Assembly: GCF_033097485.1 (NCBI RefSeq)
Contig: NZ_AP028634.1
Span: 186,001 to 250,000 of the forward strand
Origin: Pyrofollis japonicus
GTDB lineage: Archaea > Thermoproteota > Thermoprotei_A > Sulfolobales > Pyrodictiaceae
Length of the DNA stretch: 64,000 nt
Reading direction: 5' to 3'
The translations under genes and the position numbers were made by a program. Within the stretch, counting starts at the first letter, position 1. Every line of letters starts with the position of its first letter. A model generated the notes under the pieces. That model was not told where the DNA came from. It did no database searches and was given only the letters and a program-made list of their open reading frames with translations. Positions 1 to 64,000 of the stretch are shown here, in pieces.

Positions 1-185
1 TCGCGGGGAACGCGGTGTATCTCTATGTCCTCGAAGCCGGCCTCGCTGAGAAGCCTCGAGGCCGTCGCGACGAACTCGCCATAGTTTTCTCCAGGCGGGT
101 TAACAGTGGGCACGCTTATAAGCTCCTTGAGAACCTCCACGCCCCAGTTAAAGAGCTCGTCCACGAGCCGGGCAGAATTAGGCAA
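1..185 (-). CDS. M20-family peptidase/deacylase (ArgE/DapE type), N-terminal fragment
   Basis: Only the first 61 codons are inside the window; the gene runs off the left edge. The visible protein contains LISVPTVNPPGENYGEF, the N-terminal signature of M20 metallopeptidases (acetylornithine deacetylase / succinyl-diaminopimelate desuccinylase group), followed by an amphipathic helix and EDIEIHRVP. I place the start at a TTG (185-183) because GGAGGTG lies 8 nt upstream (200-194); the next candidate is a GTG at 164. The metal-binding residues lie in the unseen part, so substrate cannot be judged. In archaea these enzymes serve in arginine/lysine biosynthesis through carrier-protein intermediates or act as general peptidases. 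Confidence 0.75.
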   Translation of the reverse strand, partial: MPNSARLVDELFNWGVEVLKELISVPTVNPPGENYGEFVATASRLLSEAGFEDIEIHRVPR

Positions 186-423
186 ACAGGGAGCACCTCC
201 GAGCAGCTCGCCGTGTAGTAGCTGTGCTCTTAAGGGAGAATAATACTGTGTACCATCCTTGGCACAGCCCTCTCTTATATACTTGGCGTAACGCATCCAC
301 AACCCATTCCTTACTAGGCTCTAATAAGGAGGCCAAGCTAGAACTATAAGGGTAAGAGGCGGGTGGGGCCATAGGCCCACCTCTTGCTCCGCAACCCCTC
401 TTGTCTGGAAGAGTGTGTGAGGC

Positions 424-1485
424 TTGCTCCTAGACCCTGCCCCCAAGACCAAGAGGGAGGAACTTTATGGGAGGGATCGGGAGCTTTGGCAGCTGAGCCT
501 CATAGATAGGGGTGCTGGTCCCCTCGTACTAGTTAGCGGTATTAGGAGGATAGGGAAGACTTCCCTCGTGAAGGTGTTCCTAGGCGAGCGGGGCGACGAC
601 CACGTCTTCGTTGACGGCAGTACTGCTAGGAGGTGGACAGACCTCGCCAATGCTCTCCTAGAAAAAGGCCTCGTCGAGGACAGCGGGGTTGGCGGCAGCG
701 ACTCGTCGCTCTTTGAACGCGTCGTGGAGATGGCTAGACGGCGCCGTGGTAAGCGCTTCCTACTGGTCGTTGACGAGGCCCACGAGATGAGTAGGAGCGG
801 GCTACGCCTCCTAGAAGAGATCGCTAAGGCCGTGGTCTACGAGGGCGGCGGCGTACACCTGGTCCTGGTCAGCTCTGCGCCAGGCCTGCTCATGGACTAC
901 CTGGGCGTAGATAAGCCTGGCCGGGCTCTCCGCACAACACACTTCTACGAGGTGAGGCTGGGGCCGCTGCCCCGCGATGCTGCCACGGAGCTTCTCCGCG
1001 ACGGGCTGAGAGAGCTCGGGGTGAGCCTGCCCGACACTGTTATCGAGAAGGCAGTGGACTTCTTCGGCGCTATTCCCGGCTGGCTGGTCTTCTTCGGCAG
1101 ACTCGTAGCGGAGGGCGCTAGCCCGGAGACGGCTTACCGGCTAGCAGTAGACGAGGCGCTGGAAGAGATAAGGAGGCTGGCGCCTAGGTCGCAGCTCCTC
1201 CTCCACGTCATAGCGAAGGGATATGATTACTGGAAGGCCGCTAAGCAGGCACTAGAAGAACTCGAGGGAAAGCCTATATCGAACAACGGGTTCCGGAAAG
1301 CGGTTCTCCACCTAGAGAGAAGGCTAATAATTATGAAGAAGAGGATGGGGGAGTACGTCATAACTGACCCCGTGTACGCGAGAGCAGCGCTGAAGCTGAA
1401 GCCCGAGGAGGTTCTCAGCCTTCTTTCCCGGAGGAGGCGTGGCGCAGGAGGAGTCGGCGGGTCTTCTCGAGCCCACAACTCCTAG
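424..1485 (+). CDS. Archaeal P-loop ATPase (STAND/Arch_ATPase type)
   Basis: A 353-residue soluble protein. Walker A is GIRRIGKT at residues 39-46 and Walker B is FLLVVDEAHE around 112-121. The start YGRDREL followed by a P-loop about 25 residues later is the layout of archaeal ATPase-domain proteins (PF01637 type), which are expanded in hyperthermophilic Crenarchaeota. The C-terminal 120 residues look like a winged-helix region (LLHVIAKGYDYW, GFRKAVLHLERRLIIMK). The start is TTG, the first possible start after an in-frame TGA at 418. The last 71 bases overlap the tail of the convergent gene at 1415-1948. The family's biological role is largely unknown; regulation or defence are guesses. Confidence 0.8.
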   Translation: MLLDPAPKTKREELYGRDRELWQLSLIDRGAGPLVLVSGIRRIGKTSLVKVFLGERGDDHVFVDGSTARRWTDLANALLEKGLVEDSGVGGSDSSLFERVVEMARRRRGKRFLLVVDEAHEMSRSGLRLLEEIAKAVVYEGGGVHLVLVSSAPGLLMDYLGVDKPGRALRTTHFYEVRLGPLPRDAATELLRDGLRELGVSLPDTVIEKAVDFFGAIPGWLVFFGRLVAEGASPETAYRLAVDEALEEIRRLAPRSQLLLHVIAKGYDYWKAAKQALEELEGKPISNNGFRKAVLHLERRLIIMKKRMGEYVITDPVYARAALKLKPEEVLSLLSRRRRGAGGVGGSSRAHNS

Positions 1486-1948
1486 CAGTATCTAGGCTGA
1501 CACAGCTACCAGTGAGGCAGCAGACATAGCTAATAGCGTCGAGAACCTCTCTCACCAGCTCCTCGTCGAGGATAATCCTCCCTCCTACGCGGTGGACACT
1601 GATACTAGGGTGGAGCCACTCTCCGAGACCTAGGTAGACGCGAAGAATCCACCGGCGCCGGGACCCGTGTACGCCGCGGAGCATCTTTATCATGGTTGCA
1701 GTAAAGCTTGCAGCCCCCTTGCTCCGCCTAGCTATCCGCTGTAGCGCCTCCTCCCAGCCAACGCCCTGGAGCACATAGTAGGCGTACTGGATCGCCGCCT
1801 CTAGGCCCAAGCGGAGCCAGGAGTAAGCACAGTAAGCGTCACCTAGGCTGCTTAACGCCCTCCCGGCCGAGCTGAGCGAATGGGGCACCAAGGCGGGGCA
1901 CTCTATGAGCTCGCCCGCCATTGCGGCTAGGCACTGGCTGCTCTCCAC
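1415..1948 (-). CDS. Hypothetical helical protein, cysteine-containing
   Basis: A 177-residue protein with no family I recognise. The N-terminal half is strongly helical (LGDAYCAYSWLRLGLEAA) and is vaguely like HEPN or PaREP1 helices. The second half is a short beta/alpha unit (VHRVGGRIILDEELVREVL) followed by a Cys-rich patch (YVCCLTGSCVS). The start is GTG with no strong ribosome site. It converges on the ATPase at 424-1485 with a 71-bp tail-to-tail overlap, so one of the two C-termini may be annotated too long. I keep it because its length and composition look coding, but confidence is moderate. Confidence 0.5.
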   Translation of the reverse strand: MESSQCLAAMAGELIECPALVPHSLSSAGRALSSLGDAYCAYSWLRLGLEAAIQYAYYVLQGVGWEEALQRIARRSKGAASFTATMIKMLRGVHGSRRRWILRVYLGLGEWLHPSISVHRVGGRIILDEELVREVLDAISYVCCLTGSCVSLDTARSCGLEKTRRLLLRHASSGKEG

Positions 1949-2119
1949 TACTACCAGGCACCACGTATACTGTATTCTTCTTACCGGGAGGAGGTAAGGA
2001 AAACGGCACAGAGAGGGAGGGATGCAACCCCGCTCCTAGGAAAAAGACCTTGTCGTTTAGCGCCTTGGCCTCCACGGTGTGCTTCCGCGACGCGTGAGGG
2101 CGCCCCTGGTGGCGGCCCT

Positions 2120-2344
2120 CTAGTCCTTCCTAATGTGCTTTATGAGGAGCAGTGTTCCTACGAGGTATACCAGTATGGACGCGATCTTCAGTGCCTCGAA
2201 GCCAGGTGACGCCTCTGGGTGCAGGGATTCTAGCTCATCGTATGCCCTGAGCACCCATATGAGTAGTACTGTGAAGAGGACTAGCCCTGCTGCTCCTTTC
2301 ATATCAACTTTTTCGCCTATCTTTGCTGTACGCGTTATACGCAT
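2120..2344 (-). CDS. Small two-helix membrane protein
   Basis: A 74-residue protein with two predicted membrane helices, GAAGLVLFTVLLIWVL (about residues 17-32) and ASILVYLVGTLLLI (about 54-67). They are joined by a short acidic loop, and the tail is basic (KHIRKD). I choose the ATG at 2344 because AGGTGG (2356-2351) sits 6 nt upstream; a GTG at 2353 would overlap that ribosome site. Its upstream region carries the same element as the small membrane gene that leads the cstA operon (55354-55375), so the two may be co-regulated. Function unknown. Confidence 0.6.
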   Translation of the reverse strand: MRITRTAKIGEKVDMKGAAGLVLFTVLLIWVLRAYDELESLHPEASPGFEALKIASILVYLVGTLLLIKHIRKD

Positions 2345-2350
2345 CAACGC

Positions 2351-2381
2351 CACCTAGCTTTAACACGTGTTAAACTAGGTG
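2351..2381 (-). promoter_or_regulatory. Extended inverted repeat, candidate operator
   Basis: A perfect 16-bp palindrome, TTTAACACGTGTTAAA (2359-2374), is flanked by inverted arms CACCTAG (2351-2357) and CTAGGTG (2375-2381). Read on the minus strand, the proximal arm includes the AGGTGG ribosome site of the gene starting at 2344. A TTATTA box on the minus strand lies just upstream (about 2386-2392), so the palindrome covers the expected transcription start. A close copy occurs at 55354-55375. Operator function is inferred. Confidence 0.5.
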
Positions 2382-2522
2382 GTCGGTAATAAGCCTAACC
2401 CTCCCCGGGGGCCGAGAGGAGACGTAGAGGCGCCCTACAAGCCCGTCAAGCAGCTTATCGGCGAGCAAAACCACACAGTATTATTCGAGGAAGACGCGGC
2501 CCCAAGGAGGTGAGAGAATAGC

Positions 2523-3596
2523 ATGGCGGGAGAGATTGACGAGTTTTGGTCACTGCTCAAGAAGCTCTCAGACGCCTTCGGTGTATCGGGGTTCGAGGAC
2601 GAGATACGCGGTATCGTAATGGACGAGCTGAGGAGCGCGGCAGACGAGGTAAGGGTTGACAAGTGGGGTAACGTTATAGCTGTGAAGCGAGGCGGCGACA
2701 CGAAGGTCATGTGGGCAGCCCACATGGATGAGATAGGGTTCCTCGTACGCGCCATAGATGAGAAGGGCTTCCTCTACCTAGCCCCCGTAGGTGGGTGGAG
2801 CGACCTAGTTGTACCAGCACAGCGTCTCCGCATAAGGCTCGACGACGGAAGGATTATCTACGGCGTCGTGGGGATGAAGCCACCCCACCTCCTCTCGCCG
2901 GAGGAGCAGAAACAAGTGATTCCGCTCAGCAAGCTCTTCGTAGACATAGGCGTATCTAGTAGAGAAGAAGCTGAGAAGCTTGGAGTAAGGATCGGGCTCC
3001 CCGCCGACCTCGATAGAGAGGCTGTGAGACTCACAGAGACGAGGGTAACCGGGAAGGCGTTCGACGACCGAGTAGGCCTCGCAGCCATGATATGGGCTTT
3101 CAAGCACATAGATCCCGCCGAGCAAACAATCTACGCCGTTGCCACTGTGCAGGAGGAAGTAGGGCTAAAGGGTGCAAGAGTAGCCGCGTTCGCCCTGAGA
3201 CCCGACGCGGCCATAGCCCTAGACGTGACAACCGCGAACGACGTGCCCGGCGTAGCTGTACAAGACAGAGTTGTCGAGCTAGGCAAGGGGCCCGCCATAA
3301 AGGTTGCTGACGGCAGGAACGCGGGTGGCCTCATAGCGCACCCCAAGATATTCAAGATACTCGTTGAGACTGCAAAGCAGGAGGGCATACCCTACCAGCT
3401 AGAGCTACTACCCGGCGGAACAACGGATGCAGCAGCAATAGCCTTCACAGCCGAGGGCGTACCAGCAGGCACAATATCGATACCGACAAGGTACATCCAC
3501 AGCCCAGTAGAGCTACTAGACCTAAGAGACGCGCTCAACACCGCCAAGCTGCTCGAAAAAGCCTCAACGAGGATAAATAAAAATATAATAAACTAG
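2523..3596 (+). CDS. M42-family aminopeptidase (TET-type glutamyl aminopeptidase)
   Basis: A 357-residue cytosolic metallopeptidase of the M42 family, normally a large tetrahedral dodecamer that trims N-terminal residues from peptides. Family landmarks are all present: AAHMDEIGF (metal His), GKAFDDR (bridging Asp), VQEEVGLKG (catalytic Glu plus metal Glu), ALDVT (metal Asp) and RYIHSPVE (distal metal His). Length matches the family. The ATG follows a strong AAGGAGGTGA ribosome site at 2503-2512. It stands alone: the upstream gene is divergent, and the downstream gene is convergent behind an AT-rich gap. Substrate preference (acidic, hydrophobic or lysine) cannot be told by eye. Confidence 0.93.
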   Translation: MAGEIDEFWSLLKKLSDAFGVSGFEDEIRGIVMDELRSAADEVRVDKWGNVIAVKRGGDTKVMWAAHMDEIGFLVRAIDEKGFLYLAPVGGWSDLVVPAQRLRIRLDDGRIIYGVVGMKPPHLLSPEEQKQVIPLSKLFVDIGVSSREEAEKLGVRIGLPADLDREAVRLTETRVTGKAFDDRVGLAAMIWAFKHIDPAEQTIYAVATVQEEVGLKGARVAAFALRPDAAIALDVTTANDVPGVAVQDRVVELGKGPAIKVADGRNAGGLIAHPKIFKILVETAKQEGIPYQLELLPGGTTDAAAIAFTAEGVPAGTISIPTRYIHSPVELLDLRDALNTAKLLEKASTRINKNIIN

Positions 3597-3663
3597 GAAA
3601 TAAAAATTACCAGAGTAGGCCTAGTTCTTCCACTTTATTTTGGCATTGGATTAAGACCTTGGA

Positions 3664-5319
3664 TTATCTACATGCTGTTGTGTCGTATACATAGACGTCC
3701 GCATACATTATACCTATTGGATAGTAGCCACCATTGAGATAGTAGTCAACATTTGACTTATACAGCCATGGCCATAGCTCGCATGAGCTGTCACCTACTT
3801 GGTTGGTGTCAAGGCCAACAATCATTGATACGGCCGACATCGTCTCCCCTTGCTTGGTTAGGCTAACACCTACGCCAATAAGATTTGAATCAATAATGCT
3901 ATTAATAGGTAGGCTGACACCCGCTGAGAGTATTGATATAGTTGATATTTTCTTCATATACGAATACGATGATTCCATGAAGGCTTTATCGAGCCAACCG
4001 TAATCCACGTGATCCCAATACATAAAGATGCTATGGACTGCCGGCCAGGCAACGCTATGACTATTACTGTATGGTTCTGGGCTAAGTTCTGCCCAGCCAT
4101 AAATGGCTCCGCCATCATTATCAACTAGTACAGGTCGCACCATGGTAGTGTTCATATATGTGTTCGTAGCAACTGGTTTTACGATACACGTACCGCTTGA
4201 GCAATCAATGAGGGTAGTGTAGAGCCTATACGTCGCAACTGCTATATCACCGTTTAAACCTATAGATACTAAATAGGGAGTTGTCTCCTTCATACTTTTC
4301 CACTCAATACTGGCCTTCCCATTAAGAACAACCCTGTAGCACTGCGGACCGATACTCGTCAAATAGCATCCTCCATCCGGCCCTAGTACGGGATTACTTG
4401 TTGAATCAGCCCTAAGCATAACCTGCAACCACGTTTTTGTGCCACCCAGCTCGAAGGAAGGACCTGGAATCTCGTATCCTAGGGGCGTTACAGATGTTTG
4501 ATCTTTTTTGAATTCGAGTGCACTCATGCTAAAGGTTACCTTTATATCTGTTGAGGCGTCTGCCATTAATCCTACTGAGAGATCAACGTCGTTGATGGTA
4601 TACAGGTCGGGGCCATGCAAATATACAGCGACAAGGGGAAGCGGTTTATCATAGTATGTTTTGTAGCCTTCCAGCTCCCAGTAGCTTAGCGAATCTCTAG
4701 GTATTCTTTCCCTTGGAAATTCTGAGAGAGACTTTGCACCAAGTATAGCGTTATACTCGCTCCACGTAATAGCAGGCTTGCTAGGCTTATAGCTAATGCT
4801 TAGGTCGGCCGAGTAGCCTTGCACTATTTTCTCTGCACTAACTGTAACACTTTTTACAAATCCATATACGCCTTTGCCCGTTTCTATTACTGTGCCAAGG
4901 ATTATCAGTGGAGGAAAAACGGTATTTGTATCGACGCCTTTTCGCTGAGCCCATCTGATCCATGATCTGTAATAATCGGTAATGTTCCCGCTGTCAAGGC
5001 GGGCTGCGAATACATTGCTATTACTACTGGGTCTAAGCTCGTACCTGCCTAGCTTAACTATAGACCCGTTCGGAGCCCATCCATAAATGCTTACTGATAC
5101 TGAGGCTGCATGCCTTATACTAGATACTGAAAGCCTTATGTCAAAATCCTGTACACCGTTAAGCATCTTATAATACCTTATCGCAGAGCCGCCAAAAATC
5201 ACACTAGTGTATGACGAAGTCTCTACAGAACCTACGGCACTATATATGACATAGCTTAAGGAAATTGCAGAGAGCAATACGGCTATAGCTATAACTTTTT
5301 TATTTTCAACAGGCTTCAC
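3664..5319 (-). CDS. Large secreted or membrane-anchored protein of unknown family
   Basis: A 551-residue AT-rich gene. Residues 8-30 (KVIAIAVLLSAISLSYVIYS) form a signal peptide or N-terminal anchor after a short basic start; the rest is rich in Ser/Thr/Tyr beta-strand-like sequence with several N-glycosylation sequons, as in archaeal surface proteins. Cys residues are mostly in the C-terminal half (DCSSGTCIV, SSCELWPW, TTACR) and could form disulfides. The start is GTG at 5319. The promoter holds a 15-bp quasi-palindrome next to a TATA box (5359-5394). Composition differs from the GC-rich neighbours but matches the surface genes at 8-10.5 and 16.8-20.1 kb. I recognise no family. Confidence 0.7.
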   Translation of the reverse strand: MKPVENKKVIAIAVLLSAISLSYVIYSAVGSVETSSYTSVIFGGSAIRYYKMLNGVQDFDIRLSVSSIRHAASVSVSIYGWAPNGSIVKLGRYELRPSSNSNVFAARLDSGNITDYYRSWIRWAQRKGVDTNTVFPPLIILGTVIETGKGVYGFVKSVTVSAEKIVQGYSADLSISYKPSKPAITWSEYNAILGAKSLSEFPRERIPRDSLSYWELEGYKTYYDKPLPLVAVYLHGPDLYTINDVDLSVGLMADASTDIKVTFSMSALEFKKDQTSVTPLGYEIPGPSFELGGTKTWLQVMLRADSTSNPVLGPDGGCYLTSIGPQCYRVVLNGKASIEWKSMKETTPYLVSIGLNGDIAVATYRLYTTLIDCSSGTCIVKPVATNTYMNTTMVRPVLVDNDGGAIYGWAELSPEPYSNSHSVAWPAVHSIFMYWDHVDYGWLDKAFMESSYSYMKKISTISILSAGVSLPINSIIDSNLIGVGVSLTKQGETMSAVSMIVGLDTNQVGDSSCELWPWLYKSNVDYYLNGGYYPIGIMYADVYVYDTTACR

Positions 5320-5358
5320 CTTTCAAGCTATATTAATATAATAGTAACATAAAAACCT

Positions 5359-5377
5359 CGGTGTAGATGGCATCTAC
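5359..5377 (-). promoter_or_regulatory. Candidate operator (copy 1 of a 19-bp element) beside a TATA box
   Basis: On the plus strand the element reads CGGTGTAGATGGCATCTAC; its last 15 bases are a 7+1+7 perfect inverted repeat (GTAGATG, G, CATCTAC). On the minus strand a TATA box (TTTTATAAAA, 5394-5385) lies 8 bases upstream, so the element falls between TATA and the expected start of transcription for the surface protein beginning at 5319. That is the usual place for a repressor site. An 18/19 copy in the same position relative to a TATA box is at 44674-44692. Confidence 0.5.
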
Positions 5378-5491
5378 CAAAGATTTTATAAAATTTAGAG
5401 GAACACTCGATAAACAGCTTGAAAATGAGAATTGAAAAATAAACCAGTATTAGGCCCTACTCCGCATTTTAAACTGTCTTGGTAGTACGCT

Positions 5492-5716
5492 ATGAAAGCC
5501 AGCAATGTTATTAATGATATTCTTTCAAGACGTGATCCTAGAGGATACTATGTTATACCTGCTAAGCGGGAGGCACTAGGCCTCGTGAGCAGATTTGAGG
5601 GAGTTGAGGTTGAGGAGGCTGGTGACGTTATCGTGGTGAGGGTTAAGGCTAGGAGCGTTGCGAGAAGGATTGCTTTGATGCTTTCACGTAGGGGGTTGCT
5701 TGTAACCGAGTTCTAG
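5492..5716 (+). CDS. Small hypothetical protein
   Basis: A 74-residue protein starting at ATG, with weak ribosome-site similarity (GGTAG) about 8 nt upstream. It is charged, with an alternating helix/strand pattern (GYYVIPAKREALGLVSRF, then VEVEEAGDVIVVRVKARS), and it ends LLVTEF. Such small alpha/beta proteins are common in Crenarchaeota. I recognise no family and see no membrane segment. It lies in the AT-rich stretch between the surface protein at 3664-5319 and the duplicated gene at 5980, and is probably transcribed alone. Confidence 0.55.
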   Translation: MKASNVINDILSRRDPRGYYVIPAKREALGLVSRFEGVEVEEAGDVIVVRVKARSVARRIALMLSRRGLLVTEF

Positions 5717-5979
5717 GAAGCAATTGGTTCGCCCTAATGCATGCAATTAACTATAATTATGGTTTTGAAATAAGATGCTGGGTGCACAGGTTAAGCTAGT
5801 GCTTATCCTTACTGGTTACCTTTTAGCAGCAAAGCTACTAGTATTAGATATAGACATGATGTTTTTCGTATAAGTCTTTCCCATATGAGCGAGGCCGGAA
5901 ATGTTTAAGTAAAAGGCACTATCTTTTAATAAAATATTGAACACGGAGGAGGCGTGAGAAGAGAGAGGGGTGAGGCACG

Positions 5980-6462
5980 ATGGCGAGGAGGGGGATTAAC
6001 TGGGCAGCAGAGGTTCTAAAGAGGATCAAGGGCCTCGAGTTCCCGATCACTAAGGAGCAGCTCAAGGAGAGGCTCAAGGACTTCTACTACCACGGCATAC
6101 CGGCCACTAGGATACTAGACGAAGTAGACAAGGAGAGCTTCGCTAGCCCGGCGGAGCTGCTCAAGTCTCTCGCTGAGGCTATTAGGAAGCTAGAGGAGAG
6201 AGGCGAGCTACCAAGAGTAACCGGTAGGAGAGGTATCAACTGGGCGGCCGAGGTACTTAAGAGAATCAAGGGTCTAAGCTTCCCAGTAACCAAGGAGCAG
6301 CTCAAGGAGAGGCTGGCCGGGCTCAAGTGGCACGGCCTGGACATTGAGAAGATCCTCGACGAGGTTGAGAAGGAGAGCTTTGCCAGCCCTGCTGAGCTAC
6401 TACACGAACTGGCAGAAGCGATAAGGAAGCTCGAAGAGAGAGGCGAAGTACAAGCAACCTAA
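5980..6462 (+). CDS. Tandem-duplicated DUF2795-like protein
   Basis: 160 residues built from two copies of one 78-80 residue unit (residues 3-82 and 83-160). Each has RRGINWAAEVLKRIKGL, then FP(I/V)TKEQLKERL, then ESFASPAEL and LAEAIRKLEERGE. The order 'Lxx(I/V)xGLxFPxTKExL ... SPAEL' resembles DUF2795, a small helical domain of unknown function. The ATG follows GGGGTGAGG (5968-5976), and a TTTAAGTA box lies upstream near 5912. No signal peptide or membrane helix, so a cytosolic protein. The copies are also very similar as DNA, pointing to recent duplication or selection for identity. Confidence 0.8.
   Translation: MARRGINWAAEVLKRIKGLEFPITKEQLKERLKDFYYHGIPATRILDEVDKESFASPAELLKSLAEAIRKLEERGELPRVTGRRGINWAAEVLKRIKGLSFPVTKEQLKERLAGLKWHGLDIEKILDEVEKESFASPAELLHELAEAIRKLEERGEVQAT
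5986..6225 (+). repeat. In-gene tandem repeat, copy 1 (240 bp)
   Basis: First unit of the duplicated domain. It shares long identical DNA stretches with copy 2, for example AAGGAGCAGCTCAAGGAGAG. The copies differ mainly in the segment that encodes DFYYHGIPATR here and GLKWHGLDIEK in copy 2. Confidence 0.85.
6226..6459 (+). repeat. In-gene tandem repeat, copy 2 (234 bp)
   Basis: Second unit of the duplicated domain, in frame with copy 1 at an 80-codon period. It ends at the stop codon with a short variant tail (VQAT). Confidence 0.85.
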
Positions 6463-6709
6463 ACTAGGTGAATCATAGTTCGCCTCTATACTTGGCTTTT
6501 TCCTCTCATCCATACTTAGTTCTCGATTCTTGCAGCTCCTCCGATCTCCATGTTCTTGGTATTGTTTCTGGACTGGCAATCGTTATTTATAGCTAGGGCC
6601 TTAGCTAGTAGTGCCTGGACGCTATTGTTTTAGCTGCTCATAGCTTTCTCTCTGCACATGCTATTACCCCTTAGGGGCCTCGGCAGCGCTGGCGGAGGAA
6701 CGGGAGAGT

Positions 6710-7444
6710 GTGCAGACGCGGCGCGGGAACGGTATTGTTTACGGAGAGGAGGTTGAGGCTAGTGGTTGGAGGCTTCGGCGCAACGGCGTAGCCCGGATAG
6801 AGTTCAGCGACCACGTTATGAGGCTGTGCATGGGGCCCACAGAGGCCCTCTACTACTCTAATGCTGAGATAAGCGATGGGGGCTTCGACAAGCTGCCCCA
6901 CAGTAGCGGCGTCCTAGAGGTCAATGCGAGGCTGACGAGGCTCCACTATGGGAGTGCTGGTTGGGGCTTCTGGAACTACAGCATGAGGATCGACATGAGC
7001 TACCCTGTCTGGTTCATATACCTGAATACTCCGGGGCCCTATCTTCTCCGCGGATTCTTCGCCCAGACCGGGAACGTGTTCACGCCCATAAGGCTTGATC
7101 ACCGGGATCGCTGGGAGAGGCTCTACTTCCGCCTAGTTGCCGCGCTGACAAGGCTAGGCATGCCATTAGTGCCTATCCGGATAACCTCTACGAGGCCAGC
7201 CATGCAGGACCTCGACCTAACAAAGCCCCATAACTATAGAATCGAGTGGAAGCACGGAGAAGCAAAATACTATATCGACGGGAAACTCGTTGCGAGGCAC
7301 ACGGCTAAACAGTTACAGACAAGAGTCGATATCTGGATAGACAACGCCGTCTATGAGCCGAGGAGAGGAGACCCTGGAAGAGTATATAGACACGTGACGA
7401 TGGAGAACAGGGAGGAGGCATGCCTCGAGATAATACACTTGTAG
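6710..7444 (+). CDS. GH16-like (concanavalin-type) beta-sandwich protein, probably non-catalytic
   Basis: 244 residues. The segment NYRIEWKHGEAKYYIDGKLV near residues 178-197 is the typical strand-turn of the laminarinase/GH16 and related lectin-like folds, and YGSAGWGFWNYSMRID near 83-98 matches the usual 'GxGFW' region. The catalytic ExDxxE motif of GH16 enzymes is absent at the expected place (MRIDMSYPVW), so sugar binding or an uncharacterised reaction is more likely than canonical glucanase activity. There is no signal peptide, which is odd for the family. The start is GTG with GGAGG about 11 nt upstream. The convergent PaREP1 gene ends one base after it. Confidence 0.65.
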   Translation: MQTRRGNGIVYGEEVEASGWRLRRNGVARIEFSDHVMRLCMGPTEALYYSNAEISDGGFDKLPHSSGVLEVNARLTRLHYGSAGWGFWNYSMRIDMSYPVWFIYLNTPGPYLLRGFFAQTGNVFTPIRLDHRDRWERLYFRLVAALTRLGMPLVPIRITSTRPAMQDLDLTKPHNYRIEWKHGEAKYYIDGKLVARHTAKQLQTRVDIWIDNAVYEPRRGDPGRVYRHVTMENREEACLEIIHL

Positions 7445-7445
7445 A

Positions 7446-7823
7446 CTAGGAGCGCTGTTTCTCTCCGAGAACCCTCCTAGCAATACTTAGTAGCTCCTCT
7501 ACGTAGCGGAGGCGGCGCCTAACCCGCTCCACGCCTAGCCGTGCCTCGTGGAAGTCTTCGACGTGCAGGAAGCACGCGTGATCCCAGTCATCATATATTC
7601 TTTTATCAATTGTCTCGGCGAGCCGCGCAGCAGCACCCTCAAGTAGCCGTAGAGTCCATCTCCCTCTCTCATTGGCCTCCTTGGCCTCGGGAAGCCCAAG
7701 TGCAGATGCCATCGCCTTTACCGCCTCCTCTGCAACCTTGTAGAGCTTCTCGGAGGCCTGGACAGCGTCACCCCTTTCAAGCAACTCTTTCGCCTCCTGC
7801 AAATAGTTTATTCGATAAGGCAT
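7446..7823 (-). CDS. PaREP1-family protein
   Basis: 125 residues, all helical. The pattern 'YLQEAKELLERGDAVQASEK', then 'LYKVAEEAVKAMASALGL', a WTLRLLEGAAARL helix, and 'WDHACFLHVEDFHEARL' is typical of PaREP1, a family of small repeat-borne proteins expanded in Thermoproteota and related to HEPN folds. The gene starts at ATG 7823. HEPN relatives are often toxin or nucleotide-binding partners, but no catalytic RX4-6H motif is obvious and no nucleotidyltransferase partner lies beside it. It is tail-to-tail with the GH16-like gene. Confidence 0.85.
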   Translation of the reverse strand: MPYRINYLQEAKELLERGDAVQASEKLYKVAEEAVKAMASALGLPEAKEANERGRWTLRLLEGAAARLAETIDKRIYDDWDHACFLHVEDFHEARLGVERVRRRLRYVEELLSIARRVLGEKQRS

Positions 7824-7988
7824 GTGACCCCCCGGATCCTACCTGGGAAAGGAATTTCTATTCGCCTGCCGCTTAATACCTTTAATATTGTTTATTGTTT
7901 TGATATATGACATTTTAATTAATAATGCTAAGCAAAGGTATGAAGGTGTAGTCTCATATATAGTTTTTCTTTAAATAGAAAATGCCAA

Positions 7989-8004
7989 TATATATATATA
8001 TAAT
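7989..8004 (+). promoter_or_regulatory. TATA tract of the surface-protein promoter
   Basis: An alternating TA tract lies in an AT-rich 200-bp gap. It is about 31-46 bases upstream of the CTG codon at 8035 and 70-85 bases upstream of the ATG at 8074. The spacing suits a short leader carrying the GGTGA ribosome site at 8024-8028. Confidence 0.4.
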
Positions 8005-8073
8005 TATCTTGAAATACTTCTTCGGTGAAGAATACTGAAAACTGAAATTATTATAACAATTTTAACAATACTT

Positions 8074-10479
8074 ATGATAGAATTACTTGTACCTCCAATT
8101 GCTACCAGTATAGCAGATGCCAGCTACGAAGGAGCAGGACTTAAGCTATGTGAACCGGTTATCATAGATCTATCGCCAATTGGTTTAAAACCAAGCGACG
8201 TTAATGCCTATCTAGTGTATGGCAATCGCCTCATACAATTACCTATATACTCTTTACCGAGAGGGTATATGAGTTCTGGTTCAATACTTTTAACTCTTCT
8301 TTATAATGGAAAACCAATAACAAAACTTAATAAAAGTGAAATTAATAATATTTTTAAAATTTTAAAAGAAAATAAAAAAGAATTAATAAAACCAATATAT
8401 CTAAAGAGAAAGATGGTAAAAACATACCTAGATAGCACAAAGGCTCTAGTTCTATTACCTTGTAATAATAATAAAACTAATTCTTCATTAATAAGAAACA
8501 TCATTTTGAATAAGAACGTCATAGCCATTTATAGAGCCAACGGATACGACATATTTTTAACAAGAAAACATACGCCAGCGCTGCCTGCCTTTTCAGATAT
8601 AGATAGAGAAGTAGTCAAAATATATCAAGGAAATATAAATGGAGATGCTAAAAACATTATCGAAGAGTATACAATTAATTGGAAGAAATTAATAAGCGCT
8701 ATACCTGAGAAAGCAAAATTAATTAAAATAATAGATAATAATATTAAAAAATATGAAACAATAGAGAATAGTGAAAATAGTATAAGTATAGAGTCGTTGG
8801 ATACCGGCTTATCTAATAACGAATACTTTATATGGGATGTAGTTCCTTGGGAGGCTGGAGTTTTTAATCATGAAGAAACTTATCTAGGGAACATAGAACA
8901 CGATAAAGGAGTTAAAATTACAAGTACATATTGGAGCGGAAGTGACAGTTTCCGTATACCTCCACATACCACTAGATACGAAGTATATCTAGTTATAACA
9001 GCTAATAAAACTAGTCCCCTACATATAATAATAGAACTTAATGGAGCGAAAATATATGATGACGACTATGTAGTTGAAGCTCACTCAACACTTTCTCTAG
9101 GCACAGTTGTTCATACGGTACCTGAGGAACCGGGCAATTATATAAACACATGGAGCAAGATAACATACTCAGTTACTATTACTAGTAGCGCTCAACCAGA
9201 TATAGTAATAAAAGCTGTACCAGTAGTGCGTTCATACATAGGAGATAACTCAGAGAATAATCTTGTCTATAGCTGGGAACTATACCTAGCAGGAATAGAT
9301 ACTAGCTCATACGAATCCATTAATCCGCCATTACGCATTATTCCTCAACATCACAATACTTTTCTACTTCGTACACCATTAGCATTCCTTGAAGGTACAG
9401 CAAGTTTTACACTAACTATATATAGCAGTAAAATCGTAAACAATAAAGCATATATATCAATAAATATAGATGGACTTCAAATATGCGATGGGTACACCTA
9501 CCAAGCCTATTATAGAGGTGCATGGCGCCAAGTTTATACCTGCAGCTTATCTACGTCATCAATAAACGATAAAATCATAAATGCGCTACGAGAAGGACGA
9601 CCACTTCTGTTGGACGTATATATAGATTCAAATGAGGGGCCGTGGTTCATAGACCATGGTGCAATACTATCTGCTCTTAGAAGAGCAAGACATTTTGAGA
9701 CCCAGCCGTATCTTTATAAAGCTGTTGCCTCATATGATACAAACGATGCCAGCAACTACCAGAACGTAGTATTTAACCCTATTACAAAGCTCTACTACGC
9801 ATTTCACAATAGTCTGTCCACAGTGCTTGTGGCCGATATTGAGACCTATGTGAGAGTCACGCGGCCAGCAATTAATATGGAAAATGATATAGGGCCTCTT
9901 GGGTACCTTCTTGTAAGTGTTCTAAACCCTGTATTTGATTCATTAGAGTATGGCCCGCTCAAAGTATATATTAATAGCGAGGATGTAAAAATCGATACAA
10001 AAACGACGAACACACAACTAGCTCCACCGACGGCCACAGCTAATGTAGTTGGTAAAGGCAGCATTAGTTACGGAACAACATATAGTCTTACTTCCACCAT
10101 ATCGTGGATGCTTGGGGCGGCAAGTATCTTCTTAAGCGGGGGAGTTGCAACCGCTTTTGGAGTCATCTCCATAATAATTGGTACTCCAAGTACCTTTTAC
10201 AAATCTGACACATTAAGCGCATGGGGATCCCAAATAAGCTTACTAGAGGATGAAGCAGAAGCTACCTGGAGTAGCGGAATAACTGAGCAGCATTATAATC
10301 TAGGAATTATATTAGATTGCAACATTGTTCCCCATAACTCCTGGCAAAATGATGGCATAACCATAACCACTAATATACAGAGCGAGCTAGCAATATTAGA
10401 GGGCTATACAAGTAATCTTAATTTCAATACATTAAGTGCGGAGGCAAGCCTTTATGTCCCAAGCATATCGTCATCTTAA
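8074..10479 (+). CDS. Very large AT-rich secreted protein of unknown family
   Basis: 801 residues from the first ATG. The N-terminus IELLVPPIATSIADA resembles the end of a signal peptide; reading could begin at a CTG at 8035, which adds K-T-E and a hydrophobic run and has GGTGA 6 nt upstream, giving a textbook signal peptide. The body is rich in Asn, Ile, Ser, Thr and Tyr and is probably beta-strand with many sequons. Near residues 670-710 there is one strong hydrophobic stretch (ISWMLGAASIFLSGGVAT) that may be a membrane or amphipathic segment. Codon use is far more AT-rich than neighbouring housekeeping genes. No family recognised. Confidence 0.75.
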   Translation: MIELLVPPIATSIADASYEGAGLKLCEPVIIDLSPIGLKPSDVNAYLVYGNRLIQLPIYSLPRGYMSSGSILLTLLYNGKPITKLNKSEINNIFKILKENKKELIKPIYLKRKMVKTYLDSTKALVLLPCNNNKTNSSLIRNIILNKNVIAIYRANGYDIFLTRKHTPALPAFSDIDREVVKIYQGNINGDAKNIIEEYTINWKKLISAIPEKAKLIKIIDNNIKKYETIENSENSISIESLDTGLSNNEYFIWDVVPWEAGVFNHEETYLGNIEHDKGVKITSTYWSGSDSFRIPPHTTRYEVYLVITANKTSPLHIIIELNGAKIYDDDYVVEAHSTLSLGTVVHTVPEEPGNYINTWSKITYSVTITSSAQPDIVIKAVPVVRSYIGDNSENNLVYSWELYLAGIDTSSYESINPPLRIIPQHHNTFLLRTPLAFLEGTASFTLTIYSSKIVNNKAYISINIDGLQICDGYTYQAYYRGAWRQVYTCSLSTSSINDKIINALREGRPLLLDVYIDSNEGPWFIDHGAILSALRRARHFETQPYLYKAVASYDTNDASNYQNVVFNPITKLYYAFHNSLSTVLVADIETYVRVTRPAINMENDIGPLGYLLVSVLNPVFDSLEYGPLKVYINSEDVKIDTKTTNTQLAPPTATANVVGKGSISYGTTYSLTSTISWMLGAASIFLSGGVATAFGVISIIIGTPSTFYKSDTLSAWGSQISLLEDEAEATWSSGITEQHYNLGIILDCNIVPHNSWQNDGITITTNIQSELAILEGYTSNLNFNTLSAEASLYVPSISSS

Positions 10480-10672
10480 GCTAAAACTAAGAATAAAATA
10501 CCATTATTTTTTAAAATCATTTCATATATAATATATTATTCTTACATAATAAATAGTAAAAATGTGACTTTAGACTGTGTCTTATTGTCCTATGAAAACA
10601 CTATATAGACTATATAGTATTGTTCTCCAGATAGGATATAATAAGAGGGCTTGACAACTACGGGGAAGAGTT

Positions 10673-11425
10673 TTGAAACTTAACATTGACGAAAAGGTAG
10701 CATTGTTTCTAAAGACTCTAGCCATATCATTCTTCGCAGCATTAATCGGACTTATAATCTCATCTATTAAGTGTAGCACAAGTTGTAATGTGTTCTTGTC
10801 TAGACCGTTAACAAACGAGTGGCAACATCACATCTTAATGGCTGTTCTTATAGATTCTTTGTCTCGTCCAGCTCCGCTTCTCGTGCTGTTGACAGGTGCT
10901 CTAGCTTATTCGCTTAAAGCAAGTAGATTGCATAGACTAGTTAGGAGCATATTATTTGTTCTTGTCACCTATTACTGCTTCGCCCTAGCTGGCTTCCTTG
11001 CATTTGCCTTACCGCTGCTCATTAACATGCAGATTCTCCTTAGCAATTATTTCGTATTCTCACTTATCTATAATGCATTTATTTTAGTGGGCATTATTGT
11101 CGCTGTAGCCTTAGCCCTAAAAATCATTAGGAGAGCGAATGGATGTCGTTATTCTTGGCATAGCACTATTATTGCAGCTCTTGCGGTACTCTTTGTAGCA
11201 GTTATTGTGAGACTCATAACTGAGGCCTTGCTGAGGCCTCTCAGCATAGAGCTGTATAGCTGTGCCTGCAGAATACCACCCGGTTACTTTGCTTTGCAGG
11301 GATCTGTGCTGGAGGGAGGCAATCTGTTGAAAGTAACTCTTGCATCGTTTATCGCTTCGTGGCTTTATGGTTTTGTACTTCTATCTCTATTAGTGAAGAG
11401 TAGGTGCACCTTGACTAGGTATTAG
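10673..11425 (+). CDS. Six-helix membrane protein, unknown
   Basis: A 250-residue integral membrane protein with about six hydrophobic helices, for example LAISFFAALIGLIIS, VLLTGALAYSL, FALAGFLAFALPLLI, FILVGIIVAVALAL, IIAALAVLFVAVIV and LYGFVLLSLL. It starts at TTG behind GGGGAAGAG. The C-terminus overlaps the convergent kinase gene by 11 bases. It lies immediately downstream of the giant secreted protein and could help anchor or export it, but this rests on position only; no known family is evident. Confidence 0.65.
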   Translation: MKLNIDEKVALFLKTLAISFFAALIGLIISSIKCSTSCNVFLSRPLTNEWQHHILMAVLIDSLSRPAPLLVLLTGALAYSLKASRLHRLVRSILFVLVTYYCFALAGFLAFALPLLINMQILLSNYFVFSLIYNAFILVGIIVAVALALKIIRRANGCRYSWHSTIIAALAVLFVAVIVRLITEALLRPLSIELYSCACRIPPGYFALQGSVLEGGNLLKVTLASFIASWLYGFVLLSLLVKSRCTLTRY

Positions 11426-13379
11426 AGCATTTCTCGTTGCAAGTGCTCCATTTTCTGGGCTCGTTGCCCGCTAGGCAGGCTAGGCATGCTGCGACTCTGC
11501 TCGCGTCCGGCCTTTCTCGCGGATTGTCTGAGAGCATTTTTCCGAGTAGGAGCCGTAGCTGGCTAGGGGCGTCTCTCAGCATCCTTTCTATCTTTGAGGT
11601 ATCGCATACTAGGCCTCTTTGCTCGTCTAGGCGGCACATGAGCTTGTGCTTCAGCGTTATTACTTGGCGGTGCTCTAGGCCTGCTAGTAGCTGGAGCAGG
11701 ATTATGCCGAGGCTGTAGACGTCTTGGCTGGGCTCGGCTACTGGCGCCTTTGAGCATATCGGCGAGTTTCTCTTACCGAGCTCGTTGCAGACCAGGTCGT
11801 AGGCTTCTAGCTCTGGCGCCGCATAACCCGGTGTGAGCTGCATTACTGGGCTCCCTATCCTTACTGCTGCGCCCAGGTCGGAGAGCTTGGGCACGGTCTT
11901 GGCTTGCTCTGGTCTCAGCAGTGCCTCGTAGAACGCGCTGGCAAGGAGCCTGGGGTTTGCGGCGGGCCTCGTGGTGAATAGTATGTTTTCTGGCTTGAGG
12001 TCTCCGTGGACATAGCCGCTTCCATGCACGTGTGCTAGGGCCTTGGCTATTACCGCGCCTAGTGCTGCTACTACTCTCACCCAGTCGCGGTTATCGGGCC
12101 TCGCCAAGTGCAGCCTCTTTGCCTCCTCGAGTAGCTTAGAGAGGCTCCCACCGCCAAGATACTCCATTATTATCGCGGGCGGGGAGACCATGTATATCTC
12201 GAAGCTGTCCGTGCGGACAGCCTTAGCTAGACGCTCGGAGTCTATGTGAATAGCCTTTAGCCTCACGACGTAGGGGCTCTTCTCGCTGAGTTCTCGGAGG
12301 CTTAGCGCCTCCCGCTCAAGGTCGCGAGCGACCATTAGCACGTCTCTCACAAGCCTACTAGAAGTAGTGCCACCAGCACCGCTGCCCACAGGGATCGGGA
12401 CTAGGAGCTTTATTGCAGCCTTGTCGCCGGGATCCTCTCTTGCATGCGCGCGCAGCACTACTCCGAAGCCGCCACTCCCAATGAATTCTTCGACCACGTA
12501 GCCGTGTATCTCCCTGCCCACCAAGCACTTCTCGACGACCTCTCTACGGTTCTTGGCGAACTCGGACAGCCTCACCGATGAGCACTCCTCCCTCCTCTCG
12601 TCAGCCCCGGCCTCTTCCCGGGTAGGCGGGGACACGGCGACCGTGCTGTGTGCCACGTCTTCGCGCCGGGCCATGTGCGGCCGCACATATGCTTCGGCGA
12701 CTGGTCTCGGCTCGGCGCTACCTGGGACACGTATCGGGGCCTGCGGCTCCATGGTTGCTTCATGCTCTCTGTGTTTTCTCAGCACGAGAGCTAGGTGGAT
12801 TACGAGGGCCGAGCCCGTGTAGTAGAGGAGGGCCTCATACACTGTGGTGTTGTACCCGGCTATGCTCAGGCTTATGCTGGTCGGAGCCGGTAAGCCAAGC
12901 ATATCCCACAGGGCGTCGTAGAGAGCGTAGAGTAGTAGCGGTACCCCGATAACCGGGTTCGTTGACGCGGAGAGCCCTAGCCCGAGAGCCATAAGGGGTG
13001 TCGAGGGATAGTAGGGGGTGAGCGGCTTAGCTGCTTCAAGCAGGGCGCCAGCCTGGGGATACCTCGAGGCGGCCCAGGCGGCTATGCCTGGGAGCAGGGG
13101 CGCCAAGAGCCCGTAGAGCCCCATCAGTATGCCTAGCTTGCTCTTCCCAATGCTTAGCAGCACTAGGCCAGCGAAGGCCAACGTGTAGGCGATGAATGAG
13201 GAGACGAGGAACAAGTCCGTGGGACTCCTAGGGGGGAGGTGGAGCCCGCCACCCAGCCACCACTTGAAGGGATCAATACTGCTTTCTCCAACAAACCTTG
13301 ATACGAGCAATATTGCCGCTACGCCGTATATTCCCAGGATTGCTAGCCCGTAGCCTACCACTCTACCCTTCTCGGCCAA
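11415..13379 (-). CDS. Membrane-anchored eukaryotic-like Ser/Thr protein kinase
   Basis: 654 residues. The N-terminal ~200 hold about five membrane helices, then a ~100-residue hydrophilic linker, then a kinase domain. Landmarks: glycine loop IGSGGFGVV (about 298-306), AIKLL (ATP Lys), EALSLREL (helix C Glu), YVHGDLKPENILF (catalytic loop near 456; HRD is HGD), SDLGAAV (DFG is DLG, near 500), TPGYAAPE (APE). The tail is Cys-rich (CLACLAG, STCNEKC) and could bind metal. It is the last gene of a minus-strand run after the VWA and phosphatase genes. By analogy with Sulfolobus Arn kinases it may phosphorylate the VWA/FHA proteins; that is inference. The start is TTG. Confidence 0.92.
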   Translation of the reverse strand: MAEKGRVVGYGLAILGIYGVAAILLVSRFVGESSIDPFKWWLGGGLHLPPRSPTDLFLVSSFIAYTLAFAGLVLLSIGKSKLGILMGLYGLLAPLLPGIAAWAASRYPQAGALLEAAKPLTPYYPSTPLMALGLGLSASTNPVIGVPLLLYALYDALWDMLGLPAPTSISLSIAGYNTTVYEALLYYTGSALVIHLALVLRKHREHEATMEPQAPIRVPGSAEPRPVAEAYVRPHMARREDVAHSTVAVSPPTREEAGADERREECSSVRLSEFAKNRREVVEKCLVGREIHGYVVEEFIGSGGFGVVLRAHAREDPGDKAAIKLLVPIPVGSGAGGTTSSRLVRDVLMVARDLEREALSLRELSEKSPYVVRLKAIHIDSERLAKAVRTDSFEIYMVSPPAIIMEYLGGGSLSKLLEEAKRLHLARPDNRDWVRVVAALGAVIAKALAHVHGSGYVHGDLKPENILFTTRPAANPRLLASAFYEALLRPEQAKTVPKLSDLGAAVRIGSPVMQLTPGYAAPELEAYDLVCNELGKRNSPICSKAPVAEPSQDVYSLGIILLQLLAGLEHRQVITLKHKLMCRLDEQRGLVCDTSKIERMLRDAPSQLRLLLGKMLSDNPRERPDASRVAACLACLAGNEPRKWSTCNEKCSNT

Positions 13380-13446
13380 GGTCTGGATAATCCCTCACAG
13401 CTATAGAGGGGTGCTCGCTGAGGGAGCGCCTCCTCCCTGCTTATCC

Positions 13447-14460
13447 CTAGGTCTCCCTTGTAGATGCCTCCCTTGCTTCTCCTTTATAGATGTAGGGCCT
13501 CAGCTTACCCTCCTCAAGGTCTACGAGGAGTACTGCTGCGCGGCGCTTATGGTAGAGCGAGGAGAACACGGTTACAACGCTGTACTCTAGGCTATCGAGC
13601 CCCATCTCTCCCGCTAATGTTGTTTGCTTGCCGTCCTGGAGCCAAACATGGGTTCCATCTACGACCTCGTGCCCCCTAATAATGATGCCGAGGTCGTTTG
13701 CTTCGAGAAAGCTCCTCCAAGCCGCCTTGCCGTAGAGATATGTGCCAGGGCCCCGGGGCCCTGGGAGAAACCAGTCAATCGTCCCCCTTGGGTCGTTCCA
13801 CAAGAGCTGGGCCACGAGGGGACTCGTCTTGAGGAGGCCAAGGGCCTCTTCACTGTTCTTGATCTTGGCGGCCTCTTTCTCTAGGTCGTCTAGGAGGATC
13901 GGGTCCTCGGGTGAAAGGCTGCATCTGCGGCAAGGTATGCCGGCATGGACAAGCACTATGGGCTCCGCGACCACAGCTACCGGCATGGAGGCGTAGAGGG
14001 CGGCGACGTAGCCGAGGTACTCCTCACCCCTCTTCCTAACAGCCTCCTCGAAGAAGCCGTAGGCAGCGTTCATCTCCGGGTCCTCATGGTTTCCTCGGAG
14101 CAGGTAGACCCTATCCCTCTCATCTACGAGCCTCTCCAGGAGGAGCTCGAGGTTCTCAACGCCGCGCGGCCCCCGGTCAACATAGTCACCTATGAATATG
14201 ACTGCATCTACGTCTTCCTCGTGGGCCAGCTTTAGAGCCCACTCCGAGACCTCGGGGAACCCGTGCGTGTCCCCGACAACTATGAATCGCCTAGCGCCTA
14301 GCCTTAGAATCGGCGGCTGCTCCGCCAAGACGCTTATGGCTTCACGGAATAGCTCGGCGTAGCCACCGGCTTCCTCGGGGGCTCTTGCCGCGCCGAGGCC
14401 CGTCTCGTCAGGGACTTCTTCTCCGGGTAGCTCGTTGTAGGCCTCCGTGCTGTCCCGCAT
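13447..14460 (-). CDS. PPP-family Ser/Thr protein phosphatase
   Basis: A metallophosphatase with all PPP signatures: GDTHG (about residue 63), GDYVDRG (about 92), LRGNHED (about 121), VLVHAG and IIRGHEVV. These residues bind two metal ions and the phosphate. I place the start at ATG 14460 because GAGGAGG is about 8 nt upstream; a TTG at 14490 is possible. The first ~50 residues are acidic and non-conserved. Lying between the VWA gene and the kinase gene on the same strand, it is the natural eraser of the marks written by that kinase. Crenarchaeal PP2A-type enzymes are known to influence archaellum regulation in Sulfolobus; the same role here is inferred. Confidence 0.93.
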   Translation of the reverse strand: MRDSTEAYNELPGEEVPDETGLGAARAPEEAGGYAELFREAISVLAEQPPILRLGARRFIVVGDTHGFPEVSEWALKLAHEEDVDAVIFIGDYVDRGPRGVENLELLLERLVDERDRVYLLRGNHEDPEMNAAYGFFEEAVRKRGEEYLGYVAALYASMPVAVVAEPIVLVHAGIPCRRCSLSPEDPILLDDLEKEAAKIKNSEEALGLLKTSPLVAQLLWNDPRGTIDWFLPGPRGPGTYLYGKAAWRSFLEANDLGIIIRGHEVVDGTHVWLQDGKQTTLAGEMGLDSLEYSVVTVFSSLYHKRRAAVLLVDLEEGKLRPYIYKGEAREASTRET

Positions 14461-14641
14461 AGATGTAAGCCTCCTCGCCGTGGCTTCCAAGCTCTCTGGC
14501 TTGGCTTATCTCAGCTTGTTTCCCGGCTTAAAAGCAGGGAGGACCATGCGTAAACAAGTTGGGCTCAATCATGTCTGCCTTGGCGATAGTGGCGGCAGAA
14601 AAACGAGGCAATACAGTGGCAAAATCTTTGGAGACAGGGTG

Positions 14642-15820
14642 CTACTTTCTTATCCTCTTCGTCGCCTCGCTTAGGAGCCTCCTCGTGGCCTCCTCGGCCT
14701 CGCTGCTGCCGAGCCTCTTAGTGGCCTCAGCGGTCTCTAGTAGCCTCTTAGTCTCAACCACTAGGTCTATCCTCTTAGTCTTCTCAGCCTGCTTCTCCGC
14801 CTCCACTAGCCTCTTCGTAGCAGCGTCTATGTCTCCTCTCAGGAGGAGGCGGCGTGCCTCCTCGAGATAGGCGTGGTAGAGATAGGTGTCGTATACCTCC
14901 CTGTTTATGCCCTTCACGTATTCTTCGCGGCTCGGCGCTGGCTCCACTGTGTAGCTGAAGCTGTGTGTCTCCCTCTTCCCGGTCACAGGGTCCTCGTAGC
15001 TGACGTGCACCCTGGCTACTTCGCCCCGGTGGTTGGCGGGTATTGTTACCTCGCCGTAGATCTCTAGGCTCTCGTCTCGGAGGACGGGTATCGTTATTGT
15101 TAGCTCGTCGTATCCGAGGAGCCTGGCCTCGCCCTCGATGGGCTCAACTGTTAGCTCGAAGTCCTTCGCATAGGCCTCTGGGGCAGCGGTCTCCTCGAAT
15201 GCCTCTACCAGTTTCTCTACCTCGGCCTCCCCCACGTGCTCCATGTACCCGTTACCCATGTCCGCGATGAGGGCTAGTAGCTCCTTGTTGTAGTCCAGCC
15301 CGACGCCTATCGCATAGGCCTTCATTTTCCGCGGCCACTTGAGGCGACGATACTCCTCGGGGTCGCTCTTATCCGTGGGACGTCCATCGGTAACTACGAC
15401 TATGTACCCTGGCTCTGGATAAGCATTGGCTATCTCGATCGCCTTTACTAGTGCACGGTAGAGCGGGGTCCCATCGTCCGGTATGATGCTCCTAACCGCT
15501 GCTATTATCTCGTCCCTTGCCTCGCCCACGTCGCGGTGAACAACCAGCTCCTTGGCGAAAAGGCCACCGAGGCCAAACGCTATCAACGTGACATAGTTGC
15601 CAGGAGGCATAGACTCAACGAGGCGCTCCACAGCCCTCTTAGCAGCATCCATCTTCCCGGCCTTCTTCATGGAGCCACTGGCGTCGAGCAAAACGATGTA
15701 GTGAAGCCCCTTCACCGGCACCTTGCCGCTAACAGGGACAATAGTCACGCGGAAAGCAGCCTTAACGGGAGAAACGAAGCTGTAGCGGTGACTCTGCTCA
15801 AAACGAACCTCGAGAGGCAT
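14642..15820 (-). CDS. VWA-domain protein, ArnB-like
   Basis: About 392 residues. A von Willebrand A domain occupies the N-terminal half, with the MIDAS motif LLDASGSM near residues 42-49 and VVTDGRPT further on; a beta-sandwich region follows, then a helical C-terminus. The last 60 residues contain six T-[K/R]-R-[L/I] motifs (TKRL, TKRI, TKRL, TKRL, TRRL, TKRI) at 8-13 residue spacing, which look like tandem kinase targets. Architecture and the divergent FHA neighbour match Sulfolobus ArnB, a phosphorylated partner of ArnA. The start is ATG 15820; a GTG at 15838 is the alternative. Cytosolic: no signal peptide. Confidence 0.88.
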   Translation of the reverse strand: MPLEVRFEQSHRYSFVSPVKAAFRVTIVPVSGKVPVKGLHYIVLLDASGSMKKAGKMDAAKRAVERLVESMPPGNYVTLIAFGLGGLFAKELVVHRDVGEARDEIIAAVRSIIPDDGTPLYRALVKAIEIANAYPEPGYIVVVTDGRPTDKSDPEEYRRLKWPRKMKAYAIGVGLDYNKELLALIADMGNGYMEHVGEAEVEKLVEAFEETAAPEAYAKDFELTVEPIEGEARLLGYDELTITIPVLRDESLEIYGEVTIPANHRGEVARVHVSYEDPVTGKRETHSFSYTVEPAPSREEYVKGINREVYDTYLYHAYLEEARRLLLRGDIDAATKRLVEAEKQAEKTKRIDLVVETKRLLETAEATKRLGSSEAEEATRRLLSEATKRIRK

Positions 15821-15983
15821 ATTGAGGCCAGCACCCACGAGAAGAGGCCACGAAGCCGGGACATAAGCACTGCCCTAGATACAGCATAAATGATTCTAAG
15901 AAACACTGGGCTTAACTACCACGACAGCCCCACACTATGCACGGAACACTCTGTGCTCCAATCTATTCTGAGGTGAGCCATGC

Positions 15984-16631
15984 ATGCCATGGAAGTGCCC
16001 CGTCTGCGGCCACGTAAACCCCGATGACAAAGAGTTCTGCGAAGTATGCGGCGCCAAGCGCCCCGACAACCCTGAGCAGCTCAAACTAGAGGAGCCCCGG
16101 CAGGAACAACCCCAGCCAGAGCAAGCCGAGGCCCTAGAGCAACAGCCAAGCGAGGCCGGAGAAGCCACCGAGGCCCCGGAGCCGGTGACAGAGCAAGCCG
16201 CAGAGGAGGAGGCTGGCCCCACGGAGGAAGAGGAGACACCCCCCGCCGCTGCGCCGGAGAAGCCAGTAGAGGAGAAGCCTGCGCCGACGACGCCCGAGAC
16301 AATCTACCTCGAGATAGTCAACGCGCCTGCCCAGGAACTCATAGGCAAGAGGATACCAGTCATGCTCAAAGTATTCCCCCAGGTAACCATCGGCAGGAGC
16401 CCCGAGAACGTGATAATAATACCCGACCCAACCGTGTCAAGGAAGCACGCAGCAATAAAGGTGGAGGAAGGCAAGATCGTCCTAGAGGACCTCGGAAGCA
16501 CGAACGGAACCTACGTGTATAGCCAGGAGACAGGGAGCTTCGAGAAGATAGAAAAGATAGAGCTAAAACCAGGCATGATAATAAGGCTCGGAGAACAAAC
16601 AATAATCAAAATAACAGCCGAATTAGCATAA
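15984..16631 (+). CDS. Zinc-ribbon plus FHA-domain protein, ArnA-like
   Basis: 215 residues in three parts: an N-terminal zinc ribbon (C5, C8, C19, C22 in two CxxC pairs), a long Glu/Pro/Gln-rich linker (about residues 28-105), and a C-terminal FHA domain with TIGRSPEN (about 133-140), VSRKHAAI (about 150-157) and LGSTNGT (about 171-177), the conserved phosphothreonine-binding loops. Sulfolobus ArnA has the same domain pairing and binds phosphorylated ArnB to repress archaellum genes. It is divergent from the VWA gene with about 160 bases between, so the two may share a control region. The ATG follows TGAGGTGAG. A T-rich stretch after the stop may terminate transcription. Confidence 0.93.
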   Translation: MPWKCPVCGHVNPDDKEFCEVCGAKRPDNPEQLKLEEPRQEQPQPEQAEALEQQPSEAGEATEAPEPVTEQAAEEEAGPTEEEETPPAAAPEKPVEEKPAPTTPETIYLEIVNAPAQELIGKRIPVMLKVFPQVTIGRSPENVIIIPDPTVSRKHAAIKVEEGKIVLEDLGSTNGTYVYSQETGSFEKIEKIELKPGMIIRLGEQTIIKITAELA

Positions 16632-16742
16632 GTACTTCTTTAGGCTTTCTTTTTCCGATCATTCAGCTATGAAATTTATAATTTATAATAAAAATAGACT
16701 AAATAAATCACTATTCGGTAAACATGTGCCCCTAGGGCATAA

Positions 16743-16750
16743 CTTTTATA
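16743..16750 (+). promoter_or_regulatory. TATA box upstream of the pilin-like operon
   Basis: CTTTTATA lies in the AT-rich 207-bp gap between the FHA gene and the giant pilin-like gene. Transcription from about 16775 would give a 60-65-base leader before the ATG at 16839. The rest of the gap shows no other element that I recognise. Confidence 0.35.
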
Positions 16751-16838
16751 CTGGTCCAAGAGGTTCTCTTCTTCACCTAGAGGAATTACAAAAATCCTAA
16801 AAACGTTGTAAATACCAGTTTACTCGGGGGCTTACTTT

Positions 16839-19424
16839 ATGCGGTTTAGAGCACTGTCAACAGCAATAGCAGGTATCATAGTAATTGCATTTCTCCTAGT
16901 AGCAGTAGTCCCCCTGCTCATAAGCATATACCAAGGAACAATCAGCGCACATCTTGCTCTTAACAGCGAGCTAAACCGAAAAATCGGGGCAGCCGCACAG
17001 ACACTAAATATCACATTTGATCCACTAAGCTCTAATGATGTAGAAAAACACTATGTTATTAAGAATACTGGTCCAAAGGATATTGGAATTAAGTTCTACA
17101 TAATCACTGATAGTCGCAATATGTATATAGTTAAGGCAGGTGATACAGTAAATAATGATTTCCTGGTAAACAATATAGTGATACGAACCAAGCCACTACC
17201 ACCAGAAGACAAGATAGCGCTAAAAAATGATACAATAGTAGTAAAGGCGCCTCTCGGTAAAGCATTAGTCATTGTAAAGAACGGAGAACTACTGGGCTCG
17301 ATACTTACAAGCGGGGTATATGTTCATGCAATAGGAGGGACAAGTGCAAGCAGAGTAACTTATGCTGAGATAGCTAAGAGCCTAAAAATAGAATATTTTA
17401 ACCTAACCCCGTATAAAAGCATAGGAGATTTATTAAGAAGCGGAAGCCTAATAGTGTCAACAGATATTTCGGCAAAAGAAACAGATGAAAACATCCTCAA
17501 TAGTGGGGTAATATCCTCCTATTGTTTTAATGGCTCACCTACACAAATGAAGGAGGGAGGATTCACGCCAACAATTGATAGAGAGGAGCTAGATGCAGTC
17601 TTTATCCATAACTTGGGACCCATGCCTGGCATGATTATACTTGGAGGAAATGATCCAGACTATAAAAATGAATCAATCCACGTATCGCTATATGAACCAT
17701 ATTATTATTTAGCTCCATTCAAGAGCAATGAGCCCGGAATAATAGCCATGAAAACCACCAATGATAATAAGCCAGTCATATGCATCAGCTGGTTCACACC
17801 GGATAACAAAAGTATTGCACACTATTGTTGGCCGGAAGATACCGGGAATACTCTGAGAAATAAAGTTGAAGAATCCCTCCTACGAAATAGTGTAGAAGTA
17901 GATGAGAGCACCCCTACTGATAACCCCTTCAATGTTGAGAACGCCGATGCTAAAGTATTAGTAAGTCCAAGCATAGGCGTAATAGCATGGCTTCAGAAAA
18001 GTGACGGAAAAATAACCACCGTTTACTGTCCTCCCGACAATTATACAATAGATATCAATACCATGGTTATTCTCCCAAAACCTGATGGCTGTGCCGTACT
18101 TACGGCGGATAATACATATATGTACAAGGCAAAAGCCGGCTCTGGCATAACAATTACTCTGAAAAGCATGCAAGTACTCGTAGACGGAGGATATATGGGC
18201 TCTGCAGAAACCACTATTAACATTAATAGTGAAAACATTAAGCTACTACGTATAGGCAGCAGAGAAACTAACAATTATCCCCGTGTTCTAAAAATAAGCA
18301 ACATTCTTGTAAACAAGACCCTATTATTGCTTCATACTTATCTACTTGATAATGAAAACGGCTTAGCAGGAAGAGAAAAAGAGCTTAGCGGGGTAAACGC
18401 TTTCGGAGTATATTATTATTCTGGATACCTGTTAAATATTAGTGTAAAATACGAAAAACTAAGTACAACGAATATTTCAAAAGGCAACCCAGCATGCAAT
18501 TGCAAGGAAATTAAGATATTAGGAATAAAAACCGGTATTTATAAATGTACATGTACACCTATATGGGAACGTTATACCTACTCATACATATACAATTTAT
18601 ATGGTATAGGCGGGAAGCTCTCAGTCTTTGATTTTCAACAGGGTACTTCTTCTGGGCTTAGACCTTTCACAGTCATAGCTGATACAGATGGTAATGGGCT
18701 AGCGGAGCTCATATTTACAGATGAATGGTTTAAACCAGGCCTGGTACTAGATCTAAGGAATCTTTTTATAGAGATGGCTGGAGTGAATATTGGTGCAAAA
18801 AGTTACTTGATTTATGATTTTAGTGATGTTTTAGTTCCTGGCTCGGATCTTGTACCCCAGGATATATATCAATGGTTAGGAAGTGCTTTTGGACTCGGGC
18901 TTAGCGTTGACAGCACCTTCTACCATCCCGTTTACGGTGGTCTCGAGATGCCTTGGTATGGGTGCGTTGACAATGTTAGTGCTGGCTTTGTGTATTTCAA
19001 GTTCATGGGGAGAAGCGGTGAGTATGGCGTTAACGGAACCAATGCTGCGGAAATAGCACTATCTCTGCGTTATTCGTTTCACGACTCCGTGGGAGGCGGT
19101 ACTAGCGAGGTGCTTGATCCAAAGAAGGGTATATGGGGTGTCTTTGCTGTTGACGATGAAGGCTTCCTTGGAAGTAGCTATGTATATCTTTATGATAGAA
19201 TGCACGATCTTGGACATACATGGCCTCCTAGTAATAATTTTGTAAGCGATACTGTTTATCTACCACTTCCAAGGAAGCCTCGACTTTACTATGTAGCATT
19301 CGGGATTTCAGATCCATATTACTATACTCGTGCTAGCGGAACTTCCTATAAGATTGGCTATATTAATGATGTTGATTTCACTATAAGAATTGAAGGTGCA
19401 GGTATGTGGTATTTACATCGTTAA
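16839..19424 (+). CDS. Giant surface protein with pilin-like (class III) N-terminus
   Basis: 861 residues, AT-rich. The start MRFRALSTAIAGIIVIAFLL has the archaeal type IV pilin form: a short basic leader, R-A before the cleavage point, then L-S-T and one long hydrophobic helix. Archaeal prepilin peptidase (PibD) would cut such a site. The rest has Thr/Ser/Asn/Tyr-rich extracellular sequence with many sequons and a few Cys pairs (CNCKEIK, YKCTCTP). It is far larger than ordinary pilins or archaellins (100-300 residues). It is followed 20 bases later by a second pilin-like gene, suggesting a two-protein filament or adhesin complex. It begins about 200 bases after the FHA regulator gene. Confidence 0.75.
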   Translation: MRFRALSTAIAGIIVIAFLLVAVVPLLISIYQGTISAHLALNSELNRKIGAAAQTLNITFDPLSSNDVEKHYVIKNTGPKDIGIKFYIITDSRNMYIVKAGDTVNNDFLVNNIVIRTKPLPPEDKIALKNDTIVVKAPLGKALVIVKNGELLGSILTSGVYVHAIGGTSASRVTYAEIAKSLKIEYFNLTPYKSIGDLLRSGSLIVSTDISAKETDENILNSGVISSYCFNGSPTQMKEGGFTPTIDREELDAVFIHNLGPMPGMIILGGNDPDYKNESIHVSLYEPYYYLAPFKSNEPGIIAMKTTNDNKPVICISWFTPDNKSIAHYCWPEDTGNTLRNKVEESLLRNSVEVDESTPTDNPFNVENADAKVLVSPSIGVIAWLQKSDGKITTVYCPPDNYTIDINTMVILPKPDGCAVLTADNTYMYKAKAGSGITITLKSMQVLVDGGYMGSAETTININSENIKLLRIGSRETNNYPRVLKISNILVNKTLLLLHTYLLDNENGLAGREKELSGVNAFGVYYYSGYLLNISVKYEKLSTTNISKGNPACNCKEIKILGIKTGIYKCTCTPIWERYTYSYIYNLYGIGGKLSVFDFQQGTSSGLRPFTVIADTDGNGLAELIFTDEWFKPGLVLDLRNLFIEMAGVNIGAKSYLIYDFSDVLVPGSDLVPQDIYQWLGSAFGLGLSVDSTFYHPVYGGLEMPWYGCVDNVSAGFVYFKFMGRSGEYGVNGTNAAEIALSLRYSFHDSVGGGTSEVLDPKKGIWGVFAVDDEGFLGSSYVYLYDRMHDLGHTWPPSNNFVSDTVYLPLPRKPRLYYVAFGISDPYYYTRASGTSYKIGYINDVDFTIRIEGAGMWYLHR

Positions 19425-19443
19425 CTATAGGAGGGTAATAACG

Positions 19444-20079
19444 ATGCTAGAGCTACGAGGACAAGCTGAGCTTATATCAACAGTTATTATAGTGTCTGTT
19501 GCAATCATAATTGCTTTTGGCCTTATCTATTATTTTAATCCAATGATTTCTAGAAGTAGCGCTGAATACCAGCTTTCTAGCAAGTTATCACTAGTCGCTT
19601 CATCGCTTGTTATTTCACCGATTTCTTCATTAAATAAGACGGACAATGTTATTACCGTTTTATTTGTCAAGAATATGGGACAAGTTTCTTATAGGCTTTA
19701 TACCGGAGTAGTAGTACTTTACGGTAATATTCCTGTTAAAGATCAAGCCAATATAAGTATCTTTATTATGAGAGGGGATGCGGCCGTTGTGGATGGCAAT
19801 GAAGGATGGAAGAAAATAAATGGGTTTAATACTACTTCCCAATATGTATATATCTATATCAACTCTAAATACTATAGGCTTAGTGACTATGTTGGGCAGG
19901 TAAACTATACATTATTTGATCTTGGAGTTTTAGGGAACAGCAGATCGTCTATTGTCCTAAAGAATGTGCTTAGGGATCCTAATCCGATTTATACGTATGT
20001 TTTATCGTTTCTCGTCAGAGTTGGAGACAAGTATTACGAAGTTGGCCGCTTTCCCATATATTCCGGTGCCAGCCGCTAG
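19444..20079 (+). CDS. Pilin-like membrane/surface protein
   Basis: 211 residues from the ATG at 19444, which has GGAGGGT (19429-19435) 8 nt upstream; an in-frame ATG at 19390 would overlap the previous gene and lacks a ribosome site. The N-terminus MLELRGQAELISTVIIVSVA fits a class III signal peptide: R-G before the presumed cut, then one hydrophobic helix to about residue 31. The remainder is beta-rich, with SQYVYIYINSKYYRLSDY and several sequons, as in archaellin/pilin head domains. Probably co-transcribed with the giant gene before it. No assembly ATPase or platform protein lies in the window. Confidence 0.75.
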   Translation: MLELRGQAELISTVIIVSVAIIIAFGLIYYFNPMISRSSAEYQLSSKLSLVASSLVISPISSLNKTDNVITVLFVKNMGQVSYRLYTGVVVLYGNIPVKDQANISIFIMRGDAAVVDGNEGWKKINGFNTTSQYVYIYINSKYYRLSDYVGQVNYTLFDLGVLGNSRSSIVLKNVLRDPNPIYTYVLSFLVRVGDKYYEVGRFPIYSGASR

Positions 20080-20145
20080 ATCTTATCTCTAGTTTTTCCC
20101 TTAATTATAATGAGACAAAGTATTGATATGTGAAGGTGTTAAAGT

Positions 20146-20742
20146 GTGGACGAGAGTTCTGATGTTCTGAAGATTGCTAGAGAGGATGTTTTGAGGCTTG
20201 CCATGGAGAAGGGTGGTAGCGCTTCAGTTGAGGATATCGCCAAGGAGGTTGGTGACAGGGAGCTTGCAGATAAGGCTATTGAGTCTCTCACCCGTGAAGG
20301 TCTTATCGAGAAAAAGGACGGGATTGTTTCTCTTACTTCCAGTGGTAGGAGATTTGCTGAGAATATTTTTAGGAAGCATAGCCTTGTTGAGGCCATGGCA
20401 AAGGATCATCGTATTGCGCATTTTCTTGAGCACATTGATGTTGAGCCCGGGACCATTAGAGAGTTTGTTTCGCGTGGCAAGTTTAGGCGGCTCACGGAGC
20501 TAAGTATTAGCAGTACTGGAAGAGTTATTGCTGTGACCGATCCTCGTCCTAGCCTCGTGGCCCGGGTTTATGGTGTTGGGCTTCTTCCGGGGCGCCGTGT
20601 GCGGGTAGTTGCTCGTAGCCGTGGCTTGGTTGTCTTGGAGGTTGGTTCTGAGGCTCGTGTGGTCGCACTGGACGAAGATATTGCGGGCAAGGTGCTTGTT
20701 GTGGTTGAGCCTTGTCCTCGGGGAGAGAGTGGAAAGGAGTAA
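20146..20742 (+). CDS. FeoA-domain metal-responsive regulator (DtxR-like architecture)
   Basis: 198 residues. N-terminal winged helix (ASVEDIAKEVGDRELADKAIESL, then GLIEKKDGIVSLT), a middle helical segment with His/Glu residues (HRIAHFLEHIDVEPG), and a C-terminal FeoA/SH3-like domain (LLPGRRVRVVARS, then ALDEDIAGKVLVV). That order is the layout of DtxR/IdeR-type iron or manganese regulators. The start is GTG with GAAGGTG upstream (20132-20138). Together with feoB, which follows 190 bases later on the same strand, it is likely to sense or couple to ferrous iron. The first part's similarity to DtxR is structural in pattern rather than residue-exact. Confidence 0.8.
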   Translation: MDESSDVLKIAREDVLRLAMEKGGSASVEDIAKEVGDRELADKAIESLTREGLIEKKDGIVSLTSSGRRFAENIFRKHSLVEAMAKDHRIAHFLEHIDVEPGTIREFVSRGKFRRLTELSISSTGRVIAVTDPRPSLVARVYGVGLLPGRRVRVVARSRGLVVLEVGSEARVVALDEDIAGKVLVVVEPCPRGESGKE

Positions 20743-20931
20743 ATTGTTTCTTTTCTAGGTTCAGGAGGTGTCCCGGAGAGATTGTTTACCCATTTTTATG
20801 TATCTTGTTAGTGTTTCGTTTTCGATATTGTTTCTAGGATAACGCTTATCTAGCTGTTCTTGTCTCATGGTTTTCGGCTTAAGCCGCCCCTTACTGTTTG
20901 CAGGCGCTTAGGCACCGTGTGATGAGAGTGC

Positions 20932-22845
20932 TTGGGGAGCAGGGAACGGGGCCTAGCAATGACTAAGCGTGTTTTGTTGCTTGGCCAGCCGAATGTTGGT
21001 AAGAGCTCGTTGCTTCGTGCGCTTACTGGTGCCCGCGTCCAGGTCTCTAATTATCCTGGTACGACGGTTGAGGTGACTAGGGCTTCTACGGTAATTAATG
21101 GTGTTAGGTATGAGTTCGTTGACACTCCTGGCGTCTATAACTTGTTTCCGAGCAGTATTGAGGAGGAGGTTACTGAGCGGGCGCTTCTCAGCGAGGACTA
21201 TGACTTCGTCATAGTTGTTCTTGATGCTACTGCTATTGAGAGGGGGCTTGTTTTCGCGGTCTCTGTCGCGGAGCTTGGGCCGAGGATGATTATTGCTGTT
21301 AATTTCTGGGAGGAGGCGGAGAAGAAGGGCATTTATATTGATTATCGTGGGCTCGAGGAGGCTTTTGGTGTACCGGTTGTAAGGATAAATCCTGTGAGAA
21401 AGAATGGTGTCAGGGAACTCGTTGGTCGTCTCGGTGAGGCCAGGCAGAGCAAGATAGTGATTCGCTACGATGACCATATTGAGGAGGCTATTCGTAGAGC
21501 CGAGGGCTGTGTAACTGGGCCTACTCGGCTTAGTCGCCGCGGGCTGGCCGTCCGCTTAGTGGAGGGCGACCCCCTGGTAGCTGAGCGGTTTGGCTGCCCG
21601 GAGGCAGAGGAGGCTAGGAGAAGGCTTGTCGAGGAGGGCCATGACCCGTACCGCGATGTTGAGATAGCTCGGGCGGGTTATGCTATTAGTCTCTCGCAGA
21701 GATATGTGAGAGTTGAGCCTAGGGCTCATGGCGCGCTTACCCGTCTCGACGTGTTCCTTGTGCAGCACCCCTTCTTCGGCCTCCTGACTTCCCTAGGCTT
21801 CGTCCTGGGCATTATTGTCTTAACTGTCGTGTTTGGGGGCTTAGTTATAGACTGGGCTACGGGTATCCTAGACCACGTTGTAGACGGCGTCGTGGGCTCT
21901 CTTGAGGGGCGCGGTCTCCTAGGCCTCATGGCTGCTAAGAGTGTCCAAGCCCTGTATGCACAGTACGTGTCTGCTCTGCCATACGTGTTCATCTTCTACT
22001 TCATACTGATGTTGCTAGAGGACTCGGGGCTCCTAACGAGGATAATGATATGGCTTCACGCGTTCACGAAGAAGATTGGGCTGTATAGTAAGGGGATAAT
22101 ACCGGTTCTGCTCGGCCTTGGATGCTCTGTGCCAGCGATAACGGGGACGAGGATACTGCCGAGTACCAGGCAGCGAATAGTAGCTATTTCTATGCTTGCA
22201 TTTGTGCCGTGCTCTAGCAGGGCCTCAATAATCTTCGGTATTGCTGGGCGCTTCCTGGGAGCACTGGCACCAATAGCGATATACTTGGCAGGGTTCACCA
22301 TAGCTCTCATAATAGCCAAGATTGTCGCCAAGGCTACAAGGGCCGAAGAAGAGGCAATACTTGTTGAGGACATACCGCCGCTAAGAAGGCCTAAGCTGGG
22401 CCTCGTCGCCGAGAAGGCTTGGCTACGCCTAGAGGACTTCATAAAGGTAGTTACGCCGATGATAGTTGCAGGCGCTGTTGCATACGCGGCGCTAACATAC
22501 TATGGCGTAGACAGTGTAGTGGAAACAGTCTTCTCTCCACTCGCGAGGCTACTAGGCCTGCCAGCGGCAACCATGATACCGCTCGTCTACGGTTTTCTCC
22601 AGAAGGACCTCGTCATAGCTATGCTTGCAGCCGTCCTCGGGACAGCAGACTTTGCAAAAGCGCTCACACCACACCAGATAATGACGTTCACCATTGCCTC
22701 AACATACCAGGTTCCATGCATAATAGCCCTAGGGGCGATGATCCGGGAAATAGGGGCAAAGAAGGCCATACTGCTATGGATATTCCTAGACGCCGTAGGC
22801 TTCGCCATAGCTGCTCTTTACGCGCACTCGCCGCTGCCGCCATAG
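20932..22845 (+). CDS. feoB: Ferrous iron transporter FeoB
   Basis: 637 residues. N-terminal G domain: GQPNVGKSS (G1), NYPGTTVE (G2 area), VDTPGVYNL (G3), and AVNFWEEAE where other FeoB proteins have the NxxD G4 motif (Asp is replaced by Glu here). The membrane half has the two gate regions, LGLGCSVPAITGTR and an FLQKDLVIAML stretch, with about eight or more helices. It imports Fe(II) across the cell membrane. The start is TTG 20932 (GTGAT 8 nt upstream) or ATG 20959, which begins MTKRVLLLGQP and is equally reasonable. Partner: the FeoA-domain regulator upstream. Confidence 0.95.
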   Translation: MGSRERGLAMTKRVLLLGQPNVGKSSLLRALTGARVQVSNYPGTTVEVTRASTVINGVRYEFVDTPGVYNLFPSSIEEEVTERALLSEDYDFVIVVLDATAIERGLVFAVSVAELGPRMIIAVNFWEEAEKKGIYIDYRGLEEAFGVPVVRINPVRKNGVRELVGRLGEARQSKIVIRYDDHIEEAIRRAEGCVTGPTRLSRRGLAVRLVEGDPLVAERFGCPEAEEARRRLVEEGHDPYRDVEIARAGYAISLSQRYVRVEPRAHGALTRLDVFLVQHPFFGLLTSLGFVLGIIVLTVVFGGLVIDWATGILDHVVDGVVGSLEGRGLLGLMAAKSVQALYAQYVSALPYVFIFYFILMLLEDSGLLTRIMIWLHAFTKKIGLYSKGIIPVLLGLGCSVPAITGTRILPSTRQRIVAISMLAFVPCSSRASIIFGIAGRFLGALAPIAIYLAGFTIALIIAKIVAKATRAEEEAILVEDIPPLRRPKLGLVAEKAWLRLEDFIKVVTPMIVAGAVAYAALTYYGVDSVVETVFSPLARLLGLPAATMIPLVYGFLQKDLVIAMLAAVLGTADFAKALTPHQIMTFTIASTYQVPCIIALGAMIREIGAKKAILLWIFLDAVGFAIAALYAHSPLPP

Positions 22846-22896
22846 CCTGGCCAAGAATACGTGACCCGGGGCTATGCGGCGCCCTACTAAGGGGAT

Positions 22897-23385
22897 CTAG
22901 CTAAGGAATTTCTCCACGGCCTCTATTAGCTCCTCTGTCCGCGCCTTGATCGATTTCAATTGCTCAATTATCCTTGATAACAGGGCCCTTAGCTCTGGTG
23001 AGAGCTTTATTGGCTCCTTTACGCCGCGTACTGCTGCTAGGTGGAGCCTCAGCGCTATGTCGAGTATGTTTAACGCCTTCTCGGCGCTCCTCATTAGGTA
23101 TTCTGCACCCTTCTCGGTTATCCGGTACACTTTTCGCTGCCTTGCCCCACGGGGCTCCTCGCTTGACTCTATGAGTCCCTCCTCTTCTAGGCTCCTTAGC
23201 ACGGGGTATACTGTTCCGGGGCTTGCTCCTCCCTCACCTGCTTCTGCTAGGAGGCTCCTTATCCGCTTGATTATCTCGTAGCCCGACTTTGGGCCCTCAG
23301 CTAATAGGAGGAGAACCATGTAGCGGGTTCTCATCTCTACTGCTCGCTCAAGGTATTCTGCCTCGCTCTGCTCTGCTGAGGCCAC
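22897..23385 (-). CDS. PadR-family transcriptional regulator
   Basis: 162 residues. The winged helix is typical of PadR: RYMVLLLLAEGPKSGYEIIK, then GTVYPVLRSLEEEGLI, then KVYRITEKG; a C-terminal helical domain used for dimerisation follows (EQLKSIKARTEELIEAV). PadR proteins are usually ligand-released repressors of transporters or detoxifying enzymes. It is divergent from the giant MMPL transporter with 91 bases between the starts, the classic arrangement of a repressor and its target pump. The start is GTG behind a G-rich tract. Confidence 0.92.
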   Translation of the reverse strand: MASAEQSEAEYLERAVEMRTRYMVLLLLAEGPKSGYEIIKRIRSLLAEAGEGGASPGTVYPVLRSLEEEGLIESSEEPRGARQRKVYRITEKGAEYLMRSAEKALNILDIALRLHLAAVRGVKEPIKLSPELRALLSRIIEQLKSIKARTEELIEAVEKFLS

Positions 23386-23444
23386 TGTTTCGCCCCCACA
23401 TTCTCTAGGAAGGGATTATGGAAACCCTTTTATCTACTAGCGAG

Positions 23445-23466
23445 CAGTCGGATACTGACCAGTCGG
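23445..23466. promoter_or_regulatory. Direct repeat in the PadR-MMPL divergent promoter
   Basis: CAGTCGG occurs twice (23445-23451 and 23460-23466) at a 15-base period, just before the MMPL start and after a TTTTAT box at 23429-23434. The position suits a regulator site for PadR. It does not match the usual ATGT-N8-ACAT PadR operator, so this is only a suggestion. Confidence 0.25.
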
Positions 23467-23476
23467 GTGTAGAGCG

Positions 23477-26400
23477 GTGGGTATGGCTGAGGCGATTACG
23501 AGCAGACCCCTACTAGTGGTAACAGTTTGGATAATAGTAGCTGCAGTATCGTTTCCGCTCTTCGTGAACCTGAGCAGCGTCGTGAAGGAGAAGATGTATA
23601 CTCTCCCCTCGAGCGCAGAGTCGATGAAAGCCATGGAGCTCATGAAGAAGGTGAAGAGTGGGGCAGAGACGCATAGCGGCGTCGTAATAGTTGACGGCGT
23701 CGACCTCGAATCCAATGATACGTTGCTAAAGCTTGTAAAGATTGGCTACTCTCTAAACAAGACGGCACTGAAGTATTCTAAGAGGATAACGGGGCTTCCC
23801 ATCATACTTGCCGTGACGAATAGGACGCTTTACAACCAAATGCTGGACGCACTGAACAAGAGCGCAACGGGGGCCAAGAAGCTCTACGCAACTCTCGACC
23901 AGCTTGACAAGGCGTATGCAGCAGCACTGGAAAACACTACTAAGCAGCTTAGCGAGCTAAACAAGACCATTGATGCAATAATTGCTGCCGACAAGGGATA
24001 CGTTGAGGCGTATAAGGGCCTGCTCATGCTCAGAGACAGCCTAAATAAGACCATGAATGGGCTCATAGAAATAGACAGGGCTTATACCGAGACTACTAGC
24101 AAGGTCGAGGCGCTGGGTTCTAATCTCACAAGCCTTGCAGGGACACTACAGCTTCTAGACAAGGTGTATGCAGGATTCTATTCAAACCTAACCACTGCCT
24201 CTAGGCAGCTCTTAAGCCTCCTAGGCAACGAGACAATGGTTAAGCAGCTCGCAGAGGGATTCGGGTACACGTGGTGGCAGGTAAGCCGCACATACTACTA
24301 TATGGATAAGCTTGGTGGAAACTATACTGCCTATGCAGAGATAGCCAACTTATCAGCCCTGGATCCATCGCTTGCTCCTCTGCCACGCGACCAGGCAATG
24401 GCTGTCTGGCAGACAGTGCGACAAGAGGCTGCGAAGATAGGTGACATAGACCAGGCAGTACTACTGGCTTCGGCAATTATCTACGAGAAACAGGTACCTG
24501 TTAGCGCTAAGCCGCTTACAAGAATAATCGAGGCTGCTTGGAACACGACGCTCGCCAAGTACAAGGCTGCCAACAACATTACGTGCTTGACTTGTATGTA
24601 CAGGGTTGGGGAAGGAGCTGCAGAGTCACAGCTACAGGTACTAGGCATCGCGAAGAAGATTAGCGGTGAAGCCGCTAGCTGTATTTATAGCAGCAGGGAG
24701 GCTGTCGCCGCGACAATCATCGCTGAAATGCTTACTAAGAGCGGGGTCAGCCCCGACAAGGCAAGAGTATTAGCGGGACAAGCAGTAAGAGGTACAATCA
24801 ATACCACCATGCTTGCCGAGGTAGTTGCGGAGCTAGCGGCTAAGCAGAAGAACCTGCCGAGTAATCTCGCGGCAATGCTCGCAGATATTCTCGCAAAGTA
24901 CGACCCTGCTGCTAACGGTACTCTTGCCTCCTCGTGGGAGAAGAGCCTAGAGGCCGCAGCAACCCTTCTCAAATCAATGGGTGCACCAAGCAGCATCGTT
25001 GACGAGCTAGTCAGGCTTCTAGAGGACAAGCCTAAGCCGGGACGTGAGGACTATGCAAGAATAGCTGCAACAATACTTGCCGAGAAGCTCGGAAAAGAGG
25101 CAGTGCCTCTACTCGACCTGGTAGAGAACTATGACCCTGCTGCTGAGGGCCTGGTAGCGTCTAATACCAGTCTTGCCGCGAGGATTGCCGCCGACTTCGT
25201 CTACACGGCTGCCAAGCAGAGGGGAATGAGCATAGAGAGGAGCATTGTCGAGAAGCTTGCAGAGATGATGGCGAGGGGAGAGGCGAGTGATGAAGCGCTT
25301 AGGAAGATCGCCTTAGATATGGTCCTAGAGGAGGCTGCTAAGAAGCAGGGGGAGGAGGCGGCCAAGCTTCTTGGACGAGTCCTTGCAAAGTACGACCCGC
25401 TGGCGCAAGGCGTTCTTGCGTCTAATCGTACGCTTGCAGCCAAGGCCGTCTACGAGCTTGCGGAGGAGCAGGGCAGGAAGCTGCCCTTCAGCCTAGAAGA
25501 GTTCATAGAGATGCTGAGCAACCCTGCGGCGGCGAGGAATGTTACTGCAAGGCTCTTCGTAGAAATGAGTGCCGAGAAGGCGCCCAAGGAGATGAAGAAT
25601 CTTGTTAGAAAGCTTGCAGAGATCGTTGTGGAGAAGGGGCCAGGGATACCTGATGAGGAGAAGTGGGAGATCGTTGCCCAGCTGATGAAGCAGGAGATGG
25701 CCAAGACTAGTCTAAGTGCTCCAATAGAGATGCCGGAGGAGTTCCAGGAGAAGCTGCTCGGACTAGTAATCAGTATCGCGAAGGGCGAGACAAGTCTAGA
25801 GGAGGCAGCAAAGAGGGTATCAGAGGAACTACTGCTGGGCTCCATTGCTCCAAGGCTAATCAATGAGTCCAAGGGCCAGCTCGTATCCAAGGACCTAAAG
25901 GCATTCATATTGATGATTGAGCCTCTCGGCGAGACTGAGGAGGAGAGGGCCAGGAATATTGAAGCTGTTGCAAATACTACTGCAAGGCTGTTTGCAGAGA
26001 ACAGGCTCAGCGCCAAGATCTACGTGAGCGGCGAAGACATATTGCTTCAGCAGGTAAGGGAATACGCCATAAGGGATGCGGAGAAGACTTCGAGGCTCAG
26101 CGAGCTAGCAACATTTGTAGTACTGCTAGTGCTTCTCGAAAGCGTCTTCGCCGTACTACTGCCCTACATAGGCATAGTGTTGGGCCTCGCAGTAGGAGGA
26201 GCAATTGTCTACATAGCTGCAAGCCACGGTATCATAGACTTCTCGTCCCATACACAGAGCATAATGATGACTACAGCCCTTGGACTCGGAGCAGACTATG
26301 CTGGCTACCTCATCTACAGGTTCAAAGAGGAGTACGCCCTCCTAGGCGACGCCAGAGAGGCTGCCCGTAGGAGCTTGAAGCGCGCCGGGCCCGCCATAGT

Positions 26401-27730
26401 GGCGAGCGCGCTAACAGTAATCATAGGCTTTGGAAGCCTCCTCTTGGCGTGGGATATTTCGTTCCTCCGTGGATTCGGCGAAGCAATACCAATAGCTGTA
26501 GCCGCTACCGCTACTGCGACACTAACCCTTGTACCAGCGCTCCTAGCAATAGTTGGCGACAAGAAGTGGTTCTGGTGGCCTAGGCGCCCGAGGAGGGAGA
26601 AGGTTGCAAACCGCGAGAGCAGGGCCATGAAGTGGCTGCTGCGCCACGAGAAGCCCGTACTAGTGGGCGTCATAGCCCTAATACTCGTTGCTGGCTACTT
26701 CTACGCAACATTCCACGGGACACACGACATGAAGCTCATGTTGCCCGAGAACGCGCCAGCGCTAAGGGCGTTCGAGGTTCTTAGCACGAAGTTCCAGGCA
26801 GGAATAACGGACCCCGTATTCATAGTTATAGAGACGAAGAATAGCATCTGGGAAGACCCTGCTACGTGGAGCGCGGTGAAGAAGCTCAGCGACAAGATTG
26901 CAAGCATTGAGGGCGTCGGCGAGGTGCTTGGCCCAGCCTACCCGATGGGTAGGCCCGCGCCAAACGCTACAGCTGCTCTAAAGATGGGTGGTACTGCGTT
27001 CACGAGCAAGGATGGAAGAATTGCGTTGATACAGGTAGTGCTAAGTATTGACCCCTATAGTAGAAAGGGCGAAGACGCCATAAGAGAAATGCATCGCATA
27101 GTCCACGAGGAGGCTGCGAAGCTGGGATTCAGGGCATACATGGATGGAAATCCCTATGCAACACTCGAGATGGATGACATACTGACAGACGAGTTCTATC
27201 ACCGTGTGCTACCAGGAGCAGCGACGCTCATGATACTCACGTTTACCGTTATATTCGGCGGGCTATGGGTGAGCATAGCGGCGCTAATAGTGATAATAGG
27301 CGCCGCGATGATAGGCATAATGGCTAGCACGTTGCTCTTCAAGTACATCTTCGGCAAGGAGATGCTGTGGTTCATGCACATAATAACATTGGCCGCCGTA
27401 ATGGGTGTCGGGATGGACTACAATAGCTTCTTCTTGGCCAGAGCCCTCGAGGAGTACCATAAGACGGGCTCCGACCCCAAGAGATCAGTAGTGAGAGCAG
27501 CCGGAGCAGTAGGCTTGTTCATAATAGGGCTCTCGTTGGTAGTATCATCGGCTTATGCGATGCTTATGGCAGCAAACAATACTGGTATGAAGGAAATGGG
27601 GTTCGCGCTAGCAACGACAGTGTTCACAGCAGCACTGATGGCGGCATACTTGTTGACACCACTAGTAGTCTCAATACTAGGCAAACACGCTTGGTGGCCA
27701 TGGGGTCTCCGCAAGAAGATCGAGCACTAG
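23477..27730 (+). CDS. Giant MMPL/RND-type transporter with repeat-bearing outer domain
   Basis: 1417 residues, far above the usual 700-1000. First helix at about residues 10-30, then an ~840-residue external loop, then a membrane block (about 875-1040) with the relay motif GADYAGYLIYR, a second loop, and a last membrane block (about 1240-1405) with GMDYNSFFLAR. The external loop holds three YDP-x-A-x-G-x-LAS motifs (near residues 475, 556 and 645), marking 80-90-residue helical repeats, plus long coiled-coil-like helices. MMPL proteins export lipids or drugs using the proton gradient. Likely controlled by the divergent PadR gene. Substrate unknown; cell-envelope lipid export is possible. The start is GTG with GGGTG 7 nt upstream. 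Confidence 0.88.
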   Translation: MGMAEAITSRPLLVVTVWIIVAAVSFPLFVNLSSVVKEKMYTLPSSAESMKAMELMKKVKSGAETHSGVVIVDGVDLESNDTLLKLVKIGYSLNKTALKYSKRITGLPIILAVTNRTLYNQMLDALNKSATGAKKLYATLDQLDKAYAAALENTTKQLSELNKTIDAIIAADKGYVEAYKGLLMLRDSLNKTMNGLIEIDRAYTETTSKVEALGSNLTSLAGTLQLLDKVYAGFYSNLTTASRQLLSLLGNETMVKQLAEGFGYTWWQVSRTYYYMDKLGGNYTAYAEIANLSALDPSLAPLPRDQAMAVWQTVRQEAAKIGDIDQAVLLASAIIYEKQVPVSAKPLTRIIEAAWNTTLAKYKAANNITCLTCMYRVGEGAAESQLQVLGIAKKISGEAASCIYSSREAVAATIIAEMLTKSGVSPDKARVLAGQAVRGTINTTMLAEVVAELAAKQKNLPSNLAAMLADILAKYDPAANGTLASSWEKSLEAAATLLKSMGAPSSIVDELVRLLEDKPKPGREDYARIAATILAEKLGKEAVPLLDLVENYDPAAEGLVASNTSLAARIAADFVYTAAKQRGMSIERSIVEKLAEMMARGEASDEALRKIALDMVLEEAAKKQGEEAAKLLGRVLAKYDPLAQGVLASNRTLAAKAVYELAEEQGRKLPFSLEEFIEMLSNPAAARNVTARLFVEMSAEKAPKEMKNLVRKLAEIVVEKGPGIPDEEKWEIVAQLMKQEMAKTSLSAPIEMPEEFQEKLLGLVISIAKGETSLEEAAKRVSEELLLGSIAPRLINESKGQLVSKDLKAFILMIEPLGETEEERARNIEAVANTTARLFAENRLSAKIYVSGEDILLQQVREYAIRDAEKTSRLSELATFVVLLVLLESVFAVLLPYIGIVLGLAVGGAIVYIAASHGIIDFSSHTQSIMMTTALGLGADYAGYLIYRFKEEYALLGDAREAARRSLKRAGPAIVASALTVIIGFGSLLLAWDISFLRGFGEAIPIAVAATATATLTLVPALLAIVGDKKWFWWPRRPRREKVANRESRAMKWLLRHEKPVLVGVIALILVAGYFYATFHGTHDMKLMLPENAPALRAFEVLSTKFQAGITDPVFIVIETKNSIWEDPATWSAVKKLSDKIASIEGVGEVLGPAYPMGRPAPNATAALKMGGTAFTSKDGRIALIQVVLSIDPYSRKGEDAIREMHRIVHEEAAKLGFRAYMDGNPYATLEMDDILTDEFYHRVLPGAATLMILTFTVIFGGLWVSIAALIVIIGAAMIGIMASTLLFKYIFGKEMLWFMHIITLAAVMGVGMDYNSFFLARALEEYHKTGSDPKRSVVRAAGAVGLFIIGLSLVVSSAYAMLMAANNTGMKEMGFALATTVFTAALMAAYLLTPLVVSILGKHAWWPWGLRKKIEH

Positions 27731-27959
27731 CCAGCACAGTGCCCAGAAGCACTTATTTTTACACCAAAATACTTATTGTGCCGCTTCTACTCTATCGCGC
27801 CTCCACATTTCTATGAAAACTCTAACCATTAATGGGGGCTAGGACGTCCTTGTAGCAAAACATGGTGGCATCTATATAACAGTAAGCCGGGTTTGCTTCG
27901 CCGTCGCGTCCCCGATATATAGGGGCTAAACACTATAGTCTAACTAGGAGGAGCAGCAG

Positions 27960-28706
27960 ATGCCTAGCAGTGATGAGCTAGAGCTGCGTGTCCGTAAGCT
28001 GCTAGGCCTCTCCGGCTACGAGGCTAGGGTGTACCTCGCCCTCCTCGGCCTAGGCAAGGCAAGGCCAGCCGAGATAGCTAAGGCCTCCCGTGTACCCTCG
28101 CAGCGCGTCTACGATGTGCTCCGCAGCCTTGTATCAATGAACCTGGTCGGCGAGGAGAATGGCTACTACTATGCAATAGACCCCTACCGGGCCCTCAGCG
28201 CGAAAGCCGAAGAGGTAATGGTTAAGGCTAGCGAAGAAGCGCATCAGCTCAGAGAGCTCGGGAAAGAACTGAGCAGGCTGGCACGGAGATCTGGGAAGGA
28301 GTATGTCCAGATCGTGTACGGCGTTGAGGAATCAGTAGCCAGGGCCCTTGAAGCCCTCCGCAGGTGCACAGAGCCCCCCATATTCATGGTCTATAAAGCC
28401 CTTGATAGACTAGAGACACTATGGCCGCTACTAGTTCTGCTCATCAAGCGCCTCCCAAAAGGCACAATAGTCATCTTGCCGAGAACCGTGAAGGTTCCAG
28501 AAGACAAGCTTAGACTAGTAGAGGCACAGGGAGCGAAAATAGTGACCTCGGAAACCGTAATGATGGATCTCATGCTGGCATGCGACACAGTCATAATAGG
28601 GCTTCCAAGCACGCCTTACAATGTTGTCTCACTCGTAATAAGCAACCCAATATTCGCTGAAGCACTCCGCAGAAGACTAGAAGAAATTATGAGGAATCAA
28701 GAATAG
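27960..28706 (+). CDS. TrmB-family transcriptional regulator
   Basis: 248 residues. N-terminal winged helix in TrmB form (LLGLSGYEARVYLALLGLGK, then ARPAEIAKASRVPSQRVYDVL, then LVGEENGYYYAIDP), followed by a coiled helix and a C-terminal phospholipase-D-like or sugar-binding domain (YVQIVYGVEES, PPIFMVY, GTIVILPRTVKV). Such proteins control sugar transport or central metabolism in archaea. The ATG follows AGGAGGAGC. It is monocistronic, about 230 bases after the transporter; upstream is a TATATAA box (27873-27879) whose 5' end overlaps TGGCATCTA (27866-27874). What sugar or other ligand it senses is not visible. Confidence 0.87.
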   Translation: MPSSDELELRVRKLLGLSGYEARVYLALLGLGKARPAEIAKASRVPSQRVYDVLRSLVSMNLVGEENGYYYAIDPYRALSAKAEEVMVKASEEAHQLRELGKELSRLARRSGKEYVQIVYGVEESVARALEALRRCTEPPIFMVYKALDRLETLWPLLVLLIKRLPKGTIVILPRTVKVPEDKLRLVEAQGAKIVTSETVMMDLMLACDTVIIGLPSTPYNVVSLVISNPIFAEALRRRLEEIMRNQE

Positions 28707-28839
28707 CCAGAGCTAGGTGCTCCTGGCAAGGCTACTTCTTGGTTTACTTGTTCTCTGATAAGGACTTGATCCTCGCGATTAGCTAAACAACTAGCATAAT
28801 AGTTGTCTCCGGTACAGATGCTCAGCAACATACTTAGAG

Positions 28840-28860
28840 TAGTATACTCTGAGTATACTA
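28840..28860. promoter_or_regulatory. 21-bp palindrome upstream of the DUF234-type ATPase
   Basis: Arms TAGTATACTC (28840-28849) and GAGTATACTA (28851-28860) are exact inverted complements around one central T. The site ends 17 bases before the ATG at 28878 and includes TATA-like sequence, so bound protein would block transcription or translation initiation. A strong candidate operator. Confidence 0.6.
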
Positions 28861-28877
28861 ACCAGGGTATAAGTAAT

Positions 28878-30113
28878 ATGGAGAAGCGGGTTATAGAACG
28901 ACCAACCCTCAAGAGATTCTTATTGAAGCCTGGTAGAAGGCTCTTATATGGTCGAAGAAAAACCGGGAAGACCTTCTATACGCGCTATGTGTTAAGGGAC
29001 TATGAGTACTTTATTGTAAGGCGCGGCGGCAAAATATATAGTTTCGCTGACGACATGGAATTAGATACTAGGACTTTTATCAAGATTTGTAAAACAGTTG
29101 ACAAGGTTATATTGGACGAGTTCCATAGAGCAAATAAGCTTGTTTTTGATGCTATTCATGCAAACGAGTGCAGGGAGAACCTGGTCCTAATAACGTCTAC
29201 GTTGCACTATTACAGACAATTCGTTGAAGCCACTGATGCCCCGCTTAAAGGACTGTTTAACACTAGACAAGTTGGACTTGTTTCACCCGTTGACCTCTTA
29301 GCCTCGAGCTGGGATATTGATGACCCGAAGAAACTGGTAGAAATCCTCGTCTTTTACCAAGAGCCAGGCATGATAGGCTTTGACCTAGAAGACATAGTTT
29401 TCACGGGGCGCGAACTAGCACCGAGTCTCGTAGGAGAGGTTCTAGACGAAGAAGACTATGTAAGGACAAAGAGGTACGATGCTATACTTGAGGCCCTTGC
29501 AGCAGGTAGTTCAAAGCCAAGCGAGATAGCAAACTATCTATATGCTAGAGGATTATTAGAGAAACCTAATCCCTCACTTATAACGAAATACCTCAACATA
29601 ATGACGCGCACCGGGCTAATCGAGCGGGTAGAGATATGGGGAAAGCAAAGGGGGAGCATCTATAGACATGCCTCTCCTCTAACCGAGCTAATATATTACC
29701 TTGATGCAAGGTACGGGTTTTTCGACGTGCCCCCCGAGTGGGGCTTTGTTAAGAAAGCAGTTGAGCAAAGAATACCCTTGCTTGTAGAGAGATTTTTCGA
29801 GCGATTCCTATCAGAACTCTACGGGCTCAAGCCGGTAAAGATACTGCAGCCGGAGATAGACATCGCTCTCGCCGAGTTCAAGAGGCTAAGGATTGTAGCC
29901 GAGGTTAAGTGGAGCAAACGGGTAACACGGCAGGAAGTTAGGGAGGCAGAGGCCAAGCTTTCGTCTCTTAAAGCAGAAGAACGGTTCCTCATAGTGCCGG
30001 ATGAGTCCGTAGTAGCTGCTGAGACATGGCTTAAAGTAATAGATGTTCGTAAGGCTGTACTGCTCGCAAGAAGGGCGCATCGGGAGGCAGAGACCTTGGA
30101 CGAGGAGGCGTAG
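28878..30113 (+). CDS. Archaeal ATPase with C-terminal nuclease-like domain (DUF234 type)
   Basis: About 411 residues from ATG 28878; a TTG at 28803 would extend it 25 codons across the palindrome and is less likely. P-loop LLYGRRKTGKTF near residues 23-34, Walker B KVILDEFHRAN near 75-85, a winged-helix segment (AAGSSKPSEIANYLYARGL, then LITKYLNIMTRTGLI), and a C-terminal domain with EIDIALAEFKRLRIVAEVKW, the pattern of the DUF234/PD-(D/E)XK-like domain in archaeal ATPases. Such proteins are common and uncharacterised in Crenarchaeota; DNA handling or defence is plausible. Monocistronic behind a strong palindrome, suggesting autoregulation. Confidence 0.82.
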   Translation: MEKRVIERPTLKRFLLKPGRRLLYGRRKTGKTFYTRYVLRDYEYFIVRRGGKIYSFADDMELDTRTFIKICKTVDKVILDEFHRANKLVFDAIHANECRENLVLITSTLHYYRQFVEATDAPLKGLFNTRQVGLVSPVDLLASSWDIDDPKKLVEILVFYQEPGMIGFDLEDIVFTGRELAPSLVGEVLDEEDYVRTKRYDAILEALAAGSSKPSEIANYLYARGLLEKPNPSLITKYLNIMTRTGLIERVEIWGKQRGSIYRHASPLTELIYYLDARYGFFDVPPEWGFVKKAVEQRIPLLVERFFERFLSELYGLKPVKILQPEIDIALAEFKRLRIVAEVKWSKRVTRQEVREAEAKLSSLKAEERFLIVPDESVVAAETWLKVIDVRKAVLLARRAHREAETLDEEA

Positions 30114-30208
30114 TGCCGCAGAGGGCATGGCTGTCCGGGTTTTAAGGCCTAGGGCTGGGTGGTATTGGGGCCTCTGGGTTACCTAGCTACCTTGCACCTA
30201 TTACACAA

Positions 30209-30883
30209 GTGGCGCTGAGAGCCATGGCAAGAGCAGACGATTTCGCGAAGATATGGAACCCCCAGGCAAAGGGACCCGGCGTAATGGATAAGATAAAGAC
30301 GTTTATCAACCCGCCTCCACCCCTGAGGCAGAAGCTTGCACTAGCCCTCTACAAGCTGCGCGTTGAGAACAACAAGCTAGAATACATCGTGCAGAAGATG
30401 AAGGAGAGAGACCAGCTGCTCTTCGAGAAAGTAGTGCAGGCACAGATAGAGAAGGACCAGACAAGGGCCGCGATGTACGCAGCAGAAGTAGCAGAGCTCA
30501 GAAAGATGATAAAGAGCCTGCTAATGGCCAAGTACGCTGTGGAGCGCGTAGCACTACGCCTCGAAACAGTAATGACAATGGGCGACGTCTTGACCGGGCT
30601 AGCACCAGTAGTAGCAGTGATAAAGGACCTGCGCCGCTACCTCACAGGACTCGTACCAGAAATAGGCCTAGAGATGGCAGAGATAGGCGAGCTCCTAGAG
30701 AGCGTAGTAACAGAGGCAGGCGAGTTCACAAGCTTCATGAGCATGCCGAGCGGCGTATACAGCGAAGAGGCAAAGAAGATAATGGAAGAGGCCAGAATAG
30801 TGGCAGAGCAGCGAATGAAGGCAGAGTTCCCCGAACTACCCAGCGCATTCCCGACACCCGCAGGCGAGAACCAGCAAAAGTAA
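30209..30883 (+). CDS. ESCRT-III/CdvB-family protein
   Basis: 224 residues, almost entirely helical: basic first helix after IKTFINPPPPLRQKLALALYK, a long second helix (KLEYIVQKMKERDQLLFEKVV), then helices ending in SEEAKKIMEEARIVAEQRM and a proline-rich tail (FPELPSAFPTPAGE). This is the Snf7-type core used by CdvB proteins to form membrane-constricting filaments in crenarchaeal cell division and vesicle budding. There is no C-terminal winged helix for CdvA binding, and no cdvA or cdvC nearby, so it is probably a CdvB1/B2-type paralogue. The start may be GTG 30209 or ATG 30224. It stands alone. Confidence 0.88.
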   Translation: MALRAMARADDFAKIWNPQAKGPGVMDKIKTFINPPPPLRQKLALALYKLRVENNKLEYIVQKMKERDQLLFEKVVQAQIEKDQTRAAMYAAEVAELRKMIKSLLMAKYAVERVALRLETVMTMGDVLTGLAPVVAVIKDLRRYLTGLVPEIGLEMAEIGELLESVVTEAGEFTSFMSMPSGVYSEEAKKIMEEARIVAEQRMKAEFPELPSAFPTPAGENQQK

Positions 30884-31251
30884 CAAAGCCTTCACCATAT
30901 GAACAGCTTCGAGGCACGAATCCGCGTCAACAATTTTTACAATTCTATTCTATACCTTATCCGGTTTTAGCTAGAGAGCCTTGTTCTTCCCTGCGGAGAG
31001 CTTCTAATTTAAAACACGATACCCTAGCTCGTCGAGTAGCCGTAACGGGTCTTGTCCCTTTTTGTAGCCGAGCTCCGTGTTGCACGCATTGCTATGCCTG
31101 AGTGTTTCTTTGCTTTGTAGGCCCGATTTTCCATATAGTAGTGCTGTACTTCATTAAGACTTCATTAAGTTATGTGCTAGGGTCGCTGTGTTACTGGCTA
31201 AAGCTTATATTGTGTTGTTTTCACTTGTTATAATAACTGGGCATAATTGGT
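30884..31251. other. 368-bp gap: promoter of sufC and a possible gene remnant
   Basis: AT-rich, with TATA-like boxes near 31204-31211 and 31229-31237 for sufC. On the minus strand an open stretch 31148-31004 without a start codon reads a plausible protein end (LLYGKSGLQSKETLRHS, then NTELGYKKGQDP, then LRLLDELGYRVLN and stop); it may be the 3' remnant of a lost gene or chance. No RNA gene recognised. Confidence 0.4.
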
Positions 31252-31971
31252 ATGATGCTAGAAATTCGAAATATTTCTGTAGCGGTTGACTCTAAGCTAG
31301 TGGTTAAAGGCGCATCACTAAGCATCGGCGACGGCGGGCTTCATGTACTGATGGGTCCTAACGGGGCTGGCAAGTCAACGCTGCTCCAGGCAGTGATGGG
31401 TCTTCCGCATTATCGCATAGTCGAGGGAAAAGTACTAGTTGATGGCGAGGATGTTACCGGGCTTCCGCTCTACGAGAGAGCAAGGCGTGGTATTGCGCTT
31501 GCTTTCCAGAACCCGCCTTCAATGAAGGGCGTGACGGTTAAGTGCATCCTAGAAGCTATGGAGAAGATCTATGGAGCGTGGAGCGAGAAGACTAAGTACA
31601 CTAGGATTCTCGGAATTGGCTCTCTCCTGGAAAAGCCCCTAGGAGCTATGAGCGGCGGTGAGAGGAAGAGAGTGGAGCTCTTTCTCGCACTTGCTCAGAG
31701 GCCTAGAGTCTTATTGCTCGACGAGCCTGATAGCGGTGTCGATATAGACTCGCTTAACGCTATAGCCGATACCGTTGAAGACGTTGTCTCTAGGGGGATT
31801 GCCGTCCTCCTCGTCTCTCATACTGTTAGGTTTCTCGAGGAGCTCGTTGACCGCGGCATAGTGGAGGCGATCCATGTCCTTATTGATGGCAGGCTACGGG
31901 TCAGCGACGAGCCCCACCGGGTCCTCAAGCTAGTCGAGGAGAAGGGGCTGAGGGCCGCAGGCGCGGCATAG
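31252..31971 (+). CDS. sufC: SufC Fe-S assembly ATPase
   Basis: 239 residues, ABC-type ATPase. Walker A GPNGAGKS near residue 35, the SufC-typical FQNPPSMKGVTVK segment, signature MSGGERKRVEL, Walker B VLLLDEPDSGVDID and the switch His in LVSHT. Length and the 'DEPDSGVDID' motif set it apart from transport ABC proteins. SufC powers assembly of iron-sulfur clusters on the SufB/D scaffold encoded 20 bases downstream. The ATG at 31252 is followed immediately by a second ATG (MMLEI), so either may be used. Confidence 0.94.
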   Translation: MMLEIRNISVAVDSKLVVKGASLSIGDGGLHVLMGPNGAGKSTLLQAVMGLPHYRIVEGKVLVDGEDVTGLPLYERARRGIALAFQNPPSMKGVTVKCILEAMEKIYGAWSEKTKYTRILGIGSLLEKPLGAMSGGERKRVELFLALAQRPRVLLLDEPDSGVDIDSLNAIADTVEDVVSRGIAVLLVSHTVRFLEELVDRGIVEAIHVLIDGRLRVSDEPHRVLKLVEEKGLRAAGAA

Positions 31972-31991
31972 AGCCGCAGGAGGGGTGGAGG

Positions 31992-33188
31992 ATGAGCGTT
32001 GAAAAGATACGTGAAGAGGCAAGGAGAAGGGCCTTGGCACTGCTTGAGAAGAACGGCATAACCAGTGTAAACAAGGTCTTTCGGGGATTTGATGAGCAAG
32101 CTGTTGAGGCTGCTAGGAGGCTTGGCCTAGACTCCAGTCTCGATAGGGCTGCATATGTGCAGGTCAACGAGGAGATTGTTCGCAGCATGCTCGAGAGGCG
32201 CCTCGCTAGGCAAGGCGTGGTAGTTAAGCCCTTGGCCAGGGCCCTCAGCGAGTACCCGTGGCTCGCCAAGTATTATTGGAGTAGTCTACCCGTGGACCAC
32301 GATGTCTATACTGCTCTTGTCGCTGTCTACGGAGACGATAAGGGCTACGTGGTATATGTGCCGCCTGGCACCGTGGTTGAGACGCCTATCTATGTCTGCC
32401 TCTTAGTAACTGTCAGCGGAGAGACCCAGCTCCTACACAACATAGTAGTGCTCGGAGATGGCGCAAAGGCGACTCTTATCACGGGTTGTGGCGCAAGCCA
32501 CGGTGTCGGCAAGGTAGCGCACATTGGTGCAACGGAGATATATCTCGGCAAGGGGGCTGAGCTCAACTACGTCATGATTCATTCGTGGAGCCCTGGGAGC
32601 GAGGTCCGGCCGCGGACGAGTATCTCGCTGGGCGAGGGAGCGAGGTATACTGAGTACTATGTCTCCTATGGCGGCGTCGGGGTCCTAGACTCAGAGCTAT
32701 ATGCGAGGATCAACGGGGAGGCGAAGATGTACTCTGCTAACATAATAGTGGCAGAGAAGAGCTCCAAGTACTCAATGAAGACCCTTGCAAAAATAATAGG
32801 GGAGGGTGGGAGCGCCGAACTCGTGTCAAGGATAATAGGGCACAGCGGCTCCCATGTACGCACCGAGGCAGTCATAGAAGCAGAGGCTCCGCATGCAAAA
32901 GGCCACATCGAGTGCCTCACCCTACCCCTAGGCAGAGACGCCGTGGTGGAGACCGTGCCGGTTCTCCGCTCACGCGTAGAGAGCGCTGAGCTGAGCCACG
33001 AGGCTGCTATAGGCAAGCTCAACGAGGACGAACTAGCCTACCTAATGGCTAGGGGGCTTGACGAGGAGCAGGCGAGAGCCATCCTGCTGAGAGGCTTCCT
33101 ACACGTAGAGGTACCGGGGCTACCGAGCAGCGTGAAGAGGCTCATAGCGTCCGTCGAGAAGACGCTGGCCGAGAAAGGCGCCTACTAA
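31992..33188 (+). CDS. SufB/SufD-family Fe-S scaffold
   Basis: 398 residues. The beta-helix core of SufB/D is clear: VVYVPPGTVVETPIYVCLL, then LLHNIVVLGDGAKATLITGC, YVMIHSWSPGSEVRPRTSISLGEGA and a C-terminal helical part (SHEAAIGKLNEDELAYLMARGLDEEQARAILL). The ATG follows GGAGGGGTGGAGG. With SufC this forms the minimal archaeal SufBC set, taking the roles of both SufB and SufD; no sufS or sufU is in the window. Whether it is better called SufB or SufD needs alignment. Confidence 0.92.
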   Translation: MSVEKIREEARRRALALLEKNGITSVNKVFRGFDEQAVEAARRLGLDSSLDRAAYVQVNEEIVRSMLERRLARQGVVVKPLARALSEYPWLAKYYWSSLPVDHDVYTALVAVYGDDKGYVVYVPPGTVVETPIYVCLLVTVSGETQLLHNIVVLGDGAKATLITGCGASHGVGKVAHIGATEIYLGKGAELNYVMIHSWSPGSEVRPRTSISLGEGARYTEYYVSYGGVGVLDSELYARINGEAKMYSANIIVAEKSSKYSMKTLAKIIGEGGSAELVSRIIGHSGSHVRTEAVIEAEAPHAKGHIECLTLPLGRDAVVETVPVLRSRVESAELSHEAAIGKLNEDELAYLMARGLDEEQARAILLRGFLHVEVPGLPSSVKRLIASVEKTLAEKGAY

Positions 33189-33319
33189 GAACCTCCCCTT
33201 CCTCCCTTGTTCTCTGCTCCTCTTATCGCCTTTACTATCCTAGTTCGCTATGCTGATGTGCATAAAAAAGAGTTGAAAATAAGAGACGAAAACAGTACAC
33301 CGATATTCAGCTATGATGC

Positions 33320-34579
33320 TTAACGCCTTAGCAACAATAGTATTGCTATAGCAATTGCTACTATCACTAGGGCTGCGGCAAGAAGCAATGATTTATGCGA
33401 ACCATTGTTCTGAGTACTCGCTATACTCTCTAAGGTGCTTGTTTGCTGTACTCCTGTCTGAGAAGTAGATGCGGCTACGCTGAGTGATGTTGATGCTTGC
33501 TTGTGTTCAGTTTTAGCGATTGTTTCCGTCTCTACTATCTTGTTAGACTCTATCTTCGTCTTGGGGGTTGTGCTCGTAGCGCTTGCAGTCCCTCCAGCAA
33601 TAGTTGCTGAAGGAGTCGCATCAGTTGAGGGGCTTGTTAGGCTGCCCGGCTGGGGATAGAACTGGAGGGGTTTCTCGCGGATTATTAGCAGCACCCAGCC
33701 ATTTTCCGGAAGGTTTTTCGCCACCATGTTGGCTAGGCTCTCTACGCCACCAACTAGGTTCACTGCAGTACTATCGACGGTTACTGCAGGCAAGTAGCCT
33801 ATGCTACCTATGGCTATAGTTGCCCCATTCTTCACTAGCTGCTCTATAGTACTATTCAAGTTCCTTGCTAATTGCTCAAGCATGTGAAGAGCATCCGGGG
33901 CAGTGTACATGACGACAACCGTGCCGTCATTAATGCCAAGTGTCCTAGCAACAGCCCTGGCCACGATACCTGCGAATTCGTCGCCAAGACCACCCGGCTT
34001 AGAAGTCTCAATGACAACCCCCACTATATTACCCTTATACACCTCGACCTTGAAGATCCTGAAACCATACCTATTTATATCGCTCATTATCGCTGAGTTC
34101 TTATAATTGTTAATCAGCTGCCTAATGTTCTCGGCTAAGAGGCTTCTATAGTACTGGTTCTTAGCAATAACCGAGACGTTTAGCTCATGTCCCTTCGTTG
34201 CCTCCAAGAACTCCTCGAAGCACTTAATTAACGTTCTATTCTCCCAAAAGACGAGAACTCTCCCATCATCCGAAGCCGTTACCATGTTGTTCAAAACGTC
34301 TCTAGCAGGACAAGCCACAAAGCGCAAACCATGAGAGGGCAAAGTACTCTCAGCAAATGCTATACTTTGTGGTAGTATCTGCAGTACAATCATTAGTACG
34401 ATAACCAATATAGCTGTTGAGTATGACTTGTAATACATTTGCTTAGTCCCTCTCGGAACAACACCCAGGTACTCTTTAGAGTAGGGGCGATGCGATAAAT
34501 GTTCTGACTGAACCACCATATTTAGCGCAACTTGTAACGGGCTAGGCAGTTCATTACTACCTTCAAGCAGAACAGGCAT
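33320..34579 (-). CDS. Cell-surface protein with Ser/Thr-rich stalk and C-terminal anchor
   Basis: Up to 419 residues. A hydrophobic helix (TAILVIVLMIVLQILPQSIA) ending in AFA reads as a signal peptide, an alpha/beta ectodomain follows (residues ~80-300, including DGTVVVMYTAPDALHMLEQL), then a ~90-residue Ser/Thr-rich stalk and a C-terminal helix LLLAAALVIVAIAIAILLL capped by RR. Two starts compete: ATG 34579, with a TATA box (34605-34612) about 29 bases upstream as in leaderless mRNAs, and ATG 34438 (MYYKSYST), with GAGAGGGA 9 nt upstream and a signal peptide at the very N-terminus. I favour 34438 for the mature reading. No known family for the ectodomain. Confidence 0.72.
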   Translation of the reverse strand: MPVLLEGSNELPSPLQVALNMVVQSEHLSHRPYSKEYLGVVPRGTKQMYYKSYSTAILVIVLMIVLQILPQSIAFAESTLPSHGLRFVACPARDVLNNMVTASDDGRVLVFWENRTLIKCFEEFLEATKGHELNVSVIAKNQYYRSLLAENIRQLINNYKNSAIMSDINRYGFRIFKVEVYKGNIVGVVIETSKPGGLGDEFAGIVARAVARTLGINDGTVVVMYTAPDALHMLEQLARNLNSTIEQLVKNGATIAIGSIGYLPAVTVDSTAVNLVGGVESLANMVAKNLPENGWVLLIIREKPLQFYPQPGSLTSPSTDATPSATIAGGTASATSTTPKTKIESNKIVETETIAKTEHKQASTSLSVAASTSQTGVQQTSTLESIASTQNNGSHKSLLLAAALVIVAIAIAILLLLRR

Positions 34580-34804
34580 GTTGAATACACTACTGCTTGC
34601 TATTGTGTTATATGTGATGCTAGGGCAGCAACATAACGTAGCTTACTCACTATGGTGAATTGCTTTAGGACTTTTCACCGAACACTCAAGGTACAAAACG
34701 GATAGCGACCAGAGCTTGCCTAAGGCTATGAGGCGTGCTTAGATCTATTACATTACATTAAGTGAAGCCAGCTATGTACAAGATTATGGAGAAGAATGTT
34801 GCCA

Positions 34805-35275
34805 TTAAGAACCTTCCTTATTTTTGTTCTCTTCTTGTTCCTTGTCTCTTTTTTGCCAGGTGGGTCTTAGGCTCAGTATGTTCCACTCAGTTGCTGCCTC
34901 TACGAGCCATCCGGCCAGTATCCCGGCGACGCGGTCCACAGCGGTCTCAGTGTCCACCTCTACCCCGTAGTACTTTGAGAGGGCGCGCCTAGCAGCCTCC
35001 GGGTCCACGCGGTTGCGGAAAACCTGCTTGAGCTTCTCGAGTAGCTCGTCAAGCCTCCGGACACCCTGGTCTACAACAATGCGGCGAAGCTCCTCAAAAT
35101 CCTTAGCCGAGAGCACGCTCTCTGAAGCCTTCTGGCCAGCCTCTTCCCAGTACTTGTAAAGAGGCTCATAATCGCCGACAACCTCGCCTGTCGCGAACAA
35201 CGGTCTCTTCTTGCCACCATTGCTCCGATTCTCCCTGCCCATGGCCTCTATACCCCTCTTCCTATATGGTGTCAT
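34805..35275 (-). CDS. Hypothetical soluble protein
   Basis: 156 residues, charged and helical. The middle (VLSAKDFEELRRIVVDQGV, then RRLDELLEKLKQVF, then DPEAARRALSKYYGVEVD) looks like a small helical bundle; the tail is Lys/Glu-rich. An internal ATG at 35242 (MGRENRSNGG) with GAGGGG upstream is an alternative start. No motif or family recognised. It precedes a surface protein gene on the same strand but is 225 bases or more away from it. Confidence 0.55.
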   Translation of the reverse strand: MTPYRKRGIEAMGRENRSNGGKKRPLFATGEVVGDYEPLYKYWEEAGQKASESVLSAKDFEELRRIVVDQGVRRLDELLEKLKQVFRNRVDPEAARRALSKYYGVEVDTETAVDRVAGILAGWLVEAATEWNILSLRPTWQKRDKEQEENKNKEGS

Positions 35276-35370
35276 AGGGCTCTAATTAGGCTTCAAGCCT
35301 TGAAGCGCCGCAGAAGCCCTCGCTGCAGGGACAGGCTCCGAAGAAACTAATGTGCAAGCCACCTCCTGCA

Positions 35371-35976
35371 CTATCTCTTGTACACGCCGTAGGTGTAGCC
35401 GTAGCCTACTACGTGGCCCTTAGCTGCCTCCACGACCTCGCGGCACGGAGCCCCAGGCGGCAACCCGAGGTCCTCAACGTCTAGCGCTGCTACTAGGAAC
35501 ACGTAGCGATGAGGCTTGTCGCCGCGAGGCGGGCATGGCCCACCATAGCCTGGTTTCCCAAAGTCATTGGCTCCCTGGAACCCGATGCCCAGAACGACCG
35601 GCGTTTTGGGTATGTCTTCGGGTATAGTTGCTGTACTAGGTGCAACATTGTAGAGGACCCAGTGACAGAAAGTGCCCCTCGGCGCATCGGGGTCGTATAC
35701 GACTACGAGGAGGCTCTTGGCGCCAGGAGGAACACCCTCTATGCTTATGGGGGGTGACGCGTCTAGGCCGTCACACGTGTACTTAGACGGTATTGTCCCG
35801 CCTGCTTCAAACTCGTCTACGTGAACCACGATGGTCTCGGGTGCACCTCTTACGAAACTCAGCAAAGGTACCCCGGCAGAACTCTTCCCCCTCCCCGCCT
35901 CATAGAAGTAAATAATACTTATAGCAGCTATTACTGCGGCCAAGAAAGCTATAGTAAGCGTCTTGTTCAAATGCAT
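35371..35976 (-). CDS. Membrane-anchored PEBP (YbhB/Raf-kinase-inhibitor-like) protein
   Basis: 201 residues from ATG 35976, which has AAAGGAGGGAG directly upstream; ATG 36042 would add 22 residues. An N-terminal helix (TLTIAFLAAVIAAISIIYFY) anchors the protein outside the membrane. The PEBP domain follows: GGTIPSKYTCDGLDASPP, then LLVVVYDPDAPRGTFCHWVLYN, then GGPCPPRGDKPHRYVF. These form the anion-binding pocket of the fold. YbhB-type proteins have no settled role in archaea. Cys in CDGLD, TFCHW, GGPCPP and PCREV could be disulfide-bonded outside. Confidence 0.88.
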   Translation of the reverse strand: MHLNKTLTIAFLAAVIAAISIIYFYEAGRGKSSAGVPLLSFVRGAPETIVVHVDEFEAGGTIPSKYTCDGLDASPPISIEGVPPGAKSLLVVVYDPDAPRGTFCHWVLYNVAPSTATIPEDIPKTPVVLGIGFQGANDFGKPGYGGPCPPRGDKPHRYVFLVAALDVEDLGLPPGAPCREVVEAAKGHVVGYGYTYGVYKR

Positions 35977-36138
35977 CTCCCTCCTTTCTAGGGCTTTATG
36001 GAAGCCGTATATGTTTTCCCTCATAGCGGTATCTATGCTCATAGAATACTTTGATTAGATAATATGAAAATATGTAGCGTGACCCATATATAGAGTAGCA
36101 GAGTAGCTAGAATTATTGAGCGTGAAGGGGCTGACTCC

Positions 36139-36915
36139 TTGACTTCGCAGCCAAGCCCTGTATGTAGTAAGTATAAGTATGACTTGGAGTATTATAGGCA
36201 TGAACTGGAGGGTGTTAACAAGCTCTTCAACGCTTTCCTTGCTAGCCTCATACTGGCAATAATCAGTATTTTCGTGGTACTCGTCGCTGTCGCGAGCGCT
36301 GGTAACGCGAAGGCCGCGATAGCCAATGCTTTTTACGCAATGGCGTTCATGGAGTTTGTAAACGTTGTCATAGTGGTCCCGATGATGTATACCGGATTCC
36401 GCGAGCTAAGCAAAGCGAACTACGACTACTCCATAGGGGCAAAGGGCGCAGTAATCCAGGGGATAGGCAGTATTCTCGGAGGAATAGTCTTAATCGCTAT
36501 GACCAACATGCTCGTAAACAAGATAGGGCCCGGTACGACCATCGAGGAAGTACGGGGCATGGTTCTACAAATAATCTTGTACACAGCACTGGTCGGCATA
36601 GTGAACATCGTGGGGAGCGCAATGGTTCTCATAGGTTTTTGGAGGCTGGGCGACAACTACCCCAACTATGGCGGCGACGTGGTAAAGATTGGAATGATTC
36701 TCTGGATTATAGGCATAATACTACAAATACTATCAATTAGGGGCGGCGCCTTGTTGGCCTTTATAGCCGATCTAGTAGTGCTTTATGGCTTGCACCGGCT
36801 CCGTGAAGGCATCGCCGGGATACTGGAAAACAAAGAGTATGAGCTAAACCGGTGCCTAGCAGAATCCATGAGTGGAAACCCGGATAATACTCCAGGGGGA
36901 CAGAGTAGGGCTTAG
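36139..36915 (+). CDS. DUF996-like multi-helix membrane protein
   Basis: 258 residues with about six membrane helices (for example FLASLILAIISIFVVLVAV, FVNVVIVVPMMYTGF, GIGSILGGIVLIAM, IVNIVGSAMVLIGFWRL and MILWIIGIILQILSI). The repeated unit of a helix followed by GFRELSK or GFWRLGD-NYPN resembles DUF996 proteins of archaea. The start is TTG. The lipoate-ligase-like gene begins 13 bases after its stop, so the two probably share an mRNA. Function unknown. Confidence 0.7.
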   Translation: MTSQPSPVCSKYKYDLEYYRHELEGVNKLFNAFLASLILAIISIFVVLVAVASAGNAKAAIANAFYAMAFMEFVNVVIVVPMMYTGFRELSKANYDYSIGAKGAVIQGIGSILGGIVLIAMTNMLVNKIGPGTTIEEVRGMVLQIILYTALVGIVNIVGSAMVLIGFWRLGDNYPNYGGDVVKIGMILWIIGIILQILSIRGGALLAFIADLVVLYGLHRLREGIAGILENKEYELNRCLAESMSGNPDNTPGGQSRA

Positions 36916-36927
36916 GGGTCTAAAGAC

Positions 36928-37758
36928 GTGCACAGAGCACTTAAGCGATTATTTGTCCTTGAACCCGCTTCTAGGCCTGCTACTTGCTCCGAGGTTCTCG
37001 GGCTCGGCGAGCTAGGGCTCGACTATGCTTTGGGCAGCGGTATGGCTTACCTTGCTTACACTGAGTGGCCCCGGAGCTGCAGAGTCTATGGTATCTATGA
37101 AGCGTTGGAGGATGAGGGTGGCGACACCGTCGCCAGGAGGATAACTGGTGGAATAAGAGGCGACGTTGACTCTAACCGTGTCTATGTTGCCCTGTCTTTG
37201 CCGGGAGTAGGGAGGCTTCGCGACGCGGTTGCAAAGATGCTCTCGATGAGCCAGTGCCTTGGCGGAAGAGTGCACGGCGCTACGGTGATGGGTACAACGG
37301 CGTTCATAGAGGTTGTTGATGCCCGGCGTGATCCTCTTGAATGTGTGCGCGAAGTACTAGGTGCCGAGAAGTTCTCCCGCGTAAGGCCTCCGCGCATGGA
37401 TGTTCTTAATCGGGCTAGGCTCTTTGACCAGGATTCGTGGCGGCTTTACCGTTATCGCCGGGCTAGCGTAGAGGCAATGGTTAGGAGGAACGAGTACTGG
37501 TTAAGGGCCAGCCTCGAGGTGACAGACGGCTATATTACCGGGTACTGGCTCAGCGGCGTCTTCTACTCGGCGCCGCCTACGGAGATCTACAGTGTTTTCA
37601 ACACGCTGAGGGGTACGAGGCTCGACGAGGTAATGCTGGCTAACATGGAGATAGCGCTGGAGAAGAGATTAGAGGTTGAAGGGCTAGAGACGCGAGACCT
37701 AATAGACCTCGTTAACATGCTTTATCGCGCCCTGCTGAAAACGGGGACCGGCAATTAG
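36928..37758 (+). CDS. Divergent lipoate-protein ligase A-like protein
   Basis: 276 residues. VARRITGGIRGDV with NRVYVALSLPG nearby follows the 'RRxTGGGxV...' pattern of the LplA/BPL fold, and the C-terminal ~90 residues (YWLRASLEVTDGYITGYWLSG, then FYSAPPTEIYSVFNTLRGTR) match the small LplA C-terminal domain. The third glycine of the TGGG motif is Ile here, and I cannot find a clear catalytic Lys, so activity is uncertain; it might be a scaffold or attach a different acyl group. The start is GTG. Co-transcribed with the DUF996-like gene. No 2-oxoacid dehydrogenase or glycine-cleavage gene lies in the window. Confidence 0.5.
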   Translation: MHRALKRLFVLEPASRPATCSEVLGLGELGLDYALGSGMAYLAYTEWPRSCRVYGIYEALEDEGGDTVARRITGGIRGDVDSNRVYVALSLPGVGRLRDAVAKMLSMSQCLGGRVHGATVMGTTAFIEVVDARRDPLECVREVLGAEKFSRVRPPRMDVLNRARLFDQDSWRLYRYRRASVEAMVRRNEYWLRASLEVTDGYITGYWLSGVFYSAPPTEIYSVFNTLRGTRLDEVMLANMEIALEKRLEVEGLETRDLIDLVNMLYRALLKTGTGN

Positions 37759-37768
37759 GGGCCTTGCA

Positions 37769-38494
37769 CTATTTTTCCAGGAGCTTCTCCACCAAGGGGC
37801 GCAGCTCTGATAGCGTGTTTGTCACTGCGACTCCTAGTTCACGGTGAACCTCTGCTCCCTTGCTTCTACGTCTCTGCAGGTATATCGCCATGCAGCCAGT
37901 AGCTAGTGCCCCCGCAATGTCCTCCCGGAGCGAGTCGCCGACATGTATGCATACCGGTTTATCGTCTTCTCGATAGCCGAGCGCACGCATCATCATGAGC
38001 CATATTTTTGGGGAAGGCTTGTAGGCACCAACCTCGTCTCCATACACTTGGGCGTCTATGAGCCTCGAGAGGCCTGCCTTCTCGAGGAGCAGCCTCGTAT
38101 AACTGCTTGGCCATAGCAACGCGTTTCCAACGATAGCGGTCCTCTCCGCGAGCTCTTGTGCAGCCTCTATCCCTATGACTGCGTCCTCGTAAACTAGCTC
38201 CTCGACATGGCCTAGCGCGTGTATTATGCCTCTTGCAACACCCTTTTTGACCGCCTCGATGCTAGCTCCGAGCTCTTCAGCTAGGAGCTGTGTTGAAAGC
38301 TCTACATGGTCAATGTCTATGAGCCCGGCCTTTCTCTTGACGCGCGAGCGTACATGCTCTATTGCTGTCCTCGTGGCACTGATGGGCTTGTTCGTAGTCT
38401 CCGCGAGCCCTTCTGCTATGAAGCCCCACATCGGCTCTAGGCGGAGAAGTGTCCCCCATACGTCAAACGCTATAACGATCGCACGGTTCTCCAC
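37769..38494 (-). CDS. HAD-superfamily hydrolase
   Basis: 241 residues. Motif I is AFDVWGTLLRLEP, with the usual second Asp replaced by Trp but the nucleophile Asp kept; cap helices follow; motif II is near AIVGNALLW; motif III Lys is in GAYKPSPKIW; motif IV is CIHVGDSLREDIAGA. That is the layout of small-molecule phosphatases or haloacid dehalogenases with a C1 cap. The loss of the acid/base Asp argues against standard phosphatase chemistry and toward a dehalogenase-type or altered reaction. The start is GTG with GGTGAG upstream. Convergent with the ligase-like gene. Confidence 0.85.
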   Translation of the reverse strand: MENRAIVIAFDVWGTLLRLEPMWGFIAEGLAETTNKPISATRTAIEHVRSRVKRKAGLIDIDHVELSTQLLAEELGASIEAVKKGVARGIIHALGHVEELVYEDAVIGIEAAQELAERTAIVGNALLWPSSYTRLLLEKAGLSRLIDAQVYGDEVGAYKPSPKIWLMMMRALGYREDDKPVCIHVGDSLREDIAGALATGCMAIYLQRRRSKGAEVHRELGVAVTNTLSELRPLVEKLLEK

Positions 38495-38863
38495 TTGATG
38501 CTCACCACTGGATCTGTTAGAGGAGAGGGGCGTTTTTAGACGGAGAGGTACTCTCTACGAGAAAGGAGTAAGGAAGCAATTGTTGCGGAATGATGAGGCC
38601 TGCATCGGGGAACCATTTGTAGCAGGGATGCCCGGGGCTCTTCCCTGCGGCTGATCCGGGAGGGGGGTTACTTCTTCACCCATTATTGCTTTGAATTCTG
38701 TGATTCAATTGATTCTAGTCAACCGTTTTACTCATATAATTTAAATTATTCTTGTTACTAGGACGAGAATAATTTTTAACAATCTGTACACATACTAGGC
38801 AAACTATATTTGTTTAGTCCGTATCCGTTATAATAATTGAGAAGACTGAGAAGGGTATGAACT
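38495..38863. other. 369-bp gap: promoter of SQR and a structured segment
   Basis: The right half is AT-rich and has a TTATAATA box at 38827-38834, about 33 bases before the SQR start. The left half (38586-38658) is GC-rich with a 7-bp stem (GCAGGGA 38622-38628 with TCCCTGC 38642-38648) and flanking C/D-box-like motifs. No open reading frame of note. Confidence 0.4.
38586..38658 (+). ncRNA. Possible C/D-box-like RNA (weak)
   Basis: CGGA is followed at once by a perfect C box ATGATGA (38590-38596), and a D box CTGA (38651-38654) is followed at once by TCCG, which pairs with CGGA: the terminal stem and box arrangement of archaeal C/D sRNAs. Against it, no internal D' or C' box is visible, the 54-base spacing is long, and an internal hairpin overlaps the would-be guide region. 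Confidence 0.2.
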
Positions 38864-40042
38864 ATGGCTGTCAAGCGAATCGTGTACATCGGCGGAGGAC
38901 CATGTACACTAGTTTCGCTGAGAAGGATAGCCGAGGAGACGAAGAAGGCCGGAATAGAGGTTGAGAACATAGTAATAACTAAGGACAAGTACCACTACTT
39001 TCCCGCATTCTTCCCAGATGTGGCTCTCGGCGAAGCAGAGCCCGACGACGTGAGGGCTCCAGTAGAGAACTTCACCAGCGAGCTCGGCGCAAAACTATAC
39101 CTCGACGAAGTCACCCGAGTCGATCCTGCAAACAGGGTCGTTGAGACGAAGTCAGGGAAGAGGGTAGAGTACGACTACTTGTTCATATGCGCTGGCACAA
39201 GGTATGCGTGGGAGGAGTACCCAGGGCTGCGCGAAGCGAGTTACCATAACTATACTCTTGAAGGTGCACTTGAGCTCCGAAAAGCCTTAGCGGGCTTTCG
39301 TGGAGGAGACATAGTCGTTCTTGTCCCGGAGTTCCCTCATAGGTGTCCAGGCTATCCCTTCGAGGTACTTGGCAGGCTAGTCTACCATGCGAAGAGGAGA
39401 GGAGTGAACGCGAATGTAAAGCTAGTCCACGCCGTGCCAATGGATGCTGCGCTTAGCCACCTCTTCGACCTAGCTGTTAACTGGCACCGAATACACCAGG
39501 AGATAGGAAACATAGAGTACATTATGGGCAAACAGCTTGAGAGGGTTGACCCCGGATCAAAGACGATATTCTTCAAGGACGGCGAGTCTATGAAGTACGA
39601 CCTCCTAATAACCGCGCCGCCGTGCAGGGTTCCAAAGTTCCTAGAGGATACCGACTTCGTGTTCAAGAAGGATCCGCGCTTCCTTGATACAACCTTCCCG
39701 ACATTTCGCAGCAGGAAGTACGACGACGTCTTCATCCCAACCGATAGTGCAATGCCTAGCGTTAACCTCCCATTCGCAGGCGTGCCTGTCCACTACGCCG
39801 CTGTGGCTGCAGCCGATACCGTACTGAGCGAGCTGAAAGGCGCCTCTGGGCCAATACTGTTCCCCGACGTATTGACAATAGTTCTGGACTTCGGCAAGAC
39901 CGGTGTACTAGTAACGTTCGACGTCAAGGAGGCTCCTGGCGGAGTAGCTGCTACGAAACCATACATAGCAATAACGCATCCAATGATCAAGCTCCTCAAG
40001 TACAGTTTCTACGCCGGATGGATAAAGTCCTTGAAGAAGTAA
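38864..40042 (+). CDS. Sulfide:quinone oxidoreductase-type flavoprotein
   Basis: 392 residues. Rossmann FAD motif VYIGGGPCTLVSL at the N-terminus, YDYLFICAGTRYAWEEYPGL, the SQR-type HRCPGYPFEV segment with a redox Cys, and LITAPPCRVPKFL with another Cys. SQRs oxidise hydrogen sulfide and pass electrons to the quinone pool at the membrane face; the amphipathic C-terminus (MIKLLKYSFYAGWIKSLKK) is the usual membrane-binding tail. It is followed 24 bases later by a DUF1641 gene, a known companion of sulfur-oxidation flavoproteins. It may act on another sulfur or thiol substrate. The start is ATG with a TATA box 33 bases upstream. Confidence 0.88.
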   Translation: MAVKRIVYIGGGPCTLVSLRRIAEETKKAGIEVENIVITKDKYHYFPAFFPDVALGEAEPDDVRAPVENFTSELGAKLYLDEVTRVDPANRVVETKSGKRVEYDYLFICAGTRYAWEEYPGLREASYHNYTLEGALELRKALAGFRGGDIVVLVPEFPHRCPGYPFEVLGRLVYHAKRRGVNANVKLVHAVPMDAALSHLFDLAVNWHRIHQEIGNIEYIMGKQLERVDPGSKTIFFKDGESMKYDLLITAPPCRVPKFLEDTDFVFKKDPRFLDTTFPTFRSRKYDDVFIPTDSAMPSVNLPFAGVPVHYAAVAAADTVLSELKGASGPILFPDVLTIVLDFGKTGVLVTFDVKEAPGGVAATKPYIAITHPMIKLLKYSFYAGWIKSLKK

Positions 40043-40065
40043 GCATGGCTGAGAGGTGAGTCCAC

Positions 40066-40512
40066 ATGGCAGAGGAAACCCGGGTTAAGGAAAGCATACT
40101 CCTAGACGAGAAGGCCATGGAGGCCCTAGAGTCGCTGATGAAGATGGCTGCGAAGCTAAAGGAGAGCGGTCTCCTAGACCTACTCGAAACAATGGCGGAG
40201 AAGTACGAAGAGCTGCTAATGTACACTGGCAGCGATCAGAGAGTCTACCACATGCTAGCAGCCCTCGAGGCGGCCCTGAACGGCATGAAGGCGGCTGATC
40301 CATGGAAGTACAAGATGGCTATAGAAAAGATGACTAGCTGCGCGATGAGCGCACTTGATCCGGAGGAGTTGCAGAAAGTTAAGCCGGTGAAGGGCCTCTT
40401 CAGCCTTCTACGGGCACTGAGTGACCCCAATGTGGCAAAGGGTCTCGGCATAATGCTCTATCTTGCGGCGAGGCTCGGAGCCTGTATGGGTCAGGAAGGC
40501 AAGGAGGGCTAG
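40066..40512 (+). CDS. DUF1641-family protein, SQR partner
   Basis: 148 residues, helical. The C-terminal signature KGLFSLLRALSDPNVAKGLG is typical of DUF1641, small proteins encoded next to sulfide:quinone oxidoreductases and FdhD-like genes. The ATG follows GAGAGGTGAG (40051-40060). It may be a membrane-associated or electron-transfer accessory subunit, but no cofactor motif is visible. Its TAG stop shares the four bases CTAG (40509-40512) with the stop of the convergent gene, leaving no intergenic space. Confidence 0.85.
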   Translation: MAEETRVKESILLDEKAMEALESLMKMAAKLKESGLLDLLETMAEKYEELLMYTGSDQRVYHMLAALEAALNGMKAADPWKYKMAIEKMTSCAMSALDPEELQKVKPVKGLFSLLRALSDPNVAKGLGIMLYLAARLGACMGQEGKEG

Positions 40513-41768
40513 AGATTCCTAAGAAGCAGCTCTATTGCCTCATCAACATTTTTTGCACCAAGCTTCTTGGCTAGCACTATTAGTTTCTTCACGGTCTCGC
40601 TTCTAAGCCTCAACGTGACATAGTCTGCTCCTTGGTACGACGCCTTCTCCTCTATCTCATCGACTACGGGCTCCATTCTACGAGGCTCGAATCCGATACC
40701 ATCGTAGACTGTTATCTCGTCCTCTTCGAGTTCTCTACGCACATCGCTTGGCAGGGCTGAGCGGGCTACAAGGATCATCTTTTCTGGCTTATAGACGTTC
40801 TTGTAGAGCTTGACCAGCTGGTATTCCTTGACCCGGAGAGACTTGGCCTCCTCTACTCGTTGCCGAACCTCACTCCTCTTCACCCCCATTATGTCGGCTA
40901 GTCCCTGGAACAATCCCTCAAGCCACATCGAGCGCCATTCTTCAGCCGTTAGTGGTTTCCGGAAGTAGCCCTTGAGGTCTCTTATACGGGTATACCAGTC
41001 CTCTAGCTCCTTGAACTCTATGATTATTGTTGGCCTCTTTATTGGAGGCGACTTTGAGAGATCGACTATGTTGAGAACCATTCCGCTATATATCATTACG
41101 TCGGGGCGGAGCGCCGTGTAGAGGCTCCAGACGCGCTGGAGGTCGCTAGTATCCTCCCAGCCAAGGGGCCTCGGGGCTTCGTGGAAGAAGCTTAGGAACC
41201 CCTTCTCGAGGTTGCCTAGGACGGCGTTGGGCGGGATTATTCCGAGCTTCTGTTTACCACTCCTATCGAAACTTATGAAGCCGTGCTCGGGGTAGGCTAG
41301 CCCATAGCCCCGGTCCGCGAGCAGTCTCATGATCGTTGTGAGGCCCCATATTTGGTACGCTGTGCGCATATTGGTTCTAAGCGAGGTCCTTATCGCCGCC
41401 CCCGCGCGCCTCACGAAATCGTCTAGGCTCATCTTGCCCCGTACGAGGTCGTAGGCGTAGTTGAATATCTTCTTGCGGAGATGGGTGCGCGGATCCTCTA
41501 CGAAGCTGCGGAATTCCCGCGGGTACGTGAAGCCCTTGAGGCCTAGAGCCCTTACTAGCTCGTCTACTGCTCGGCGTGCTTGCTTAACCCATTCCTCTGC
41601 CTCATCCAGGTGCTCCGAGGCAACTATGTCTATGAAGCAGTCTCGTAGCTCCTCAAAGAGCTTCGTGCCTGGCCTGTTAAAGAACGGTATAGCGTCGGTA
41701 TCCACGTCTATGAGCTTCTGAGCTTTCTCGACTACTTCTTTGAACTCGTCTAGGCTCTGGCAAGGCAT
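40509..41768 (-). CDS. PD-(D/E)XK nuclease-like protein with C-terminal ribbon-helix-helix-like tail
   Basis: 419 residues from ATG 41768 (MPCQSLDEF), which has GGTGGAG 6 nt upstream; a GTG at 41822 would add 18 residues. The central region has RPDVMIYSG, then after a short loop RPTIIIEFKELEDW: a PD...(E)xK layout as in restriction-type nucleases. The last ~45 residues (DYVTLRLRSETVKKLIVLAK, then NVDEAIELLLRNL) look like a ribbon-helix-helix DNA-binding unit. The N-terminal ~150 residues are helical. A DNA-cutting or DNA-binding enzyme is inferred; no methyltransferase or other defence gene is adjacent. Confidence 0.6.
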   Translation of the reverse strand: MPCQSLDEFKEVVEKAQKLIDVDTDAIPFFNRPGTKLFEELRDCFIDIVASEHLDEAEEWVKQARRAVDELVRALGLKGFTYPREFRSFVEDPRTHLRKKIFNYAYDLVRGKMSLDDFVRRAGAAIRTSLRTNMRTAYQIWGLTTIMRLLADRGYGLAYPEHGFISFDRSGKQKLGIIPPNAVLGNLEKGFLSFFHEAPRPLGWEDTSDLQRVWSLYTALRPDVMIYSGMVLNIVDLSKSPPIKRPTIIIEFKELEDWYTRIRDLKGYFRKPLTAEEWRSMWLEGLFQGLADIMGVKRSEVRQRVEEAKSLRVKEYQLVKLYKNVYKPEKMILVARSALPSDVRRELEEDEITVYDGIGFEPRRMEPVVDEIEEKASYQGADYVTLRLRSETVKKLIVLAKKLGAKNVDEAIELLLRNL

Positions 41769-41901
41769 GCTTACTCCACCGAGGAGGCCGCTGGCCCTAT
41801 GACGGGCTTGTCCTTGCTCCACTCAGGTGTAGAGTGTATTACGGTAGGCGAAACATATACCTAGCTCTTTGGTTGACACCTCCTAGGAGAAGGGCCGAAT
41901 A

Positions 41902-42465
41902 GTGCTAGCTAGTAGCACCTTGTTTAAGCCGTGTAATAGAATGCTTTACGGGTACCGTGAGCTACGCGGTGCACTAGTGTTGCTGCCCCTTGGGAGCTTC
42001 GAGGACCACGAAGACTTGCCCATGGTTCTTGATACATTGCTTGCAACAGAGACTGCGTGCAGGGCTGCAGAGAAGTGTGCAGCATTGGTGGCTTGGCCTC
42101 TCGGCTACGGTTTCAGCCCTATGCATAAGTACAGTGTTAGCCTCGACGAGGATGAGGTCGCTAGACTAGTGCTTGGCATCACTAGCAGCCTTTACTCTAT
42201 AGGGGCTTCGAGGGTCATTGTAATCGACGGACACTATGGCCACCGAGAAGCAGTAATGAGGGCTACTGCTCCGCGGGGAATAAGCTATGTGAACGTATGG
42301 GATGTTCTCAGCAAGCTAGGGCTCAATAGCTTCGACAAACAGATAGGCTTTGAAAGAGAGCTTGCGAAGTGCTTTAACGAGAACAAGTGCAACAATACCT
42401 CCCTTATCCTGGACTCGGTTGCAAAGAAGATTGCTGAGGAGAAATGTCTAGGCGGGAGTAGGTAG
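41902..42465 (+). CDS. Creatininase-family amidohydrolase, short form
   Basis: 187 residues against 230-260 usual. LLPLGSFEDHEDLPMVLDT holds the Glu/His/Asp metal ligands of the family, and VIDGHYGHREAV matches the NGHGGN region. The 'HAGExETS' block of typical members is missing or replaced by IGFERELAKC, where a Glu could still serve. Archaeal family members include ArfB, the formamide hydrolase of riboflavin/F420 biosynthesis, and this is a possible role, but the shortening makes the substrate uncertain. The start is GTG; an ATG at 41941 (MLYGYREL) is possible. Confidence 0.78.
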   Translation: MLASSTLFKPCNRMLYGYRELRGALVLLPLGSFEDHEDLPMVLDTLLATETACRAAEKCAALVAWPLGYGFSPMHKYSVSLDEDEVARLVLGITSSLYSIGASRVIVIDGHYGHREAVMRATAPRGISYVNVWDVLSKLGLNSFDKQIGFERELAKCFNENKCNNTSLILDSVAKKIAEEKCLGGSR

Positions 42466-42490
42466 GGATAGAGGCTTGTTTTTCTCTGGG

Positions 42491-42856
42491 CTACGCTTGC
42501 TTGAGATTTGTCTCTACGATTTTCAACGCGTCCTCGATGCCCGTTCTCGGCCTAACCCTTATCACTCTTAGGCCCCTCTTTTCCATGAACTCTTGGCCTC
42601 CTGGGCCAAAGGCGACTGCCACTATGTGAGTGCATCCCTTGTTTAGCCCGAATATCTTTGGCCTCTTAGAGTTCTCCTCATCCTTCTCCATGTTGTGGTC
42701 GTGTTCGCCGGCATAGGGGTTCTCTACTACGCGTACCAGTCTCCAGGCACCATTCTCGTACATGTAGTGATAATAGTAACGTCCATCACCGAAGTGGCCT
42801 AGCTTAACTATTTTACCGTCATCGGTCGGTATTGATACACAAACGTGCTCCTTCAT
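42491..42856 (-). CDS. Dinitrogenase FeMo-cofactor-binding-like protein (NifX/NafY fold)
   Basis: 121 residues. LGHFGDGRYYYHYMYENG and VVENPYAGEHDHN follow the small FeMo-co family pattern (HFG-D, then VxNP), with a His-rich patch (GEHDHN), and THIVAVAFGPGGQEFMEKRG is the family's nucleotide-like fold end. Organisms like this do not fix nitrogen; archaeal members probably bind metal clusters for other enzymes. The ATG at 42856 follows GGAGAAGAAC. It converges with the creatininase gene. Confidence 0.85.
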   Translation of the reverse strand: MKEHVCVSIPTDDGKIVKLGHFGDGRYYYHYMYENGAWRLVRVVENPYAGEHDHNMEKDEENSKRPKIFGLNKGCTHIVAVAFGPGGQEFMEKRGLRVIRVRPRTGIEDALKIVETNLKQA

Positions 42857-43079
42857 TGTTCTTCTCCTAGACTTGTCAGGGCTGACGCGTGAGGGGTGAT
42901 ATTGTTGACGCCGTGTACCTGGGGGTTAGTTTTTCTATCTTTTGCTTCAGATAAACGGGTTAGCATATCTATACGGTCCCATTGTGCTTGTTTTACACGA
43001 ATACTATTGTTCTCTAGCCGGGGCACCTGGTGCCGCAAAGGCAGTTATCACGCTGATTAACCTCACGTGGGGAGCATCA

Positions 43080-43886
43080 TTGATAGCTGGCCTTGAGGAA
43101 TTAGACTATAGGAGACTTGCCTCTCTCTTCTCGCTCTACGAGAGGGATCCGCTCAGTCACTGCTACCTAGCATTCGATGTCATGTATATGAGGGACCGTA
43201 TAGACCTCGTCACGGAGTTCGAGGGGACAAGCATCAAGGGCTACGTAATGCTCTGGTACAGCGGCTATGGTACAGCAGCGATACACGTATGGGGCAATGG
43301 GGTAAAGCTACTGAGCCTCGTTGAGCTGAAACCAACTACTGAAAAGCTCATCGTGCACCTCCCCCGGTGGAGCAACGAAGAAGTGAAGAGTATCAGTGAT
43401 TTTCTCCGTGAAAAAGGCTACGAGGTGGTCACTAGCAGAGTTTACTACGATATGGTTCTCCGAGAGGAGTGGTTCAAGCCCTTCGTGCTGGGCCAGGTTA
43501 CTAGGCTGAAACAGCACCATGCTGACATCTTCGCCGAGGCGATGAGGAGGCAGGGATACAACATAGGCTTAAACACTGCAAGAGAGCTGCTGAAGAGCTG
43601 GCGCTGCTACGCCATAATAATCGAGGGCAGAATAGCGTCCATGGCTTGCCGCTACCTCATGCTGCCAGAGGTGGGCTGTGTTGGCAACGTCTATACGGAG
43701 CCTATTTACAGAGGGAGAGGATACGCAAAGGCAGTGACGTCGGCAATAAGCCATGATATAGTGGCTAGTGGTGCAACAGCGCTACTCCACGTTGAGTCAG
43801 GCAATGAGCCAGCTATACGCGCCTATAAGAGAATAGGGTACAGGATAGCTGGGCAAAAACTATGGATAACAGCAAGGAAAATCTAA
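43080..43886 (+). CDS. GNAT-family N-acetyltransferase
   Basis: About 268 residues from TTG 43080 (GTGGGGAG upstream). The acetyl-CoA site is in the C-terminal half: VGNVYTEPIYRGRGYAKAV (motif A, R-G-x-G-Y) and LLHVESGNEPAIRAYKRIGY (motif B). The N-terminal half (LEELDYRRLASLFSLYERDP, then GYVMLWYSG) resembles a second, degenerate GNAT unit. An open frame extends back to a TTG at 42942, but that part crosses the likely promoter of the divergent gene. The target amine (protein, antibiotic or small molecule) cannot be told. Confidence 0.82.
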   Translation: MIAGLEELDYRRLASLFSLYERDPLSHCYLAFDVMYMRDRIDLVTEFEGTSIKGYVMLWYSGYGTAAIHVWGNGVKLLSLVELKPTTEKLIVHLPRWSNEEVKSISDFLREKGYEVVTSRVYYDMVLREEWFKPFVLGQVTRLKQHHADIFAEAMRRQGYNIGLNTARELLKSWRCYAIIIEGRIASMACRYLMLPEVGCVGNVYTEPIYRGRGYAKAVTSAISHDIVASGATALLHVESGNEPAIRAYKRIGYRIAGQKLWITARKI

Positions 43887-43894
43887 GGAACACA

Positions 43895-44629
43895 CTATAT
43901 GCGGAGAACCCGGGGAGCCTTCTTACACTCTTCTTGAACCCTACTAGCTACTAGCTCATCAACTGTATCAGCTATGGTCTTCGCTGCTCCTTCAGGGCTC
44001 CGCCGATCAACATACACTACTCTGAGGAAGGAGCTTACGCGGTTCTCTAGCACAATACATGGCTTCTCAAACGTAGCTACAACAACGTAGACGGGCTCGC
44101 TGCGCATCACTGCCGCGCCAAGGCCTGCAAGGGCCTTGACAACTGCCTCGCTACCGTTAGCCGCCAGGTACACATGGACGTGTTTCCCGTTCTTTACTGC
44201 GTGCAGTTCCGCTATCCTCTCAAGGCTACAGCGGTGAGCTAGCAAGTTCTTAACATAGTATCCTCTTCCACGAAGAAGCTCAGCAGCCTTCTCGGCGATT
44301 TGCTGCTTTACCTCGTGCGCCTCACTATCAAGCATACTACTAATCGTCTCGAGTAAGACCAAGGCAGCGAGTCCACGAGGCGTCAGCACATAGGTCTTTC
44401 TGAGACCAGGTTCTAGGCTAAGCTCCTCTACGACGCCTATCTTGGTGAGCAGCCTCAGATACTTCTCGACAGTCTTGAGGTTTAACCCGCCTAGCCGAGC
44501 CAGCTGGGACTTCGTGAGATGACCATTATCCTTGAGAGTGCGAAGCATTCTTGCAACAGTATCGTAGTTTATGCCGCCATTATGGCCAGCGCCGCTAGCT
44601 ATATGGTTGGCAGAGGCGTTTCTGGACAA
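43895..44629 (-). CDS. Winged-helix transcriptional regulator
   Basis: 244 residues. wHTH near residues 20-75: INYDTVARMLRTLKDNGHLT, then KSQLARLGGLNLKTVEKYLRLL, then GVVEELSLEPGLRKTYVLTPRG. A helical linker and a C-terminal alpha/beta domain of about 130 residues follow (KHVHVYLAANGSEAVVKAL, then SEPVYVVVATFEKP), which may bind a ligand or be restriction-endonuclease-like. The start is TTG 44629; the annotated N-terminus before the HTH is Asn/Gly-rich. Its promoter holds the 19-bp element shared with the surface protein at 3664-5319, so it may regulate both. Convergent with the GNAT gene. Confidence 0.78.
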   Translation of the reverse strand: MSRNASANHIASGAGHNGGINYDTVARMLRTLKDNGHLTKSQLARLGGLNLKTVEKYLRLLTKIGVVEELSLEPGLRKTYVLTPRGLAALVLLETISSMLDSEAHEVKQQIAEKAAELLRGRGYYVKNLLAHRCSLERIAELHAVKNGKHVHVYLAANGSEAVVKALAGLGAAVMRSEPVYVVVATFEKPCIVLENRVSSFLRVVYVDRRSPEGAAKTIADTVDELVASRVQEECKKAPRVLRI

Positions 44630-44673
44630 AGCTCGATCATTTAGAATCTATGTCTTTGACTAGCTAAATAGTG

Positions 44674-44692
44674 CGGTGAAGATGGCATCTAC
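44674..44692 (-). promoter_or_regulatory. Candidate operator (copy 2 of the 19-bp element) beside a TATA box
   Basis: Plus strand CGGTGAAGATGGCATCTAC, 18 of 19 identical to 5359-5377. On the minus strand TTTTTATAT (44707-44699) lies about 7 bases upstream, so the element falls between TATA and the expected transcription start of the wHTH gene. The flanking CAAGAT is also close to copy 1 (CAAAGAT). Autoregulation by the wHTH protein is inferred. Confidence 0.5.
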
Positions 44693-44853
44693 AGCAAGAT
44701 ATAAAAAGGAGCGCCTTCGCTGGGCCGCCGTCTATAGTCGTGGCTTCAATATTTTTGTAAAATTTTTGAAACTATTAGTATAGATTTTGTGTAGCTTAAC
44801 CAGCCTTAAATGAGGTCGGCGCTCCCGGGTATCCTAGGGAGGCGGGTACTCGT

Positions 44854-46287
44854 ATGGAGCCTGCACCTAGTTCTACTGTTTCTCGTTGGCTTCACGGCTA
44901 CGTTGTTTCAAAGATGTCGCGGCTCAATGTGCCCGGGCTAAGCCTGACTGTGATGAGGAGCGGGGAGCTTGTTGAGCAGAGAGCCTATGGCTATCGAAGC
45001 CTTGAGAAGAGCTTGCCCGCTACGCCGGACACTGTCTACGAGATAGCTTCTATAACTAAGGTGTTCACTGCTGTAGCGATAATGCAGCTCGTCGAGAAGG
45101 GCGTGCTAAGCCTAGACGATCCCGCGGACAAGTATTTACCGATAGAGCTGCGGGTCAAGAACGAGCCTGTGCGTATTTGGCACTTGCTGAGCCATACTAG
45201 CGGTATCCCCGCGCTGGGCTATGCGGAGGCCCTGCTGAGCAGCTACTTCGCCATGTCTAGGACGTGGCTCCCGTACTCCGACCCGCGCCACGTTCTAGAG
45301 TGGCTCGAGAAGGGGGCTAGGCACTGGGCCATCGCTTCCCCCGGTGAGCGGTTCTTCTACCTCAACGAGGGCTTCGTCGCGCTGGGCTTGATTATCGAGA
45401 GGGTTTCCGGCCTCAGCTATGCAGACTACGTTGAGAGGTACATTGTCAAGCCGCTCGGATTGCAGAACACTACTGCGAGGTTCGAGGAGGCTCAGCGCCA
45501 CCCCTTATTGGCCACGCCGTACGATTCCTCCCAGAACCCCCCTAAGCCCATGACGCTGCCCTCGACGATCTACGCTGATGGAGGCATCTATAGCTCGTCA
45601 ACCGACTTGGCCAAGTTCATGCAGGCGCTGGCTAATAGGGGTAGGCTCGGAGACGCCGAGATATTGTCCAAGAGCAGTGTCGAGGAGATGGAGAAGCCAC
45701 GTGCAAAGCTACCGACTCAGCTCTTCGGGGACGACTCCTATGGGCTCGGCACGATAATCTATAGTGGTTTTCCCGCCGGGAAGCTTGTCGGGCATAGTGG
45801 CAGCGTTTACGTTTACACGGGCTATGCTGGCTACATAGCCGACAAAGGGTTATCCATAGGAGTATTGGCGAACGCTGACGCGGCTCCACGAGACATAGCT
45901 ATGGCTGTGCTCGCGGCCCTCGGAGGCGCTGATCCCGAGCAACTACCCTTCATCAAGGCCGACAAGCTGTTGGAGAGCCTTGAGGGAGTATACCACGGCT
46001 ACATGGGCACCGTTAAGGCGAGGGTTGAAAGGCTTGGCGACAACCTCGTCCTCGAGATGATTGAGCCCCGTGGCGGCAAAGCTGTGCTGGAGCCCGCCAA
46101 ACCAATTACCGAGATGCCTTTCGACCATCCGGTGTTCCTGCTCCGGTCTGGTGGCAGGGTTCTCGAAGTAGAGTTCCGTGTTGACCCCGTGAAGGGCGTT
46201 GAAATGATTTATGAGCGCTACCGCTTGGTGAAGGTTGCGCCACTCGAGGCCGTGGAGCCGAAGAGGAGCACCATAGTGCTCTGGTAA
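44854..46287 (+). CDS. Serine hydrolase, beta-lactamase class C family
   Basis: 477 residues. Catalytic triad motifs of the class C/DD-peptidase fold: SITKVFTAVAIMQL (S-x-x-K near residue 68), FYLNEGFVALG (Y-x-N) and LVGHSGSVY (H-x-G replacing KTG). The C-terminal ~110 residues are a separate beta domain (GVYHGYMGTVKARVERL). Archaea lack peptidoglycan; relatives are esterases or D-aminopeptidases such as archaeal Pab87-type peptidases. No signal peptide is visible, so it is cytosolic. The ATG has no clear ribosome site. The sugar nucleotidyltransferase gene begins 37 bases downstream. Confidence 0.9.
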   Translation: MEPAPSSTVSRWLHGYVVSKMSRLNVPGLSLTVMRSGELVEQRAYGYRSLEKSLPATPDTVYEIASITKVFTAVAIMQLVEKGVLSLDDPADKYLPIELRVKNEPVRIWHLLSHTSGIPALGYAEALLSSYFAMSRTWLPYSDPRHVLEWLEKGARHWAIASPGERFFYLNEGFVALGLIIERVSGLSYADYVERYIVKPLGLQNTTARFEEAQRHPLLATPYDSSQNPPKPMTLPSTIYADGGIYSSSTDLAKFMQALANRGRLGDAEILSKSSVEEMEKPRAKLPTQLFGDDSYGLGTIIYSGFPAGKLVGHSGSVYVYTGYAGYIADKGLSIGVLANADAAPRDIAMAVLAALGGADPEQLPFIKADKLLESLEGVYHGYMGTVKARVERLGDNLVLEMIEPRGGKAVLEPAKPITEMPFDHPVFLLRSGGRVLEVEFRVDPVKGVEMIYERYRLVKVAPLEAVEPKRSTIVLW

Positions 46288-46324
46288 CCCTTCAGCGACC
46301 AACAATGCACCAGGGGGTTACGCC

Positions 46325-47674
46325 TTGACGCGGTACGCTGTAGTACTTGCAGCTGGATGGGGGGAGAGGCTGTGGCCGCTTACAAGCACTCGGCCTAAGC
46401 CCTTGCTACCCTTGCCTGGCGGCGACACGCTGATCTCGAGGCTCATAGGCCAGCTCCGTGGCCTAGTTGACGGGTTTCTAGTAGTAGTCAGGAAAGGGTG
46501 GATGGGCGAGGCCATAAGGAAACACTTGGAGGAGAAGAGGATGGAGGCCCTCTACGCTGTACAGGAGGAGCCGAGGGGCACGGGGGATGCCGCCAGGGTT
46601 GGTGTCGAGGCCCTCCCGCGCAGCGTTGACGAGGTGCTCCTAGTTAATGGCGACTTGCTGGTATCACGCAACGTGTTCGAAAAACTCGTGAAAGTAGGGG
46701 CTCCTAGTGTGGCGGCCGTGCCGAGCAATGAGCCCTGGAACTACGGCGTGCTGAAGCTGAGCAGTACTGGCTGCCTCGAAGCCATTGTCGAGAAGCCCGT
46801 GGACGCGAAACCCGGCTCACTAATCAATACCGGTATCTACCTGCTGCCGAGACAGAGCCTCGAAGAGGAGCTCGCGCAGCTCAAGCCGAGTCCTCGCGGC
46901 GAACTCGAGGTAACTGATGCAGTCACGGCAATTGCGAGGAAAACGTGTGTGCATGTAGCGAGCGGAGAGGACTGGGTATGGCTCGATATAGGTAGGCCTT
47001 GGGACGTGTTCACCGCTTACCGCGTCGTCTTCGAGGAGCGGTTCAGCGAGCTCAGGGAACCCCTTGCCGAGGGAGAGGTTGAGCCAGGCACTGTGCTCCG
47101 GGGACCCGTCTACGTGGCAAAGGATGCAGTAGTGCGCAGCCACAGTGTCGTAGAGGGCCCGGCGTGGATAGAGGGAGAGGTCGGCCCGTTTGCAAGGGTG
47201 AGGCCTTGGAGCTTCCTCCACCCTGGCTCCAGGGCTGCGACGCATACTGAGGTCAAGGCCTCGATACTGCTGCGTGGCGCTAAGGCTCCGCACCTAAACT
47301 ATGTTGGTGACAGTATTCTGGGCGAGGAGGTGAACCTTGGGGCTGGTACTATTACTGCTAATCTGCGCTTTGACCACGCAACTGTGAAGGTTGTATTGAA
47401 GGGTAGGCGCGTTGATAGTGGGCGTAACAAGCTCGGCGCGATAATGGGTGACTATGCCCAGACGGGTATCAATGTATCACTGTTCCCCGGTGTGAGGGTT
47501 GGCGCGTATTCGTGGATACACCCCAGCGCGAGAGTTGAGAGAGATGTGCCTGATTGTACTTATCTGCGCCTCCGCGGCGAAGGAGTAGAGCTACGAGACC
47601 TAGCGGAAAGGATCCAGTGCCCCGACTACGTGATCGAGGCGAGGAGGAAGGTTTCCCGCTGGCTAAGCCCATAG
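46325..47674 (+). CDS. Bifunctional sugar-1-phosphate nucleotidyltransferase/acetyltransferase (GlmU-like)
   Basis: 449 residues. N-terminal nucleotidyltransferase: VVLAAGWGERLWPLTSTRPKP, then LLVNGDLLVS and IVEKPVDAKPGSLINTGIYLL. C-terminal left-handed beta-helix: HLNYVGDSILGEEVNLGAGT, RRVDSGRNKLGAIMGDYAQTGI, then GVRVGAYSWI. This is the layout of archaeal GlmU-type enzymes, which make UDP-GlcNAc or UDP-GalNAc for surface glycoprotein and lipid glycosylation; it could also make dTDP-glucose. The start is TTG with AGGGGGTT upstream. No other glycan gene is adjacent. Confidence 0.9.
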   Translation: MTRYAVVLAAGWGERLWPLTSTRPKPLLPLPGGDTLISRLIGQLRGLVDGFLVVVRKGWMGEAIRKHLEEKRMEALYAVQEEPRGTGDAARVGVEALPRSVDEVLLVNGDLLVSRNVFEKLVKVGAPSVAAVPSNEPWNYGVLKLSSTGCLEAIVEKPVDAKPGSLINTGIYLLPRQSLEEELAQLKPSPRGELEVTDAVTAIARKTCVHVASGEDWVWLDIGRPWDVFTAYRVVFEERFSELREPLAEGEVEPGTVLRGPVYVAKDAVVRSHSVVEGPAWIEGEVGPFARVRPWSFLHPGSRAATHTEVKASILLRGAKAPHLNYVGDSILGEEVNLGAGTITANLRFDHATVKVVLKGRRVDSGRNKLGAIMGDYAQTGINVSLFPGVRVGAYSWIHPSARVERDVPDCTYLRLRGEGVELRDLAERIQCPDYVIEARRKVSRWLSP

Positions 47675-47695
47675 AGCCGAGCAGCGGCACCAGTA

Positions 47696-48541
47696 CTACT
47701 TGTGTAGAGTCTCGGCTATTTTTTCGGCAAGCTTTCTGGCAGGGTTAAGGCCCGTGGCTCTCATGAAGCCCTTGAACTCTGGTGTCGCGTTTACCTCGTT
47801 AACGAGGTAGCCGTTGCCGGTCTCGAAGATGTCTATTGAGACGAAGAAGCCCTTTACTGCCTCGGCTGCGCGCAGCGAGATATCTTCGAGCTCTGGATCG
47901 GTGCTCCGAGGCCTGGTCTTTGCCCCGAGTGCTACGTTGCTCCTCCACTCGCCCTTGGACGCTATGCGCTCTATGCACCCCAGTAGCTCGTCGCCGACAA
48001 CTATGCAGCGGATATCCTTTGCCCCGTTGTCAACGTAGTCCTGGATTATCATTGTTTTTTGCTGCGAGCACGGCAAAGCCTCACGGTGCTCCACGATCAC
48101 TTTTAGCTCTTCTTCGCTCCTCGCCTTGGAGACTAAGCGGCCCCAGCTACCTATAGGCGACTTAACTATGATCGGGAATCCTTTCTCCCTCGCCGCGCGT
48201 ATCGCAGCCTCCTTGCTGGTTGCGATAACTGTTGCTGGTACTGGTATCTTCTTCTCAGCGAGCCTCGCGTATGCCAGAATCTTGTCGCCGGAGACAATCA
48301 TTGTCTCCCAAGGGTTTACTACGAAGACGCCGTTTGCCCCAAAGAGCGCTGATACATATAACCCCCTGTACATAGAGATCGTTCTCACAACTACCGCGTC
48401 GAGGGAGAAGGGAGCTTCAAGCGGGATTGGCTCGTTCCTAGTATCGATTAGGACTGCGTCGCCTAGCTTGCTTCTAAGCTCTTGTACTATGAGTTTCTCC
48501 TCGACGCGAGCAATGTCTACCGCGACGCCGACTACCAGCAA
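47696..48541 (-). CDS. ATP-grasp ligase, LysX/RimK family
   Basis: 281 residues. ATP-grasp features: ARLAEKKIPVPATVIATSKE, FPIIVKSPIGSWGRLVSKA (glycine-rich loop), DIRCIVVGDELLGCIER and the C-terminal EVNATPEFKGFMRATGLNP, close to the 'EVN...EFKN..R.TG' motif of LysX/ArgX. Those enzymes attach aminoadipate or glutamate to the carrier protein LysW in lysine/arginine biosynthesis. No lysW or other lys gene is visible here, so this may be LysX, ArgX or a RimK paralogue. The start is TTG. It is tail-to-tail with the GlmU-like gene. Confidence 0.85.
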   Translation of the reverse strand: MLVVGVAVDIARVEEKLIVQELRSKLGDAVLIDTRNEPIPLEAPFSLDAVVVRTISMYRGLYVSALFGANGVFVVNPWETMIVSGDKILAYARLAEKKIPVPATVIATSKEAAIRAAREKGFPIIVKSPIGSWGRLVSKARSEEELKVIVEHREALPCSQQKTMIIQDYVDNGAKDIRCIVVGDELLGCIERIASKGEWRSNVALGAKTRPRSTDPELEDISLRAAEAVKGFFVSIDIFETGNGYLVNEVNATPEFKGFMRATGLNPARKLAEKIAETLHK

Positions 48542-48734
48542 GATGCCTTCCCATCCACGCTGAGGAGTATAATCAGCGATGAGTCCTCGCTAGCGATGCC
48601 ACAGCGGTGCTATCTGTTAAACCCGGTGTATCAGCCAGAACACTTCCTGCAAGAGCATCTTGACTATACAACACGCTAAACAAGACTAGGCAAGAGAATA
48701 AGCGAGAGAAGGAAAGCAGTGTTTCCTAGCCATG

Positions 48735-49415
48735 CTAGGGCTCGACCAGGCTGCCTACATCCTCCATGTGTACAGCCTTATACACGTTGACAGGTTCGAG
48801 GCCGTTCACTATTCTCGTCTTTATACCGCTCCTCTCGAGGACTGTTATCGCGAGCGGGTCTAGTAGCTCGTAGCGGCCAGGCTCAACTGTCTGGGATAGC
48901 ACTTCGCGTAATCGCTCATAGCTGAGCCTGGGGATTAGCTGGGCCTGGGGGTTTCGCCTAGGATCATCCGTGTAGACACCGTCAACCGTGGTTGCTACGA
49001 CGAGGAGGTCGGCGTTGAGCGCCTCGGCGAGAACCGCTGCCACTCCCGCAGTGCTTTGCCCCGGCTGGAACCCGCCTGCCACGACTATCTTGCCAGTAGC
49101 AGCCGCCTCAAGCGCCTCCCATATACTACGCGGAGGCTCCGGATACGCATCCGGGTGGAGTGCCGCCGCCAAGAGCCTAGCATTGAGCCTAGCGGCCTCG
49201 ATGCCGAGTATGTCTTGGAAGGCCCGGTTTGCTCCAACCGATCTAGCTGCTGCAATGTACTTCCTAGCTGTCGGGCCGCCTCCCACGACCACGGCAATTC
49301 GGTAGCCTTCTTGGTGTAGGCTTCGCAGCACGGCAACATAGTCCCTTATGAGGCTAGTCTTGTCCGGGTCAATGTGCTTGCCGCTTATCTTTATGACCAC
49401 TGTCTGCTTAGCCAA
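48735..49415 (-). CDS. pyrH: Uridylate (UMP) kinase, archaeal type
   Basis: 226 residues, amino-acid-kinase fold. VVIKISGKHIDP (N-terminal strand and phosphate loop), VVVGGGPTARKYI, GGFQPGQSTAGVAAVLAEAL, ATTVDGVYTDDPRRNPQA and DPLAITVLERSGI are the standard blocks. It phosphorylates UMP to UDP in pyrimidine synthesis. Length is right for the archaeal form. The start is TTG. It lies 193 bases upstream of the LysX-like gene on the same strand, probably as a separate transcription unit. Confidence 0.94.
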   Translation of the reverse strand: MAKQTVVIKISGKHIDPDKTSLIRDYVAVLRSLHQEGYRIAVVVGGGPTARKYIAAARSVGANRAFQDILGIEAARLNARLLAAALHPDAYPEPPRSIWEALEAAATGKIVVAGGFQPGQSTAGVAAVLAEALNADLLVVATTVDGVYTDDPRRNPQAQLIPRLSYERLREVLSQTVEPGRYELLDPLAITVLERSGIKTRIVNGLEPVNVYKAVHMEDVGSLVEP

Positions 49416-49591
49416 AACCTGACCCCCAACTAGTTCTGCGCAAAGGTATCGCTGAAACCTAATTTGTTTAAGCCTCTTTTAAGCCCGAGCACCATTAGTA
49501 TACTCGTTAATGCCGCAATTATCTCTCAGCATAATATCCCTTTCCACAGCGCGCTAATAGGTGGCGAAGAAAAAGGTACAGGGAGGCCAGC

Positions 49592-51172
49592 ATGGCGAGA
49601 GTAGTTGTACTGGTAAGGGCTAGGGATCGGCCAGGACTCTTATCCGATGTCGCTGCCAGGCTGCGAGACCTCGGCGCCAACATTATTCTCAACCTAGGCT
49701 ACGCTGTTGAGGGCGAAGCCGTTCTACTCTTCATAGTAGATATCCCTATGGAGGCCGAGGACCTAGAGGACAAGCTCTGGGAGAAACTAAGCGACCTAGA
49801 GGACGTAGACGTCAGTGTTGCCAAGCTGGGAGCAGGTGCAGGCGAGCTATTGGCAGAGTTCCTCGAGGAGAGACCCGGACTCGTACAAGCTCTCGAGGAC
49901 CACTTGGCTCCTGCCGATATCCTTGACGCCGTGCTTAGGCTCCCAGAGGAGAAGAGGAGGCAAATCTACCGCTTCCTCAAATTGGAGACCCTTGCCCACC
50001 TCCTGCGCGAAGCTGATGAGAACATCCTGGAGGAGATACTTGAGTCCATTCCCCTTAGCCGCCTCGCCGAGGCCATCTCAAGGCTGGAGCCCGACGAAGC
50101 TGTTGACGTTTTGCAGAAGCTCCCAGAGGATAAGAAGAAGCAAATACTCGTAATGCTTCCAGACGAGCTGAGAAAGGAGGCCGTTAAGCTGCTCCAGTAC
50201 CCGCCGGAGAGCGCTGGCGGCATAATGACTACAAGCATCCCGGTGCTCCGGGCCAGGGACACTGTGCAGGATGCTCTCCAGGCACTACGACAGGGGCATT
50301 ACGATGTACGCGACATAATAGTCGTAGTAGATGATGAGGGGAGGCTAGTCGGCATAGTTCCTGTAGATGAGCTGCTTCGAGCAAAGCCTACTGAGCCTCT
50401 CGTTAAGCTCGCGCGCAGGCCGCGGATAACCATAGAGCCCGAGGCGGATAGAGAGGAGGCTGCAAGACTCATGCTCCGCTACGACGTGAACAGGCTTCCC
50501 GTTGTTGACCGCTTCGGCCGCTTCCTTGGAGCAATCACCGTGGAGGACGTTGCTGATGTGCTAGCAGAAGAGGCGGCAGAGGACTTGGCTCTCCTGGGTG
50601 GTCTCGAGAAGCCGCGTGAACGGTACCTCGCTGCCAGCGTCAAGGACTTGTTCAAGATAAGGCTTCCATGGCTCCTGCTGATATACGTTATTGAGAGCGT
50701 TACTGCGAGCGTGATTAAGAGCTACGAGGACCTCATATCGAGGGTCGCGGTGATCGCTGCCTTTATCCCGCTCATAATGGATACCGGTGGAAACGTTGGA
50801 AGCCAAGCAACATCCATGATTATACGTGCGCTCGCCCTCGGAGAACTCTCGGAGAGAAGCATACACGACGTCATCTATGTCTTCCTCAAGGAGCTTGCAA
50901 CCGCGGCGACTATCGGGGCGGTATTTGGCTCTATAGGGTTCGGGTTCGCATATGTCCTTGGCGGGAACGCTCGGGTGGCATTCGCGGTAGCGTTGACACT
51001 CTTCATAGTGATAGTGTTCGCGGATATCGTTGGAGCAATACTCCCAATACTGGCGAGGAGACTAGGCATAGACCCTGCAACTCTCTCAGCACCACTAATA
51101 ACGACTATCGTTGATGTAAGTGTGGTCTTCATTTACTTGACTCTAGCCGCGAAACTAGTACTCGGGACGTAG
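49592..51172 (+). CDS. mgtE: MgtE-type magnesium transporter with N-terminal ACT domain
   Basis: 526 residues. Residues 1-80 are an ACT domain (VVLVRARDRPGLLSDVAARL, then NIILNLGYAV) in place of a plain start. The MgtE N domain (LPEEKRRQIYRFLKLETLA, PESAGGIMTTSIPVL) and two CBS units (about 205-325) follow, then five membrane helices with PLIMDTGGNVGSQAT and PATLSAPLITTIVD, the Mg2+ pore region. CBS and N domains sense Mg2+; the ACT domain may add control by an amino acid or nucleotide. The ATG follows AGGGAGGCC. An unusual fusion. Confidence 0.92.
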   Translation: MARVVVLVRARDRPGLLSDVAARLRDLGANIILNLGYAVEGEAVLLFIVDIPMEAEDLEDKLWEKLSDLEDVDVSVAKLGAGAGELLAEFLEERPGLVQALEDHLAPADILDAVLRLPEEKRRQIYRFLKLETLAHLLREADENILEEILESIPLSRLAEAISRLEPDEAVDVLQKLPEDKKKQILVMLPDELRKEAVKLLQYPPESAGGIMTTSIPVLRARDTVQDALQALRQGHYDVRDIIVVVDDEGRLVGIVPVDELLRAKPTEPLVKLARRPRITIEPEADREEAARLMLRYDVNRLPVVDRFGRFLGAITVEDVADVLAEEAAEDLALLGGLEKPRERYLAASVKDLFKIRLPWLLLIYVIESVTASVIKSYEDLISRVAVIAAFIPLIMDTGGNVGSQATSMIIRALALGELSERSIHDVIYVFLKELATAATIGAVFGSIGFGFAYVLGGNARVAFAVALTLFIVIVFADIVGAILPILARRLGIDPATLSAPLITTIVDVSVVFIYLTLAAKLVLGT

Positions 51173-51228
51173 GAAGATCCTGGGCAAGAAGCACCAATTA
51201 ACCGGAATAGGCTCAGATTAGGCCTAGC

Positions 51229-51816
51229 CTAGAGTGTCTCTCCGCACTCTCTTATAGTTCTTAAAAGGTCCTCAATTATCCTCAATGTCATGCCCCACAC
51301 TATGTCGCCGTACCAGGTCTTGTAACCCTCCACGAGCTTTCCGCGGAAGCGGTGAAGCAGTAGCCGCTTCTCTATAGTTGCTGGTAGAGGTGTTAAGACC
51401 AGCCTCCTCGTTTCGCTCGATGAGCAACTCCGGAGCCTTTCAACTGGGCACACCGAGCCACGTAGCCGAGCAACAACCGGGACTACCCTCATCCTTACAC
51501 GGAGAGGTGATGCTGTGGGGAGATAGCCCAGGATCTCCAGCTCCTTGGGCTTGATACATGATTCTTCGGCTGCTTCCCGCAGAGCTGTGTCAAGGGGAGA
51601 CTTGTCGCTGGGCTCTCGGTGCCCACCCGGGAACGCCATGTCTCCGGCCCAGGGGTCTCGAGGATCGAGGCTTCTCTCGATTAGGACTATGCGTGGCCCG
51701 GCTAGGCAGCAGATAATGACGGCTACCGCGGCGTCAAAGCTATCTGTGCTAGGGCGTTGGCTTAGACAGCGGCGCAGACCGTCTATATCGCTGCAAGTGA
51801 TTGCCTGGCGGATCAC
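51229..51816 (-). CDS. NUDIX hydrolase (CoA pyrophosphatase type)
   Basis: 195 residues. Nudix box at GGHREPSDKSPLDTALREAAEES: the G-x5-E-x7-R-E-x-x-E-E pattern holds. AGDMAFPGGH before it and RIVLIERSLDPRDPWAG fit the CoA-diphosphatase (NudL) group, which cleaves CoA or related dinucleotides. It follows the ArsA-type ATPase gene by 10 bases on the same strand, so it is probably the last gene of that operon. The start is GTG. Confidence 0.87.
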   Translation of the reverse strand: MIRQAITCSDIDGLRRCLSQRPSTDSFDAAVAVIICCLAGPRIVLIERSLDPRDPWAGDMAFPGGHREPSDKSPLDTALREAAEESCIKPKELEILGYLPTASPLRVRMRVVPVVARLRGSVCPVERLRSCSSSETRRLVLTPLPATIEKRLLLHRFRGKLVEGYKTWYGDIVWGMTLRIIEDLLRTIRECGETL

Positions 51817-51826
51817 TGTTCTCAGC

Positions 51827-52819
51827 TCAGCACTCGGGTTTCATTACTGTTATAGCCTTATCCAGCTCTGCTACGTCTTCTAGCCTGCTAGGAGGCTTCT
51901 CGACATGGGATATTAGGGCTAGCAGGGCTGGAGGCCTAGTCATGCAGCAGATTTTCTTGGCCTCGGCTATCTGGGTCTTCTCAATACCGTCGGTGCCGAG
52001 TATGGCGGCCTTCTCGGCCATGACTCTGTTTACTACTAGTAGCTTTACCCTTGAGCCCATCTCCTTTATTCGCTCAACAACCATTTTCGCTTCATAGATC
52101 GGGAGGGGCTCTGGGGTCGCGACAATAACGAAGCTTGTGCGCTCCGGCCTTCTCACGCTATCCCATAGTGCTTTGTACCTCTCCTCCATCTCGTAGAGCT
52201 TGTCCAGAACAGGGTCATGTATCTCCTCTCGGCGGCCAAGGGCATTAGCTATAGCGTAGCGTATGGAGACTATTCTCTCGCGTAGCTCTCTGAGCCTCGC
52301 CACCCAGAACAAGTGGACGCGTGGAAGCATGACGACGCGGAGAGCTATGCCGGTCGGAGGAGTATCGACAACGATGAAGTCCATGTCGCGTCTCTCGTAT
52401 AGCTCGCTGAGTATGCGCAGGAAGACCTCCTCCTCGAAGCCCGGGGAGTCGCGTATAGCCTTGAGCACATCATCAGCGGACAGCGCGGTGAGCGCCGGTA
52501 TAAGGCGCCTCAGCAGCACCATGTACTCCTCTGAGAGCTTCCTAGCATAACGGTCAACTTCGTATTGTACCGCAAACAGGTTCGGGGCAACCTCTTTCTC
52601 TACAAGTGGCTTGGGGAGCTCAAGATACTCGAGCAGGTGCTTCGCCGGGTCAAGGCTTGCGAGCAGAACTTTGAAGCCTTTACGGGAAAGCTCGTAAGCC
52701 AGCCTAATGCTGACAGTCGTTTTACCGACACCGCCCTTGCCCATGACGACTATGATGTGGGGCCTCTCTACCCCGGGTTCCACGAAGCTAGAGAGCAGCG
52801 CCACCTTGCTCTTCACCAC
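51827..52819 (-). CDS. ArsA/TRC40-family (Get3-like) ATPase
   Basis: 330 residues. Deviant P-loop VMGKGGVGKTTVSIRL with the signature Lys, LLASLDPAKH (switch I region) and IVVDTPPTG (switch II), with helical inserts and RTSFVIVATPEPLPIYEAKMV. The family includes arsenite pump ATPases and Get3, which carries tail-anchored membrane proteins; archaeal members are mostly Get3-like. No arsB or arsR is nearby, which argues for the Get3-like role. It overlaps the upstream small gene by 7 bases and precedes the NUDIX gene. Confidence 0.88.
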   Translation of the reverse strand: MVKSKVALLSSFVEPGVERPHIIVVMGKGGVGKTTVSIRLAYELSRKGFKVLLASLDPAKHLLEYLELPKPLVEKEVAPNLFAVQYEVDRYARKLSEEYMVLLRRLIPALTALSADDVLKAIRDSPGFEEEVFLRILSELYERRDMDFIVVDTPPTGIALRVVMLPRVHLFWVARLRELRERIVSIRYAIANALGRREEIHDPVLDKLYEMEERYKALWDSVRRPERTSFVIVATPEPLPIYEAKMVVERIKEMGSRVKLLVVNRVMAEKAAILGTDGIEKTQIAEAKKICCMTRPPALLALISHVEKPPSRLEDVAELDKAITVMKPEC

Positions 52820-53127
52820 TCACCGCCCATGCTACTGAACAAGTCTGCTATCGTGTCGGCGCCACGCCATGTACGGTTGAACAGTATATTCACCTCTTTT
52901 TCGAGATGGGGTGCCAGCTCCGCTGCAACGCTGAGAGGGGCTAGGGGTAGCCCAACTAGGCCACCAAGTATCATTGTCAGGAAGGCATGCTCGAGCTCCA
53001 AGTACTCTATTTCGAGCGCCTCTACACGCTGCTCGATAAGCGCCTGGTTCATCCCAACAACAAGTTCTTTTAATTCCTTAAACAGCTTCTTTACTCGATC
53101 AGTTACCACAACCGTGCACCCACGCAC
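52813..53127 (-). CDS. Small helical protein upstream of the ArsA-type ATPase
   Basis: 104 residues, GTG start. The first half is a long coiled helix (VKKLFKELKELVVGMNQALI, then EQRVEALEIEYLELEHAFL), the middle a hydrophobic stretch (TMILGGLVGLPLAPLSVAA), and the tail NILFNRTWRGADTIADLF. Its end overlaps the ATPase start by 7 bases, so translation is probably coupled and the products may form a complex. No known family. Confidence 0.65.
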   Translation of the reverse strand: MRGCTVVVTDRVKKLFKELKELVVGMNQALIEQRVEALEIEYLELEHAFLTMILGGLVGLPLAPLSVAAELAPHLEKEVNILFNRTWRGADTIADLFSSMGGEW

Positions 53128-53264
53128 CCAGATAACAACATTATCCTAGGATATCATTAACCTTATTCCAAATCACAGATAATGCCATAAAAAGCATGAA
53201 GAGGGAATAGAGAAGGAAAGCGGGAATACTCCCGACAAAAAACGGTGTTGAGGAACTATGCGCG

Positions 53265-55085
53265 CTACCTTCTCGCAGGCGCAGTCTTGGCTATCTTTGC
53301 CTTGCTGAGTCCCTGCACGTATAGGTAGATTAGCAAGAAGTCTATGATCAGCGATATTACTACTAGGCTTCCCGCACCGTACTTCTGTATTGTCGGTAGC
53401 TTTGGCATCACCTTTACAGTCCACCACGCTAGTCCGGTTGTTACCGTTATCCATAGGAACCATGCCGGGACCTGTATTAGCCAGTTAATCGAGCCCCTGA
53501 CCTGTAGTACTGCGTATGCCCATAGCGCGGCAGTCAGCAAGGCTAGGGCGGCGAGCAGCTGGTTTGTACCAGCAAAGGCTGGCCATATCACGTTGTACGC
53601 TGGCGCAGGCTTGCCGCCTATGACTACGTTGGGGTATGCTAGCACCACGCCCATGATTACTGCGAGAGCGCTGGCAACGTAGCGGTTGGCTATGGCTACG
53701 TATGCTGTGCGGCTCTTCTCTTCCAGCCAGTCGAACATCTCCTGCCAGGCAAATCTTCCTAGACGCGTAGCAGTGTCTAGCGTTGTAAGGATGAACGATG
53801 CCAGGGCCATTGCGGCGAACTTCGCCATGGTTGAGCCAACTGTTGTTACACTGCCGAATGCCTTGCCCAGCATGTAGCCGTAGCCATAGGTGAACCTGTG
53901 CACCTTGTCTAGAACAAGTATGTTCTTGCTAATGTATGCGTTGATTGTCTCCTGGCCTACGCCCATGGCTTTTAGTAGTTGCGGGAAGTCTGGCTGCTTC
54001 CACGCAAGGGCTATTGGCAGTATTACTGCGAAGCTGGAGACAGCTCCCTCTGTCAACATGCCGCCGTAGCCGACGAATAGGGCGTCTAGCTCGTTTGCTA
54101 GCTGCTTGCTAGTGGTGCCGCTCGCTACTACGCTGTGGAAGCCGCTCAGCGCGCCACAGGCAATTATCAATGGTATTGCTGGCCAGAAGGGTGTTGGTTC
54201 TCCAGCGAATATCTTTGGTGCGAAAGAGGTGTAGGCTGGGCCGCTGAGAGGCTTAGCTATGACTATGAGTCCTCCGACTACGCCTAGCAGGACGAATGAC
54301 CACAGCACGTAGGCGTTTAGGTAGTCGCGTGGCTGTAGCAGATACCATACTGGTAGCACGCTTGCAAGGAACGAGTACAGTGCTAGGAGGATTATCCACA
54401 TGTGGTAGGGGTCTATGGTGAACCCGGCTATCTTGGTTGTTGGCGTGAGGAATGGATATTTCATCGCATACGCTATGGCGATGAACAGCATTACTACGCC
54501 TATTATTGAGCTCTGTGCTGGCGTTAAGCCGGTACGGTATAGGAGCAGGCCAACGCCTATAGCTATTGGCATGTAGAGGAGTGCGAGTGTGGCAACTGAA
54601 GGTATTGACGCCATTAGCTTCGCGGCGACGCTGATAAATGCCGCGAGCACTAGGATTAGCGCTGCGTAGACGTATAGTAGGAACACGTATCGCGCCTTAC
54701 GGCCCATGACGTTCTCGGAGACGCTCATTATTGAGAGGCCGCCGTGCCGCACACTAGCCATTAGGGAAAGGTAGTCGTGGACTGCTCCTATGAATACGTT
54801 GCCGAAGAGTACCCATATGATTGGCAAGAACCATCCATAGGCCATCGCGATGGCTGGGCCTACGATGGGGCCTGCACCAGCGATGCTGGCGAAGTGGTGG
54901 CCATAGAGCACGTACTTGTTTGTCGGCACGTAGTCTATGCCATCATACTTGGTATAGGCTGGTGTAGGCCTATTGGGATCAGCCTTTACAACCTTCTCTT
55001 GAAGAATCTTCTTACCGTAGTATATGTAGGCTAGGATATAGGCCACGAGAACGGTTAGAACTATTGCTCCAGCGGGCGCGCCCAT
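53265..55085 (-). CDS. cstA: Carbon starvation protein CstA family transporter
   Basis: 606 residues, about 15 membrane helices. The N-terminal signature YVPTNKYVLYGHHFASIAGAGPIVGP is diagnostic for CstA, and GNVFIGAVHDYLSLMASVRHGG and WPAFAGTNQLLAALALLTAA follow. CstA proteins import pyruvate or peptides, often when carbon is scarce. The small membrane protein gene ends 13 bases upstream and is probably co-transcribed, so the promoter with the AACACATGTTAA element (55354-55375) would drive both genes. The start is ATG or GTG near 55085. Confidence 0.93.
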   Translation of the reverse strand: MGAPAGAIVLTVLVAYILAYIYYGKKILQEKVVKADPNRPTPAYTKYDGIDYVPTNKYVLYGHHFASIAGAGPIVGPAIAMAYGWFLPIIWVLFGNVFIGAVHDYLSLMASVRHGGLSIMSVSENVMGRKARYVFLLYVYAALILVLAAFISVAAKLMASIPSVATLALLYMPIAIGVGLLLYRTGLTPAQSSIIGVVMLFIAIAYAMKYPFLTPTTKIAGFTIDPYHMWIILLALYSFLASVLPVWYLLQPRDYLNAYVLWSFVLLGVVGGLIVIAKPLSGPAYTSFAPKIFAGEPTPFWPAIPLIIACGALSGFHSVVASGTTSKQLANELDALFVGYGGMLTEGAVSSFAVILPIALAWKQPDFPQLLKAMGVGQETINAYISKNILVLDKVHRFTYGYGYMLGKAFGSVTTVGSTMAKFAAMALASFILTTLDTATRLGRFAWQEMFDWLEEKSRTAYVAIANRYVASALAVIMGVVLAYPNVVIGGKPAPAYNVIWPAFAGTNQLLAALALLTAALWAYAVLQVRGSINWLIQVPAWFLWITVTTGLAWWTVKVMPKLPTIQKYGAGSLVVISLIIDFLLIYLYVQGLSKAKIAKTAPARR

Positions 55086-55098
55086 CCAGCCTCACCCC

Positions 55099-55347
55099 CT
55101 AACTGGTGCTTTGTTTTTCCTTGGCGGCTTCGCGCCTCAGCTTTGCCGGTGCCTCGCCGAAGTACAGCGCTGGCCCCACTATGATGAAGTACCATCCTAG
55201 AATCATGCTAATGGCATCGCTTGTCCAGGCGCTCTTTGAGCCTATCTTGCCGTGAATTGGGCCTATGACGAAGGCGTAGATCATGAGTATTAGCCCTATT
55301 GCTGTTAGCAGAGCCCCAGTCGCTTTTACCGCAGGGTGGTGCGCCAT
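55099..55347 (-). CDS. Small two-helix membrane protein, CstA partner
   Basis: 82 residues from ATG 55347, which has AGGTGG 6 nt upstream (55359-55354). A GTG at 55356 would overlap that ribosome site. Two membrane helices (ATGALLTAIGLILMIYAFVIG and MILGWYFIIVGPALYFG) and a charged tail (AKLRREAAKEKQSTS). Bacterial CstA genes often have a short companion (YbdD), but this protein does not obviously match it. It may be a regulatory or stabilising subunit of the transporter. Confidence 0.7.
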   Translation of the reverse strand: MAHHPAVKATGALLTAIGLILMIYAFVIGPIHGKIGSKSAWTSDAISMILGWYFIIVGPALYFGEAPAKLRREAAKEKQSTS

Positions 55348-55353
55348 GCGTCC

Positions 55354-55375
55354 CACCTAGCTTAACATGTGTTTA
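55354..55375 (-). promoter_or_regulatory. Second copy of the CACCTAG/AACAC-TGTTAA element
   Basis: Plus strand CACCTAGCTTAACATGTGTTTA aligns with 2351-2373 with one base missing and a few changes. On the minus strand the order is a TATA-like box (55385-55376 region), AACACATGTTAA, GCTAGGTGG including the ribosome site, then ATG 55347. The long flanking inverted arm present at the first copy is lost here. Confidence 0.45.
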
Positions 55376-55609
55376 TTACTATATCCTGATTACCTCTTGT
55401 AACCATTATAGAGGGAGGGGAAAAAGTGGTATATTTAAAGAATTTGCAAAGCCCCCGATTATTCTAACTAATTGTATTGGATTCTTAAAAGTAATACATC
55501 GTATTTTCTCTGTATTTTGCGTCCTAAATCCTTTGTCAAGTATTGAGGAAACTGCATAGGAGTATATTACCCTAGTCTGAAGGAACCCGTGAGCCGGTGA
55601 AGAAGCAAC

Positions 55610-56263
55610 TTGAATACTTGGTGGCTCATGTTCTCAATCATAGTTATTATATCATCGCTTAGCGTGCTCTGGTTCTTCCAGATGAGGAGGCTCATGATAA
55701 GACACATGAGGCTCGTCATAGGTCTCTTAGAGAGAGTGCTTAGGCCCCGTGATAAGACATATACGCTCCTCGGCTACCTTGTCGGCTTTCGCGCAGAGTA
55801 TCGCCTTAGCTCGGAGAAGGTGCCAAAGGCCTGGGCGCTGTACATGATTCCTCCCCACCATGTTCTCCTCTATGTACCTGTAATACTTGTTGGGCGTAGG
55901 AAGGAGAGGCTTGAGCTGACTTTTAGGCTGTCTAAGCCTCCTGGCGGTGAGGCACACCTCTACGATCCCCGGGACAAGGCTGTTAAGAGGCTCGTCGAGA
56001 ACGATGTAAGGAATTATAAGGGCAGACTATATAACAGGGAGGTCGTCGTCAAGGATAGGCTGTTCCACGCCCTCTATAGCGATGAAGAGGCCCTCCTCCA
56101 TGTGAGGCGTGTCGCCGAGAGCCTTGTAGAGCTTGTTGACTTGAAGCGCGTCACATTGGCGTCAAGGTTCTCGGCGTTCCATGTATCCTTTGTACCCAGG
56201 ATAGGCGCTCTTGAAGAAGCACTTGAAAAGATAATTGAGCACGCCTATAGGCTTGCACGGTAA
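55610..56263 (+). CDS. Membrane-anchored protein of unknown function
   Basis: 217 residues. One N-terminal helix (LMFSIIVIISSLSVLWFFQM) is followed by a cytosolic basic domain with alternating strands (RAEYRLSSEKVPKAWALYM, then VLLYVPVILVGRRKERLELTF) and a helical end. Positive charge just after the helix suggests an outside-in anchor with the domain in the cytosol. No family recognised. Monocistronic, divergent from the CstA operon. The start is TTG. Confidence 0.65.
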   Translation: MNTWWLMFSIIVIISSLSVLWFFQMRRLMIRHMRLVIGLLERVLRPRDKTYTLLGYLVGFRAEYRLSSEKVPKAWALYMIPPHHVLLYVPVILVGRRKERLELTFRLSKPPGGEAHLYDPRDKAVKRLVENDVRNYKGRLYNREVVVKDRLFHALYSDEEALLHVRRVAESLVELVDLKRVTLASRFSAFHVSFVPRIGALEEALEKIIEHAYRLAR

Positions 56264-56403
56264 CGTGTACGAGATAGCATAGAAGCCAGGCAGGGTTTCA
56301 GCGGGTCCACTGTCTTCACACCCCTCCGCCACGTAGAGGGGTCTAGCCCGCCACACTCATCACTATCGTCGTGATTCCTCTCTGTCCCTCTGTTCCGGGA
56401 CGA

Positions 56404-57780
56404 CTATCGTGGTAGTCCTCCTATTTTCTTTGCCTCCTCGAGGAAGTTTTCGAGCACCGTTATGAATTGCTCGGCGTCGCTCCAAGTATGCTTTATCGAT
56501 GCAAGCAGGTGGGCCATGTGCTCCGAGACATATAGGATCCCGTTTACCCTAGCATATAGGTTAAATGCCTCGTAAACCTTCTTGCTCCACCTATTCTCTA
56601 CTGCTTCTCTCGCCGAGCGTGGCCTGCTCCTCGTAAAGTGTATCCCGACGATGCTGCCAGCGCCCGTTGACCAGCAGACATCGCCGTACCGAGAGCAGAC
56701 GCTGTCCATCTTTCTCCGGGCATTGTCCCAGAGACTATTCATCTTCTCGTAGACGCCGGGGTGTTCTGCAAGATACTTGACGGTGGCGTATCCGGCCAGT
56801 ATTGTCAAGGGGTTACCTGTGAACGTTCCCCCGTGGAAGCTGCGCTGACGTGGATTCGGGTAGCGAAGGTGGTCTAGTAGCTGCATTATCTCTTCTCTAG
56901 CACCGAAGGCTCCTGCACCCGGCACACCTCCACCAATAATCTTGCCCATGACGACTATGTCTGCCCGTACCCCGTAGTATTCCTGAGCTCCTCCGAGGCT
57001 TAGTCGGAGCCCAGTTATCACCTCGTCGAAGATTAGGAGGGAGCCATAATGGTCTGCAATTTCTCGTAGCCCCTTCAGAAACTCCCTCTCCGCTGGGATG
57101 GCGCCGCCGGCGCCGAGTACAGGCTCAACTATTATCGCTGCAACATCGTTGCCAAACTTCTTCATTAGTTCTTCTACACTGCCTAGGTCATTGTACTTGG
57201 CGACAAGCGTGTAGCGTAGACAGTCCTCTATTAGTCCCAGACTCTCTGGGCCCTCGTAGGGAGGAGTAACCCCGACGTGGAGGGGGTCGTAGCCTCCGTG
57301 CCAGCCGCCCTCGAACTTGATAATGTATTTTCTGCCCGTGTAGGCTCTCGCGAGCCTGACCGCGTACATGTTTGCCTCTGTGCCGCTGTTAGTGAACCTT
57401 ACCTGCTCTACGCCCGGCACTATCCTCGCTAGTAGCTCCGCGTACTCGATTGCATAGGGGTTCTCGAAGCCGAGGTGCGTGCCTAGCTCCGGCGCGTTTT
57501 CGAGAACCTTCCTGACAACCTCGTGTCGATGGCCCAGGATCAGGGCACCGTGGCCCATCCAGTAGTCGATGTAGCGATTGCCGTCAACGTCCCAGATATG
57601 CTGTGCTTCTCCGCGCTCGACGAAGACAGGGTATGGGCTGAGCCATCGTATCTGGTAGGTGACTCCCCCGGGTAGGACCTTGCGTGCTCTCTCGTAGAGC
57701 CTCCTAGACCCTGGCGTGAACTCGACGTACTTCTCCTCGAGGCGCTTGCGGAGCTCTTCTAGGGCCTCCTCGTGGCTCAT
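56404..57780 (-). CDS. Class III aminotransferase, glutamate-1-semialdehyde aminomutase-like
   Basis: 458 residues. PLP fold type I: WDVDGNRYIDYWMGHGALI, VRFTNSGTEANMYAVRLAR, LIFDEVITGLRLSLGG and VVMGKIIGGGVPGAGAFG, where Lys is the Schiff-base residue. The group holds GSA aminomutase (tetrapyrrole synthesis) and many amine transaminases. Its start overlaps by 4 bases the stop of the upstream dehydrogenase gene, and no other haem gene is present, so I favour a different amine or amino-acid reaction coupled to the dehydrogenase. The ATG at 57780 is firm. Confidence 0.88.
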   Translation of the reverse strand: MSHEEALEELRKRLEEKYVEFTPGSRRLYERARKVLPGGVTYQIRWLSPYPVFVERGEAQHIWDVDGNRYIDYWMGHGALILGHRHEVVRKVLENAPELGTHLGFENPYAIEYAELLARIVPGVEQVRFTNSGTEANMYAVRLARAYTGRKYIIKFEGGWHGGYDPLHVGVTPPYEGPESLGLIEDCLRYTLVAKYNDLGSVEELMKKFGNDVAAIIVEPVLGAGGAIPAEREFLKGLREIADHYGSLLIFDEVITGLRLSLGGAQEYYGVRADIVVMGKIIGGGVPGAGAFGAREEIMQLLDHLRYPNPRQRSFHGGTFTGNPLTILAGYATVKYLAEHPGVYEKMNSLWDNARRKMDSVCSRYGDVCWSTGAGSIVGIHFTRSRPRSAREAVENRWSKKVYEAFNLYARVNGILYVSEHMAHLLASIKHTWSDAEQFITVLENFLEEAKKIGGLPR

Positions 57781-58769
57781 CCCTGCTTCACCAGGAACTT
57801 GGGCCTAAAGGGGACGAGATCCATCATTGTAAGGAGGCCGGGACCGTAACCAGGTATGGCTTCAGCCATGTGCAGTAGCACTGATGCTGTGCCCGCATCG
57901 CCGGGGGTTCCGGTGCTCCTCCACTTGACCGTGTAGTCTTTGCCCTCGATTACCACCTCCTCGTACTCGGGTGCACCGACATACGCGTGGAACTCTATGC
58001 GGACTATCTCGCGGCCCCCAGCATAGGCTGCGCCATAGCCCTTTAGCCCGAGGTTCTTACCCGCCTCGACGCGCACACCGCTAGACTCTGTAGCAGACTC
58101 TGCGACAACGACCTCTTGGGCCTCGACCACCCTCTCGGGCTGGATGCCCGCTGCATCCGCGACTAGGAGAACGGACTCGGCGTACCCCACGTGGCCTGTG
58201 AGCTCGCCGCGCTCAAGCTTCTCCCTAACCTCGGCCGGGTCTAGGCCTATACCTATCTTCCTGCGGAAAGGCTCCCTCCTCTTAGCGGCGTCCAGGCTCC
58301 TAACAGCATGGATCCTTCTGACTAGGTGGAAGGGCGCAGAGAGCACAACGAGGAGCGTATCAAGCAAGAATCCCGGATTTATCCCGGCTCCGAGCACTGC
58401 TACACCGTATTGGCCAGCCTTCTCGTCCAGCTTGCGTGCAAGGATCGGGTAACGATACCACGGGTACGCGAGGGTCTCACAAGTTGAAACCACGTCTCTC
58501 CGCATCTCGATTACACGGGTAAGCTGGGGGTATACTTTGTCCAGATACGAGCCCGTGGCATGTATAACCACGTCTGCCTGGGCGAGAACAGAGGGGTCAC
58601 TGCTTATCTTTACGCCAAGCTTCTCGCCGAGACCCATGACTTCTCCGATATCGCGGCCAACAAGCCTAGGATCAATGTCAACAGCAGCCACTACTTCATG
58701 GCCCCGCTCGAGGCCAAGCCTCGCGGTTAGGCGCGCAATTGCGCCAAAACCGTAAAAGCCTAGACGCAT
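57777..58769 (-). CDS. Diaminopentanoate dehydrogenase/DapB-like NAD(P) oxidoreductase
   Basis: About 330 residues from ATG 58769 (MRLGFYGFGAIARL); a start at 58805 would add 12 residues. The Rossmann motif GFYGFGAIARLTAR, VVIHATGSYLDKVYP, VVSTCETLAYPWY and LGAGINPGFLLDTLLV fit the dihydrodipicolinate-reductase-like family that includes 2,4-diaminopentanoate dehydrogenase (Ord). It overlaps the aminotransferase gene by 4 bases, so the proteins are made together. Oxidative or reductive deamination of a diamino acid, followed or preceded by transamination, is a reasonable inference. Confidence 0.78.
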   Translation of the reverse strand: MRLGFYGFGAIARLTARLGLERGHEVVAAVDIDPRLVGRDIGEVMGLGEKLGVKISSDPSVLAQADVVIHATGSYLDKVYPQLTRVIEMRRDVVSTCETLAYPWYRYPILARKLDEKAGQYGVAVLGAGINPGFLLDTLLVVLSAPFHLVRRIHAVRSLDAAKRREPFRRKIGIGLDPAEVREKLERGELTGHVGYAESVLLVADAAGIQPERVVEAQEVVVAESATESSGVRVEAGKNLGLKGYGAAYAGGREIVRIEFHAYVGAPEYEEVVIEGKDYTVKWRSTGTPGDAGTASVLLHMAEAIPGYGPGLLTMMDLVPFRPKFLVKQG

Positions 58770-58950
58770 AACCCATGCATGCCTCCGGACGCTCGCTTGT
58801 TCCACTGTTCAACCACTCCGAGCCCCCGGGATAGAAAAAGGCGGCGACAAACAATGCAGCGAAATAGCTTAAGTGTTGATACGCAAGGCTCGTTACCCGT
58901 ATTTAGGGGCCATGTGCCTCCTCTAAGGAGTCTAGAGGGGGAATCAAGTC

Positions 58951-59811
58951 TTGTCGAGGAAACGTATGCGCTTCGGGCCTGCAGGCAAACCGGTTGACAT
59001 GAAGAGCGGCGACTACGTAAAAGCCGTAGAGTATGTTGCCAAGGAGGGCCTCGACGCTATGGAGTATGAGGCTGTGAGAGGGGTTAGGATAAGCGAGGCC
59101 AAGGCCCGCGCCATAGGAGAAGCTGCAAAGAAGTACGACGTGCTCCTATCAATGCATGCCCCATATTTCATAAACTTCGCGTCACCAGAGGAGCAGACCG
59201 TTAAGAAGAGCCAGGAGAGACTGAGGGCAGCAGTCCAGGCGTCATACTGGATGGGGGCCTACGCGGTCGTGTTCCACCCGGGCTACTACAAGGGCAACTC
59301 GAGCCCCGAAGAGGCATTGAAGCGCACAATAGAGGGGATAAGGCCTGTCGTGGAGTGGATGAAACAGGAGGGGGTCAAGGGAGTATGGATCGCACCGGAA
59401 ACAACAGGCAAGACAAGCCAGGTTGGAAGCATTGAGGAAGTGATAGCTATTTGCCGCGAGCTAGAAATGGCGCGGCCAGCAGTCGACTGGGCCCATCTCT
59501 ACGCGAGAAGCGAGGGAAAGTTTATCACAAAAATAGACGACGTTATCAAAGTCATAGAGTTCATTGAGAAAGAGCTTGGAAGCTGGGCTGTAAAGCCGCT
59601 CCACACTCACTTCAGCAAGATAGAGTACGGGAGGGGAGGGGAAAGAGAACATCACACCCTTGCTGAAGAGGAGTACGGGCCGGACTGGAGAATAGTGTGC
59701 CGCGGCTACAAGGAGACCGGCATAGAAGGGGTAATTATATCCGAGAGCCCTATCCTGGACAAAGACGCACTGGTAATGAAGAAGATATGTGCCGAAGAAG
59801 GCTATGTCTAG
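58951..59811 (+). CDS. nfo: Endonuclease IV-family TIM-barrel protein
   Basis: 286 residues. Zn-ligand segments of the Nfo/xylose-isomerase-like barrel are present: LSMHAPYFINFAS (His), AVVFHPGYYKG (His), WIAPETTGKTSQVGS (Glu), AVDWAHLYARSEG (Asp, His), LHTHFSKIEY (His) and IISESPIL (Glu). Endonuclease IV cuts DNA at abasic sites in base-excision repair; the three-metal site appears complete. The start is TTG with GAGGGGG upstream. A GCTTAAGTG box near 58866 may be the promoter. Confidence 0.9.
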   Translation: MSRKRMRFGPAGKPVDMKSGDYVKAVEYVAKEGLDAMEYEAVRGVRISEAKARAIGEAAKKYDVLLSMHAPYFINFASPEEQTVKKSQERLRAAVQASYWMGAYAVVFHPGYYKGNSSPEEALKRTIEGIRPVVEWMKQEGVKGVWIAPETTGKTSQVGSIEEVIAICRELEMARPAVDWAHLYARSEGKFITKIDDVIKVIEFIEKELGSWAVKPLHTHFSKIEYGRGGEREHHTLAEEEYGPDWRIVCRGYKETGIEGVIISESPILDKDALVMKKICAEEGYV

Positions 59812-59865
59812 GCAAAACTAGTGTTCAAAACCCTTTTGGCCTCCTCCAACAAGTAGGATAAGATC

Positions 59866-60357
59866 CTACTGAGTTTCCCCTGTCTTTGACTTTAGCCTCT
59901 TTATCACCGACTCGGCTAGCCTGGCGTGCTTCTTCTCCTCCTCAACAAGCAGCTCCAACAGCTTTCTAAGAGTGGTCCCAGGCTCGGCTAGGGGAACCAG
60001 GTCCTCGTAACTTGATTGTGCAAGCTTCTCCATGCTAATATGTGTCTCAACCATTTCTAGTACACGCTTCGCTTCCTCGGGGCCAGGCTTGTAGAGCAAG
60101 AGGTCGCGGGCAAACATGATCGTCGAGGTAATCGCCCTCATGAGCGCCCACGCTATTTCACGGTGAACTATACTGTCAAAGGCTATGAGGAAGAGCTCCC
60201 ACTTCGCGTGCTCATCTCTACAAGCCTTAGCCATGTCTCGGTAAGCCTTAGCCTCACACATCTCGTCTAAAGCAATCCCTTCAAGCATCTTCTTCATTTG
60301 CTCTAGCTGTGCTATCAGCTTCTCGATTCGCTCCTCGAGAGAAGCCGGGCTCGACAT
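59866..60357 (-). CDS. Ferritin-like four-helix protein
   Basis: 163 residues from ATG 60357, which has GGAGGG about 6 nt upstream; the GTG/ATG at 60372 overlaps that site. Helices carry di-metal ligands in ferritin/rubrerythrin order: DEMCEAKAYRDMA, FDSIVHREIAWALM, VETHISMEKLAQSSYEDL and VEEEKKHARLAE. The His in the middle pairs and the absence of a rubredoxin domain differ from rubrerythrin, so peroxide handling, iron storage or another di-metal reaction are all possible. Confidence 0.72.
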   Translation of the reverse strand: MSSPASLEERIEKLIAQLEQMKKMLEGIALDEMCEAKAYRDMAKACRDEHAKWELFLIAFDSIVHREIAWALMRAITSTIMFARDLLLYKPGPEEAKRVLEMVETHISMEKLAQSSYEDLVPLAEPGTTLRKLLELLVEEEKKHARLAESVIKRLKSKTGETQ

Positions 60358-60563
60358 AGAAGAACCCTCCAAACCCTACCTAGAGGAGGCTATGACGAGT
60401 ATTTAAGCGCGACTATGTAGTCCTTGGAGGCCCGCCACTTATTAGTATCTCGGAACACACTAGCATCGCACGAGGCAGGTAATAATTAAAGGACACAGAT
60501 TGCCCTAGTAATTACCCGACTTAGCGGCGACATAAGGGGAGTCCCGGAGGTTCCGCAGCCAAA

Positions 60564-61415
60564 TTGAGCAAAGCACTATTAGCTGTCATCGTTGCCGCCG
60601 GGTTAGCTGGCCCAGGGCTCTACGTTGCAACCGTTAACGGCCCTGTAGACAAGATGTGGAAGAGGCTTAGGCTTCTACTCTTCTACGGGCTCGGAGGCTC
60701 CGCGCTACTCGCCCTCGTCGCCGGATGGATGGATCTCGAGACCCTCCTCGTGAGCCTCGTAACCCTTGTCGCTGCTTTCCTTGTTGCCCACGTATTCCTC
60801 GAGACAAGGAGCAGGGATGCCGCCGTAGGGCTCGGCGACGAAGTCGTCCGGGTAAGGGTTTTGAAGAATAGGGGCTTCGCAGCATTCAGCTTCACTGGGA
60901 CCGGCAAGATATATTTATCGGAGTCCCTGCTCAACGTGTTTGACCCTGCCCAGATTGCTGCGATAGTGATGCACGAGAAGGGACACTCTGAAGCACTTCG
61001 CCCACTAACACCCCAGGCCGCGAGCACTGTACTGATCCTCTCGAGCGTGGCAATACTTCTAGGAATGATCAATCTAGTGACGCTAGGAGGCTTTATTGGA
61101 ATAGTTGAGGCGGTAGCTATGTTCCTAGCAGAGTGGGGCTTCTGGGTGACCTATAGCTGGGCCTGGGAGAGCCTCGCAGACATCTATTCCGTGAGAAGGG
61201 TCGGAGCAGCAGCTATCTCGGCCCTCGCAAATATGACTAACGAAGTGCCTGCAAAGCCTACTCTGAAGAGCGTCTACAGAGACTTTGTCGCGGCTCTGCG
61301 TCTTCGCCGCGTACCGGGAGGCGTATTCCTCGCAAACCCTCATCCGAGGCCCGCTTACAGACTCTACGTCATGATGCGAGTACATGCAGAGAGCAAACAG
61401 CCGGTACTCAATTAG
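60564..61415 (+). CDS. M48-family (HtpX-like) membrane metalloprotease
   Basis: 283 residues. Zinc motif HEKGHSE (HExxH) near residue 136 after IAAIVM, and a later WESLADIYSVRR Glu as third ligand. Membrane helices are at the N-terminus (ALLAVIVAAGLAGPGLYVA) and flank the motif (STVLILSSVAILLGMINLV, GFIGIVEAVAMFLAEW). M48 proteases degrade damaged membrane proteins. The start is TTG with GGAGGTT upstream (60547-60553). Confidence 0.87.
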   Translation: MSKALLAVIVAAGLAGPGLYVATVNGPVDKMWKRLRLLLFYGLGGSALLALVAGWMDLETLLVSLVTLVAAFLVAHVFLETRSRDAAVGLGDEVVRVRVLKNRGFAAFSFTGTGKIYLSESLLNVFDPAQIAAIVMHEKGHSEALRPLTPQAASTVLILSSVAILLGMINLVTLGGFIGIVEAVAMFLAEWGFWVTYSWAWESLADIYSVRRVGAAAISALANMTNEVPAKPTLKSVYRDFVAALRLRRVPGGVFLANPHPRPAYRLYVMMRVHAESKQPVLN

Positions 61416-61524
61416 CCTAGCAGAGAACCGGGAAACACAGTACATAAACCAACTCTTTCCATGCCATACTGTGAAGCTATGTTATCTAGATCTTTTACGC
61501 TAAAAACGAGTCCCAACATACTGC

Positions 61525-61890
61525 TTATGCGATTTCGTAGGCGGGGCGCGGTGCAAACTTGACGCGGGCCGGGCCTAGTAGAGCCTCTGCAGCAGACAAC
61601 GCCTCCTCGCCCCAGTACTCGCCCAGGGGGCCTGCGAGCCAGGCACCGAACACAGTTCCATCAAGCACTACGAGGCCGAGCCGGTGCCCAGTGCCGTACT
61701 TTACGCATACGAAGCCCGTGAAGCGCTTCTCCACGAGTTCTTTACCCAGGTAGTCGAATACCCAGCCATCTATCTCCTCTTCTACCCCGGCCCCCTTGCA
61801 GGCGAAGCGGGCCTCTTCGTCGAGGGGTAGGCTTAGAAGACCAGTGTCTATGCCGGTACTTTTTGTCCTAACCTCTACTACCGCAGCCAT
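61525..61890 (-). CDS. Hypothetical protein
   Basis: 121 residues from ATG 61890 (MAAVVEVRTKST); 19 extra residues are possible from 61947. It looks like a small alpha/beta domain: VEVRTKSTGIDTGLLSLPLD, FTGFVCVKYGTGHRLGLVVL, and a helix EEALSAAEALLGPARVKF. No known family or metal site. Convergent with the protease gene. Confidence 0.6.
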   Translation of the reverse strand: MAAVVEVRTKSTGIDTGLLSLPLDEEARFACKGAGVEEEIDGWVFDYLGKELVEKRFTGFVCVKYGTGHRLGLVVLDGTVFGAWLAGPLGEYWGEEALSAAEALLGPARVKFAPRPAYEIA

Positions 61891-61947
61891 GCCCAGACAC
61901 CGGAAGAGGTCTATGCATGGAAGAGGGAGAAGCCCCGGAGGGGGCAA

Positions 61948-62329
61948 TAGCTAGCCCAGTATTACCAGATACTCTTCCCCGGAACAATAGGCAGGGTATA
62001 ACCCGTAACCAGGATGAGCTAAGGCCGCTTCGAGGAGAGCCTTAACGAGTATTTGCTCGCTGCGAAAAGTAGCAGCGTCAGCCAACCCGGCTTACGCCAT
62101 CAGCGCCTCACTGGGCGCCTCGGTCCGGGGTTCGCTTCCGGCGCGTTCATCACTTCACTAGTAGTCTTTGGTCTCCACACGCCTCTTATAAGGATGCCCG
62201 AGGCAGGGGCTTAGGCATATTACTTCCGCGATAAGGGATTGCTTACGTGGTTCAAGCTGTAAGAACTATTTTTCTAGCCGTGCCTTTGCACTCTATCACG
62301 CGAGAGAGGTATAGCGGGGGATATACGTT
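61948..62329. other. 382-bp gap with three GC-rich hairpins; promoter of the BMP importer
   Basis: No gene recognised. Three stem-loops lie close together: CGCTGC/GCAGCG (62058-62077), GCGCC/GGCGC (62103-62118) and CCGG/CCGG (62125-62141). A GGTTCG sequence within the last looks like a tRNA T-arm at first sight but does not form a proper 5-bp stem. The right part is the leader of the BMP gene, ending in a G-rich ribosome site (GCGGGGGAT) before ATG 62330. Confidence 0.4.
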
Positions 62330-63697
62330 ATGAATAAGACTGCTATTATAAGCGCAATTATCCTCATCATTATTATCGCAGGCGTGGCTGTGTACTATGC
62401 CTCAAAGGGCGGCGGCAAGACAACCACTACGAGTACACCAAGTGTGTCGGCCACCGCCTCTCCCACGGCAACCGGCGCAACTAGCACACCCCAGACCAGC
62501 AGCCCAGCCTCCACTACCGCCCCGGCCACAACTACTGCCGCAGGTGAGCGTAACGAGGTCTGTGTCGTATACGATATCGGTGGTAGAGGAGACCTAAGCT
62601 TCAACGACATGGCGTACCTGGGTGCAAGCAAGGCGGCTAAGGACTTCGGCCTCAAGCTGAAAGAGGTTCAGAGTACAAGCGAGTCAGACTATCTCCCCAA
62701 TCTGAGGACGCTGGCGAAGAGCAAGAAGTGTGCAGTTATAGTCGCGGTGGGCTTCCTCATGACTGACGCCGTTAAGAAGGTTGCCGACGAGTACCCTGAC
62801 CAGCTATTCGCTATAATAGACGGCTACATCCCGGACAAGCCTAACGTTCTAAGCGTGTTGTTCAAGGAGCATGAAGGCAGCGCCATAGTCGGCGCCCTGG
62901 CCGGCATGGTGGCGCATCATTACAAGTGCAAGGCTGTAGGCGTAGTGCTTGGAATGGAGATACCGGTTCTCTACAAGTTCGAGGCCGGCTACTACTGGGG
63001 CATAAGGTATGGAGAGAAGATATACGAACAACACACTGGCGAGAAGGTTCAGCCACTAAGAATACTCTACACGTATACAGGTGCCTTCAACGACCCAGCA
63101 CGCGGCAAGACCGCTACTGAGGCACAGCTAGCTAACGGCGCCTGCATCGTCTACAACGTTGCTGGCGCGACCGGCCTAGGCATCTTCGAGGCAGTAGAGG
63201 AGGCTGCGAAGAAGCAGGGCAGGGACATGGGCCCGCCATTCGCGATAGGCGTTGACAGCGACCAGGACTGGATCAAGCCAGGCTTCATAATCGCGAGCAT
63301 GATGAAGAGGGTTGACGTTGGTGTATATACTGCTGTGAAGAGGGCCCTAGACTACTATGCAGGCAAGGTGACAAAGTACGGCGGTATACTCGAGCTAGGC
63401 CTCGCCGAAGGCGGCGTCGGGATGAGCCGCCTAGAGGACCTAGAAACCTTCCTAGAGATCGGTGTACAGGCTGGAAAGATAAAGCCAGAGCAGAAGCAAG
63501 AGATCTACGAGAAGGTCAAGAAGATGAGAGAGCAAATACCGCAGTGGATCTGGGACGAGGCCTACAAGCTACAAGACACGCTTAAGACGAACAAGGACCT
63601 AGAGGTCTATGGCGTGAAGTTCAGCGACATAGAGAAGATGATACCGCTAGACAGCAAAGAGATAGCGAAGCTCAGAGAGATCTTCAAGGTAGGATAA
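62330..63697 (+). CDS. BMP/PnrA-family ABC-transporter substrate-binding lipoprotein-like protein
   Basis: 455 residues. N-terminal helix ([19 protein letters not shown]), then a ~45-residue Thr/Ser/Pro-rich linker, then the basic-membrane-protein domain: [62 protein letters not shown] and [24 protein letters not shown]/PnrA proteins bind nucleosides or similar ligands. No lipobox Cys is seen; the helix is probably the anchor, as in other archaea. The ~100-residue helical C-terminal tail is longer than usual. An ATPase gene follows. Confidence 0.9.
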
Positions 63698-63739
63698 GGC
63701 CTCTTCTAGTCCATACCGAGGAATCGGGTTACCAAGCAC

Positions 63740-63745
63740 TTTTTT
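63740..63745 (+). terminator. T-run, possible terminator after the BMP gene
   Basis: Six T residues follow GCAC about 43 bases after the stop, in an otherwise AT-rich 100-base spacer. Archaeal termination often uses such T-runs. Partial read-through into the ATPase gene would give more binding protein than transporter. Confidence 0.35.
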
Positions 63746-63801
63746 ACCTAATAGCTCATTTTCCTTATTTTGGCACTTATCACCGACAGGTTGCGAGGGC
63801 C

Positions 63802-64000
63802 TTGGAGGACGCCAAGAACCCTATAGTGCTTATGAAGAGTATTGTCAAGATTTACCCAGATGGTACTGTCGCGCTCCGAGGCGTAGACCTAGCCATATAT
63901 CACGGGGAGATTCTCGGCCTCCTAGGCGAGAACGGTGCAGGAAAGACAACGCTGATGAAGATTCTCTCCGGGTTTCTTCGCCCCACTCGTGGAGAAATAT
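63802..64000 (+). CDS. ABC transporter ATP-binding protein (BMP-importer type), N-terminal fragment
   Basis: The gene runs off the right edge after 66 codons. Visible: [20 protein letters not shown], then Walker [17 protein letters not shown] and [11 protein letters not shown], as in nucleoside or sugar importers of the RbsA/MglA/YufO group (usually two ATPase halves). It follows the substrate-binding protein, so the operon should continue with permease genes. The start is TTG 63802 or ATG 63832 (MKSIVKIYP); the frame stays open upstream of both. Confidence 0.82.

Follow-up and report, generated by a model that had tools for sequence, protein, structure and literature searches.

A conserved 21-bp inverted repeat beside TATA-like boxes as a probable operator of a winged-helix regulator in Pyrofollis japonicus

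Two minus-strand genes in the window analysed here, a 64,000-nucleotide stretch (G000:C1:186001-250000, G000 being the window's genome of 2.005 Mb), carry nearly the same 19-mer beside a TATA box. Is this element an operator and, if so, which protein reads it and at which genes? The 19-mers described in the first-pass annotation, one upstream of a putative surface-protein gene (5359-5377) and one upstream of a gene for a winged helix-turn-helix (wHTH) protein (44674-44692), are present in the window sequence and differ at one base. Resemblance of this degree carries little information by itself, as had been noted: by arithmetic, 0.86 such 18/19 pairs are expected per 64 kb by chance alone. The features concerned are as follows.

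3664..5319, minus strand: gene for a 551-aa protein, putative target; hydrophobic N terminus, GTG start
5348..5355, minus strand: gene-side TATA-like box TTTTTATG, 4 bp past the operator and 28 bp upstream of the GTG start
5360..5380, minus strand: predicted 21-bp operator, surface-gene copy, reading TTGGTAGATGCCATCTACACC on the gene strand; core 5363-5377
5385..5392, no strand assigned: far-side TATA box TTTATAAA, 4 bp past the operator; the TATA cited in the first-pass annotation
5492..5716, plus strand: 74-aa open reading frame (ORF) facing away from the surface gene, with counterparts in 15 of the 20 family genomes
43895..44629, minus strand: wHTH regulator, TTG start; N-terminal winged helix (HTH_45/HTH_24, Sso10a/MarR-like) and C-terminal alpha/beta domain
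44663..44670, minus strand: gene-side TATA-like box TATTTAGC, 4 bp past the operator and 33 bp upstream of the TTG start
44675..44695, minus strand: predicted 21-bp operator, wHTH copy, reading GCTGTAGATGCCATCTTCACC on the gene strand; core 44678-44692
44700..44707, no strand assigned: far-side TATA box TATAAAAA, 4 bp past the operator; the TATA cited in the first-pass annotation
44854..46287, plus strand: divergent hydrolase beside the regulator, beta-lactamase/S12-type with a Pab87 octamerization domain

The core at 5363-5377 is, as had been claimed, a perfect 7+1+7 inverted repeat around a single central base, and the copy at 44678-44692 has the same symmetry with one mismatch. The shared element proved to be the core of a 21-bp dyad, GGTGWAGATGNCATCTWCACC, with units at 5360-5380 and 44675-44695. 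The surface-gene copy departs from this 21-mer at three positions, all within a degenerate distal arm that reads TTGG instead of GGTG. A structured RNA was rejected as an explanation, as an Rfam search gave no match, no tRNA was found, and at the ABC-transporter and membrane-protein genes described below the TATA box comes after the dyad.

Comparison with other genomes yielded eight promoter sites in three genomes of one genus: G000, G056 and G069. Among 147 genomes searched, orthologues of the window's wHTH protein were found only in G056 and G069 (40-43% identical to it), the remaining matches being distant wHTH proteins. The dyad is present in the wHTH gene's own promoter in all three ortholog-carrying genomes, reading GGTGTAGATGGCATCTTCACC and GGTGTAGATGACATCTTCACC in G056 and G069. 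Two further target types, absent from the first-pass annotation, also emerged. The third G000 site, at C1:267779, precedes an ABC-transporter ATPase gene and adjoins TATAAATA; G056 has a site before the gene of an ATPase 71% identical to the one in G000, and G069 (86% complete) lacks a close counterpart of this gene, the best match being 36%. A perfect 21-mer, GGTGTAGATGNCATCTACACC, lies before the gene of a 218-aa membrane protein in both G056 and G069, the only two of 20 family genomes with this protein. The eight sites are thus those at the wHTH genes (G000, G056 and G069), the ABC genes (G000 and G056), the membrane-protein genes (G056 and G069) and the surface gene (G000). The gene-proximal half, CATCTWCACC, is unbroken in all eight; all damage falls in the distal half, and the surface-gene site and the G000 ABC site have damaged distal arms.

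In alignments anchored on the operator, conservation was concentrated on and around the dyad. Between the G000 and G069 wHTH promoters, 19 of 21 operator positions agree, as do 9/16 just upstream (over the far-side TATA) and 8/12 just downstream, versus 10/44 farther upstream and 17/57 farther downstream. The G000 and G056 ABC promoters agree at 17/21 positions in the operator, 10/12 from there through the TATA box and 6/16 just upstream, versus 15/44 and 15/57 beyond these upstream and downstream, respectively.

The 21-mer is also specific. Across 229 genomes of the class, it occurred six times with at most one mismatch, versus zero for the reversed-pattern control, and all six occurrences are promoter sites in G000, G056 and G069. 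As the 21-mer was defined partly from G000 sites, this is a cleaner test than counts in G000 itself, though it too takes in the sites that suggested the outer arms. Within G000, the core with at most one mismatch was found at three places versus 0.23 expected (Poisson tail 0.002), namely both window copies and C1:267779, and the 21-mer with at most three mismatches gave three versus 0.18 (Poisson tail 0.0008), both expectations coming from an order-3 Markov simulation. Allowing three mismatches in the 20 family genomes gave 13 sites versus 8 for the reversed control: the eight promoter sites, all in G000, G056 and G069, and five inside ORFs (one each in G007, G134 and G056, two in G076).

Shorter or looser patterns lost this specificity. 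The bare 13-mer core occurred 15 times in 147 genomes of the order versus 16 for the reversed control, a chance-level count for which we rejected the 13-15-bp core as a lone search key. With two mismatches allowed, the core matched at 13 places in G000 versus 6.5 expected. The ten weaker places were discounted as sites because they lie mostly inside ORFs (seven; one more overlaps a gene start) and the intergenic pair lacks the GGTG/CACC arms. The first-pass annotation had been wary of many coding copies away from promoters and of loss from orthologous promoters; extra near-matches occur at about chance frequency, and the dyad is kept in the wHTH promoters. Separately, the 13-mer core occurs at one equivalent place in G065 and G096, of another family, at what appears by eye to be the ATG of a small gene, and is probably coding sequence there. 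In the literature text searched, neither 15-mer core occurs; other motif strings, mostly half-sites, recur, and among the matches listed none is by title a study of an archaeal regulator.

The position of the dyad relative to the TATA box is fixed. On the gene side, an A/T-rich TATA-like box begins five bases past the operator, leaving a 4-bp gap, at all eight sites: the two ABC genes share TATAAATA, the two membrane genes share TATAAGCA, each wHTH gene has TATTTTAG or TATTTAGC, and the surface gene has TTTTTATG. The operator edge lies 41-56 bases from the gene start at the sites measured; the longest ORF of the G056 wHTH gene overruns the operator, and its start was taken from the alignment with G069. 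Four sites, those of the three wHTH genes and of the surface gene, have a strong TATA box five bases out on the far side as well (TATAAAAA once, TTTATAAA three times); at these genes the gene-side boxes are weak and the far-side boxes strong. The corresponding far-side position holds no TATA at the G000 ABC site or at either membrane-gene site, and the G056 ABC site has an A/T-rich but not TATA-like stretch there, AATTAATT. A pattern search independently matched the wHTH sites in both orientations, the G000 far side with one mismatch.

It is this far-side box that the first-pass annotation had cited in both promoters. The box is there, but it lies on the side opposite the named minus-strand gene, which has a weaker TATA-like box on its own side, making the assignment to that gene doubtful. 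The spacing, given as 7-8 bases, is in fact the same in both copies, with 7 bases between 19-mer and TATA, or 4 when counted from the 21-mer (TTTATAAA at 5385; TATAAAAA at 44700). The similar CAAAGAT/CAAGA stretch lies between operator and far-side TATA, which we infer to be the BRE position of an outward-facing promoter. By its register, the far-side TATA may serve the divergent gene that such two-TATA sites face, an S12-type hydrolase at the wHTH sites of G000 and G056 and the 74-aa ORF at the surface site. Counting against an outward promoter is the leader of about 75-125 nt that it would need for the hydrolase; the membrane gene has a divergent neighbour and no far-side TATA. In a survey of 79 genes from the window and five loci, with start codons taken as longest-ORF guesses, TATA-like hexamers showed two peaks relative to the start codon, at -80 to -61 and at -50 to -41, a hint that many transcripts carry leaders.

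The candidate reader of the dyad has a winged helix at residues ~22-100 that is close to Sso10a and MarR proteins. For HTH_45 (Pfam PF14947), the window protein scored 27.4, above the gathering cut-off of 25.5, and the G069 and G056 orthologues scored below it, at 16.6 and 14.8; scores for the Sso10a family (NCBIfam NF053610) were 32.6 and 22.9 bits, below the curated cut-off of 60. Sso10a-2 was the best match both by sequence (E 0.0018, five-protein profile) and by Foldseek, and many MarR chains matched structurally with Z 12-13. The protein shares its N-terminal wHTH with Sso10a and MarR-type proteins, but it falls below the NCBIfam cut-off for Sso10a and has an extra C-terminal domain of ~140 aa. 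The wHTH filled the match list of the first fold search, and the weak matches there, methyltransferases mixed with MarR chains, were set aside. Modelled alone from three sequences (pLDDT 78.9, pTM 0.80), the C-terminal domain best matched restriction-endonuclease-like folds: Can2 (Z 9.3, rmsd 3.1, 121 aligned), Tk-TIP26 (Z 7.8, rmsd 3.8, 96 aligned) and Hjc (Z 7.4, rmsd 3.2, 97 aligned; Foldseek E 0.01), where values of Z below 8 may merely reflect a common arrangement. No sequence match to Can2, Hjc or Tk-TIP26 was found at E up to 10, and we therefore rejected sequence kinship to Tk-TIP26 or Hjc. The C-terminal 144 aa are thus predicted to resemble these PD-(D/E)XK proteins by fold only and, with no E-x-K apparent by eye on the expected strand, the domain is probably inactive.

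These observations argue that the operator is real, that it very probably belongs to the adjacent wHTH regulator and that the regulon is small and conserved. That the dyad is read by the protein encoded at 43895-44629 is, on sequence evidence, highly likely. The full reading, to which we give a probability of about three in four, is an autoregulated local regulator of envelope genes acting through the 21-bp operator. The 21-bp dyad and its conserved half-site point to a dimer, and a dimer of the winged-helix protein would bind GGTGWAGATGNCATCTWCACC and, 4 bp from a TATA-like box, cover the BRE region. From there it could govern loading of TBP and TFB, either competing with them or contacting them. 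Its targets would be its own gene, the surface-like protein and the ABC transporter in G000, the same transporter in G056, and the membrane protein in G056 and G069. MarR-type regulators commonly repress their own genes and release their targets in response to a ligand. The likeliest mode here would be of that kind, with negative autoregulation and repression of a few envelope targets relieved by a presumed ligand; for repression as the main effect we see even odds.

The strongest competitor, to which we assign distinctly lower odds, is a dual-mode or activating regulator. Bound just upstream of BRE/TATA, as at the ABC and membrane genes, it would activate; at the wHTH and surface genes, where the operator separates a strong TATA from the gene, it would repress. 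The distribution of far-side TATA boxes fits this division, as these are strong at the wHTH and surface sites and missing from the G000 ABC and membrane sites. There are also precedents. As described in the relevant passages of PMC5937170, TFB-RF1 (PF1088) of Pyrococcus furiosus is a local regulator that uses a 13-nt palindrome, TCTGAANTTCAGA, at the promoters of its own operon and of an ABC-transporter operon, and from a palindrome immediately upstream it activates the transporter promoter, whose BRE is weak. TrmBL1, according to the corresponding part of PMC4706686, repressed 9/9 templates with the site downstream and activated 2/3 with the site upstream. A TFB-RF1-type position upstream of BRE/TATA is found at the ABC and membrane genes. 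On the other hand, a gene-side box 4 bp away at all eight sites suggests one geometry for every target, and the operator extends into the BRE, so that a protein bound there might just as well block TFB.

Instead, some other transcription factor in these genomes could read the operator. Some of the searched genomes carry further wHTH relatives, and another regulator could share the same distribution, the link to the wHTH protein being drawn from sequence comparison. We consider this unlikely, given that the site occurs in the wHTH gene's own promoter in three of three cases and that strong sites occur only where an orthologue was found. All three same-genus genomes with the orthologue have sites, and neither protein nor sites were found in two other genomes of the genus. 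These two are only 68% and 60% complete, so that the phyletic linkage rests on few genomes; likewise, G056 and G069 are closely related and all three belong to one genus, leaving few independent evolutionary replicates. Near the starts of the distant wHTH homologues in G028 (26% identical) and G039 (21%), no dyad with 9-bp arms was found.

A bolder version of the regulator model is slightly less credible still. Here, one dimer on the central dyad would control back-to-back promoters through the 4-bp TATA register on each side, with the inactivated nuclease-like C-terminal domain, similar in fold to Tk-TIP26, touching TBP on the neighbouring TATA box directly; Tk-TIP26 is known to us as a TBP-interacting protein from the title of its structure. 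If true, this would be a sequence-specific regulator bearing its own TBP-binding arm.

Very improbable is an upstream mini-ORF or leader peptide, conserved and with its start at an ATG within the element. At seven of the eight sites, reading toward the gene opens 8-16 codons that begin M-x-S-S/T-P, but the G056 ABC site has no ATG in this direction, changes occur at first codon positions (the dyad centre and the W) rather than third, and the left arm, which precedes the ATG, shows dyad-symmetric conservation. Moreover, at the ABC and membrane genes the TATA box comes after the element, which places the element outside the transcript. Least credible of all is a chance resemblance of two promoters, which the expected 18/19 pair per 64 kb and the chance-level count of the 13-mer in the order would allow, but which conservation across genomes and the absence of control matches in 229 genomes contradict.

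Set against known systems, the proposed wHTH regulator resembles TFB-RF1, as far as the passages on that protein go, in having a palindrome at its own and at ABC-transporter promoters, just upstream of BRE/TATA and conserved by phylogenetic footprint; it differs in operator sequence, with a 21-bp dyad 4 bp from TATA and, at some promoters, TATA boxes on both sides. As with TrmBL1 and the Thermococcales glycolytic motif, in the part of the literature consulted on them, palindrome position relative to TATA varies between targets, but TrmBL1 is a global sugar regulator with the motif TATCAC-N5-GTGATA, whereas a local envelope regulator is predicted here. As far as our searches show, the operator is ordinary in kind and new in sequence, geometry and regulator architecture; the literature search found no experimentally studied Pyrodictiaceae regulon among the matches listed and no comparative genomics of crenarchaeal regulons. 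Most likely, judging from these comparisons, a mirror-image site 4 bases from TATA in hot-vent archaea is where a regulator controls itself and a few membrane or surface genes. This would provide a small, testable Pyrodictiaceae regulon with a regulator, an exact operator, four target types and a fixed promoter geometry. The 4-base operator-TATA register, which the regulator's own promoter shows on either side, would make a clean model for archaeal regulators acting on TBP/TFB, and the regulator's extra, predicted nuclease-like domain offers a clue to the way nuclease folds turn into regulatory parts.

The first-pass annotation had predicted that the wHTH protein controls both itself and the surface gene. 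The tie to the wHTH gene stands: its own promoter has the dyad in all three genomes, and none of the other genomes among the 229 has a site within one mismatch. Control of the surface gene is the weaker half, because it rests on one site in one genome with a degenerate distal arm, and no relative has both gene and site. The 551-aa protein is likely secreted or surface-located and has no match in Pfam or NCBIfam; at 11 further loci with paralogues or relatives (L073-L083), none has the operator, the best having four mismatches. A Pfam search with the divergent 74-aa ORF gave nothing, but its retention in 15 of the 20 family genomes marks it as a real gene; its copy in G056 has no nearby operator, indicating that the operator does not travel with that gene.

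At the regulator locus, G056 encodes a same-family hydrolase in divergent orientation to the regulator, and G069 has sequence there that matches the hydrolase start. Window positions 42942-46287 encode a GNAT acetyltransferase, the wHTH regulator and the divergent S12/Pab87-type hydrolase, and the same trio occurs in G056; around the G069 regulator, a GNAT-like neighbour and the hydrolase start were seen. At the third G000 site (locus L088, G000:C1:262000-273000), the operator-bearing ABC ATPase gene sits between a MoxR-type AAA gene and a same-strand cluster with a VWA-domain gene.

Follow-up and report, generated by a model that had tools for sequence, protein, structure and literature searches.

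A locus of Pyrofollis japonicus, a heat-loving archaeon of the Pyrodictiaceae, at positions 11415-16631 of the 64,000-nucleotide stretch of DNA analysed here (the window), encodes a Ser/Thr kinase, a PPP phosphatase, ArnB and a divergent ArnA side by side, and we consider it probably an ArnA-ArnB phospho-switch with its own writer and eraser. Our analysis suggests a circuit that is complete in itself and independent of the swimming filament after which the module was named. The initial annotation had reported kinase, phosphatase, VWA and FHA genes together at this place, and had likened the VWA and zinc-ribbon/FHA proteins to ArnB and ArnA. Positions and domains were confirmed by Pfam and motifs, and the likeness is that of a true ArnA-ArnB module with linked kinase and phosphatase. 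On the reverse strand lie the putative writer, a Hanks-type Ser/Thr kinase of 654 aa (11415..13379; PF00069, E 2e-22), the putative eraser, a PPP-family (PP2A-like) protein phosphatase of 347 aa (13447..14490; PF00149, E 3e-24), and ArnB, the presumed substrate and scaffold, with a VWA domain (PF00092, E 1e-12), a beta-sandwich region and an ArnB_C helical bundle (14642..15838). The presumed reader, ArnA, has an N-terminal zinc ribbon, an acidic linker and a C-terminal FHA domain (PF00498, E 1e-19); its gene lies on the forward strand (15984..16631), divergent from the ArnB-PPP-kinase row. The 145 bp between arnB and arnA (15839..15983) showed no conserved motif in an alignment of four genomes.

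The ArnB of the locus matches S. acidocaldarius ArnB (8S05_A) over its full length (E 1.9e-64) and, more weakly, the ArnE structure 5A8J (E 9.5e-37). In a tree it falls inside the ArnB clade (95/95), with its paralogue ArnE in a separate clade (96/91). The PF18677 (ArnB_C) score of 29.9 bits is above the curated cut-off of 26.3, the MIDAS (DASGS) is intact, and the predicted structure has four C-terminal helices (mean pLDDT 56, moderate confidence) and 8S05 as its top PDB match. ArnA matches 5A8I over residues 1-213 (E 3e-39); its zinc-ribbon cysteines C5, C8, C19 and C22 and its pThr-binding residues R138, S152, R153, T173 and N174 are invariant in the alignment, and the FHA motifs GRS, SRKH and STNGT are intact.

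Six T[KR]R[LI] motifs are spaced along the ArnB tail (14642..14826, reverse strand), at residues 341, 354, 363, 373, 385 and 393; 0 of 20000 shuffles reached that number. Nearly all ArnB proteins have four to six such motifs, two divergent ones have two to three and ArnE has one to two; in a comparison of 26 ArnB, five rungs of this threonine ladder were invariant or present in 25/26. FHA domains are generally sensitive to the +3 residue, which the shared T-[KR]-[KR]-[LI] sequence of the ladder fits, and the six tail threonines are predicted phosphorylation and FHA-docking sites. The ladder maps to T322, T335, T344, T354 and T375 of S. acidocaldarius ArnB, whose tail is phosphorylated by ArnC and whose phosphosites are T322, T335, T353, T363 and T375 (PMC12852372). 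From the many threonines that are phosphorylated in vitro, the comparative ladder singles out five or six that are conserved and share T-[KR]-[KR]-[LI], and in S. acidocaldarius it points to T354 rather than T353 as the conserved site.

The kinase retains its GSGGFG, AIK, HGDLKPEN, DLG and APE motifs and looks catalytically active; its kinase domain is C-terminal, at about residues 286-640, and follows an N-terminal region with ~5-6 transmembrane (TM) segments predicted from hydropathy. We rejected its identification as ArnC because of these segments and its placement in a 100/100 clade of its own in the tree and, since it is not an ArnC orthologue, its specificity for ArnB is assumed from linkage. 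A defence-system reading of the kinase was also rejected, as the PADLOC matches span the generic kinase domain and none was found for the other genes. All PPP motifs are present in the phosphatase (GDTHG, GDYVDRG, GNHE, VHAG, RGHE). In three genomes (G000, G001 and G004) the cluster-linked PPP is a second copy, with another PPP gene elsewhere in the genome, and in the PPP tree the Arn-cluster copies are not one lineage, the G011 copy resembling a housekeeping PPP. In S. acidocaldarius PP2A binds both ArnA and ArnB (PMC7472852), and in S. islandicus ups pili and DNA-damage genes are proposed to escape ArnAB repression once PP2A dephosphorylates ArnB (PMC10470591).

ArnB is present in 5/20 Pyrodictiaceae genomes, four of which keep the four genes together and near-contiguous. 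The ArnB-PPP-kinase row with divergent arnA is found in G000, G013 and G017, and in G004 with a 1.65-kb insert; in G011 the phosphatase gene is adjacent to arnB. Overall, PPP adjoins ArnB in four of the five, the exception being the interruption in G004. ArnB, ArnA and the kinase are found together in 5/5 genomes, compared with 0-1 of the 15 others (Fisher 6e-5 and 4e-4, kinship ignored), and the kinase is confined to ArnB genomes except in G001, also of the Pyrodictiaceae, whose contig stops just short of the expected ArnB. The grouping of ArnB, ArnA, kinase and PPP is not due to chance. The initial annotation had proposed comparing the cluster and its neighbours among relatives: the cluster is kept, the neighbours at 8-11 and 16.8-20 kb vary, and the switch stands.

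We also looked at synteny in the Sulfolobaceae, where a PPP gene lies between arnA and arnB in 19/30 genomes examined, and the idea that phosphatase linkage is unique to Pyrodictiaceae was rejected on this basis. In one genome (G200) an ArnC-clade TPR kinase directly follows arnB. Thus, the earlier statement that the Sulfolobus kinases and PP2A are encoded elsewhere fits S. acidocaldarius but not the group, and it is the linked membrane kinase that is the distinctive feature of the Pyrodictiaceae locus. As carriers of ArnA-ArnB, PMC5300886 names Sulfolobales only, whereas the module described here is found in Pyrodictiaceae.

The analysis establishes what the genes are, that their motifs are intact, that ladder and linkage are conserved and that the module is decoupled from the archaellum; the order of events and the repression step are carried over by analogy from the Sulfolobaceae literature. 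The membrane-anchored kinase would sense a signal via its N-terminal TM region and phosphorylate the T-[KR]-R-[LI] threonine ladder of the helical ArnB tail, and the ArnA FHA domain would dock on the resulting phosphothreonines. Docking would tighten an ArnA-ArnB contact that is otherwise loose and mediated by the zinc ribbon, and the tight complex would repress target genes. The co-encoded PPP phosphatase would strip the phosphates and lift the repression. That the linked kinase phosphorylates ArnB and that the phosphatase acts on ArnB we infer, and the targets presumably lie at other places in the genome, among genes for surface appendages or stress. Even for Sulfolobus, how the ArnAB complex acts on transcription has yet to be worked out (PMC12852372).

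Regarding the output, a general regulator of stress or DNA-damage responses, on the model of ArnA-ArnB in Saccharolobus islandicus, is a real possibility, if one we lean against; surface genes would then be one of many outputs. In that species ArnA represses ups pili, DNA-damage and metabolic genes (PMC10470591), and an ArnB occurrence independent of the archaellum would agree with such a role. However, the Pyrodictiaceae locus lacks an ArnE gene, the positive arm in S. islandicus, and the patchy presence of ArnB in the family speaks against an essential core role.

That the switch works in trans on the archaellum encoded in the same genome, as it does in S. acidocaldarius, seems to us somewhat unlikely. 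The initial annotation saw no archaellum genes, which is true of the window but not of the genome, where an arl operon (archaellin, KaiC-like ArlH, ArlI and ArlJ) lies at ~1.503-1.511 Mb, 1.3 Mb from the cluster, and archaellin is found in 4/5 ArnB-bearing Pyrodictiaceae. Yet G004 (99% complete) keeps the cluster without archaellin and ArlJ, five Pyrodictiaceae have archaellin without ArnB, 15/31 ArnB-bearing Sulfolobaceae lack archaellin, and no ArnB-archaellin association is seen order-wide (20/36 vs 75/178, P 0.15). ArnB without archaellin had been noted earlier for two species (PMC5300886). This presence/absence pattern led us to reject archaellum-dedicated control as a general rule: ArnAB is decoupled from the archaellum, as the near-complete relative and the Sulfolobaceae without one indicate, as the initial annotation had envisaged.

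The AT-rich genes reported to flank the cluster at 8.0-11.4 and 16.8-20.1 kb are indeed there. On the left, a low-GC segment adjoining the kinase (7446..11425) holds a PaREP1 gene (PF05942) and genes for an 801-aa protein and a 250-aa six-TM protein; two sister genomes, G004 and G001, lack the 8.0-11.4 kb genes at the equivalent position, and there a homologue of the 6710-7444 gene abuts the kinase directly. This synteny marks the left pair as a local insert and rules it out as a conserved partner. On the right, forward strand, lie genes for a large surface protein of 861 aa with a class-III-signal-like N-terminus (RALSTAIAGIIVIAFLL; 16839..19424) and its pilin-like partner of 229 aa (LRGQAELISTVIIVSV; 19390..20079; weak TIGR02537 match below cut-off), both candidate targets. 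Relatives of the 861-aa protein occur in 10/20 Pyrodictiaceae, two of them partial, and 229-aa homologues in 8/20. Profile searches including Pfam gave no family match for the 861-aa protein, its AlphaFold model (mean pLDDT 31) was unusable, and neither it nor the 801-aa protein had relatives in viral contigs.

It is unlikely that the switch acts on this adjacent giant pilin-like pair as a self-contained surface-structure switch. The pair follows arnA at 0.2 kb in the window and at 2.5 kb in G004, and is separated from the kinase by 8.3 kb in G013; it occurs in 5/5 ArnB genomes vs 3/15 others (P 0.004, kinship ignored) and agrees with ArnB presence in 7/7 genomes at least 88% complete; ArnAB is, moreover, a known repressor of pili genes in S. 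islandicus (PMC10470591). However, the pair adjoins the Arn genes in two genomes only, and between arnA and the pair G004 has an ATPase ORF and membrane-transporter-like ORFs. In G011 the pair is ~0.9 Mb from the Arn genes, and in G017 the two are on different contigs; G010, G015 and G002 (68-75% complete) have the pair, with ArnB not detected. By eye, a TATA-like element of the pair's own can be made out; no conserved promoter motif was seen upstream of the 861-aa gene. Of the suggestion that the cluster may switch a surface structure, the left genes thus drop out, and the right pair retains its co-occurrence with ArnB. That a membrane-kinase signal passes through the six-rung ladder to ArnA and so turns a giant pilin-like surface structure of Pyrodictiaceae on or off, with no tie to the archaellum, we regard as a rather doubtful conjecture.

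That kinase and phosphatase are neighbours through history alone and act mainly on other proteins, as the non-ArnC kinase and the housekeeping-like PPP of G011 might suggest, is most improbable given that PPP-ArnB linkage recurs in both families from different PPP lineages, that two unrelated kinase families are linked to ArnB and that the kinase is found only alongside ArnB, save in G001.

We believe that an ArnA-ArnB switch with its own writer and eraser is a useful object of study, as signal input, writer, eraser, substrate and reader form a compact locus testable with four proteins. It bears on how signals reach ArnA-ArnB and on the role of the module in non-swimming archaea.

Other systems also encode kinase, phosphatase and VWA and/or FHA proteins together: the bacterial TerY-P triad comprises a VWA protein, a PP2C phosphatase and a kinase, and PpkA-PppA-Fha of type VI secretion (T6SS) is another kinase/phosphatase/FHA set. 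Both use PP2C phosphatases and are not known to have ArnA or ArnB orthologues, whereas the phosphatase of the window is a PPP, of the same family and with the same catalytic motifs as Saci-PP2A/SiRe_1009, encoded between arnA and arnB in many Sulfolobaceae, and the Pyrodictium abyssi PPP phosphatases. Like ArnC and ArnD, the window kinase is a Hanks-type Ser/Thr kinase whose expected substrate is the ArnB tail; unlike ArnC (Saci_1193), which is soluble, has TPRs and forms its own clade, it has an N-terminal membrane region and belongs to a separate 100/100 clade. Among the closest is ArnA-ArnB, the archaellum/pili repression module of the Sulfolobaceae (Saci_1210/1211; 5A8I, 8S05), both proteins being full-length orthologous to the Pyrodictiaceae pair, with the same zinc ribbon-linker-FHA and VWA-sandwich-helical bundle architectures, MIDAS and conserved tail threonines. 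The gene order differs: the Sulfolobaceae have an ArnA-PPP-ArnB row, the Pyrodictiaceae, where the locus is without ArnE, an arnA divergent from ArnB, PPP and a linked membrane kinase.

The four genes at 11415-16631 form a real, well-conserved and self-contained variant of the known ArnA-ArnB switch. Pfam confirmed that kinase, phosphatase, VWA and FHA genes lie side by side, as the initial annotation had described, with all motifs intact. On the minus strand, the VWA (14642-15838), PPP phosphatase (13447-14490) and kinase (11415-13379) genes follow each other in this order with gaps of 67 and 151 bp among the three, while the zinc ribbon/FHA gene (15984-16631, plus strand) is divergent from this row, 145 bp away. 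By eye, TATA-like stretches are seen upstream of the phosphatase gene and of a neighbouring gene for an 861-aa protein, so more than one transcript is possible. The VWA protein matched Sulfolobus acidocaldarius ArnB (8S05) from end to end (1.9e-64) and the paralogue ArnE/vWA2 (5A8J) far more weakly (9.5e-37), and scored above the Pfam ArnB_C cut-off. A tree built from 45 VWA proteins placed the Pyrodictiaceae sequences, five in number, in one clade (100/100) within the ArnB group (95/95), separate from ArnE. ArnB 8S05 was also the first PDB match of the predicted model, which is of moderate confidence (mean pLDDT 56). The FHA protein matched ArnA (5A8I) across residues 1-213 (3e-39), and both the cysteines of the ArnA zinc ribbon and the residues of its FHA phosphothreonine pocket are invariant. 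Thus, the two proteins are orthologues of ArnB and ArnA, a stronger relationship than the likeness in domain architecture proposed earlier.

A previous study found ArnA/B in all Sulfolobales genomes analysed, and ArnC orthologues in all Sulfolobales having ArnA/B (PMC5300886); in a limited literature search we found no description of the ArnA-ArnB module in Pyrodictiaceae. Among 214 genomes of the order, full-length ArnB (>350 bits, A1 profile) was present in 5 of 20 Pyrodictiaceae and in 31 of 31 genomes of family f11, and was not found outside these two, where the best score was 139 bits. We infer that f11 corresponds to Sulfolobaceae, as its ArnA/ArnB/ArnE gene order is that of S. acidocaldarius. 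The four-gene arrangement recurs in relatives: all four genes are grouped in the window genome (G000, a single contig of 2.005 Mb, with the window at C1:186001-250000), G013 and G017, and also in the congeneric G004, with a 1.65-kb insert separating phosphatase and arnB. Part of it is kept in G011, where the phosphatase adjoins arnB, with arnA ~5 kb and the kinase ~9 kb off, and in G001 the contig breaks off after kinase and phosphatase, before the expected ArnB.

The view that the phosphatase and kinases are encoded elsewhere in Sulfolobus fits S. acidocaldarius-like genomes for the phosphatase (PP2A is elsewhere, with no PPP gene between arnA and arnB), but not Sulfolobaceae in general, as 19 of the 30 genomes examined have a PPP gene in that position. 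The S. islandicus locus tags of PP2A (SiRe_1009; PMC5682000) and ArnA (SiRe_1010; PMC10470591) agree with this linkage. Nor does it hold for the kinases in G200, a Sulfolobaceae genome with arnA, arnB and an ArnC-clade TPR kinase gene in one row (L133:7888-11383), the last directly after arnB; this gene order directly supports ArnC as the ArnB kinase. The enzymes linked to ArnB thus come from two different families of kinases and from several lineages of PPP (more than one), strong indirect evidence that they serve ArnB. The window kinase itself is not ArnC: it falls in its own clade (100/100), and its N-terminal region is predicted to contain about five or six transmembrane segments, which are lacking in the kinases of the ArnC clade. 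Since G000 (the window genome), G001 and G004 carry a second PPP gene elsewhere, the cluster phosphatase may be specialised there. The second gene of the window genome (L088:9983-10912, at about 1.110 Mb of G000:C1) sits in a neighbourhood common to the single PPP of other Pyrodictiaceae.

Within its final 60 residues, the window ArnB carries six T-[KR]-R-[LI] motifs (T341, T354, T363, T373, T385 and T393), a threonine ladder. Shuffled versions had a mean of 0.11 T[KR][KR][LIVM] motifs, with six reached in 0 of 20,000 shuffles, and the remaining window ORFs of at least 100 aa hold four in total. Ladder motifs number four to six in most of the 26 ArnB proteins, two or three in two divergent ones, one or two in ArnE, and none or one in VWA proteins that are more distant and belong to other families. 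In the alignment, T341, T354, T363, T373 and T393 line up with S. acidocaldarius T322, T335, T344, T354 and T375, positions that are either invariant or kept in 25 of the 26 sequences, while window T385 and S. acidocaldarius T363 represent the same rung, slightly shifted. Measurements in PMC12852372 have ArnC phosphorylating ArnB T353, T363 and T375 early and T322 and T335 late; the ladder is not mentioned in the parts of that paper that were searched. In the TT pair, it is T354 that is conserved and not T353.

The absence of archaellum genes noted earlier is correct within the window but not genome-wide, as an arl operon (archaellin, KaiC-like ATPase, T2SSE ATPase, T2SSF membrane protein) lies at about 1.503-1.511 Mb. 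Nevertheless, the independence of ArnAB from the archaellum is real, as the initial annotation had anticipated, and has already been published in outline (PMC5300886). G004 (99% complete) has the cluster and lacks archaellin and ArlJ. Archaellin occurs without ArnB in five Pyrodictiaceae and is lacking in 15 of the 31 ArnB-bearing Sulfolobaceae, and ArnB and archaellin are not associated across the order (P 0.15). The targets repressed by ArnA-ArnB in S. islandicus are ups pili and DNA-damage genes (PMC10470591). The ArlJ match of G013 is in two overlapping parts ~0.5 Mb apart (C1:640001-640957 and 147905-148702), which suggests an inversion breakpoint within the gene or an assembly fault.

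Of the flanking surface genes proposed as targets, those at 8.0-11.4 kb belong to a low-GC insert (7446-11425), because in G004 and G001 the homologue of 6710-7444 directly adjoins the kinase. The 6710-7444 gene is GH16-like (below the Pfam cut-off) and 77% identical in both. Besides a PaREP1-family gene, the insert encodes a protein of 801 aa and a six-TM protein of 250 aa; these two have no database relatives, nor has the former any in the viral contigs searched. The 861-aa (16839-19424, plus strand) and 229-aa pilin-like (19390-20079, plus strand) proteins have class-III-signal-like N-termini, and homologous pairs occur in eight Pyrodictiaceae including the window genome, in 5 of 5 genomes with ArnB versus 3 of 15 others (P 0.004, ignoring relatedness and influenced by incomplete genomes). 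The distance between the pair and arnA is 0.2 kb in the window and 2.5 kb in G004. In G013 the pair is separated from the kinase by 8.3 kb, but it is ~0.9 Mb off in G011 and on a different contig in G017. A functional tie to the ArnB switch is therefore suggested, not proven. A second G013 copy directly follows a tRNA-like sequence (L144, about 1200-1520), a hint that the two genes might be mobile or insert at a tRNA gene.

Orthology, motifs and synteny lend good support to the circuit logic proposed for the cluster, while the output of the circuit is left open. A more distant three-gene cluster of VWA, short FHA and soluble kinase genes occurs in five genomes of the order (L080:9600-12829; L081:8965-11895; L082:9199-12480; L083:8531-11731; L084:9750-12956), one of them from Pyrodictiaceae (G007). 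Unlike ArnB, its VWA protein is devoid of ArnB_C and threonine ladder; unlike ArnA, its FHA protein is short and has no zinc ribbon; and no PPP gene is adjacent. This cluster is a sister system to ArnAB.
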